From Bacteroidota bacterium (GTDB lineage Bacteria; Bacteroidota; Ignavibacteria; UBA10030): 38,900 nucleotides of DNA. The position numbers and the translations under genes are program-made. Shown here piece by piece: positions 1 through 38,900 of the stretch. The stretch lies in assembly GCA_021813905.1 (NCBI GenBank), contig JAKAJH010000031.1, positions 1 to 38,900 on the forward strand, in the 5' to 3' direction. A model generated the notes under the pieces. The model was not told the DNA's origin and did no database searches. It saw nothing but the letters and a program-made list of their open reading frames with translations. How positions within the stretch are numbered: the stretch's first letter is position 1; every line of letters begins with the position of its first letter.

Positions 1-44
1 TTAAACTGCCGGTCGTAGACCTTCCGTTCCTTGCTTCCTTCCAT
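1..44 (-). CDS. Transposase OrfA, N-terminal fragment (cut by window edge)
   Basis: Only the first 14 complete codons are in the window. They read MEGSKERKVYDRQF on the minus strand from an ATG at 44. An AGGAGG ribosome site lies at 51-56, six bases upstream. The basic start followed by a 'K-x-Y-D-x-x-F' segment resembles the beginning of IS3-family OrfA helix-turn-helix proteins, which bind the element's ends. The gene runs off the left edge, so length, frameshift site and OrfB cannot be judged. It could be another basic N-terminus, but the neighbouring IS-like terminus supports the call. Confidence 0.5.
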   Translation of the reverse strand, partial: MEGSKERKVYDRQF

Positions 45-111
45 GCCAGTCCTCCTGTCTCTCCCGAAGATACTGGCTTTTCTCCTTGTCTATCAAATGG
101 GGTAAGGTCCA
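1..111 (-). mobile_element. Edge of an IS3-like insertion sequence
   Basis: The left edge carries the start of a minus-strand gene with a strong ribosome site. Outside it is a short leader ending near 111 in a terminus that reads, on the minus strand, TGGACCTTACCCC followed by ATTTGATAGACAAGG. Termini beginning TG, with a C-rich run and a 'TAGACA' segment about 60 bases ahead of orfA, are typical of IS3-family elements. The rest of the element, and hence the second terminal repeat and target duplication, lies outside the window. The family assignment is inferred from layout and a 15-residue peptide only. Confidence 0.5.
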
Positions 112-182
112 ATCATTGACGCCGTTACTGAGACAAGTGAGGACTACGAGTATTCCGCTCGCTTCAACAAAGGATATATTAC

Positions 183-743
183 ATGGACGTGTTCTCGCTA
201 ATTCTTGAAAGCGCGATCTCTTGGGGTGTCGGTCGCATGCTAGACACTGTCGCCGGATGCGGCAATTGCGGACATCGTCATGACGCCAGTGTGGAGAATG
301 AGTCCACAGGGCTAATCATCTGCCCGAGATGTTCCGGCAGACTCGATCAATACACCAATGCGACTGATCACACTGTCCAAGCGAATGGCGCAATCGCGGC
401 CGCACAAACCTCTGGCATTCACTGGGATTCCTGGGGCGGTTTCTGGGACTCACCGTTCAACCCACATTTTCGAGTTGATTGTGTCAACAGCAAATACCAG
501 GATTTGGTTGCACGTCTCATTCTTTCAGAATTTCAAGGTGAGGAGTTTCAGAGTACCGACATCATCCTTCGCCCCAATGCCGAACGAAACTACTGGGATG
601 ATCTGTGGTGGAAGGTGCCCAAAAACAATTTTCCAATAGGAAGCGGCACTTTTGCGTTAGATGTCTTTCTTTTCAACACTTGGGGTGACGAGCTTCATCG
701 AGCACGTTCACTCGGACAGTGGACCCGAAGTGAGTCCTCTTAG
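183..743 (+). CDS. Zinc-ribbon protein of unknown function (cassette gene)
   Basis: This 186-residue protein is not recognised beyond its N-terminus. Residues 26-50 hold two CxxC pairs (C26/C29 and C47/C50), a layout that normally binds one zinc as a ribbon. The first 22 residues are fairly hydrophobic but not a clear signal peptide. The rest, from about residue 75, is rich in Trp and Phe and looks like a small globular domain. The start has AAAGGA ten bases upstream. The gene is the first in a row of same-direction genes separated by attC-like sites: its stop at 743 is followed, 66 bases later, by the site at 810-956. G+C is visibly lower than in the rest of the window, fitting acquisition as a gene cassette. 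No function is assigned. Confidence 0.7.
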   Translation: MDVFSLILESAISWGVGRMLDTVAGCGNCGHRHDASVENESTGLIICPRCSGRLDQYTNATDHTVQANGAIAAAQTSGIHWDSWGGFWDSPFNPHFRVDCVNSKYQDLVARLILSEFQGEEFQSTDIILRPNAERNYWDDLWWKVPKNNFPIGSGTFALDVFLFNTWGDELHRARSLGQWTRSESS

Positions 744-809
744 CTCAGCCGGAATCCTGGCCTGAGAGAAATGCTGTTGCCACCAAGTCTCAATTGATAT
801 GGGCGCTTC

Positions 810-956
810 GCATAACACCCGCAACCACTCGCTCATTCGTCTGCAAAGGCTTGGTTGGGACTCGGTTCGGCGGGATGAATAGTATTCGCTCAACGCCGCA
901 CTCAGTCATGGAAAAGCGTGGTGTGCGGCGTTGCGTGGTTGCGGGAAACGTTATGC
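810..956 (+). repeat. Integron attC site 1 (147 bp)
   Basis: The outer boxes are GCATAAC (810-816) and GTTATGC (950-956), matching the R''/R' pair of integron recombination sites. Inside them, CCCGCAACCAC (818-828) is perfectly complementary to GTGGTTGCGGG (935-945). The spacer between outer and inner arm is 1 base on the left and 4 bases (AAAC) on the right, the asymmetry typical of folded attC sites. A second perfect hairpin sits inside: CAACGCCGCAC (891-901) with GTGCGGCGTTG (923-933). The expected crossover is after G950. The site follows the zinc-ribbon gene and precedes the glycosylase gene. Confidence 0.8.
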
Positions 957-981
957 GCCACCACGTTAAAGAGGGTAGAAT

Positions 982-1635
982 ATGCTGCAAGAAATGTTGA
1001 ATGAATTGGTCACCTGTACACGGTGCAGTTTTGCGAATAAACACTTTCCGCCTTTGGCGCCAGTTCGATTAGCAGAACATGCGAAGATAATGTTTGTGGG
1101 TGAGAATCCATCGTGGGAGTTCGGGCAAAGAGTTCCTTTTGACGGCATAACAAACAGCGGGCTCGCGCTGCACGAACACTACTTGGTTCCGCTCAGAAAG
1201 GCTTACGGGCTCAAGGAATCAGATTTGTGGATTACGGACTTGTTCAAATGTCGCTACCCAAAGGATGTGTACCGTCAGAAGGTCTCTCAACAAGAGTTGA
1301 TTGCCAAGAATGCGAACACGTGCGCAACAATTTGGTTGGTTCAGGAGATTCGATACACGCAACCCGTGGTCATCATTACGCTGGGGGACAAGGAAGTCTA
1401 CCAGAGATTACGAACGACATTCAGTTTGCCTGGCGCCGCCCGATTTGCTGATGCGGCTTACAAACTTAACGATATCGAAATCGCCGGACATCGATGCAAA
1501 CTACTTCCAGCGTGTCATCCGGACATCTCATTTGATAACTCCCGTAAGCCGATTCCGAGTCGGAAGTGGTCGAAACTGCACAGTGCTGAGTTTGTCAGTT
1601 CATTGCAGGGTGTGCTCGCACGTGGCGTCGCATAA
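982..1635 (+). CDS. Uracil-DNA glycosylase superfamily protein with Fe-S cysteines (cassette gene)
   Basis: This 217-residue protein resembles family 4/5 uracil-DNA glycosylases, which remove uracil from DNA in base-excision repair. Four cysteines fit the [4Fe-4S] ligands of that group: C12 and C15 (CxxC near the start), C90 and C114. Motif 1 is GENPS at 40-44, followed by a PFDG segment where the family has PFVG; the usual form is GExPG, so the last glycine is replaced. The C-terminal motif is ACHPD around 178-181, giving the conserved His-Pro. The start has GAGG about eight bases upstream. The TAA stop lies inside the outer box of attC site 2 (1630-1636), as is common in integron cassettes. 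The fold is well supported; activity on uracil is inferred, and another base specificity is possible given the altered motif. Confidence 0.8.
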   Translation: MLQEMLNELVTCTRCSFANKHFPPLAPVRLAEHAKIMFVGENPSWEFGQRVPFDGITNSGLALHEHYLVPLRKAYGLKESDLWITDLFKCRYPKDVYRQKVSQQELIAKNANTCATIWLVQEIRYTQPVVIITLGDKEVYQRLRTTFSLPGAARFADAAYKLNDIEIAGHRCKLLPACHPDISFDNSRKPIPSRKWSKLHSAEFVSSLQGVLARGVA

Positions 1636-1790
1636 CACGCCGCACTACGACGTTCGTTTTCTGAAAAGGCGAGTGTGAAACAGGTATTGGCTAAATGAAC
1701 AGACTCACTCAATGCGGTTTGTGGCCGGGCCTTGATGTGAGATTTGAATAAGCCACAAACCGCACTGCGTAGTGCGGCGAAACGTTAGGC
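1630..1790 (+). repeat. Integron attC site 2 (161 bp)
   Basis: The outer boxes are GCATAAC (1630-1636) and GTTAGGC (1784-1790), the latter an exact GTTRRRY core. The inner arms CGCCGCACTACG (1638-1649) and CGTAGTGCGGCG (1768-1779) are perfectly complementary over 12 bases, with unequal spacers of 1 and 4 bases. A further perfect 13-base hairpin lies in the middle (1713-1725 with 1752-1764). CAGGTATTG (1681-1689) is also the complement of CAATACCTG (1792-1800), just outside the site. The site overlaps the stop codon of the glycosylase gene. Expected crossover is after G1784, making the glycosylase cassette about 834 bp. Confidence 0.85.
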
Positions 1791-1844
1791 GCAATACCTG
1801 GCAACTCTGCTCGTGTCACACAGGCACAATGGACGAATAGACAA

Positions 1845-3215
1845 ATGCTCTACGACGTGTTTATCTGCCATGCGAGTGAGGACAAGGAAGACTTTGTTCT
1901 GCCACTCGCGAATGAACTCCGCAAGTCTCATCTCGAGGTGTGGTACGATGACTTCACGCTCACAGTTGGTGATAGCCTACGGGAATCAATCGACAAGGGT
2001 CTGGCAAAGTCCCGATTTGGTGTGGTTGTTCTTAGCCCAAGCTTCTTCCGCAAGAAGTGGCCAAGTCGCGAGCTTAACGGACTTGTTGCGAGAGAAATGA
2101 CTGAGCCTCGTGATCTCATTCTGCCCATTTGGCATCACGTATCGCAAGCGGATGTAGTCAAGTATTCCCCGCCACTTGCGGATCGTAGAGCAGTGAATTC
2201 AAAACTGGGCATCAAGGCGGTATGTACTGAACTTCTAAGGAAGCTGCGTCCGCAGGGAAGCCCGTTGATTGTCGCGCGGGATGAATTGCTCAACTTTGGA
2301 CTCAACCCGCCTGTCGTCACCGACGAATGGTGGCTCGATGTTATTGAAGCATCCAATCGAATCCCAGATTGGGGCATGATCCCTCCTGAGAATTCAACGT
2401 GGGGGCGATGGACCTTTCCGCTTCCGGAGTCTACTGCCGATCCAACCGACAGAGGCCTCAGACTTGCGTGGACTGCTATGCAGATGACGTGGGAGAAAGC
2501 TGCAGGCGAGCAACCGATCACTCAAATAACGAGACCAGAAGTTGTGCACGATTTCATTGCCTCACAGCCAGGTCTTGGTGAAGCCTGTCATAGATTCCCA
2601 AGAGTTCTAGCAAACTATGCCCCTCAGCTTACAATCAGAGGGCTTAGCGGGCCTTTTGACCACGAATTTGATCAGCTTTTGGCGAGCTCCGTTCGTCGCT
2701 CTGCCCGAAGCACATCTGGATCCGGGTTAACAAGCACTGGCTCGCCACCCTTGTGCGACGAGGAAATCGCGCTCAGGCATCCATCATTTGGCGACTATGA
2801 GCCAGACTCAATTGCTTGCCACTTCGTTCAGGGAGAATTGTGGGGCCCCAGTCCAAAATTCTATGAGATATTTGATTACTTGATTTGGTTCATGTCCTCC
2901 GATAGTTCCTGGTTGCCTGCAACCGTTCATGCTTTTCTGCTAGATGGCATGAGACAATGGAATCAATGGCTCGGCTCAAAAACCGATGAGAGCGATCCGC
3001 AGATCAAGGAGTTCCAGATGGCCCTCTTGAAGTCCCCTTCCTTCAAGTCGTTCAAATTAACTCGCAGATTGAGAAGCGGCCTAGAATCCTGGGTTGAAGC
3101 ATCCCTACATGCGATGCGATTGACGGACCATCCGTCATCGATTGTCGACAATTTCCTAGACGATGGCTTCATCGAATCGTTTTTCGCTGAGCGTCAGCGA
3201 AGGAGCAAGCGATGA
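1845..3215 (+). CDS. TIR-domain protein with unrecognised C-terminal region (cassette gene)
   Basis: Residues 1 to about 130 of this 456-residue protein form a TIR domain: YDVFICHASEDK at the start, a VWYDD strand, the GDSLRESIDKGL helix, and VVLSPSFF followed by WPSREL. E76 in the last segment occupies the position of the catalytic glutamate of NAD-cleaving TIR domains. The remaining 320 or so residues are not recognised. They are soluble, Trp/Ser-rich and carry no membrane segment. Bacterial TIR proteins with a separate C-terminal sensor region are often anti-phage NADases, so a defence role is a reasonable inference but is not shown by the sequence. The gene begins 54 bases after attC site 2. 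No strong ribosome site is visible before the ATG. G+C is lower than in the flanking chromosome, and no clear attC site follows the stop. Confidence 0.85.
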   Translation: MLYDVFICHASEDKEDFVLPLANELRKSHLEVWYDDFTLTVGDSLRESIDKGLAKSRFGVVVLSPSFFRKKWPSRELNGLVAREMTEPRDLILPIWHHVSQADVVKYSPPLADRRAVNSKLGIKAVCTELLRKLRPQGSPLIVARDELLNFGLNPPVVTDEWWLDVIEASNRIPDWGMIPPENSTWGRWTFPLPESTADPTDRGLRLAWTAMQMTWEKAAGEQPITQITRPEVVHDFIASQPGLGEACHRFPRVLANYAPQLTIRGLSGPFDHEFDQLLASSVRRSARSTSGSGLTSTGSPPLCDEEIALRHPSFGDYEPDSIACHFVQGELWGPSPKFYEIFDYLIWFMSSDSSWLPATVHAFLLDGMRQWNQWLGSKTDESDPQIKEFQMALLKSPSFKSFKLTRRLRSGLESWVEASLHAMRLTDHPSSIVDNFLDDGFIESFFAERQRRSKR

Positions 3216-3416
3216 CACTCAGAGTGCACGGTTATGGTAGAAACGTTGCCAGGCACTGCGCCCGACAAACGGCAAACCGGCGCTCCATTTTTACGAGATT
3301 GAATCATAACAGTCCAGTTGTAAGAGCGTTTTGCCGCACCAGGTTCTCGCTGGATGCGACGTGTGGAGACCAACCAACAATCATATAGGTTCTGAAGAGA
3401 ACCAAAGGAGGTGCTT

Positions 3417-3812
3417 ATGACATTCCGGACACTCCTCATCATCAAGGCGGTTGTGTGCCTTGTCTTCGGCCTGTTTCTACTCCTGGCTCCCGGAGCACTT
3501 CTGGGCATCCTTGGATCGACGTTGAATGACGGCGGAACGTTTACAGCACGCGAATACGGAGCCGCAATGATCGGTACTCTCTTGCTTGCGTGGTTTGCGA
3601 AGGACGTGAAAGCACCTGATGCAAGAGGCGCTATTCTCCTCGATCTCTTCGTGTATGATCTGATTGGAGTGATCATCACGGCGTCGGTGTCACTATCGGG
3701 AGTACTGAACATTCTCGGCTGGTCAATCGTCGTGGTCTATTTATTCTTTACACTAGGTTCAGCGTATGTTCTCTTGAAGGATAAACCGTTCGGTCAGGTG
3801 AAGATGGGCTGA
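3417..3812 (+). CDS. Small four-helix membrane protein
   Basis: This 131-residue protein has about four hydrophobic segments (roughly residues 5-30, 46-60, 72-92 and 97-120), joined by short loops. A charged AKDVKAPDAR loop lies in the middle. I do not recognise a named family with certainty; similar proteins are annotated as hypothetical membrane proteins. The ATG at 3417 is preferred over the GTG at 3411 because AGGAGG (3406-3411) sits five bases before it and overlaps the GTG. The next gene (4042-4431) encodes a protein of the same size, layout and opening (M-x-F-x-T), so the two look like distant paralogues. Confidence 0.7.
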   Translation: MTFRTLLIIKAVVCLVFGLFLLLAPGALLGILGSTLNDGGTFTAREYGAAMIGTLLLAWFAKDVKAPDARGAILLDLFVYDLIGVIITASVSLSGVLNILGWSIVVVYLFFTLGSAYVLLKDKPFGQVKMG

Positions 3813-3824
3813 GAGTATTCGGCG

Positions 3825-3915
3825 GCACAACGCGATCGGTACTGACCTTTGCCTGCCCGCCAGAGAAGATCGAGCGCGGCAGGCGGGGGCGAACGGTGTT
3901 GCCTACACGTTGTGC
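3825..3915 (+). repeat. Weak attC-like candidate overlapping a dispersed repeat
   Basis: GCACAAC (3825-3831) and GTTGTGC (3909-3915) form an inverted pair resembling attC outer boxes, 91 bp apart, just after the stop of the membrane-protein gene. The inner arms pair poorly. The middle is a copy of a dispersed inverted repeat (3849-3894, GCCTGCC facing GGCAGGC) that recurs at 11374-11418. It may be a degraded cassette site or chance. Confidence 0.25.
3849..3894. repeat. Dispersed GCCTGC/GGCAGGC inverted repeat, copy A
   Basis: GCCTGCC and GGCAGGC flank a short loop containing AGATCGAG, followed by GGGGGCGAAC. A second copy at 11374-11418 matches it at roughly three bases in four, including the AGATCGAG loop and the GGCAGGCGG right arm. 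Shorter GCCTGCC/GGCAGG pieces also occur near 8431-8450. This looks like a REP-type non-coding repeat. Confidence 0.5.
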
Positions 3916-4041
3916 GTCACTGCCGACTTGTGTGTCCTAACCTCCGGTTCCGGTTCGTGGCAAATGCAGCTCTTGGGCGGTACCTGCTGGCACTGTCGTC
4001 CTGAAAATCGCATCCGGTACCACCTGTGAAAGGTCGAGCCT

Positions 4042-5509
<1,468 letters not shown>

Positions 5510-5526
5510 CGCGCACCGCAGCGAAC

Positions 5527-5724
5527 GCATAACAGGTGTCGCGACAACGCGCACGTTCTGAGAACACAAAGGACAATCTTACAGGGAGCTTGAACAGTAG
5601 TGCTCGCTCCATTGTCTTTGCCGCGGGACTGGTATTGCAGCGCCGGCCACGCAGAAAGATCGGTCGTTCGCTCGAGTGGCGGTCGCCGCAAAAGACAGCG
5701 GCGTTGCTGCACCAAACGTTAAGC
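5527..5724 (+). repeat. Integron attC site 3 (198 bp)
   Basis: The outer boxes are GCATAAC (5527-5533) and GTTAAGC (5718-5724), an exact GTTRRRY core. The inner arms pair with a bulge: GGTG...CAACGC (5535-5550) against GCGTTG...CACC (5701-5713). The arm-to-core spacer on the right is AAAC, as in sites 1 and 2. The long central part contains further inverted sequence (TGTCTTTGCCGC facing GCCGCAAAAGACA). The expected crossover is after G5718. It marks the downstream edge of the recognisable array. Confidence 0.65.
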
Positions 5725-5776
5725 GCAATCCACACACCGGAGCGCCACGAAGTGGGCGCAGGGGGGACGATCAATC

Positions 5777-6319
5777 ATGCCTGATTCTCGGACACAATCT
5801 GATACGAAGTTCTTCCTCTTGTTCATCCCCGTCGCGTTCTTCACCTACCTCTTCCATGAATTCGGCCATTGGAGCGTCGGAGAGATCCTGGGGAATCCAA
5901 TGGCGTACAGTCTCAACAACGTCTGGCCGAGGGACGGCCACTATGTCCGGGAGGGTCACGCGCTGTGGGTGAGCATGGGCGGGCCGGCGTTCAGTATCCT
6001 CCAGGCAGCGATCGCCCTCCTGGTGATCGAGAAGTTCCGGACTCTCTTTGCCTATCCCTTCGCGTTCTTCCCGGCGTTCAATCGGTTCTTCTCGCTGGCG
6101 TTCGGCGGGTTCAGCAGGCAGGATGAAGCACGAATTTCCCTCCTGCTGGGGACCTGGAACTATCTGGTCGCCGTCATCGTGCTTCTGATCCTGATTTCAA
6201 TTACTATCCGCTGCAGTCGCAGGCTCGGCATCGGACTGAATATGAACGGCTACATCCTCACCGCCAGTACCGCGTGTCAGCTTCTGGTGATCGGGACGTA
6301 CGAACTTCTCAAGATATAG
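5777..6319 (+). CDS. M50-like membrane zinc metalloprotease family protein
   Basis: This 180-residue integral membrane protein has its first hydrophobic segment at residues 11-32. That segment contains HEFGH (27-31), the HExxH zinc motif placed inside a membrane helix as in site-2-type M50 proteases. A GGPAFS segment follows near 68-73, resembling the GGP-x-x-N loop of that family. Three more hydrophobic segments follow. The classical second motif (NxxPG/NxxDG) is not evident, so proteolytic activity is uncertain; small 'M50-like' membrane proteins of this size are usually of unknown function. The gene begins 52 bases after attC site 3, and the start is the first ATG after a G-rich stretch. 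Confidence 0.65.
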   Translation: MPDSRTQSDTKFFLLFIPVAFFTYLFHEFGHWSVGEILGNPMAYSLNNVWPRDGHYVREGHALWVSMGGPAFSILQAAIALLVIEKFRTLFAYPFAFFPAFNRFFSLAFGGFSRQDEARISLLLGTWNYLVAVIVLLILISITIRCSRRLGIGLNMNGYILTASTACQLLVIGTYELLKI

Positions 6320-6368
6320 CTCCGTCACGGTGTACGGGCTGCGCCGGACAAACGGTGAGTCCCAGCGG

Positions 6369-6396
6369 GATCTCGCGAAGGGATCCCTTCGGGACC
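6369..6396. repeat. Dispersed palindromic repeat, GGATCCCTTCGGGA type, copy A
   Basis: The core CGAAGGGATCCCTTCG (6376-6391) is a perfect 16-base palindrome preceded by GATCTCG. A second copy at 8397-8429 has the same order of elements: an upstream AAACGG, GGATCTC or GATCTCG, then the palindrome, then GGGA. Both copies lie in spacers between single genes and are followed by GCAGGC-rich sequence. This looks like a REP-like element. Confidence 0.6.
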
Positions 6397-6500
6397 GGCC
6401 CGCCTCCGCTTTCGCATCAGCAGGCAAGCCCGCCAAACAGCGCAACCGGTTTCCCGGACCCACACCCGTCATGATGTTGTATTCGCACAAGGAAATGCAA

Positions 6501-7265
6501 ATGTCTGAACCTGAGTACAATAAATCTCTCACTCCTGCCGGCGTCGATCCCAACTGGAAGAACATCTACAGGATCGGCGGTCTGGCTGCCGTGCTGATCC
6601 TGCTGACCTCCCTTGCCGAGATCCTGATCACATTCCTTCCGGGGGGCTATATTGCGCCTCTCTCCGTCACCGATTGGTTCGCACTGTTTCACAACAACTG
6701 GTTCCTCGGCCTTCGCAACCTCGGCCTGTTGAACATCGTCATGACCACGCTGGAGATTCCGATGTTGTTTGCGATCTATGCGGCACATCGGAACGCATTC
6801 GCGCCATACGCGACGCTCGCGCTGATCGTTGCCTTCCTCGGCATTGCGACGTTCTACGCGACCAATCGCGCGTTCCCCATGCTTGATCTCAGCGCCCGGT
6901 ATGCATCCGCATCAACCGCCGAGCAGAGGGCAACCATCGCGGCGGCCGGAGAGGCAATGCTTGCAGTCGGCAGGAGTCATTCACCCGGCACATTTCTCGC
7001 ATTCTTCCTGATCGAATCCGGCGCAATCCTGTTGTCGGTGGTGATGTTGCTCGGCAACATCTTCAGCAAGCCGACGGCATATTTCGGCATTGTGAGCTGC
7101 GGCTTGCTTCTGCTCTTTGACATATGCGTGTCATTCGTCCCGTCGCTTGCCGGTGCGATGCTGATCGTCGCCATGCTCGGCGGCATATCGGCAATGGTGT
7201 GGTACTTTCTCGTCGCCCGAAGGCTTCTCCAGATCGCATCTTCGCTCAACGCGGGCGGCCGTTGA
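6501..7265 (+). CDS. Multi-pass membrane protein of unknown function
   Basis: This 254-residue protein has about seven hydrophobic segments beginning at residue 26. A polar loop of roughly 25 residues lies near the middle (SARYASASTAEQRAT). It resembles the broad DUF4386-type group of uncharacterised membrane proteins, but I cannot assign a family firmly. The ATG at 6501 is chosen over upstream in-frame starts because AAGGA lies seven bases before it. The upstream extension also translates the dispersed repeat at 6369-6396, which argues against it. The gene stands alone, 180 bases after the M50-like gene. No binding or catalytic motif is visible. Confidence 0.7.
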   Translation: MSEPEYNKSLTPAGVDPNWKNIYRIGGLAAVLILLTSLAEILITFLPGGYIAPLSVTDWFALFHNNWFLGLRNLGLLNIVMTTLEIPMLFAIYAAHRNAFAPYATLALIVAFLGIATFYATNRAFPMLDLSARYASASTAEQRATIAAAGEAMLAVGRSHSPGTFLAFFLIESGAILLSVVMLLGNIFSKPTAYFGIVSCGLLLLFDICVSFVPSLAGAMLIVAMLGGISAMVWYFLVARRLLQIASSLNAGGR

Positions 7266-7510
7266 ACGCGCGCGCTCACTCGAAGCAGCAATGGGAGAAT
7301 CGGACCCGGCTCGTACTGGTCGGTCAAGGATTGGTGCCCACAGGGTCAATGCCTTCGGCAGCGGAAGACGGTTTCATCAGAGTGGTCTTCGGCGTACATT
7401 GAGGATGTTCACAACAACCGCTTCGTGAACACGTCAGAGGTTATCCGCACACGACGCACGATTGCAGCGTCAGAGGGAAACCGCATGGTCAACAGTCCGG
7501 CGATCATACT

Positions 7511-7999
7511 GTGAAGAAGAGATCCCTCGTTGTTCCGACGATTGTTCTTCGGGCTGTCGTTGTGCTCATCGGCGTCGGCGCTCTTGCTCTGATGCTTTGG
7601 GAACCTCACCTCGAAGGCAGAAACGCGCACGCGACGGTCTTTGAGATCTATTTCAAAGATCCATTCCTGGCTTACGCGTATTCAGCGTCCATTCCGTTTT
7701 TCGTGGCTCTCTATCAGGCATTCAAGGTGTTGGGATACAGCGGAGAGCATGCAGCCGTCTCGCAGGCGAGCGTGAAAGCTCTGCGGACCATCAGATTCTG
7801 TGCGGTCGCCACGATCGGTCTTGTTGCGATCGGAGAACTCTTTATGCTGCTGGGCGACAGCGATGATCGTGCGGGCGGGGTGTTCATTGGCATCCTCATC
7901 GCGTTCGGCTCTGCTGTCGTCGCCGCCGCGGCGGGAAGGTTTGAACGAATTCTGCAAAAGGCCGTGGAAAGAGGCTCCGAGAACGACTCGACAGGGTAG
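7511..7999 (+). CDS. DUF2975 family membrane protein
   Basis: This 162-residue protein has four membrane segments (about 8-30, 52-72, 93-114 and 122-142). It ends with LQKAVERGSENDSTG, close to the LLQ-x-A-x-x-x-x-SENDLTV tail characteristic of DUF2975. The VKALRTIRFCAVA segment before the third helix is also family-like. DUF2975 proteins are often paired with a small Cro/CI-type regulator gene directly downstream; here no such gene follows, only a repeat-bearing spacer. The predicted start is a GTG at 7511. The role of the family is unknown. Confidence 0.75.
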   Translation: MKKRSLVVPTIVLRAVVVLIGVGALALMLWEPHLEGRNAHATVFEIYFKDPFLAYAYSASIPFFVALYQAFKVLGYSGEHAAVSQASVKALRTIRFCAVATIGLVAIGELFMLLGDSDDRAGGVFIGILIAFGSAVVAAAAGRFERILQKAVERGSENDSTG

Positions 8000-8542
8000 C
8001 GAGAAGACAGTCGAGAGACCCGTACCATCGGGGCCGCCGAACGACGTGCTTCCGCGCCAGGCCGCGCCGCTCAGCCCTGCCCGTGGAGGATGCAGACCTT
8101 CGGGGACCTCGATTATGACGCTTCCATGGCGGACAGCGGGGACTTGAGTTCTGCAAATGATGACACTGAATTGCACAGCGATATTTGCGAAGAGACTTCC
8201 ATTTCCTATCGTGGAGTATCCGCAACGTTCCACGAACAGGCTCGGTCCGTGGTGCGCCAATTCCTTCAACATCAGTCGCTTTCCTATGATCCTGATTACA
8301 GACGAGGCAACCATCCTTTCTGTGTCGGTATGCGAGTTTGGACCGCGTCGTTTGGGTTGCATCGATGTTCCCAACGGTGCGCAGTCCGTTCACAAACGGA
8401 TCTCCCAAGGGGATCCCTTCGGGAACGCGCTGCCTGACGGCAGGCCTGCCCTGGCAATCGCTTCGCCGGGCTCGCGCCGGGGCCGGGACGCAAAGCGCAC
8501 GCGTGACCATCGAAACATCGACGAACCTGACGGAGATTCAAG
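8000..8542. other. Spacer without recognisable gene
   Basis: The 543 bases between the DUF2975 and DUF2200 genes contain open frames in several directions, but none gives a protein-like sequence. The only clear structure is the palindromic repeat at 8397-8429, followed by GCCTGACGGCAGGC-type inverted sequence. The spacer looks like decayed or repeat-derived DNA. Confidence 0.5.
8397..8429. repeat. Dispersed palindromic repeat, GGATCCCTTCGGGA type, copy B
   Basis: This is an imperfect palindrome around AAGGGGATCCCTT, preceded by ACAAACGGATCTCCC and followed by CGGGAACGCG. It matches the element at 6369-6396 in order and sequence of parts. A GCCTGACGGCAGGC inverted repeat adjoins it on the right. 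Confidence 0.55.
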
Positions 8543-8890
8543 ATGCCGAAGAATCGTGTCTTTGCGATGTCCTTTGCCAGCGTCTATCCGCTCTACGTTC
8601 AAAAAGCGGAACGGAAGAATCGCACGAAAGAAGACGTGGACCGGATCATCTGCTGGCTGACGGGCTACGACCGGGCCGGATTGCGCCGGCAGATCAACGA
8701 GGGGAACGATCTCGAGACCTTCTTTGCCCAGGCCCCGGCTGCTCAGAAGAACAGCTCGCTCGTCACGGGAGTCGTGTGCGGCATTCGCGTGGAAGCGATC
8801 GACGATCCGCTGATGCGACAGATCCGCTCCCTCGACAAGCTGATCGACGAGCTCGCCAAAGGAAAAGCGCTGGAGAAGATCCTTCGATGA
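8543..8890 (+). CDS. DUF2200 family protein
   Basis: This 115-residue protein matches DUF2200 over its whole length. [17 protein letters not shown] appears at residues 9-25, then [18 protein letters not shown] and the [10 protein letters not shown] segment. It ends in [28 protein letters not shown]-type sequence. It is small, soluble and cytosolic, and the family has no established function. The ATG has GGAG about nine bases upstream. The length is normal for the family and nothing is missing. The gene stands alone, like most others in this part of the window. Confidence 0.85.
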
Positions 8891-8944
8891 TGTTTCGCAA
8901 CGAGTGAACCCGCCATGCGCCATTGCCACTACTGATGTGACGAG

Positions 8945-9577
8945 ATGCGATCCTATTCAAAGATGATTCTGCTGGCCGCTCTCTCCACGGTTACCATGGC
9001 TCACGCCCAGCTCGTGAGAAGTATGGGAGTCAAAGTCGGGGCCGTGGCCGCAAATCAGCGCTGGAGTTACGCATTCGGCGACCTGAACACCGACACCCGT
9101 TGGGGGTTCACCGGATCGGCATTCATGGAGCTCCTGGACATTCCTGTCGTGTCGATCATTCTCGAGGCGCAGTACACGCAAAAAGGAATGTCATTCCGTA
9201 CTCCGGTCACGACGGCGGCAAATCCGGACGCAACGGGCGACTTCATCACCCGCCGTCCCCGCGTCGATTACCTGTCGATCCCCCTGCTGGCCAAGGCACG
9301 ATGGGAGACGCCCGTGCTCGATGTCTATGCCATGGCGGGACCGCGCTATGATCTCCTGCTGACACGGCATGGAGATGGAGTTGATATCGTCATCGATCAG
9401 TTCAGAAGCGCTGAAGCGGGGGCGACGATCGGACTCGGCATCGAAACCCGCCAGCTCCTATCGGTGGGTCTTCTTGCCGAGGTCAGATACAATCTGAGTT
9501 TCGGCGATGCGTTCAGTGCCGACCTGCTCACGGTCAGAAATCACACGATCGACCTGATGGCGGGTGTGCGATTGTGA
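8945..9577 (+). CDS. Outer-membrane beta-barrel protein (porin-like family)
   Basis: This 210-residue exported protein has a signal peptide at residues 1-21 ending AHA-Q. About eight amphipathic beta-strands follow, alternating with charged turns (for example YLSIPLLAKARW, VYAMAGPRYDLLL and VGLLAEVRYNLSF), and it ends in GVRL. This pattern fits the outer-membrane protein beta-barrel family common in Bacteroidota and Chlorobi/Ignavibacteria. It supports a Gram-negative host from that part of the tree. Such barrels are usually annotated as porin-family or PorT-like; the ligand is unknown. It sits 54 bases after the DUF2200 gene with its own start context, so co-transcription is possible. Confidence 0.8.
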   Translation: MRSYSKMILLAALSTVTMAHAQLVRSMGVKVGAVAANQRWSYAFGDLNTDTRWGFTGSAFMELLDIPVVSIILEAQYTQKGMSFRTPVTTAANPDATGDFITRRPRVDYLSIPLLAKARWETPVLDVYAMAGPRYDLLLTRHGDGVDIVIDQFRSAEAGATIGLGIETRQLLSVGLLAEVRYNLSFGDAFSADLLTVRNHTIDLMAGVRL

Positions 9578-9710
9578 GCGGCAACGGCACCGGACAATCC
9601 CGGGCGTCATGCCGCCCCGACGGAGCGTCCCCCAGTGACACGTTCCCCCGGTGTCTTGCGGCACAGACTACGGGAGGCCGGCAGCAAACACCATCTCAGA
9701 AGGAAGCCGA

Positions 9711-10469
9711 ATGACCACGCTCGTCGTCGGAGCCACCGGTGCGACCGGTCGGCTGCTCATGCGCCAACTGCTGGACCGGGGCGTGCACGTCAAGGCGATC
9801 GTACGATCACCCGATCGATTGCCCGACGATGTCACGAACCACCCTCGCCTCTCGGTGATCCGCGCAAGCCTCCTGGATCTCTCCGACACCGAGATGCTCC
9901 GTCACGTCAGCGGCTGCGACGCGGTGGCTTCATGCCTGGGCCACACGATCAGTTTGAGAGGCATCTTTGGCCGTCCGCGCAGACTTGTGGCGGATGCAAC
10001 CCGCCGATTGTGCAATGCCATCAACGCCGCCCAACCGGTCAAGCCGGTGCGGTTCGTACTGATGAACACCACGGCCAACAGCAACCATGATATCTCCGAG
10101 AAATACTCGTTCGGCGAGGCACTCGTCATCGGCATGGTTCGCCTGCTGCTCCCTCCTCAGGTCGACAACGAGAAGGCCGCGGATTATTTGCGCACGACGG
10201 TCGGCAGGAACCACGCTGTGATCCAGTGGGCCGTGGTTCGTCCTGACACCCTGATCGATGCAAATGCGGTGACCGAGTACGACGCATATCCGTCGCCGAC
10301 AAGGAGTCCGATCTTCGATGCGGGTTCGACCAGCCGGATCAATGTCGCCCACTTCATGGCCGATCTCATCACGGACGATCCGGTATGGAACAGATGGAAA
10401 GGGCAGATGCCCGTTCTCTACAACAGGCAGCCGTCGCAACGGATCCCGGTCTCGAATCAGGAGAGATGA
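9711..10469 (+). CDS. NAD(P)-binding oxidoreductase (atypical SDR/NmrA-like)
   Basis: This 252-residue protein has a Rossmann fold. It begins TTLVVGATGATGRLL, with GATGATG at residues 7-13 matching the GxxGxxG dinucleotide site of atypical short-chain dehydrogenases. An R-S-P-D-R segment follows the second strand, suggesting NADPH preference. The classical YxxxK pair is not evident, as in the NmrA-like group whose members may sense NAD(P) rather than catalyse. The ATG at 9711 is chosen because AAGGAAG lies eight bases before it and the fold begins immediately. An upstream in-frame start would add 20 unrelated residues. The gene is monocistronic-looking, followed by a gene remnant. Confidence 0.8.
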   Translation: MTTLVVGATGATGRLLMRQLLDRGVHVKAIVRSPDRLPDDVTNHPRLSVIRASLLDLSDTEMLRHVSGCDAVASCLGHTISLRGIFGRPRRLVADATRRLCNAINAAQPVKPVRFVLMNTTANSNHDISEKYSFGEALVIGMVRLLLPPQVDNEKAADYLRTTVGRNHAVIQWAVVRPDTLIDANAVTEYDAYPSPTRSPIFDAGSTSRINVAHFMADLITDDPVWNRWKGQMPVLYNRQPSQRIPVSNQER

Positions 10470-10566
10470 CCGGCGGCAGAACGTCCGTCACGCGGGGCGG
10501 ACCGGTCGCGCGAAGACCACATCCCGGGCGCGCACGACTCAGACTCACAACCATCTTCGATCGAAC

Positions 10567-10653
10567 ATGAATCTCCCTTTCACCGCCGAACAATTTCTCG
10601 GCGTCATTGCCCTTCAGTACAGAACGCACACGAGCGGTCCGGGAGAACGGTAA
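10567..10653 (+). pseudogene. N-terminal remnant resembling DUF6064
   Basis: The 28-codon frame begins MNLPFTAEQFLGVIA, closely resembling the start of DUF6064 membrane proteins (M-x-LPFT-x-EQF). It then loses the match and stops at 10651-10653, directly before the ATG of the DinB gene. Only a stub of the family's roughly 200 residues is present, so this looks like a gene truncated by deletion. The recognition rests on about 15 residues. Confidence 0.45.
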
Positions 10654-11127
10654 ATGATCACAGAACCCAATCGACTGGATGAGCAGCTCCGGCGGGCGCT
10701 GGAGGGCGAAGCGTGGCACGGACCCTCGGTGCTCGAGTTGCTGGATGGAGTTTCCGCCGCCCAGGCGGCCGGCCATCCCATCGCCGGCGCGCACAGCATC
10801 TGGGAACTCGTGCTTCATCTGGTGAGCGACTACGAGCTCGTCCTCCGGAGACTGGCGGGCGATGGGCACCCGATGACGGCGGCGGAAGACTGGCCGGCCT
10901 GTCCGGCGCTCACCGAGGAGAACTGGCGTGCGACGGTGGAGGAGCTCACGCGATTGAATACAAGACTGCGCCAGGCCGTGCGGGACTTCCCCGCTGAACG
11001 GCTGGACGTGCCGCTCGTCTCCGAGGTTCCTTACACCGCGTACACGCAGTTCATCGGTGTCACGCAGCACAATCTGTATCATGCCGGCCAGATCGCGCTG
11101 CTGAAGAGGGCCGGCGCTGCGACGTGA
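10654..11127 (+). CDS. DinB family protein
   Basis: This 157-residue protein has the four-helix DinB/YfiT fold. Candidate metal ligands are H55 in WELVLHL and the HxxxH pair H139/H143 in TQHNLYHAGQ, which is the usual DinB His triad. DinB proteins are small cytosolic metal-binding proteins. Some act as thiol-dependent transferases, others are DNA-damage-inducible proteins of unknown activity. The ATG directly follows the TAA of the DUF6064-like stub, with GGGAG nine bases upstream inside that stub. The length is normal. It is the last intact gene before a repeat-rich spacer. Confidence 0.85.
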   Translation: MITEPNRLDEQLRRALEGEAWHGPSVLELLDGVSAAQAAGHPIAGAHSIWELVLHLVSDYELVLRRLAGDGHPMTAAEDWPACPALTEENWRATVEELTRLNTRLRQAVRDFPAERLDVPLVSEVPYTAYTQFIGVTQHNLYHAGQIALLKRAGAAT

Positions 11128-11168
11128 TGCCTCGCGTCATCCCCAAGCGCGGCGGACTGGTTCGACAA

Positions 11169-11235
11169 GTGGTTCGACAAGCTCACCACGTACCCAAATT
11201 TCTGAAGGTCTGCTAATTAGTACCAAGGTACGTCC
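11169..11235 (+). repeat. 67-base direct repeat, copy 1
   Basis: The unit begins with an imperfect palindrome, GTGGT-TCGACAAGCTC-ACCAC, followed by GTACC and a tail ending AAGGTACGTCC. The second copy at 11302-11368 is about 80% identical along its whole length. The palindromic head also occurs, inverted, at 19422-19445. Confidence 0.75.
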
Positions 11236-11301
11236 TGCGCCCTGTCGAAGGACCTGTCCCGAGCGAAGCGAGGGACGTTTCGAACCATATCTGTTCGATA
11301 T

Positions 11302-11368
11302 GTGGTTCGACAAGCTCACCACGTACCTAACTTCCTGAGGGCCTGTCTATTGATGTCGAGGTACATCC
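11302..11368 (+). repeat. 67-base direct repeat, copy 2
   Basis: This has the same head (GGTTCGACAAGCTCACC) and layout as 11169-11235, ending AGGTACATCC. The two copies are separated by 66 bases containing a hairpin. Confidence 0.75.
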
Positions 11369-11373
11369 GGGAT

Positions 11374-11418
11374 TGCCTGCGTGCCTCAAGAGATCGAGTG
11401 TGGCAGGCGGAGGTGAAC
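11374..11418. repeat. Dispersed GCCTGC/GGCAGGC inverted repeat, copy B
   Basis: TGCCTGCGTGCC and GGCAGGCGG flank AAGAGATCGAGTGT, then GTGAACCCC follows. It matches the element at 3849-3894, including the AGATCGAG loop. Confidence 0.5.
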
Positions 11419-11500
11419 CCCGGAGCGGTTTCCTGTGTTATGGTGGCGAACCAACGGGAGTCAAAAGCACCTGCGGCATCCGCCGAGAAAGGACCGAAGC

Positions 11501-12023
11501 ATGGTTTCACGCGCCCAGAAGGAAAAAGCCGAGCTGTTCCTGAAATACCATCACGGCGATGAGATCCTGGTACTCCTGAACTCGTGGGACGCCGGAAGCT
11601 CAAAGCTCATCGAGGCCTGCGGTTTTAAGGTGGTCGCAACGACCAGCATGGGCAGCGCCGAGGGAGAAACTGGCTGAATCGATTACACGCGGCAACAAGT
11701 ACCGGGAAGCCGGCGCCGACTGCATCTTCGTGCAGCCGGTGTGGGAGAAGGAGACGATCGCAACGCTGGTGAAGGAGATCGACGCTCCCATCAACATCCT
11801 CTCGAATCCCGGGAATGCGGGAGGAGTACCGCTCTCTGTGCGTGAGCTGCAGGATCTGGGCGTCGCGCGGTTGAGCCTTGGCTCCGGATTGATGAAAGGG
11901 ACGCTGGCGTTGATGAAGAAAGTTGCTGACGAACTTTCCGAACAAGGGACGTACCATATACTCCTGGATACGCTCACACCCCTTCCCGAAGCGGTGAAGG
12001 CATACAAACTGGCGATCAGGTAG
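11501..12023 (+). pseudogene. Isocitrate lyase/PEP mutase family gene with internal deletion
   Basis: The first 54 or so codons (from ATG 11501, frame ending at 11677) match the N-terminus of the isocitrate lyase/phosphoenolpyruvate mutase superfamily: LLNSWDAGSSKLIEACGFKVVATTS. From about 11661, in another frame, the sequence resumes with KLAESITRGNKYREAGADCIFVQPV and continues to a normal C-terminus at 12023. The middle of the barrel, about 90-100 residues with the metal-binding and catalytic segments, is absent and the frame changes at the junction. The 523-base gene therefore cannot make an active enzyme. A start at 11730 could in principle express the C-terminal third, but there is no sign that it does. 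It lies 3 bases before the hydrolase gene. Confidence 0.85.
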
Positions 12024-12026
12024 AAG

Positions 12027-12836
12027 ATGCCCGACTGGAGCACGGCAGCTTGCGACACGAACGGGATCAGGATCCATTACACGAGAACCGGCAGACCCAA
12101 ACCTCCGGTGATCCTTCTGCACGGACTCGCGGCGAGCGGCGCCTGCTGGACGGATCTGGCGCAAGCGCTCGAAGATGAATTCGACGTCATCATGCCGGAT
12201 GCCCGCGGGCACGGAATGTCGGACGCGCCTGCATCCGGCTACCGATACGACGATCTCGCAAACGACGTCGTCGGTCTCGTAAGAGCGCTTAGACTTTCTC
12301 CCCCGATCCTCCTCGGACACTCCATGGGGGGCATGACCGCCGCCGTGGTGGCGAGCCGGATCCCCGGGATGATTCGCGGACTCGTCCTGGCTGATCCGAC
12401 GTTTCTGAGTCCGGAAGTTCAGCGCCAGGTTCACGAGAGTGATGTGGTCGATCAGCACCGGCACATGCTCGCCCGATCGCTGGACGAGATCAAGGCGGAC
12501 GGGCGGAGAAGACATCCGGGCCGTTCCTCGGAAATGATCGAGCGAAATGCCCGCGCACGACTGCAAACCAGCATTCGGGCGTTCGACGTACTCACGCCGC
12601 CGAATCCCGATTTCAGGGAGCTTATGCGTACGATCGACATTCCGAGTCTTCTCGTGCTGGCCGATCGCGGTGTGGTTTCGCCCGCCGTTGCCGACGAGCT
12701 GCAGCATCTGAATCCGGGGCTTCGCGTGGAAACGATCCGGGACGCCGGTCACGGACTTCACTTTGATCAGCCGGATCGGTTTGCGGAAGTTGTCAGATCC
12801 TTCCTGCGCTCCATCGCTCCGGTCTCTGCGGCCTGA
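12027..12836 (+). CDS. Alpha/beta-fold hydrolase
   Basis: This 269-residue cytosolic hydrolase has a visible Ser-Asp-His triad. S99 lies in GHSMGG (the nucleophile elbow), D213 in LVLADRG, and H242 in AGHGLHF. The oxyanion-hole segment LLHGLAASGACW is at 30-41, and PDARGHGMS at 57-65 is also typical of the family. A lid region at about 125-195 is rich in Arg and would set substrate choice. It resembles esterases and C-C hydrolases of the MhpC/haloperoxidase type; the substrate cannot be named. The gene starts 3 bases after the pseudogene's stop and was probably co-transcribed with it when that gene was intact. Confidence 0.85.
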   Translation: MPDWSTAACDTNGIRIHYTRTGRPKPPVILLHGLAASGACWTDLAQALEDEFDVIMPDARGHGMSDAPASGYRYDDLANDVVGLVRALRLSPPILLGHSMGGMTAAVVASRIPGMIRGLVLADPTFLSPEVQRQVHESDVVDQHRHMLARSLDEIKADGRRRHPGRSSEMIERNARARLQTSIRAFDVLTPPNPDFRELMRTIDIPSLLVLADRGVVSPAVADELQHLNPGLRVETIRDAGHGLHFDQPDRFAEVVRSFLRSIAPVSAA

Positions 12837-13087
12837 ACACATACCGGACGCGGGCGGAGAACGACAGAGTGCAGGAGCGCAGCGGAAGCGTGCCGGGAAA
12901 TTCAAGGGACCGGGAACGTTCCCGATGCGAATCCCGAAACGGCGAAGGCGGGGACACCCGAGCACCATTCTGGTGTTGCGCTTCCTTGTAGAACTCACGG
13001 TCCACATCATCTTCGTTTTCTCCCCTATTTGCTTATCTTTCTGATATAGAACCCGACCGAACTCTCCCAACGCGGAATATCTTCACC

Positions 13088-14491
13088 ATGACCTTCCCCC
13101 GTTCGCTTCTTCTCATCTGTGCTGTGGTTCTTCCGGTGGCGTTGTGCGCGCAATCGTCCGGTGTCCCGACCGATCAGGATCGGCTCGCCCGCGATATCTT
13201 CAAGGAACTGATCGAGATCAACACGACCCTCAATGTCGGCTCCACCAGGGCCGCGGAGGCGATGGCCGCCAGACTGAAGCAGGCGGGATTCCCGGAGAAC
13301 GACGTCGTGCTGCTGGGCCCCGCACCGCAGCATATGAATCTCGTCGTCCGCTACAAAGGGAACGGACTTCACAAGCCCCTCCTCTTCATCGGGCATCTGG
13401 ACGTCGTGGAGGCGCTCCGGAGCGACTGGTCCATGGATCCCTTCACGTTCACGGAGAAGGACGGATACTTCTACGGTCGCGGCACGATCGACATGAAGAA
13501 TGACGATGCATCGCTCGTGGCCAATCTCATCCGGCTGAAGAAGGAGGGATTTGTTCCGGATCGGGATATCATCGTCGCGTTGACGGAGGATGAAGAGAAC
13601 GGCGACGCGAACGGCGTCCAATGGCTCCTGGCCCATCATCGCGACCTGATCGATGCCGAGTACTGCATCAATCCGGACGGCGGCGGAGGCGATCTGAAGG
13701 ACGGCAAAGCCATTGTCATGCCGCTGCAGACGAGCGAGAAGGTCTATATGGATTTCCGGCTCGAAGTGCGCAACAAGGGCGGCCATAGCGCAGTGCCGGT
13801 GAAGGATAACGCCATTTACCGGCTTGCGGCCGCGCTGCTGCGCATCCAGGCATACGACTTCCCGGTTAATCTCAACGAAACGACGCGGAAGTACTTCGAG
13901 CGAAGCGCCCTCCGCGCCAAGGGACAGACGAAGGCGGACATGGAAGCTGTGGCAAGGATCCCCCTCGACACCGCCGCGGCGCTTCGGTTGGCAAACTCCT
14001 CGCCAGGCTACAACGCGCTCATGCGGACGACGTGCGTGGCCACGCTCCTGAGCGGCGGACATGCCCCGAACGCCCTGCCGCAAACCGCGCAGGCCAACAT
14101 CAACTGTCGCATGCTCCCGGATGAGGATCCGGCGGACGTGCTCGCCACGCTCCGATCCATCGTGGCTGATACGCAGGTCGTCGTCACCTGTGCCTACGCG
14201 TCCGCTGTCGGACCCCGCTCGCCGCTGCGGCAGGATGTGCTGGAAACACTCGACCGACTGACCGCCTCGATGTGGCCGGGTGTCATTGTGACGCCGTACA
14301 TGTCCGGCGGCGCCACCGACGGACGCATGCTCCGCAGCGCGGGAATCCCGGTCTACGGAATCTCCGGCATGTTCACGGCCATGGACGACAATCGCGCGCA
14401 CGGACGGGACGAGCGCATCGGCGTAAAGGAGTTCTTCAACGGAGTGGAGTTCATGTACCGGTTCATGAAGGCGCTGACCTCCGGTTCATGA
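13088..14491 (+). CDS. Exported M20 family metallopeptidase
   Basis: This 467-residue zinc peptidase or amidohydrolase of the M20/ArgE/DapE group begins with a signal peptide (residues 1-21, ending LCAQ), so it acts outside the cytoplasm. Metal ligands are visible: H in FIGHLDVV (about 103), D in GRGTIDMK (about 135), the acidic pair in ALTEDEENG (about 170), D in NPDGGGG (about 196) and the C-terminal H in RAHGRDERI (about 441). The dimerisation domain lies between about 215 and 340. The length is normal for the carboxypeptidase-like subgroup. The gene is preceded by a 251-base spacer and followed closely by the GNAT gene. The likely role is peptide or acyl-amino-acid breakdown in the periplasm. 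Confidence 0.9.
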   Translation: MTFPRSLLLICAVVLPVALCAQSSGVPTDQDRLARDIFKELIEINTTLNVGSTRAAEAMAARLKQAGFPENDVVLLGPAPQHMNLVVRYKGNGLHKPLLFIGHLDVVEALRSDWSMDPFTFTEKDGYFYGRGTIDMKNDDASLVANLIRLKKEGFVPDRDIIVALTEDEENGDANGVQWLLAHHRDLIDAEYCINPDGGGGDLKDGKAIVMPLQTSEKVYMDFRLEVRNKGGHSAVPVKDNAIYRLAAALLRIQAYDFPVNLNETTRKYFERSALRAKGQTKADMEAVARIPLDTAAALRLANSSPGYNALMRTTCVATLLSGGHAPNALPQTAQANINCRMLPDEDPADVLATLRSIVADTQVVVTCAYASAVGPRSPLRQDVLETLDRLTASMWPGVIVTPYMSGGATDGRMLRSAGIPVYGISGMFTAMDDNRAHGRDERIGVKEFFNGVEFMYRFMKALTSGS

Positions 14492-14518
14492 CTCGCTCCG
14501 CACGGGAGGATGATCATC

Positions 14519-15319
14519 ATGAACGTCATCGACCTGGACGAGCAGCACCTCTCCCTCTATGTGGCGTGCCTCGAAGACTGGAATGACGAGATCAAGGAAG
14601 CGGGCCGGCACAAGGCGGAGTGGTACGCCTCAATGAAGAACCGCGGTCTTCGTGTCAAGCTGGCGCTCGATGAACGCGGCGAGGTCGGCGGGATGATCCA
14701 GTATCTGCCGATCGAGCAGTCCTTCGCCCGCGGCACCGGTCTGTACATCATCCCCTGCATCTGGGTACACGGGCACAAACAAGGCCGGGGAGATTTTCAG
14801 CGCAAGGGGATGGGAACGGCGCTGCTTCAGGCGGCGGAAGACGATGCGCGCTCACTCGGCGCAAAAGGAATGGCCGCGTGGGGACTGATCCTTCCGTTCT
14901 GGATGCGCGCCTCGTGGTTTAAGCGCCACGGCTATCGGGTCGCCGACCGGGACGGCATCCGTGCGCTTGTCTGGAAGCCGTTCACGACCGATGCGACCGC
15001 GCCGGCGTGGATCCGCAGGACGGCGGACATTCCGCTGGAACCGGGCAAGGTCACGGTGACCGCATTCTGCAACGGCTGGTGTCCGGCGCAGAACCTGGTG
15101 TTCGAGCGGGCCCGGAGAGCGGCCGGCGATCCGTCATTCGGCGACCGCGTCGTCTTCCGGACGATCCGCACGATCGATCACGACGAATTCCTTCGGTGGG
15201 GCATCTCCGATGCACTGTTCGTGAACAGCAAGGAGATCCGAACCGGCCCGCCGCCGTCGTATGATCGGATACGGAAGATCATCGCACGACAGGCAGAGAA
15301 GATCAAGCAGGAAGGGTGA
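14519..15319 (+). CDS. GNAT acetyltransferase fused to a thioredoxin-fold domain (YoaP-like)
   Basis: This 266-residue protein has two parts. Residues 1 to about 160 are a GNAT N-acetyltransferase, with the acetyl-CoA loop QRKGMGTAL at 94-102. Residues about 175-266 form a small thioredoxin-like domain starting VTVTAFCNGWCP, with C184 and C188 spaced CxxxC, and ending in a DALFVNSKEIRTGPPPSYDRI segment. This pairing matches YoaP-type proteins. The acetylated substrate is unknown. The ATG at 14519 is preferred over the in-frame ATG at 14510 because GGGAGG (14504-14509) abuts the latter but sits nine bases before the former. It lies 27 bases after the M20 gene and may share its transcript. Confidence 0.85.
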   Translation: MNVIDLDEQHLSLYVACLEDWNDEIKEAGRHKAEWYASMKNRGLRVKLALDERGEVGGMIQYLPIEQSFARGTGLYIIPCIWVHGHKQGRGDFQRKGMGTALLQAAEDDARSLGAKGMAAWGLILPFWMRASWFKRHGYRVADRDGIRALVWKPFTTDATAPAWIRRTADIPLEPGKVTVTAFCNGWCPAQNLVFERARRAAGDPSFGDRVVFRTIRTIDHDEFLRWGISDALFVNSKEIRTGPPPSYDRIRKIIARQAEKIKQEG

Positions 15320-15793
15320 CACACCGCGAGCACCGAGCGTAGCGATCCTGCGCGGCCTGCCTGCGTCGGAGATCTGCACGGACGGGCAAAGGGCGAGAAA
15401 CATTATTCCCCTCCCCCCTCGTCTTCTCGCACCCCCGTACTTCCACCCCTCACAATTCATCAAATCCCCACAAACAACGGCCCTATCGCCCCTGTTTCTT
15501 CTCCGCCCGGTAATTCGTATCTTGCACGTGTGCAGTTCCGCTCCATGTGTCTTCCACAGGTGTTTTCATGAGGCACATCATCCGACAGAATTCGCAGTCG
15601 TCGCCGATCATGGTGCGGCTCCTCTGGCGGCAATGCGACCGATGCTGCCGGATGGCCAATCTCGCGGCCGTCCCCACGATGATCGCCCTGTCGTCCGTCT
15701 CCCGCTGACTCTCCCCCGGTTGTCCCCCGCAGCAGTTCCGGCGGGCCTTCATCCGTTGACTCCGTTCATTCGACTTTCGAAAGGATGTTCGTC
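15320..15793. other. Intergenic region upstream of the ornithine cluster
   Basis: These 474 bases hold no convincing gene. The left half is C/T-rich and AT-poor and the right half is G/C-rich. A 46-codon frame (15568-15708) has several arginines but no family match. The promoter of the argF-rocD operon is expected here, yet I see no confident promoter or arginine-operator motif. Confidence 0.5.
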
Positions 15794-16711
15794 ATGAAAG
15801 CGCATGACTTCCTGACTGTACGCGACCTGAGCGGCGAGGAGATCCAGGAGCTCTTCCGCCTTGCCCTCGACATGAAAAAGAACCCGAAGAAGTACTGGGA
15901 ATCCCTCAAGGGCAAAGCACTCGCCCTTATTTTTGAAAAACCGTCGCTCCGCACCCGGACGTCGTTCGATATCGGCGTCCAGCAACTGGGCGGCTTTTCT
16001 CTCTATCTCTCCCCCAACGAGATCAGCCTCGGCAAACGCGAATCCATCCACGACGTCGCAAAGAACCTCGAGCGGATGGTCCAGGGCATCATGATCCGCA
16101 CCTTCGCTCACCAGATCGTGATCGACATGGCGAAGCATGCCTCCATCCCGGTCATCAACGGCCTCACCGACTATTCGCACCCGTGCCAGGCCATGGCCGA
16201 CTACCTCACGATTCTTGAGCACAAGGGATCGTTGAAGGGAAAGAAGCTGTGCTATGTGGGAGACGGCAATAACGTCGCGCATTCCCTGATGTTCGCCGGC
16301 GCCCGGCTGGGTGTGCACGTCACCGTCGCCTGCCCGAAGGGCTACGAGCCCAACCCCCAGGCGCTCACGGATGCGCTCGACGACGCGAAAGCGACCGGCG
16401 CGCGCATCGAAGTGGTCACCGACCCGATCGCCGGCGTCCGGGATGCCGATGTGATCTACACGGACGTCTGGGCGTCGATGGGCCAGGAAGCCGAGGCCGA
16501 GGCGCGCAAGCAGATCTTCCGCCCGTATCAGGTCAACGCAAAGCTCATGGCTGCGGCGAAGTCCGACGCGATCTTCATGCATTGCCTGCCGGCGCACCGC
16601 GGGGACGAGGTGACGGACGAGGTCATCGACTCGAAGCAATCGGTGGTCTTCGACGAGGCGGAGAACCGTCTGCACGCGCAGAAAGCCATCATGCACGAGC
16701 TCATGAAATAG
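15794..16711 (+). CDS. argF: Ornithine carbamoyltransferase
   Basis: This 305-residue cytosolic enzyme transfers the carbamoyl group between carbamoyl phosphate and ornithine, giving citrulline. All family motifs are present: SLRTRTSF at 51-58 and HPCQ at 129-132 (carbamoyl phosphate), DVWASMGQE at 224-232 (ornithine) and HCLPAHRG at 263-270. The length is normal. The ATG at 15794 is chosen because GAAAGG ends nine bases before it, whereas the in-frame ATG at 15785 abuts that site. The gene opens a tight operon with ornithine aminotransferase (15-base gap) and a COG2403 protein (25-base gap). With no other arg genes beside it, either biosynthetic use or citrulline/ornithine breakdown is possible. 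Confidence 0.95.
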   Translation: MKAHDFLTVRDLSGEEIQELFRLALDMKKNPKKYWESLKGKALALIFEKPSLRTRTSFDIGVQQLGGFSLYLSPNEISLGKRESIHDVAKNLERMVQGIMIRTFAHQIVIDMAKHASIPVINGLTDYSHPCQAMADYLTILEHKGSLKGKKLCYVGDGNNVAHSLMFAGARLGVHVTVACPKGYEPNPQALTDALDDAKATGARIEVVTDPIAGVRDADVIYTDVWASMGQEAEAEARKQIFRPYQVNAKLMAAAKSDAIFMHCLPAHRGDEVTDEVIDSKQSVVFDEAENRLHAQKAIMHELMK

Positions 16712-16726
16712 GACGGGCTCATCCAT

Positions 16727-17938
16727 ATGGCAAATGCAACGAAGCGCACACGCGATTTCATCGCGCTGGAAGAGCAGTACGGCGCGCACAATTATCACCC
16801 GCTCGACGTCGTCGTCCACAGGGCCAAAGGCTCGTGGGTGTATGATGTGGAGGGGAAGAAGTATCTGGACTGCCTCGCCGCGTACTCCGCGGTCAATCAG
16901 GGACATTGCCATCCGGCGATCCTCAAGGCGTTCCAGGCGCAGGCGAAGAAGGTGACGCTGACCAGCCGCGCATTCCGCAACGATCAGCTTCCGCTGCTCT
17001 CCAAGAAGCTGCACGACCTGACGGGATTCGATCTCTCGCTGCCGATGAATTCCGGCGCGGAGGCGGTCGAGACCGCGATCAAGGCCGCCCGGAAATGGGG
17101 CTACACCGTCAAGGGCATTCCCGAGAATCAGGCGGAGATCATCTGCGCAGCGGACAATTTTCACGGCCGCACGACGACGATCATCAGCTTCTCCACCGAA
17201 GCGCAGTACCGCGCCGGATTCGGTCCGTTCACGCCCGGCTTCCGCATTGTGCGGTACGGCGACATCAGCGCCCTCACGTCCGCCATCAATCGGAACACGG
17301 CAGCGTTCCTCGTCGAGCCGATCCAGGGCGAGGCGGGCATCATCGTGCCGCCGGCAGGGTACCTGCGCGAAGCGGCCCGGCTGTGCAGGGAGAACAACGT
17401 TCTTCTGATCGCGGATGAGATCCAGTCGGGATTGGGACGGAGCGGAAAGCTCTTCGCGTACCAGCATGAAGGCATCTCACCCGACATGGTCATCATCGGC
17501 AAGGCGCTGGGGGGCGGGTACTATCCGATCTCCGCGGTCCTGTCGCGCAAGGAGGTGCTGGGCGTCTTCCAGCCCGGCGACCATGGCTCCACCTTCGGCG
17601 GCAATCCGCTCGCGGCCGCGACGGCATTGGCCGCGCTGGACGTGCTGCAGAAAGAGAAGCTCGTCGATCGCTCGGCACGGCTGGGCGAGTACTTCATAAA
17701 GAAGCTTCGCGCCATTCGAAGTCCCCATGTCAAGGAGGTTCGCGGCAAGGGACTGTGGATCGGGTTCGTGCTGGACATGAAGGCCCGGCCGTACTGCGAA
17801 GCGCTCATGAAAGAAGGCATCCTCTGTAAAGAGACACACGAGAACGTCATCCGGTTCGCGCCCCCGCTGGTCATCACCAAACAGGAGATCGACTGGGCGG
17901 TGAGGCGGATCGAGCGCGTCGTGAGTTCATTGGACTGA
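16727..17938 (+). CDS. rocD: Ornithine--oxo-acid aminotransferase
   Basis: This 403-residue PLP enzyme moves the delta-amino group of ornithine to 2-oxoglutarate, giving glutamate 5-semialdehyde and glutamate. The PLP lysine is K259 in IIGKALGGGYYP. D230 of LLIADEIQSGLGRSG binds the cofactor ring, NSGAEAVETAIKAARKW (108-124) is the phosphate-binding segment, and VEPIQGEAG (196-204) is conserved. The YGAHNYHPLDVV start is diagnostic for ornithine aminotransferase rather than acetylornithine aminotransferase. The gene is complete and in the middle of the three-gene operon. Pairing with ornithine carbamoyltransferase links citrulline/ornithine to the glutamate and proline pools. Confidence 0.95.
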   Translation: MANATKRTRDFIALEEQYGAHNYHPLDVVVHRAKGSWVYDVEGKKYLDCLAAYSAVNQGHCHPAILKAFQAQAKKVTLTSRAFRNDQLPLLSKKLHDLTGFDLSLPMNSGAEAVETAIKAARKWGYTVKGIPENQAEIICAADNFHGRTTTIISFSTEAQYRAGFGPFTPGFRIVRYGDISALTSAINRNTAAFLVEPIQGEAGIIVPPAGYLREAARLCRENNVLLIADEIQSGLGRSGKLFAYQHEGISPDMVIIGKALGGGYYPISAVLSRKEVLGVFQPGDHGSTFGGNPLAAATALAALDVLQKEKLVDRSARLGEYFIKKLRAIRSPHVKEVRGKGLWIGFVLDMKARPYCEALMKEGILCKETHENVIRFAPPLVITKQEIDWAVRRIERVVSSLD

Positions 17939-17963
17939 AACGTGATCCGGAAGGAGTGATTGC

Positions 17964-19292
17964 ATGAAACGCATCAACACGGTCATCGTGGGAGCTGCGG
18001 GACGCGACTTCCACAACTTCAACACGCTGTATCGCGATAACGAACAGGCGAACGTCGTGGCATTCACCGCGGCGCAGATCCCGGACATCGCCGGACGCAA
18101 GTACCCCGCCTCGCTGGCGGGCAAGTTGTATCCCAAAGGCATTCCGATCTACGAAGAGAAGAATCTCGAATCCATCATCCGCGAGCACGATGTGGAGGAT
18201 GTGGTCTTCTCGTACAGCGACGTCTCGTACAATCACGTGATGCACATCGGCGCACGCGTGACGGCGGCCGGGGCGCATTTCCGCATCCTCAGCGCCACCA
18301 AGACGATGCTGAAGAGCCGCAAGCCGGTCATTTCCGTCTGCGCGGTACGCACCGGCAGCGGCAAGAGCCAGACGTCGCGCAAGACCGCGAAGCTGCTGCA
18401 GCAGATGGGCTTCCGCGTGGCGGCCATCCGCCATCCGATGCCGTACGGCGACCTCGAGAAGCAGAAGGTGCAGCGCTTCGCCTCCCTCGAAGATCTGAAG
18501 CGCCACCACTGCACCATCGAGGAGATGGAGGAGTACGAGCCGCACATCGTCAACGGCATCATTATCTACGCCGGCGTCGATTACGCGGCAATCCTCGAGC
18601 AGGCGGAGAAGGATGCGGACATCATCATCTGGGACGGCGGAAACAACGACCTTCCGTTCTACCGTCCCGACCTGCACATCGTGGTGGCCGATCCGCTGCG
18701 CGTCGGCAACGAGCTGGCGTACTATCCCGGCGAGGCGAATCTCCGGCTGGCGGATGTTGTGATCATCAACAAGATCGACTCGGCGACGCCGGACCAGATC
18801 AACCGGCTCCGGTCGAACATCCGTTCGGTCAACGCGCGGGCGCGCATCATCGACGCGGCCTCGCCGCTGAAGCTTGAGCACGCCGACCAGATCGCGGGCA
18901 AGACGGTGCTGGTGATCGAAGACGGGCCGACGCTGACGCACGGCGAGATGTCCATCGGCGCGGGAACGGTCGCCGCGCAGAAATACGGCGCCGCCCAGCT
19001 GATCGATCCGCGGCCGTACGTGACGGGCGAGATCAAGCGGACGTTCGAGACCTATCCGAAGATCGGCGTCCTGCTCCCCGCGATGGGGTACAGCCCGAAG
19101 CAGATCAAGGACCTTGAGGCCACGATCAATCGCGTCCCGGCCGACGCGGTCATCATCGGAACACCCATCGATCTGAAGCGGATCGTGAAGATCCGCAAGC
19201 CGGCGTATCGCGTCACGTATGAGCTGGAAGAGATCGGCGAGCCGAACCTGACGACGGTTCTCTCCGAGTTCGCGAAGAACCACAAGAAGTGA
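17964..19292 (+). CDS. COG2403 P-loop protein (annotated as cyclic 2,3-diphosphoglycerate synthetase family)
   Basis: This 442-residue protein has an N-terminal Rossmann-like region (VIVGAAGRDFHNFN at 7-20). A P-loop NTPase domain follows: RTGSGKSQ at 129-136, WDGGNND at 223-229 and NKID at 269-272. The family (COG2403, predicted GTPase) includes archaeal cyclic 2,3-diphosphoglycerate synthetase, and databases often carry that name over. A thermoprotectant synthase is unlikely to be its job here, because the gene is the third member of an argF-rocD operon with a 25-base gap and an AAGGAG site. A role in carbamoyl phosphate, carbamate or ornithine metabolism is a plausible inference. The family assignment is firm; the reaction is not. 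A strong terminator follows 25 bases later. Confidence 0.85.
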   Translation: MKRINTVIVGAAGRDFHNFNTLYRDNEQANVVAFTAAQIPDIAGRKYPASLAGKLYPKGIPIYEEKNLESIIREHDVEDVVFSYSDVSYNHVMHIGARVTAAGAHFRILSATKTMLKSRKPVISVCAVRTGSGKSQTSRKTAKLLQQMGFRVAAIRHPMPYGDLEKQKVQRFASLEDLKRHHCTIEEMEEYEPHIVNGIIIYAGVDYAAILEQAEKDADIIIWDGGNNDLPFYRPDLHIVVADPLRVGNELAYYPGEANLRLADVVIINKIDSATPDQINRLRSNIRSVNARARIIDAASPLKLEHADQIAGKTVLVIEDGPTLTHGEMSIGAGTVAAQKYGAAQLIDPRPYVTGEIKRTFETYPKIGVLLPAMGYSPKQIKDLEATINRVPADAVIIGTPIDLKRIVKIRKPAYRVTYELEEIGEPNLTTVLSEFAKNHKK

Positions 19293-19317
19293 CGGACCTG
19301 CATCACCGTTTTGCGGA

Positions 19318-19348
19318 GCCCCGTGAGGACATCACGGGGCTTCTTGTT
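19318..19348 (+). terminator. Rho-independent terminator of the argF-rocD operon
   Basis: The perfect 9-base stem GCCCCGTGA / TCACGGGGC has the loop GGACA and is followed by TTCTTGTT. It starts 26 bases after the stop of the COG2403 gene. Confidence 0.85.
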
Positions 19349-19638
19349 GCAACGACCGAATCTCCCCTGCGGCACGAGCCTCAGGGGAGAACCATCACGG
19401 ACCATCGCCCGATCGAAGAGTCATGGTGAGCGTAGTCGAACCATGCAGTCCGGAGATATCGCCAGACCACCCAGCGACATAGTTTGCGACACGAAGTCAG
19501 ACCCACACCGACTGTCCAACGAGATGAGCTTTCAAGTATTCCGCGTCACTGAGAGCCCGCCCGACTGGAGGTTGTTCACTTTTGCAGATGGGCGAGTTTG
19601 AACGGATATCTGGTTAAAAGAACCGAGAAGGCGAACGT
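19349..19638. other. Spacer between terminator and GIY-YIG pseudogene
   Basis: No protein-like frame is visible in these 290 bases. The one recognisable element is the inverted copy of the GGTTCGAC..GCTCACC palindrome at 19422-19445. Confidence 0.45.
19422..19445 (-). repeat. Dispersed GGTTCGAC..GCTCACC palindrome, inverted copy
   Basis: Read on the minus strand this is CATGGTTCGAC-TACG-CTCACCATG. It has the same core as the heads of the repeats at 11169 and 11302, with CATGG/CCATG arms in place of GTGGT/ACCAC. The tail found at the other two copies is absent. Confidence 0.6.
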
Positions 19639-19965
19639 GTGAAAAAGGGGCGGGTATCTATTCTGCGCGGTTCGGACAATTCCTACTACACGGGTGCATC
19701 CAGCGATCTCGAGCGTCGACTTCCAGAGCATCAATCTCGAGCTTGTGGCGGATACACTGCAACCCGCCGACCTGTTTGAATTTTGTGGTCGGATGAATTT
19801 GCGGATATCGCGGACGCGATCGAGGCCGAGAGACGGATTAAGAAGTGGACGCGCGCAACGAAGGAAGCTCTCATACGAGGGGATTTCGAAATGCTCCACG
19901 AGCTCGCTCAGTGCCGCAATGAGACACATCATGCAAAGCATATAGCGAGTTCACATCACGGGTGA
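19639..19965 (+). pseudogene. GIY-YIG nuclease family gene with premature stop
   Basis: From GTG 19639 the frame reads as a UPF0213/YhbQ-like GIY-YIG protein: VSILRGSDNSYYTGASSDLERRL, then GGYTATRRPV. A TGA stop (19777-19779) follows. The same frame then resumes exactly where the family continues (LWSDEFADIADAIEAERRIKKW, GDFEMLHELAQCRNETHH) and ends at 19965. The only reading-frame lesion is that stop. Two otherwise conserved positions are also changed: the family's VYIL is VSIL, losing the first motif tyrosine, and the G-C-T after YYTG is altered. Together these indicate a decaying gene. Single-domain GIY-YIG proteins of about 90-110 residues are widespread and of uncertain role. Stop-codon readthrough is possible but unlikely given the other losses. 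Confidence 0.9.
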
Positions 19966-20158
19966 CGCCGGTTCCTCTCGACCCTGTGATACCAGGCCTT
20001 TCGCCGTCTATTCGTCATTCGTAACCGACAATTCATAATTCCCTCTTCCCCTCCCCCGTACGCGCAACATCTCACATCCTCCTCCGTCCTAATACAATCA
20101 CATCCAACGGAAGGTCTCATCCCTTCCCATCACGCCACCAGTGAAGGAGTCCGCTATC

Positions 20159-21802
20159 ATGATTCGTCGCTTATCTACCGCCTTCATGATCGCCCTGGCT
20201 GTATCCATCCAATTGCCCGCGCAGCAATCCATGGAACCGCTCGACACCGCAGCGATCGCGCAGATCAAGGCGGACGGGTTTGAGCATTCGCACGCCATGG
20301 AGCTCCTTCATACGCTCAGCGACGTGTACGGTCCGCGGCTGAACTGGTCGCCTGAGTACCGTGACGCCGCCGAATGGGCAATGAAAACGCTTCGCGCCTG
20401 GGGCGTGGAGAACGTCCACACCGAGAATATCGGTCCCGTCGGAAGAGGCTGGACGCTCAAACGTTTCACAGCGCAGGTGCTCGAGCCGCGCGCGTTCCCG
20501 CTCATCGCCTGGCCGAAGGCGTGGTCCCCCTCCACACGCGGCACCGTGCGTGGAGACGTCATCTATCTCGACGCGAAGACCGATGCCGATCTGGAGAAGT
20601 ACCACGGCAAGCTCAAGAATGCCATCGTACTCGCTGTGGAGCCGATCGAGATCCATCCCCACTTCACCGCCGATGCGGAACGTCTCTCGGATGCCGACCT
20701 GATGAAGCTCGCCAATGCCGGTCCGCCGATGCCGCGGCAGCGGCGAGGCCGATATGCGGACACATCGTTCTTCCGGCGTTATCGCGAACGTGCCCTCTTC
20801 AATGCAAAGAAGGCCGAGTTCTGTATGAAGGAAGGGGCAGCCGTGATCCTCGATGCAGGACGCGGCGACGACGGCACGCTCGGCGTTGCGCAGGCAACGG
20901 TGCCCCAGCCTCCGCCGGCTCCCGGCGAGCGGATGGGCGCCCGAGTGAACGCATACGACCCCGATGCGCCAAAGATCCTTCCGCAGATCACTCTCGCCGC
21001 CGAGCATTACAATCGCCTGGTGCGGATGCTGCAGGCGGGCGAGCATGTGCGCATGGAGATCGACCTGGGCGTGGAATTCACCGAGGCTGATTCCAGCTTC
21101 AACGTCATCGGCGAGATCCCCGGCACAGATCTGAAGGATGAAGTGGTTCTGATCGGCGGGCATTTCGATTCGTGGCAGGCAGCGACCGGCGGAACGGACA
21201 ATGCCACCGGCGTGACCACCGTGATGGAGACGGCCCGCATCCTGAAGACGCTTGGCATCAGGCCGCGACGCACCATCCGGTTCGCGCTCTGGGGCGGTGA
21301 GGAACAGGGATTGTACGGCTCACGCGGCTATGTGAGCCGGCACCTCGCGGAACGCGAAGGGACTGCCGGCGCCATGATGTTCGGCGCGCCGGCCGGACCG
21401 ATCAGGAAATTGCCGGAGTACGATCGCTTCAGCGTGTACCTGAACTACGACAACGGCGCCGGCCGCGTTCGCGGCATCTACCTGCAGGGGAATGAGGCGG
21501 CCCGCACGATCTTCCGCGCCTGGTTCACTCAGTTCGGCGATTCGTTGGCGCAGACCATCTCGCTGAGCAATACCGGCGGAACGGATCACCAGTCGTTCGA
21601 CGCCGTCGGTCTGCCGGGATTCCAGTTCATCCAGGATCCGCTGGACTATGACGTGCGGACGCATCACACGAACATGGACTTTTCCGACCGCGTGCCGGAG
21701 GAAGATCTGAAGCAATCCTGCGTTGTCATGGCGGTCTTTGCGTACAACGCGGCCATGCGGGACGCGATGTTCCCCCGCAAGCCGATGCCGGCCGGGCGTT
21801 AG
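20159..21802 (+). CDS. Exported M28 family zinc peptidase
   Basis: This 547-residue peptidase is exported, with a signal peptide of about 22 residues ending LPAQ. A protease-associated-type insert lies between about 100 and 300, before the catalytic domain. The M28 metal ligands are visible: H335 and D337 in IGGHFDSW, D347 in GTDNATG, E381/E382 in WGGEEQG, and the late D and H in GGTDHQSFD and VRTHHTNMD. It probably releases N-terminal residues from peptides in the periplasm or outside the cell. The ATG at 20159 is chosen because AAGGAG (20144-20149) lies nine bases upstream; the in-frame GTG at 20141 would place that site inside the gene. It is a single gene, followed by a terminator facing the minus-strand cluster. 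Confidence 0.9.
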   Translation: MIRRLSTAFMIALAVSIQLPAQQSMEPLDTAAIAQIKADGFEHSHAMELLHTLSDVYGPRLNWSPEYRDAAEWAMKTLRAWGVENVHTENIGPVGRGWTLKRFTAQVLEPRAFPLIAWPKAWSPSTRGTVRGDVIYLDAKTDADLEKYHGKLKNAIVLAVEPIEIHPHFTADAERLSDADLMKLANAGPPMPRQRRGRYADTSFFRRYRERALFNAKKAEFCMKEGAAVILDAGRGDDGTLGVAQATVPQPPPAPGERMGARVNAYDPDAPKILPQITLAAEHYNRLVRMLQAGEHVRMEIDLGVEFTEADSSFNVIGEIPGTDLKDEVVLIGGHFDSWQAATGGTDNATGVTTVMETARILKTLGIRPRRTIRFALWGGEEQGLYGSRGYVSRHLAEREGTAGAMMFGAPAGPIRKLPEYDRFSVYLNYDNGAGRVRGIYLQGNEAARTIFRAWFTQFGDSLAQTISLSNTGGTDHQSFDAVGLPGFQFIQDPLDYDVRTHHTNMDFSDRVPEEDLKQSCVVMAVFAYNAAMRDAMFPRKPMPAGR

Positions 21803-21824
21803 AACAGCCGGTCAACACAATCGA

Positions 21825-21867
21825 CGGCTTCCTGCCGATTTCCCGGCGGGGAGCCGTTGTTGTTTTT
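21825..21867 (+). terminator. Terminator between converging transcription units
   Basis: CGGCTTCCTGCCG (21825-21837) pairs with CGGCGGGGAGCCG (21844-21856), 13 base pairs including two G-U, with loop ATTTCC, then TTGTTGTTTTT. It serves the M28 gene and sits just past the end of the minus-strand cluster. Confidence 0.8.
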
Positions 21868-21883
21868 GGGGGAAGAACAGCGA

Positions 21884-22615
21884 TCAGGCCGGGCGTTCGA
21901 CGACGGCGATCAGTGACAAGCCGAACGGGAACCGCAGGAAGCGGAGAAAGAATCGCTCCGAGGCAAAGAGCATGCGGAGGATGGCGTTGACCGGCGCCGG
22001 AGGAACCGACAGCCCCGCGACGGACGTGCTGTGCAGAAATCCCGCCGCCAGACGCTGGACGAGCGCCAGGGGAAAGAGGATCGTGTTGTAGGAGGAAAGC
22101 GACCGGATCCGGAAGCCCGCCCGGGTCAACGATGACCGGAATGTTGTTGCGGTGTACCGCCGGCGGTGGTGATTCGCTTCATCGTGATGCGTCCACATCC
22201 ACGGATAGGCCGGGACCGTCACGATCACCGCTCCTCCCGGCTTCACCAGGTCCCCCGCCTCCCGCAGCAACGCCGCGTCGTCGTCCACGTGCTCGATCAC
22301 GTCGAGCAGGAGCGCCAGGTCGAACGGACGGTCGCGGAACGGCAGGTCGGCCAGCGTACCGCAGTGCACCTTCTTCAATCCGCGCCTGCAGCAGTGTTCG
22401 ATGGCCAGCGGAGACATGTCCGTCCCCACGACGTCATACCGGCCGCTCAGAGACGCCAGCATTCCTCCCGTTCCGCATCCGATATCCAGTATCGACGCGC
22501 CCGGAAAGAGCTGCAGGTCGTGCTCGATGACATCCTGCACGATCCGCCGCCGGGCCACGAACCACCAATGGCGGTCCTCGATCTCCGCAAAGGCCCGGTA
22601 GAGCGCTTCATCCAT
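21884..22615 (-). CDS. Class I SAM-dependent methyltransferase
   Basis: This 243-residue protein has the SAM-binding motif SILDIGCGTGG near residues 41-51, a VVGTDMSPLAIE acidic strand, LDVIEHVDDDAALL and a KPGGAVIVTVPAY strand. The HHRRRYTATTFRSSL segment after this core is typical of methyltransferases in polysaccharide and lipid clusters. A mildly hydrophobic C-terminal stretch (about 175-200) may contact the membrane. It is the last gene of the minus-strand cluster. Its ATG overlaps the TGA of the GT2 gene by one base (TGATG), so the two are translationally coupled. The acceptor is unknown; a sugar or lipid-linked intermediate is likely from context. Confidence 0.85.
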   Translation of the reverse strand: MDEALYRAFAEIEDRHWWFVARRRIVQDVIEHDLQLFPGASILDIGCGTGGMLASLSGRYDVVGTDMSPLAIEHCCRRGLKKVHCGTLADLPFRDRPFDLALLLDVIEHVDDDAALLREAGDLVKPGGAVIVTVPAYPWMWTHHDEANHHRRRYTATTFRSSLTRAGFRIRSLSSYNTILFPLALVQRLAAGFLHSTSVAGLSVPPAPVNAILRMLFASERFFLRFLRFPFGLSLIAVVERPA

Positions 22616-23328
22616 CAGTACGCGCCCTTCCGGAAATTCCGCCGCACCCGGATGAGTCCCTTCACGTCGTCCATTGCCGTGCGTACGATCTTCACGCGCG
22701 AATCGAGATCTTCGATCCAGCTCACCGGCAGATCGAAGATACGGTAGCCGAGCTTCTCCGCAATCACCAGCAGCTCCGTATCAAAGAACCACCCTGTATC
22801 CTCCGTCTTCGGCAGCAGATCCTGCGCAGCCTCCTTGGTGATCGCCTTGAAGCCGCATTGCGCGTCGGAGAACTTCGTCAGGAAGAACGACTTGACCAGA
22901 ATATTGTATCCGCGCGAGACGAATTCCCTCTTGAAGCTTCGCCTCGTCGTGGAGGCTTTCAGCAGGCGCGAGCCGATGCCGATGTCGAATCCCCCGCTGA
23001 TCAGCGCCTCGACAAGCGGCGGGAATGCGTACAGGTTGCTCGACAGGTCGACATCCATGTAGCTGAGAATATCGGCGGAACTCTCGGTCCAGACCTTCCG
23101 CAGGGCGCGCCCCCGTCCCTTCTGGTCGAGATGCACCACGCGAACGTTCGGATACTGCGCCGCCAGTCCGTTCGCGACCTCCAGCGTCCGGTCGATGGAC
23201 GCGTTGTTCGCGATGACGATCTCCCACGTGAACCGCCCATGCGCCGTCAGGAACTCATGCAGCGTCGCGATGCTCGACGGAAGGATCTTCTCTTCGTTGT
23301 AGACCGGAATGGTGACGTTGACCAGCAT
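22615..23328 (-). CDS. Family 2 glycosyltransferase (DPM1/GtrB-like)
   Basis: This 237-residue GT-A enzyme resembles dolichyl/undecaprenyl-phosphate sugar transferases. It begins VNVTIPVYNEEKILP (3-17), then VIANNASIDRTLEVA. The metal/UDP-binding DVD lies at 92-94 in YMDVDLSS, and DAQCGFKAI is at about 156-164. No C-terminal membrane helices are present. It likely transfers a sugar to a polyprenyl phosphate, supplying the GT39-like enzyme encoded directly upstream, which uses such donors. The ATG at 23328 is preferred because it starts the conserved fold and follows the upstream stop by four bases; an upstream extension to 23382 has no homology-like sequence. Confidence 0.9.
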   Translation of the reverse strand: MLVNVTIPVYNEEKILPSSIATLHEFLTAHGRFTWEIVIANNASIDRTLEVANGLAAQYPNVRVVHLDQKGRGRALRKVWTESSADILSYMDVDLSSNLYAFPPLVEALISGGFDIGIGSRLLKASTTRRSFKREFVSRGYNILVKSFFLTKFSDAQCGFKAITKEAAQDLLPKTEDTGWFFDTELLVIAEKLGYRIFDLPVSWIEDLDSRVKIVRTAMDDVKGLIRVRRNFRKGAY

Positions 23329-23332
23329 CGTG

Positions 23333-24652
23333 CTATACCTTTTGTCGTCGTGTGCGAAGATCGTCGAACGCCTGCACCGCAAGCAGAACGACCATCGGAA
23401 TCACCGGATAGAAGTACCGCGGCTCGGCGTTCGTCGGAATGTGCACTGCAACATAGTAAAATATGATCAGTCCCGGAATCCATACCCATCGGTCCGATCG
23501 TCGACGGAGAAGCACCATCACCGCCACGATCAGGGAGCCGTATTGCAGAAGAATCAGGAGTCCGCGAATGCCGGCGGCGAACGGATGCTCCCGCAGGAAG
23601 GAGACCACGGTTCCGCCCGGCGTTTCATCCAGATAGTCCTTCAGTGAGAGCGCATAGCGCCGCGTCAGGATCCAGTCCGGGGTCAGCAGCACGGGAACGC
23701 GTCGGGCCATCAGCGTGGCATACCAGCCCGGATGCTCACGAATGATCCGCAGCGCCTCACGAAACCGAGTCCGGTCGCGCTCGATCCCGTTCGGATATGC
23801 CCACGAGCGGTATCCTTCCCGCTCGGTCATCCGCACGTCGCCGTAGACCGTGCCGAGCGTGTCGCCGAACTGGCTGATGCCCTCCCACATGCTGATTCCA
23901 TTGCCAAGTCCCAGCAGAAGGACCGCACCATCCGTCACACGGTAGTTCCGCCCTGTCTGTATGCCGACGACAACGGCCGCCCCGACGACAAACGATGCGG
24001 TTGCGTTGAGCAGAGCGCGTCGATCCCACGACTGCAGCGCAAGTCCGGCAAGAAGGAAAAGCGGGAGAAACAGAATGTCCGGCCGCATCATCAGTCCTGC
24101 GCCGAACGCGAGCCCGGACGCCAGTGCCCACCGGGCCGGTCGTTGCGGATCCAGCGCCTTCAGCGCGAGCCACACCGTCAGGAGCAAGAAGAAAGACATG
24201 ACCGCATCGGGGAGAAGCGTGATTTCGAACCGCGCACTCAGGGGCCACGCGGCATACACGAGACCCGCGCGGAATGCGGTTGCCTCTGATGCAAGCCGCG
24301 AGCCGATGCGATACAGAAGCACTGCCGACAGCGCACCAAGGATCGCGTGGAGGATTTGCACCAGAACCGGCGATGCGCTGAGGACGGAGGGAATGAGCAT
24401 CAGCAGCACATAGCCAAGCGGACGGTCGATGAACGGCACGTATGCCCACTGCGGAGTGCCGACGGCGATCGGCGCCAGATCGACATAAACGCTGAATCCC
24501 TTTCCATTCAGCACGTTGTGGACGACATCGAGGTAGCTGACGGAGATCCCGGAGTAGTAGTCCGGTCCGGGAAAGACCGCCACCATGATCAGCCGCAGCG
24601 CAAGCGCCACGCCGGCGACCATCAGCACGCGCCTATCGGCCGTCCGATTCAC
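23333..24652 (-). CDS. Family 39-like membrane glycosyltransferase
   Basis: This 439-residue GT-C type membrane enzyme has about ten hydrophobic helices. Its first helix (residues 10-27) is followed by an acidic periplasmic loop (GPDYYSG). The RPLGYVLLMLIPS, FRAGLVYAAWPLSARFEITLLPDAVMSFFLLL and MMRPDILFLPLFLL segments are typical of ArnT/PMT-like glycosyltransferases, which move a sugar from a polyprenyl phosphate onto an acceptor at the outer face of the inner membrane. The GTG at 24652 is chosen because GGAG lies eight bases before it. It overlaps the end of the heparinase-like gene by 20 bases. It is paired with the GT2 gene, which could make its donor. Confidence 0.8.
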   Translation of the reverse strand: MNRTADRRVLMVAGVALALRLIMVAVFPGPDYYSGISVSYLDVVHNVLNGKGFSVYVDLAPIAVGTPQWAYVPFIDRPLGYVLLMLIPSVLSASPVLVQILHAILGALSAVLLYRIGSRLASEATAFRAGLVYAAWPLSARFEITLLPDAVMSFFLLLTVWLALKALDPQRPARWALASGLAFGAGLMMRPDILFLPLFLLAGLALQSWDRRALLNATASFVVGAAVVVGIQTGRNYRVTDGAVLLLGLGNGISMWEGISQFGDTLGTVYGDVRMTEREGYRSWAYPNGIERDRTRFREALRIIREHPGWYATLMARRVPVLLTPDWILTRRYALSLKDYLDETPGGTVVSFLREHPFAAGIRGLLILLQYGSLIVAVMVLLRRRSDRWVWIPGLIIFYYVAVHIPTNAEPRYFYPVIPMVVLLAVQAFDDLRTRRQKV

Positions 24653-26630
24653 GCCGGATCTCCGTGGAAATGGTGACAGGAAGGTCGTTTTCGAGCGACA
24701 TACAGATCGCAACGTTGGAAACGAGCACACCGTAGGAACGGGAGAATTCCGAATCACAGATCTGCATGCTCCCGGCGTCGGTCGTGATCCGGTACGTCCA
24801 CGTCTCCCGCCGGATCACTGCGGAGCGCGGTCCCTCCAGCGTCACGGTGATGCCGGGCGCCAGGTGGAAGAAAGATGCGATCCGATGCCGCCCGGAGCCG
24901 AGGATGCGATCGGTGATCTGCACGGAAACAGCCTCGTGAGCGAACTCGAATCTCCGACGATGCACGATCGTCTCATCCCCCCGCGAGTACCCGCGATGCT
25001 CGGCTTCGAGCACGTCCCGACCGGTGGACGGCGACCACTCCAGCACGCGGGGTTGCGTGGTATCGGCGGCAATGGTCCAGAGTCCGGAGAACTCCGCCGG
25101 CTCACGGTCATCGATCATGACGGTGTTATGCGCGCGCACGCTGCGGAGCCGTTGCCGCGCCTCGACATCGGCGGTGTACGTGTACGTTCCCGAATCGACG
25201 ATCAGCGCTCCGCCGTCCGCCCACAGCTCGAAGCTCAGCGTGTCATTATGCCCGTGACCGCCGCGACCCCGCTGTCCGATCTCCCCCGCATCGACGAAAA
25301 GATGCGCCTCCGCCGTCCGCATGATGTAGCACCCGCCCTGCGGGAACGCCTGCGAACCCGGGACAGATCCGCTCAACAGCATGCGGAAACGTTCGAATCC
25401 TTCCCCGCCGAAGTACCACAGCGCATCCTGGTGAAATCCGCCGGCGGAAGCGGCGAGATCCGTGCGGTCGAACGCGATGGCGCCGAGGCACAGCAGGTGC
25501 CGGTGATCGTTGATGCGCTCATCCAGGCGCAGTCGGAACAACCGGCCGTCATCCGCATCACCGATGAGAGGAATGGATCCGTCGGGACGCGTGTAGGCCT
25601 GCACGTAGTCGAGCATCCGCTCCAGCCGCTCCATGAAGGCGGGCGAGAGCGTACGCTTGTTCACCTTCAGCAGCAGTGTCGCGCTGAGGAAGAGCTCGAG
25701 CACGAGTCGCTGATAGGCCGTGGATTTCTCAAAGTCGACGCCGTCCGGATCCACCTGGGACTGCATCTCCTCCTCCAGGCGCTCGATGCCCCACTGCAGC
25801 CACTTCGCGCCGAAGGGCGTGTCCTGGAAGAATACGCCGAGGAAAATGAGTCCGACGATGTCGGAGAGAAAATGATTGCCGTTGAAGCGCGCATATTCGA
25901 GGTGGTACCAGATGTACTCACCGTGCGCGGCGAGGGATTTCAGCATCCGCGTCCAAAATGCCGGCGTGAGCGACGGTGATTCGCAGAAGAAGTAGTAGCC
26001 GGCGATCCAGTTGGCGGCGCGGATGGCTACTTCCATAGAGACGACCCAGTTGACGCCCCTGCCGACCGGATTCCTGTCGATCCAGTCTTCGACCAGCGCG
26101 CCGAATTTCTGCGCGTAGCGTTCGTTGCCCGTGAGCCAGTAGGCTTTGCCCAGCCACCAGATCTGGTGGAAGCGGCTCAGTTCCCACGGCACTTTCACGT
26201 CCGAGGGCTTGCCGAGGCCGAGGATCTCGAGATCGCGAACCGGCGTCACGGGCCAGTCGGTGCCGGTCTTGAAGTCGCGGTGCCACGGGACGGGATCGCC
26301 GAGTGCGACCAGCGCGGAGCCGAGCGTCTGGAACCTGTTCTGCAGAACGGCGTCTGCATCGGCGAGAATGGACTCTTCCGGCTGGGTCCAGGTGAGCGTA
26401 TTGAGGAAGAAGTCCTTGCGGTTGCGAGGATGGAAGAAGAAGCGGTAGCGGGCATTCCGGTGGAACGCGGCGATGACCTCGGATGCGTCGCCCGACCAGC
26501 CGCAGGCGCGGAAGAAGGAGGCGTCACTTCGTGCGGCGATCTTCGACCCTCCGACGCGGTTCCACCACGCCGGCCGCACAATGCGGTGGAGGATCACCCT
26601 CGACAGGTGTGCGGGATCCGGGATCTTCAT
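24633..26630 (-). CDS. Heparinase II/III family protein
   Basis: This 665-residue protein has two parts. The N-terminal alpha-toroid (about 60-370) contains RAANWIAGYYFF, YARFNGNHFLSD and FEKSTAYQRLVLELF. The C-terminal beta-sheet domain (about 420-640) contains RGGHGHNDTLSFELWADGG and VDSGTYTYTADVEARQRLRSVRAHNTV. These are the heparinase II/III signatures; N, H, Y and H residues in them correspond to the lyase active site. Unlike secreted degraders, it has no clear signal peptide. Related proteins without one are often found inside capsule and exopolysaccharide clusters, where they may modify or trim the polymer. It overlaps the downstream GT39 gene by 20 bases and the upstream GT4 gene by four (ATGA). 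Confidence 0.9.
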   Translation of the reverse strand: MKIPDPAHLSRVILHRIVRPAWWNRVGGSKIAARSDASFFRACGWSGDASEVIAAFHRNARYRFFFHPRNRKDFFLNTLTWTQPEESILADADAVLQNRFQTLGSALVALGDPVPWHRDFKTGTDWPVTPVRDLEILGLGKPSDVKVPWELSRFHQIWWLGKAYWLTGNERYAQKFGALVEDWIDRNPVGRGVNWVVSMEVAIRAANWIAGYYFFCESPSLTPAFWTRMLKSLAAHGEYIWYHLEYARFNGNHFLSDIVGLIFLGVFFQDTPFGAKWLQWGIERLEEEMQSQVDPDGVDFEKSTAYQRLVLELFLSATLLLKVNKRTLSPAFMERLERMLDYVQAYTRPDGSIPLIGDADDGRLFRLRLDERINDHRHLLCLGAIAFDRTDLAASAGGFHQDALWYFGGEGFERFRMLLSGSVPGSQAFPQGGCYIMRTAEAHLFVDAGEIGQRGRGGHGHNDTLSFELWADGGALIVDSGTYTYTADVEARQRLRSVRAHNTVMIDDREPAEFSGLWTIAADTTQPRVLEWSPSTGRDVLEAEHRGYSRGDETIVHRRRFEFAHEAVSVQITDRILGSGRHRIASFFHLAPGITVTLEGPRSAVIRRETWTYRITTDAGSMQICDSEFSRSYGVLVSNVAICMSLENDLPVTISTEIRRESDGR

Positions 26631-27802
26631 GTCCGTTTCAGCTGTTTGACCGCCTCCACCACACGGGACGCATTCATCCGCCAGGAGAAGGTTTCCACTG
26701 CATCGCGACGCGCCGCTGCGCCGAGACGCTCCCGGAGCGCCGGATCGTTCGCCAGACGAGCGATCTTTTCCGCAAGATCCACGTGGTCGCGCTGTTTCAT
26801 CAGCAGGGCGTTGACGCCATCATGAAGGATATCGCCGATCTGCCCGACACCACTGGCAACGATCGCCTTTCCCATGCCGAGATATTCGAACAGCTTGGTC
26901 GGCGAGCCGAAGAAGACGGTGCCGTCGGAATTCTGCACGTGCGGAGAAAGCAGGAGATCGCATGCCCCGAGATATTCCGGGACTGCGTCATGCGGGATTG
27001 AGCCCGTGAGCGTCACGTGCGCCTCCACTCCGTCGGCGGCAATGATCCGTTCGATCTCACCCCGCAACGTCCCCTCGCCGATGATCAGAAAGTGGATGTT
27101 CGGGACCCGATCCACCGTCGGTCGGACGGCGCGGGCCAGCACATCGACGCCATGCCATGCGCCGAACGTTCCGATGAATCCGGCGACCACTTTCCCGTCG
27201 AGGTGAAGCTTCGTACGGACCGACGAGCTGTCGATATTGGGCCGAAAGCGTTCCGGATCGACGCCGTTCGGGTTCACCAGGATCTTGTTCCCGTCGACGC
27301 CCAGCCGCACGAGTTGATCCTTCACTCCGTCCGAGACGACCGCGACGAGATCGGCCGCTGCGAACTGGACATCCTCGGCCATCTGCAGGATGCGTTCGAG
27401 GTACACCTTCCCCCAGTTCTTTTTCACCCACACTTCGGATCCGTTGCACTCGAGCACCAGCGGAACGTCGAGTCGTCGCGCGAGAACGGAGCTCGCGTAG
27501 TTGAACTCACTGTGCCGGTGGTAGAGGAAGTCGGGCTTCAGGTCCCGGAGCAGCGGAAGGGCGCGACGGATCAGGCGGCGATTGTAGGCGATGGAAAGGA
27601 CCTCGGGGAGATTGCGATAGAGCGTGGAGTACGGAATCACCTGCAACCGGCGTCGGTCGCGGAGCGGCAGATCGCCGCTGGAGATGACAAGGTACTCGTG
27701 ACCGAGCTGTTCAAGTCCGTCGAGAAATCCGCGGGTATGGGTAAAGGAGCCCCCGACGCTGATGTGCCCGTAGAAATCGGTGCGAAGGAACGCGACGTTC
27801 AT
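26627..27802 (-). CDS. Family 4 glycosyltransferase
   Basis: This 391-residue GT-B enzyme has an N-terminal acceptor domain that begins MNVAFLRTDFYGHISVGGSFTHTRGF, with the glycine-rich loop near the start. The C-terminal donor domain has VAGFIGTFGAWHGVDVL (about 209-225), LIIGEGTLRGEIE, and the E-x7-E type segment SPTKLFEYLGMGKAIVAS (about 306-323). It transfers a sugar from a nucleotide sugar to a lipid-linked intermediate at the cytosolic face. It overlaps the genes on both sides by four bases (ATGA), showing tight translational coupling. The sugar and linkage are unknown. Confidence 0.9.
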   Translation of the reverse strand: MNVAFLRTDFYGHISVGGSFTHTRGFLDGLEQLGHEYLVISSGDLPLRDRRRLQVIPYSTLYRNLPEVLSIAYNRRLIRRALPLLRDLKPDFLYHRHSEFNYASSVLARRLDVPLVLECNGSEVWVKKNWGKVYLERILQMAEDVQFAAADLVAVVSDGVKDQLVRLGVDGNKILVNPNGVDPERFRPNIDSSSVRTKLHLDGKVVAGFIGTFGAWHGVDVLARAVRPTVDRVPNIHFLIIGEGTLRGEIERIIAADGVEAHVTLTGSIPHDAVPEYLGACDLLLSPHVQNSDGTVFFGSPTKLFEYLGMGKAIVASGVGQIGDILHDGVNALLMKQRDHVDLAEKIARLANDPALRERLGAAARRDAVETFSWRMNASRVVEAVKQLKRT

Positions 27803-28233
27803 GTCCTATCGGGGCGTGACCCGGCGAACAATCGAACACGGAGGGTAAGATACGCCGTGAGGAGAATGACGCCGCTCGCGGCAAGTTCAAGCAGGAACGA
27901 GGGAAAATCTCTCACGAAATACCGGAGCAATGAGAACTCGACGCACGACCCGGTTTCATCGAGAATGTGCTTTCGTCGTCCGGTAGCAAACAGGAGATAG
28001 GTATTCAACACAAACTGGTAGCGCTGCAGTTCGAGCTGCTTGCAGCCGAATCCCGCGGCCCGCTGGCCGGGCACCCGCAGTTCCCGGATGATCGTGCGGG
28101 CCCGGACAACTGCTTTCTCATCCATCAGTACAATTCTGACGGCCGATCCTCCGAGCTGTCCGGCCCATGTCGCTCGCAGCGTCTCCGCATGGCCCGACAG
28201 CACGATCAGTGTCGCCGGCGTCTCCGGTGTCAT
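27799..28233 (-). CDS. Unrecognised protein in polysaccharide cluster, one C-terminal membrane segment
   Basis: This 144-residue protein is not recognised. The N-terminal third (TLIVLSGHAETLRATW, then VRIVLMDEKAV) looks like a small alpha/beta fold. The middle is basic and has four Gln/Tyr-rich turns (CKQLELQRYQFVLNTYLLFATGRR, divided here only for position: about 64-87). One hydrophobic segment lies at about 112-130, followed by a basic tail. ATGA overlaps on both sides (with the methyltransferase upstream and the GT4 gene downstream) show it is a genuine, translationally coupled gene. It may be a membrane-tethered accessory subunit of the polysaccharide pathway; that is inference from context only. 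Confidence 0.6.
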   Translation of the reverse strand: MTPETPATLIVLSGHAETLRATWAGQLGGSAVRIVLMDEKAVVRARTIIRELRVPGQRAAGFGCKQLELQRYQFVLNTYLLFATGRRKHILDETGSCVEFSLLRYFVRDFPSFLLELAASGVILLTAYLTLRVRLFAGSRPDRT

Positions 28234-29057
28234 TTGCGGCCCCGCAACACGAGGTACCATCCGACGCGCCGGGAAAGCTTCGAAAGCAGGGATGCGGGAA
28301 AGACGCCGCTCAACGGAAAGTCACCGCGGTTCAGATGCCAGACCTCAGTCTGAACCGACCGGAAATTCCGCATCAGTCGTATGCCCTCGCGCCGCGAATA
28401 CACTTTCGTCAGAGGATTCTCTTCGCCGTCTGTGCTTGCGGAGAGAACCCGGCGGAGCGAGAATCGAAACGGATTCTTCCCGCGCAGGATATGCCCAGCG
28501 AATCGCTTCGTCCCGCTCTTGAGCAGGATGCCGCCGTAGTAGGCAAGCGAATGCCGGTGGTACAGGATGATGAGCGCGGTACTCCCCGGTTTCAGGACGC
28601 GGCACGTCTCATCCACGGCCTTTTGCGTGTCCGGAGTGTGGTGCAGCACACCGTTCGAGAACACAAAGTCAAAGGTGTTGTCCGGGAACGGAAGTTGCTC
28701 CGCGTCGCCGGCGACAAACCGGCCCTGGTGACCGAACAACTCAAACCGACGTCGCGCAAGTTCGAGATGTCGTGGCGTCAGATCGAGTCCGGTGACATCC
28801 GCCCCATTTCGCGCGAACTCCAGCAGGTCCGTCCCCATCCCGCATCCGACCTCGAGGATCTTCTGCCCGCGATGCTGGTCGAATCCGGCGACGGCACGGA
28901 GCCAGGGCGCATAGACTTCGTATCGGAAGCGGGCGTGTTCCTCGAAGTACTCTTTGGTAAACCGGACTTCCGAGGAACTGAATCCGGTCGTCTGCGTACC
29001 GATGGGCACGGTGGACCAGTGTTCGATCGTCCGTCGTTTGATATCGTCGGAGGACAT
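28230..29057 (-). CDS. Class I SAM-dependent methyltransferase
   Basis: This 275-residue protein contains KILEVGCGMGTDLLEFAR (about 66-83), VTGLDLTPRHLELARRRF, GDAEQLPFPDNTFDFVFSNGVLHHTPD and RVLKPGSTALIILYHRHS. The order is that of small-molecule methyltransferases of the UbiE/Methyltransf_11 type. It opens with a HWSTVPIGTQTTGF segment also found in related form in the frameshifted methyltransferase at 31230-32034 (YWNAHPCGTQFTGLEW), so the two are paralogues. It starts 6 bases after the preceding methyltransferase gene and ends in an ATGA overlap. The acceptor is probably a sugar intermediate. Confidence 0.85.
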   Translation of the reverse strand: MSSDDIKRRTIEHWSTVPIGTQTTGFSSSEVRFTKEYFEEHARFRYEVYAPWLRAVAGFDQHRGQKILEVGCGMGTDLLEFARNGADVTGLDLTPRHLELARRRFELFGHQGRFVAGDAEQLPFPDNTFDFVFSNGVLHHTPDTQKAVDETCRVLKPGSTALIILYHRHSLAYYGGILLKSGTKRFAGHILRGKNPFRFSLRRVLSASTDGEENPLTKVYSRREGIRLMRNFRSVQTEVWHLNRGDFPLSGVFPASLLSKLSRRVGWYLVLRGRK

Positions 29058-29063
29058 GCGTGC

Positions 29064-29813
29064 TCAGGTCGGCTTGCGGGCGAGGTAGCCCATGCGATCA
29101 CCAAACCACTCCAGCGGTCGAATGAGCGCACGGACGTACTTCGGAAGGTCGTTCACGTTCTTCAAGTCAGACGTGTAGCGGATGGGCATCAGGCCTGCGG
29201 CCCGCAGCTCCGCTCTGAGTTCGCCCGGCGCATAGAAGTACTGGTATCCGACGTCGCTGACGATACCACGACGAACGTTGCGACGATGCAGGGCCCGGAA
29301 GTATCCAAACCGATTCGGCACAGTCACGATGACCGCCCCTCCCCGTCGCACCACGCGCCCCATCTCCAGAATCGCCCGGTGTCGCACGGCGGGGTCAGGA
29401 ATGTGGTCGATAACGGAAAACGAAACAACAACGTCGAACGATTCATCCGGGAATTCGAGCGCCTGGGCGTCCATCACCCGGAATCGGACCTTCTCCGCCA
29501 GCGCGGGGACCAATGTTCGCTGAACGATGGTTTGGGCGGTTTCGATCGAGCGGGGACTCAGATCGATGCCGACCCATTCCGCGGCAAGGCCTGCCCAGAG
29601 GAGTTCATCGATCGGCTCAAAACAGCCGACGTTCAGGACTCGTTTCCCCTCAATCCCCGCCGCCATCATGAGTTCCCAATCCACGATGGCTTTTCGTGCC
29701 ATGTAGATCGGGTTATGGCGGTATCCTTTCCGAAGGATCTCGGTCGCCAGGTGCTCATAGGTATCGAATACCTTCTGCGCATCGGTGCGAATGCCGGCGT
29801 CGTTCATGGTCAT
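29064..29813 (-). CDS. Class I SAM-dependent methyltransferase
   Basis: This 249-residue protein has a SAM-binding core beginning KRVLNVGCFEPIDELLWA (about 57-74). It is followed by WVGIDLSPRSIETAQ, MDAQALEFPDESFDVVVSFSVIDHIPD and VVRRGGAVIVTVPNRFGYF. The G-C-F-E-P form of motif I departs from the usual GxGxG, as in a subset of methyltransferases in surface-polysaccharide loci. The protein is otherwise complete. It lies 100 bases after the flippase gene, the largest gap in this cluster apart from the ends, and 6 bases before the next methyltransferase gene. The acceptor is unknown. Confidence 0.85.
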   Translation of the reverse strand: MTMNDAGIRTDAQKVFDTYEHLATEILRKGYRHNPIYMARKAIVDWELMMAAGIEGKRVLNVGCFEPIDELLWAGLAAEWVGIDLSPRSIETAQTIVQRTLVPALAEKVRFRVMDAQALEFPDESFDVVVSFSVIDHIPDPAVRHRAILEMGRVVRRGGAVIVTVPNRFGYFRALHRRNVRRGIVSDVGYQYFYAPGELRAELRAAGLMPIRYTSDLKNVNDLPKYVRALIRPLEWFGDRMGYLARKPT

Positions 29814-29913
29814 TTCGGTGCGTTTTCCGGATTGTCCGCGTATTTTCGCGGCGCCTCGTCAACTGAAAGAAACCGATTTATTGCCTGAAATGCCACCGAG
29901 CGCGCAGCACCGG

Positions 29914-31191
29914 TCACGAGCGGAGCGCGCGCCAGTCAAAATCATCACGACGTGGAACAAACAGAAGAGCGGGAGAAACACGAACGCGCCGCATGAACCA
30001 ACCCAGCAGGATCAGCAGCATGACGAAGTGCGCGACGCTCGACGACACGGCGGACGCAAGAATGCCCCACGTATGCAGCAGCAGGAGATTCAAGGAGGCG
30101 TTGACGATCGCGCCAACGGCCGGCGCAATGATGACCACGGCCGGAAGACCCCGACCCGCGAGGTCGTTGTTCAGGATCATCACCAACGAAAGGAACACGA
30201 TGCCGGGCGTCAGCGCATACAGCGGTCCAACGGCACCCAGGAACTTCTCCCCGTACAGCAACACGATCAGCGGTTGTCCGACGAGCACGATGCCGACGGC
30301 GACGGTGACCATCAGGATGAACGTCGAGCGGAACGCCTTCACCGTCAACTGCACGCTTCCGGCTTCGTCCTCCGAGACCTTCGGAAAAAGCATCAGCCCC
30401 AACGTCGTCGGGATGAGATAGACAAGGTCCGAAATCTGAAGCGCCACCGAATACACACCGGAGTCGTGTTCCCCGAGCAGCAGATTGATGAGAAAGAGAT
30501 TGACACGGATCGCGAGAAACATGAACAGTCCGGCAATGTACGTCCGCAGCCCGTACCGGATCATCGCGCCGAACCGTGCACGATCGAAGGACACCGGGCG
30601 GTGGACATACCGCAACGAACGCAGGAGATAAAGCAGACCCGCCACAACCGTGACCGCGACGAGGGCAAGCACCGCCTCGTACGTGGACAAACCAAGATAG
30701 ACGAGAACGAACGCGTAGGCGAACAGTTGCAGCACTCGAACCGTCAGATCGAGCAGGTTGAACTCAACGATGGCCTGCCGGGCGATAAAGACGTTTTGTA
30801 GAAGTTGATGCAGGAAACTGAATGGAATGGCGATCAGAAAGACGAAGAGATACCGGGAGTCGACCTGACCGAGGAGGATCCCGGGATTGATCCATGCGAC
30901 CAACCCGAGCCCGACCGCGATCACCATCCCGGCGGCAAGGCCGGCCGCGGCAGCCGTCATCACGATCGCCGATGTGGCCGTGCGCTCACGGGAAATGAAA
31001 TACGTGATCGACGCATTGAAGCCGAGGGCTCCGAATTGCAGTGCAAATCCCTGGATCACGACCAACAGCGCCAGGACCCCGCGGCCCGATGGCCCGAGGT
31101 ACCGGGCGGTGATGACACTCGAAATGATGCCGATCGGAAGCGCGATGCCCTTCGTGATCAGCGTCAGGATGACCCCCTTACCGTATCGCAC
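29914..31191 (-). CDS. Polysaccharide flippase (Wzx/MOP superfamily)
   Basis: This 425-residue inner-membrane protein has about 12-14 hydrophobic helices. Its start, KGVILTLITKGIALPIGIISSVITARYLGPSGRG, is the classic beginning of O-antigen/teichoic-acid exporters of the MATE-like (MOP) superfamily. It would flip the lipid-linked repeat unit to the periplasmic face. The GTG at 31191 is chosen because AAAGGA lies about nine bases before it and the fold starts there. An earlier in-frame GTG would overlap the upstream methyltransferase gene and has no homologous sequence. No Wzy-type polymerase is obvious next to it. Confidence 0.9.
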   Translation of the reverse strand: MRYGKGVILTLITKGIALPIGIISSVITARYLGPSGRGVLALLVVIQGFALQFGALGFNASITYFISRERTATSAIVMTAAAAGLAAGMVIAVGLGLVAWINPGILLGQVDSRYLFVFLIAIPFSFLHQLLQNVFIARQAIVEFNLLDLTVRVLQLFAYAFVLVYLGLSTYEAVLALVAVTVVAGLLYLLRSLRYVHRPVSFDRARFGAMIRYGLRTYIAGLFMFLAIRVNLFLINLLLGEHDSGVYSVALQISDLVYLIPTTLGLMLFPKVSEDEAGSVQLTVKAFRSTFILMVTVAVGIVLVGQPLIVLLYGEKFLGAVGPLYALTPGIVFLSLVMILNNDLAGRGLPAVVIIAPAVGAIVNASLNLLLLHTWGILASAVSSSVAHFVMLLILLGWFMRRVRVSPALLFVPRRDDFDWRALRS

Positions 31192-31229
31192 GCACCGATT
31201 CCTTTTCGCGCATCCGCTTCGTGTCGCCC

Positions 31230-32030
31230 TTACTTGATCGCCTTGATCACCAGGTAAAATCCCCACCACCAGGCGAACAGCCGCTGATTCAGTCCGTTTA
31301 CCGACGGCGACAGACCGCGACGCACCGGATCGACGGTTGACAGCCGAAGATCTTTGAACGCCCGGAACATCGAGCGCACTTCCGCCCGCGTGTACGCCTT
31401 CCCGAGCGGATTGTCCGACCCGTCATAGGCACGCACCCAGTTCTCCACCGTTCCCGAGACCGTGCGGTACTTCGCGCTGATGTTCGCCACCGCCCGTCCG
31501 ATCGCCACATGCATCGAATGCCGGTGATACAGCATGATGATCGCACGGCCGCCCGGCTTCAGCACGCGGTACACTTCGCTGACCGCCTTCGGCGTGTTCG
31601 GCGTGTGATGCAGCACCCCGAAGGAATACACCACGTCAAAGCTGTTGTCGCTGAACGGCAACTTCTCGGCATCCCCGACCCGCGCGTCGACCGGAAGGCC
31701 GTACAGCCGGAACCGCTGTTGCACCAGCTCGATGCTTCGCGGCGTCAGATCCACCGCGCTCACCACGGCGCCGCCGCGCGCGAACTGCAGCAAGGTCCGT
31801 CCCCAACCCGCATCCGATCTCCAGCAGGCGCTTGCCGCGGAAGCGATCGAACTCCATTGCGGTCTGCATGAACGGCTGCACCTCGTACCGGTGCCGCTCC
31901 ACCGCTTCGAAGAACTCCTTCGATCCCCACTCCAGGCCCGTGAACTGGGTCCCGCACGGGTGCGCGTTCCAGTAGTCGCGCACTTCGTTCTTCAGCATAT
32001 CATTGTCGGCTTCCGCCGTCGTCGAAACGC

Positions 32031-32034
<4 letters not shown>
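31230..32034 (-). pseudogene. Class I SAM methyltransferase with single-base frameshift
   Basis: From GTG 32034 the frame gives NEVRDYWNAHPCGTQFTG and KRLLEIGCGLGTDL, then goes out of frame. In the next frame the protein resumes exactly as LQFARGGAVVSAVDLTPRSIE and continues through LPFSDNSFDVVYSFGVLHHTP to a normal C-terminus at 31230. One extra A in the plus-strand AA at 31792-31793 accounts for the shift. It lies inside motif I, so the interrupted gene cannot make an active enzyme unless the frame is bypassed. Everything else is well conserved, so a sequencing or assembly error, or a very recent mutation, is likely. The GTG overlaps the asparagine synthase stop (GTGA), with GGGAG seven bases upstream. 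It is a paralogue of the gene at 28230-29057. Confidence 0.85.
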
Positions 32035-34010
<1,976 letters not shown>

Positions 34011-34014
34011 AGGA

Positions 34015-36564
34015 TCAGGCCGCCGGAGCGGATGACGGTGATGACGGAGTGCGCTTGCGCCACCAGACGAGTCCGATCGCCAGCAGACCGCCCAGCGCAA
34101 GCACGTTCGTGACCAGGCTCAGCGTCCGTCCGAACGAGAAACTCCGCGGCTCGAACCGCATCTCCAGCGTATGCGTTCCCGCCGGCACGACGACACCGCG
34201 GAACATATAGTCCAGTCGGTAGATCGGCGTCTCCTTCCCGTCGATCGTCGCGATCCAGCCCTTCGGATAGTACGCTTCGCTCAGAAACAGCAGATTGTTG
34301 CCCGTGGCATTGACCCTTAGTACCACATGCTGGAGATCGTACGTCACGTACTCGGCACCTGCGCCGTCACCGGGGGCATCCAGCGTCAGATGCGGATCCT
34401 CCATCAGGTACGCAACTTCGGACGGATTGAATGACAGGGCCGCCATGTTGTCCAGGATCTGTTTGCCGCCGGCGACTTCGTAACGACTCACAAAGAAGGC
34501 CCGCGGACCGGTCGAACGGTTCAGATAGACATTCATATCGGGACCGCGGTACACCGCATCCATGATACGGCTCGAGTCAAGCTGGTTGCTGAGGATATAT
34601 TTCACGTTCATGAGCTGCCACACCAGCGGATTTCCCAGGCCGGCAACATCAACCACATCCTGATATTCCCGCAGCTTGGCGCCCTGGTAGCCGTACGCGC
34701 TCTGGATCCGCCAGTACGCAAGCGTGTTGTCATACGGCGGCTGCCCGTTGATAATCGTGAGCGTCCGGTACAGCGTTGTATCCTGCTGCAGGAATTTCAC
34801 GTACGCCGGTGTCGCAAAGAGCTGCTGCTGCTCCGTCCGATCCTTCGGGTCCATCGGGCGCACGTCCATGCGCCACAGATCCCACAGCACAGCGATGACC
34901 AGCGCGCCAGCCAAGACCGGCAGTTTGACGGATCCTTTCGCGTACAGATAGATCGCACCGATCGCCAGCAGCAATACCGCTCCCGCCATCGCAATGTCCG
35001 TTGCCACCGCAGAACCGATGAACGCGTACAGTTCATCGATCACCTGTGCCTGCCCCGTGCCGACCTTCCGCGCCAGCTGAACGCCAATCTCCTTGACGGG
35101 AAAGACGCTCCTGAACAGGCTCTGCACGATGCTGCCGCCGGCGATACCCAGCGCGAGCAGCACCGCGAGCACACCCAGTCCCATCTTCCATTTCTTTTCC
35201 ACCGCGGGCGCCATTCCCTGTGCGGTCTCGCGCATGAGTGAGGCAACGCCGTACGCCGCGAGCAGCGGAACAAAGATCTGCACCAGCACGAGGATCATCA
35301 CCGGAGCGCGGAACTTGTTGAACATCGGGAAATAGCGGAACATCAGGTCATACACGACCGGGAATTCTTTTCCGAAGGAGATCAACAGCGACACCGCGAT
35401 GATGACCGCCGACGCCTGGACGAACACGTCCTTGCGGTTCTTCCAGAATCCGATCGCCGCCAGAACCAGGATCACCACGCCCATGTACTGCGCGCCGTCC
35501 ACCCACGGCTGCGGACCGAAATACAGATTCAGTGCGACCGGCTGCGCGGTCAACGGACCGTGGTACGTAATCGGACCGAATCCGTACCAGGTCGGAACCA
35601 AGAACGTCATCATCTCACCGGGACCGAAGGACCAGCTGGTCGCGTAGTCGTAATCGAGTCCCCCCGCCTGCGTCTTCGCTCCGCTCTGGGCCGTCATCAC
35701 GACAGGCGCCGATCCGCGGATCGAGTACGGGTTGTACTCCCAGACCGAAAGATACTTGTCCGCATCCATGGCGAAGGCGATCACCGTCGCCGCTGCCAGG
35801 ACCAGGCCCGCACGCACCACCCCCTTCCAGTCTCCCTTCTTCACCAGCGCATGCACAAGCGTGTACAGCAGGAAGATGCCGAGCGCGAAGAACATGTAGA
35901 AGATCATCTGCACATGTCCCGGCAGCAGCGCGTAATGCAGAAGGATCGTCAACACCAGCGCCCACCAGACCTCGAACTTCTCGCGCAACTTCTCGACCAG
36001 CAGCAGGGCGAACGGAAGGAACGCGATCACCGCGATCTTCGTGTTGTGACCGATCATAATCCAGACGATGATATACGTCGAGAAGGTCGCACCCAGGCCC
36101 GCCACCAGCGCGGCGAGCTTGCTCGCGGTTTTTCGGAATGCCAGCGCGTACATGCCCACGCCGAACAGAAAATAGAAGAAGAGCACCCAGCCGACCGGAG
36201 AGTTCAGCATGATCAGCTGGTACAGCTGTGAGACCTTTCCCAGGACCACGGCCGAGAGGTCGAACAGACGCGGGCCGCCGAAGGTCAGGCTGGCATATCC
36301 CGGCATGCCGCAGAAGATGTACGGATTCCAGAGCGGAAACACGCCTTGGTCGGCCGCATCCTTCAACACCGTGTCCCAGCTGTGCGAGGCGATCGAGTCC
36401 GAGCTCAGGAAGGTCTTGCCGCCGAAAATGACCGGCGCAAAGAAGACCGCCAGGGCCACGAACAGGACGGCCACCGCTGCGAGATGCTGGTACTTCTGCG
36501 GAATGTATTCGCGCTCGTCGCGCGCGCGCTTCGGCGTCGGCCGATCGTGCTGTATCTTGCTCAT
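34015..36564 (-). CDS. YfhO family membrane protein
   Basis: This 849-residue inner-membrane protein has about 11-13 helices in its first 550 residues (for example AAVAVLFVALAVFFAPVIF near 29-47 and WVLFFYFLFGVGMYALAF near 126-143), and a final helix before the C-terminus. Between them, about 580-800, lies a soluble beta-rich domain. The FLSSDSIASHSW...FPLWNPYIFCGMPGYAS segment and the C-terminal SEAYYPKGWIATIDGKETPIYRLDYMFRGVVVPAGTHTLEMRF region are hallmarks of YfhO proteins. The family has a GT-C-like fold and is linked in some bacteria to glycosylation of lipoteichoic acid or other surface polymers. It ends four bases before asnB and overlaps the upstream GT gene by four (ATGA). Confidence 0.88.
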   Translation of the reverse strand: MSKIQHDRPTPKRARDEREYIPQKYQHLAAVAVLFVALAVFFAPVIFGGKTFLSSDSIASHSWDTVLKDAADQGVFPLWNPYIFCGMPGYASLTFGGPRLFDLSAVVLGKVSQLYQLIMLNSPVGWVLFFYFLFGVGMYALAFRKTASKLAALVAGLGATFSTYIIVWIMIGHNTKIAVIAFLPFALLLVEKLREKFEVWWALVLTILLHYALLPGHVQMIFYMFFALGIFLLYTLVHALVKKGDWKGVVRAGLVLAAATVIAFAMDADKYLSVWEYNPYSIRGSAPVVMTAQSGAKTQAGGLDYDYATSWSFGPGEMMTFLVPTWYGFGPITYHGPLTAQPVALNLYFGPQPWVDGAQYMGVVILVLAAIGFWKNRKDVFVQASAVIIAVSLLISFGKEFPVVYDLMFRYFPMFNKFRAPVMILVLVQIFVPLLAAYGVASLMRETAQGMAPAVEKKWKMGLGVLAVLLALGIAGGSIVQSLFRSVFPVKEIGVQLARKVGTGQAQVIDELYAFIGSAVATDIAMAGAVLLLAIGAIYLYAKGSVKLPVLAGALVIAVLWDLWRMDVRPMDPKDRTEQQQLFATPAYVKFLQQDTTLYRTLTIINGQPPYDNTLAYWRIQSAYGYQGAKLREYQDVVDVAGLGNPLVWQLMNVKYILSNQLDSSRIMDAVYRGPDMNVYLNRSTGPRAFFVSRYEVAGGKQILDNMAALSFNPSEVAYLMEDPHLTLDAPGDGAGAEYVTYDLQHVVLRVNATGNNLLFLSEAYYPKGWIATIDGKETPIYRLDYMFRGVVVPAGTHTLEMRFEPRSFSFGRTLSLVTNVLALGGLLAIGLVWWRKRTPSSPSSAPAA

Positions 36565-37907
36565 AGGGGTTGCCAGGACGATGGTGGGTGATCCTGCGGG
36601 CGACGGAGGTCGTCCAGCAGTCCGGCCAGACGGCGCGTGATATCCTTCCGCTCGTACTTCCTCACTGCCTCCTCGTGCGGCTGCAACGCGTCGTCATGGT
36701 AGAGAGATTTCTCAAAACAGTCAACGAAGGCCCGTTTGATGGCCGGCAGGTCATGATTCGCTGCGACAAACCCGCTGCCGGTTTCGCGAATGATGCCGGC
36801 GATCGCCCCCTCCGGCGCCAGCGCAATGATCGGACGGCGGGCGCCGATGTATTCGAACACTTTTCCCGGAACGATCCCGCCGCTCTCCTTCGACTCGTCC
36901 ACGACCAGCAGCAGTGCGTCGGCCTGCAGGATCTCGCGGATGCTCTCGCTGTGCGGACGATACCCGATCACCTCCACCGCATCGCGCACCGCCGTCTTCG
37001 CGAACATCGCCTGCACTTCTCCGCCGAACCGGCCGAGGAATTTCAGCCGGATCTTCGACAGCGGAACCTTCCCTTCCGCCACCAGTTCCTCCACCGCAGT
37101 CAGGAACGTCTCCGGATTGCGCCGGCCGTACATGGAGCCGGTGTAGACGACCGTAAATCGCTCGTTCTTCCGCTTCGCGATGGCCGGATAATCTTCGGCG
37201 TCGAATCCGTTGGGGAGATGGACGCAATGATCTGAGCTGATCGCGGGATACTTCTGCCGGAAATCGGTCAGGATTCCCTCCCACGCCGCCTCGAGCCGGT
37301 CCGCCTTGCGGTACACGCTCCGCTCCAGCGCCCGATCGATCGCGCGCGGCAGCCACCATCGCTCCGGCGAGGAGATGAACCCGACCCACGGATCGCGGAA
37401 GCCGGCGATCCACGGCGTCCGTGTCCACCAGCTCGCAAGCCCGGCAATGAGCGCGGTGGTGTACGGCGGCGAGGAGGAATAGATCGCATCGATCTTCTCG
37501 TCGCGGATGATCCGTCGCGCAGCCGGCACGGCGGTCAGCAGCCAGCCCACGCGCGCATCCGGAATGAAGAACGTCGCGCGGATGAACGCCGCGAGCCGTT
37601 CGGCCATCGAGCGGTGTCCCGCCCCCTTCGGAATATTCTCGACATCGGTCGGGGCATCAGCCGCCTTGCCCGTGAGCCGGCGATACAGGCGATAGGGTTC
37701 GAGGATGGTCGTGCGATAGACATGCACACGCGGAGAGATCTCGGCCAACAATGATTCATCGCGGGCCGGGAAATCGCCGTTGGAGACGGTAAGGACCACC
37801 GGTTCCCAGCCGAACTGGGGCAGATACTTGACGAACTTCAGCACCCGCTGCACGCCGGGGCCGCCCGACGGGGGAAAGTAGTAGGTGATGACGAGAACCT
37901 TTTTCAC
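36561..37907 (-). CDS. Family 4-like glycosyltransferase
   Basis: This 448-residue GT-B protein begins KKVLVITYYFPPSGGPGVQRVLKFVKYLPQFGWEPVVLTV, the usual N-terminal strand and glycine loop. The C-terminal domain has FTVVYTGSMYGRRNPETFL (about 254-272) and GGIVPGKVFEYIGARRPIIALAP (about 345-367), the donor-binding E-x7-E region. The long helical insert with many Arg and Trp between about 130 and 220 is typical of this subgroup. The GTG at 37907 is chosen because the fold begins there and the longer frame overlaps the upstream methyltransferase without homology. A good ribosome site is not evident. It overlaps the YfhO start by four bases (ATGA). Confidence 0.85.
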   Translation of the reverse strand: MKKVLVITYYFPPSGGPGVQRVLKFVKYLPQFGWEPVVLTVSNGDFPARDESLLAEISPRVHVYRTTILEPYRLYRRLTGKAADAPTDVENIPKGAGHRSMAERLAAFIRATFFIPDARVGWLLTAVPAARRIIRDEKIDAIYSSSPPYTTALIAGLASWWTRTPWIAGFRDPWVGFISSPERWWLPRAIDRALERSVYRKADRLEAAWEGILTDFRQKYPAISSDHCVHLPNGFDAEDYPAIAKRKNERFTVVYTGSMYGRRNPETFLTAVEELVAEGKVPLSKIRLKFLGRFGGEVQAMFAKTAVRDAVEVIGYRPHSESIREILQADALLLVVDESKESGGIVPGKVFEYIGARRPIIALAPEGAIAGIIRETGSGFVAANHDLPAIKRAFVDCFEKSLYHDDALQPHEEAVRKYERKDITRRLAGLLDDLRRPQDHPPSSWQPL

Positions 37908-37932
37908 CGGGGCGTCCGGAGGGAATGCGCGG

Positions 37933-38742
37933 TCATGGCTTGCGCGCCACCACGTTGAGCCCCGTGCCCTGCCGGTTCTCCGCACGATAGTCGAGCACCA
38001 TCATCGGGAGCGCGAGCGGGAACGCGATGAGATAGTAGAACGGCAGCAACACGAGGAATGCTTTGGAGACATTCAGAAGCAGCATCGGGTACTTGAGGGC
38101 AATGCGCCAGTAGCGCTCGCCCCACGGGCCGTAGGTATAGCGCACCGTTTCGACGCGGAACCCGACCGATGTAAGTTTATCGCGGATCTCGTCCGCGCCG
38201 TAGCCGTTGCGCGCGTGCTCTTCGATGAAGCCGGTGTCCTCCTCGGAGTGCGCATCCGAGCCGCCGAGATTCGAGGGCGTGTTCACAAACAGAACGCCGC
38301 CCGCCTTGAGCGCGCGGAAGAAATTCCGGAACACCCCGACGTCGTCCGGAATATGCTCCATCACGTCGACGGAAAGGATGAAATCAAACCGCGACTCGTG
38401 CGCGATCTGCGTCAGGTCCTCCGCGCCGAACGAGCACTGCGCCAATCCGGCTCGCCGGAAGAACTCGCGGCAGTCCGCGATCTGCTCGTCCTTCAGGTCA
38501 CTGGCATAGATCCGCGCCAGCGGAAAGCGCTTCGCCATGTAGTACGTGTACTGGCCGAACCCGCTGCCGGCGTCATACACATCGAACGGCGCGTTCTTGT
38601 TCCTGAGCTGACGGCGCAGCTCGCGCTTCACGTGCCACTCGCGCAGAAACATCACGCCCAGGAGCCTGTAGAACAGCACCCGCAACAGCGGCATGCGGCG
38701 GACGGTGTCGCCGAAGAATCGTTTGATAGGATCGTATTGCAT
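37933..38742 (-). CDS. Class I SAM-dependent methyltransferase
   Basis: This 269-residue protein has PFDVYDAGSGFGQYTYYMAKRF (about 50-71) as SAM motif I, IYASDLKDEQIADC, FDFILSVDVMEHIPDDVGVFRNFFRALKAGGVLFVNTPSN, and a C-terminal hydrophobic segment (about 225-252, LLLNVSKAFLVLLPFYYLIAFPLALPMMVL, two short helices). That tail suggests membrane association, and such enzymes often act on polyprenyl-linked sugars. The ATG at 38742 begins the conserved region; a longer frame to 38898 runs through a dispersed repeat and is rejected. It is the first gene of the minus-strand cluster visible in the window; more genes or the promoter lie to the right. Confidence 0.85.
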   Translation of the reverse strand: MQYDPIKRFFGDTVRRMPLLRVLFYRLLGVMFLREWHVKRELRRQLRNKNAPFDVYDAGSGFGQYTYYMAKRFPLARIYASDLKDEQIADCREFFRRAGLAQCSFGAEDLTQIAHESRFDFILSVDVMEHIPDDVGVFRNFFRALKAGGVLFVNTPSNLGGSDAHSEEDTGFIEEHARNGYGADEIRDKLTSVGFRVETVRYTYGPWGERYWRIALKYPMLLLNVSKAFLVLLPFYYLIAFPLALPMMVLDYRAENRQGTGLNVVARKP

Positions 38743-38745
38743 ACG

Positions 38746-38777
38746 TTTTGCCACCACTCCCCCATACCAAAGCAAGA
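38746..38777 (-). repeat. Direct repeat ahead of the methyltransferase gene, copy 1
   Basis: The minus-strand unit TTCTTGCTTTGGTATGGG, then GGAGTGGTGGCAAAA, ends three bases before the ATG at 38742. It is repeated at 38870-38900 with one substitution and one missing G. Confidence 0.7.
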
Positions 38778-38785
38778 ACCTGACA

Positions 38786-38810
38786 CCCCCTCTCCTTACA
38801 GGAGAGGGGG
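38786..38810. repeat. CCCCCTCTCC/GGAGAGGGGG hairpin repeat
   Basis: A perfect 10-base stem with loop TTACA, followed by ATTGGGGGAG. This C-rich hairpin type is a common dispersed intergenic repeat. It lies between the two copies of the 30-base direct repeat; no U-run follows on either strand, so terminator function is unlikely. Confidence 0.6.
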
Positions 38811-38869
38811 ATTGGGGGAGTGAAGATCTCCTTTCGCCACTTGGATGATCATACGAAGCACTTCGTCCA

Positions 38870-38900
38870 TTTTGCCACCACTCCCCATACCAATGCAAGA
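38870..38900 (-). repeat. Direct repeat, copy 2 (runs to window edge)
   Basis: The minus-strand unit TCTTGCATTGGTATGGGG, then AGTGGTGGCAAAA, is nearly identical to 38746-38777. It is followed on the minus strand by a short frame (ATG at 38870, 24 codons) that runs into the C-rich hairpin and stops at about 38796. No function is assigned to that frame. Confidence 0.65.

Follow-up and report, generated by a model that had tools for sequence, protein, structure and literature searches.

The small gene and its surroundings

The window, that is, the whole 38,900-nucleotide stretch of DNA analysed, contains a block of minus-strand genes that looks like a surface-polysaccharide cluster. Along the minus strand, the block encodes an asparagine-synthase-like amidotransferase (32031..34100), methyltransferase pieces (31230-32067), a Wzx-like flippase (29914-31269), two methyltransferases, a small protein, a GT4 glycosyltransferase (26627..27802), a heparinase II/III-like protein (24633..26630), a PMT_2 protein and a GT2. 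The upstream neighbour of the small gene is a SAM methyltransferase (28230..29057, Pfam Methyltransf_11/25), and the GT4 downstream is its proposed catalytic partner. The amidotransferase and the heparinase-like gene provide the operon context. The methyltransferase pieces represent one SAM methyltransferase split over two overlapping minus-strand frames, with 143 amino acids of the N-terminal part at 31636-32067 and 187 of the C-terminal part at 31230-31793. The split is due either to a frameshift in the gene itself or to a fault in the assembly.

The small gene (27799..28233, minus strand) is defined by its open reading frame and by 25 stand-alone family members, this one included. It runs from an ATG at 28233 to a TGA at 27801-27799 and encodes 144 residues. 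A longer protein of 153 residues, starting at 28260, is possible; the 144-residue form was preferred because the starts of the homologues fit it. The gene shares an ATGA with each neighbour: at 28230..28233 its start coincides with the end of the upstream methyltransferase gene, and at 27799..27802 its stop coincides with the start of the GT4 gene. Both overlaps had been pointed out in a sequence-only reading of this DNA, and the reading frame coordinates bear them out. The four-base overlap with the GT4 recurred in 11 of the 16 loci, window included, that have the GT4 directly downstream; the count was limited to such loci because the following gene has its start at another position in L045 and probably also in L049 and L056. 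We infer that the small gene is translationally coupled to the GT4.

The same reading had recognised no known family in the small protein, and this was confirmed. The window protein matched 0 families in Pfam and 0 in NCBIfam at E≤1. With 22 of the 25 stand-alone members, these two collections gave nothing consistent, and PHROGs returned two families only, each with 1 of the 22 members (best E 0.0016). Sequence searches of the PDB with the family gave unrelated proteins as their best matches (E 0.12 and 0.025), no match at E≤0.01 came from the plasmid or phage collections, and a literature search returned no publication recognised as dealing with the protein. Profile and structure searches alike thus gave no confident match to a known family.

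Homologues were recovered from related genomes. A search of 60 relatives and the own genome revealed five clear homologues (E≤1.2e-15, 32-37% identity) and, in eight further genomes, weak matches only (E 0.04-0.6). A scan of the genome collection with the single small protein found no relative, and the same scan with a profile of six sequences, the window protein and these five homologues, recovered only the five already known. When this profile was run against 395 genomes of the phylum, 22 were positive (weakest E 1.3e-16), three of them already represented among the six sequences. The own order gave 7 positives in 98 genomes, including one fusion (G012), and contributed three stand-alone members outside the phylum sample (G008, G011, G023). 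A class-level search of 100 genomes yielded 7 positives, none of them new. The stand-alone family thus has 25 members including the window protein, with homologues in 24 other genomes, and 21 aligned homologues were 20-35% identical to it. These figures refer to one genome per species within one phylum, some of them incomplete; the phylum searches scored at most 10 candidates per genome for the small protein and at most 4 for the GT4, so misses are possible. A chance reading frame was rejected because the gene is conserved across genomes.

Predicted fold and conserved positions

The AlphaFold2 model of the small protein, built with six sequences, had a mean pLDDT of 86.4 and a pTM of 0.72. Residues 1-101 (27931..28233) form an α/β domain in the model, with core strands at residues 7-11, 32-36, 59-64 and 87-92, helices between them, and a short strand at 97-99. 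A long hydrophobic helix, predicted to be membrane-associated, occupies residues 102-138 (27820..27930). A Foldseek search of the PDB with the model gave no match at E≤0.001. VIA-align gave a best Z of 7.7, in a range that the tool calls common, first to Argonaute MID/PIWI and then to sugar-binding-protein and other α/β folds. GT-B structures were absent among the matches listed, which proves nothing.

Three residues were invariant in 25 of 25 stand-alone members. These were Arg71 (codon 28021..28023), Asp92 (27958..27960), the last residue of strand 4, and Glu116 (27886..27888), which lies inside the hydrophobic helix. Among the polar or glycine positions outside this helix, S13, G14, E39, K40, Q70, R71, D92, E93 and G95 were conserved in at least 80% of the 25 members. 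The model places these nine residues at the ends of strands 1-4 or after them. The strand ends are the usual functional edge of Rossmann-like α/β folds, and the location of Asp92 and Glu93 at this edge suggests a function beyond anchoring.

In the C-terminal helix, E116 and S120 were conserved. The conserved helix positions favoured one face, with 126 of 5000 shuffles scoring as high, and hydrophobicity showed no clear preference for one face (638 of 5000 shuffles as high). In the small protein, the 19 residues from 113 to 131, which include Glu116, had a mean hydropathy of 1.90, and the protein is predicted on this basis to be membrane-anchored. A 19-residue segment with a hydropathy of at least 1.6 was present from residue 61 onward in 24 of the 25 members, and the remaining member, L061, reached 1.50; in L056 it was located at residue 68 and thus not in the helix. 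A tail rich in Lys and Arg comes after the hydrophobic helix in most members. This tail and the invariant Glu are unlike a simple anchor that crosses the membrane once and has its N-terminal domain in the cytoplasm; we consider a monotopic or in-plane helix the more plausible arrangement.

Association with one GT4 glycosyltransferase

The GT4 is a complete GT-B enzyme. Pfam Glyco_transf_4 covered residues 16-185 and Glyco_trans_1_4 residues 206-353, and the best PDB sequence match, over residues 8-386 (E 2e-14), was PglA, an undecaprenyl-PP-sugar GalNAc transferase. The best of five models built with five sequences had a pLDDT of 76, the others 44-53, and the model matched whole GT-B structures, among them GlgM, MshA, PglA and PimB'. 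A strict Alg13/14-style arrangement, in which the small protein would supply a missing half of the GT4, was rejected, as the GT4 has both halves. The small protein would thus be an extra half rather than the missing half of a split GT-B.

Conservation of the neighbourhood was then evident from the loci themselves. The GT4 lies directly downstream of the small gene in 16 of 25 loci, window included, and after one intervening methyltransferase gene in 4 more, so that the small gene is conserved with the GT4 adjoining or one methyltransferase gene away in 20 of 25. The ATGA shared with the methyltransferase in the window might instead suggest an accessory protein of the methyltransferase and not of the GT4. 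In 11 of 25 loci the small gene has a methyltransferase-like reading frame beside it (window, L042-L046, L049, L053, L055, L056, L063), and the upstream methyltransferase is possibly a further member of the module. However, the other 14 loci have no such adjoining frame, and the GT4 adjoins in 11 of these 14. The fusions examined, which were found in a GT4-based search, were also all to the GT4. We regard an accessory of the methyltransferase as very improbable.

The two proteins also occurred together. With a GT4 cut-off of E≤1e-70, fixed before the search was run, the phylum sample of 395 contained the small protein in 22 genomes, the GT4 in 22 and both in 20 (Fisher p 2.5e-29, a guide only because the genomes are related). 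Counted by genus, the small protein was present in 17 of 170 and the GT4 in 18 of 170. In three genomes both were present without adjoining: on different contigs in G278, 386 kb apart in G101 and 8.4 kb apart in G447. The one clear orphan was G224 (L055), which keeps the small gene and a methyltransferase. When all its candidates were scored in a renewed search, this genome lacked a GT4 of this kind at E≤1e-30, and the DNA flanking the small gene contained no remnant of one. The same renewed search found the GT4 absent from G356, where the contig ends at the small-gene locus. The two genomes with the GT4 and no separate small gene, G009 and G359, carry it inside frames of 534 and 535 codons. 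The distance matrices of the small protein and the GT4 were correlated (r=0.58 over 23 pairs, 0 of 5000 permutations as high), a raw value in which shared species history may play a part and which includes a partial GT4 reading frame from L044. In that locus (G015), from about 8405 onward, the GT4 beside the small gene is read in two frames, and the pair may be decaying or the assembly may be wrong.

Long GT4 frames were found repeatedly. In the own order the GT4 was present in 12 of 98 genomes, six with a separate small gene (among them G015, with its GT4 in two frames) and six with an N-terminal extension. The phylum and own-order sets combined gave 30 genomes with the GT4, divided into 23 split, 7 fused and 0 with neither form. 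The fused frames span 534-574 codons with extensions of 135-182 residues. No separate small gene was found in the 7 fused genomes at E≤1, where the fused domain of G012 was itself the sole match.

A single group, A3, is made up of the extensions of L066 and L077-L080; as judged by profile comparison, these five of the 7 are homologous to the small family. With hhalign, A3 matched the small family at E 5.8e-8 and, in a second comparison, at E 2.5e-8, where the score was 53.9 and the best of 60 column-shuffled controls reached 17.0. Decoys (GT4, methyltransferase and reversed sequences) had probabilities of at most 1.1%. Dropping any one member left an E of 5.5e-6 or better, and with L078-L080 only the significance fell to 0.0004. 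HMMER, on a small sequence set, found L066 (i-Evalue 1.7e-8) and L077 (1.2e-6) with the small family. The alignment of A3 with the small family continues across the hydrophobic C-terminal region. L067 and L068 have extensions of similar size that showed no significant similarity to the small family (E 0.0013 and 0.0099). In sum, an extra protein or an N-terminal extension accompanied this GT4 subgroup in 30 of 30 sampled genomes, with homology demonstrated in 28. In the GT4 tree the split group (support 82/6) and both fused groups branch from a single fork, which is compatible with either fission or fusion having come first.

The fused domains differed from the stand-alone proteins at the invariant positions. 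An Arg aligned with Arg71 in all 5 A3 members, Asp92 was lost in all 5, Glu93 was Glu in 2 of 5, and the position of Glu116 was Gly in L066. Only Arg71 of the three invariant residues was thus clearly common to both forms. This comparison bears on the reading that the small protein is an independent enzyme, acting on the same pathway intermediate and merely co-inherited with the GT4, in which the conserved residues after the strands would form an active site. The invariant Arg71, Asp92 and Glu116 and the near-invariant Gly14, Gln70, Glu93 and Gly95, mostly at the functional edge, would suit such an enzyme, as would the location of the gene away from the GT4 in G278 and G101 and its persistence without the GT4 in G224. 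However, relatives fuse the domain to the GT4 and there dispense with Asp92 and mostly with Glu93, and no known enzyme family or fold matched significantly. An independent enzyme is therefore improbable in our judgement.

Some partner proteins of glycosyltransferases serve as chaperones or stability factors. If the small protein did so for the GT4, it would neither anchor the mature enzyme nor bind its substrate. The near-obligate partnership and the gene overlap are compatible with such a role, as is the fact that the GT4 is already a complete GT-B. The permanent fusion in 7 genomes (homologous in 5) points instead to a lasting 1:1 role, and a chaperone leaves the hydrophobic helix unexplained. 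We consider it an unlikely explanation, a shade below that of an independent enzyme.

The fused domains also provided a link to GT9 enzymes, for which a comparison set of 14 proteins from 13 genomes was used. A3 aligned with the N-terminal Rossmann half of GT9 over 78 columns at E 2.5e-6, scoring 47.7 where the best shuffled control reached 23.7. As a yardstick, the same test applied to GT4 and GT9 gave E 1.7e-4. With each fused member omitted in turn, E ranged from 8.6e-7 to 3.2e-5, and it was 0.0004 with L078-L080 alone. The small family compared directly with GT9 did not rise above noise (score 21.8, reached by 1 of 60 shuffles), and the small and fused sequences together gave E 0.0012. The link of the small family to GT9 is hence transitive, by way of the fused intermediates. 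A duplicated N-terminal half of the GT4 was rejected as a source of the domain, as hhalign comparisons of the small family and the fused domains with the GT4 profile were at noise; against the GT4 orthologues, the small family had a probability of 1.1%.

An asparagine-synthase-like amidotransferase is found repeatedly in the vicinity of the GT4 gene, in split as well as fused loci (window, L043, L044, L046, L066-L068, L077-L080), which suggests a conserved polysaccharide cluster. In the 7 fused loci this gene adjoins the GT4 or, in L080, lies one gene away from it, and the weakest case was L068 with 29% identity. In NCBIfam, the window amidotransferase fell short of the cut-off for the XrtA/PEP-CTERM type. 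In 11 loci (L048, L051, L052, L054, L057-L060, L062, L064, L065) the small gene and the GT4 stand as a pair, and the fetched stretches of these loci had no BLAST match to the asparagine-synthase, heparinase or flippase of the window. Standing alone in this way, the pair may be a movable module.

Proposed role and comparison with known systems

Linkage, co-occurrence in 20 of 22 genomes each way and natural fusions to the same GT4 all identify the downstream GT4 as the partner. That the small protein belongs with this one enzyme is well supported, and a functional partnership between the two is highly probable. The suggestion in the sequence-only reading of an accessory subunit in a glycosyltransferase complex is thereby supported, and the partner can now be named. 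A stable physical complex of the two proteins is likely.

We favour, with reasonable confidence, a non-catalytic accessory subunit, a GT9-like half-domain that would dock on the GT4 and keep it membrane-bound. The N-terminal two thirds, the α/β part, would derive from the N-terminal half of a GT9-like GT-B enzyme, and the long hydrophobic helix of the C-terminal third would be embedded in the inner membrane or lie on it. Translational coupling would produce the small protein alongside the GT4, on which it would then dock, keeping the enzyme at the cytoplasmic face of the membrane, near an acceptor that is presumably linked to polyprenyl diphosphate. Membrane anchoring is perhaps its main task, and we lean slightly towards this view. 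The protein may also contribute acceptor-binding residues, Arg71 first among them, although we put this forward only tentatively. A stronger form of the idea is a one-and-a-half glycosyltransferase, in which a GT9-like half has been recruited to a complete GT4 and binds the acceptor through Arg71 and the strand-edge residues, with its helix in the membrane. The GT4 alone would then be inactive or less specific for its acceptor. We consider this version rather doubtful.

GT4 enzymes have mostly been investigated as one-chain enzymes. Confirmation of the pairing would mean that assays with only the catalytic GT4 chain may fail or mislead, and it would assign a function to a protein family that lacks annotation. 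It would also make the split and fused forms convenient to compare when asking how a peripheral glycosyltransferase reaches its lipid-linked acceptor.

Among known systems, the Alg13-Alg14 and EpsE-EpsF pairs are the first to compare. In these, the partner of Alg14 or EpsE supplies the C-terminal half of the enzyme. The gene order given in an excerpt of PMC8993221 agrees with this. The same excerpt describes Alg14 and EpsE as the membrane-associated part of a GT-B encoded apart from its partner, reports split and fused natural forms and a lipid-linked acceptor for both pairs, and presents a membrane-association helix at the N-terminus of Alg14 as a proposal. As far as that excerpt describes them, the small protein resembles Alg14 and EpsE in being encoded separately from its partner, with split and fused forms in nature, and, on the accessory-subunit reading, in its membrane association, in corresponding to one part of a GT-B and in serving a lipid-linked acceptor. 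Unlike theirs, its partner is a complete GT-B, and its hydrophobic helix is C-terminal (102-138), whereas the Alg14 helix of the excerpt is N-terminal; the model of the small protein begins with the strand at residues 7-11. The Alg14 profile PF08660 matched 0 of 22 small-family members at E≤1, and a search for the PF08660 family in 118 genomes of the phylum was positive in one of them (E≤1e-8).

With GT9 (PF01075), the likeness lies in the alignment of the fused form to the N-terminal Rossmann half. Unlike GT9 enzymes, the small protein has 144 residues and lacks a C-terminal half, in place of which it has the hydrophobic helix. PF01075 gave no match at E≤1 in the 22 stand-alone and 5 fused sequences.

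A further comparison is offered by the GPI-GlcNAc transferase, in which PIG-H, PIG-P, PIG-Y and DPM2 are subunits around the GT4 enzyme PIG-A, according to an excerpt of PMC12182360. In the model presented there, PIG-P and PIG-Y set the orientation of PIG-A, and PIG-P, PIG-Y and DPM2 have V-shaped membrane domains of two helices. Pfam DPM2 gave one weak match in 1 of the 22 small-family members (E 0.0089) and none in the other 21 at E≤1, and beyond this match the family showed no sequence relation to PIG-H, PIG-P, PIG-Y or DPM2. The small protein would nonetheless work in the same style as these small subunits, as far as the excerpt portrays them. Taken together, the small proteins form a new family that works in a known style, that of Alg14/EpsE and PIG-P, as a member of neither.
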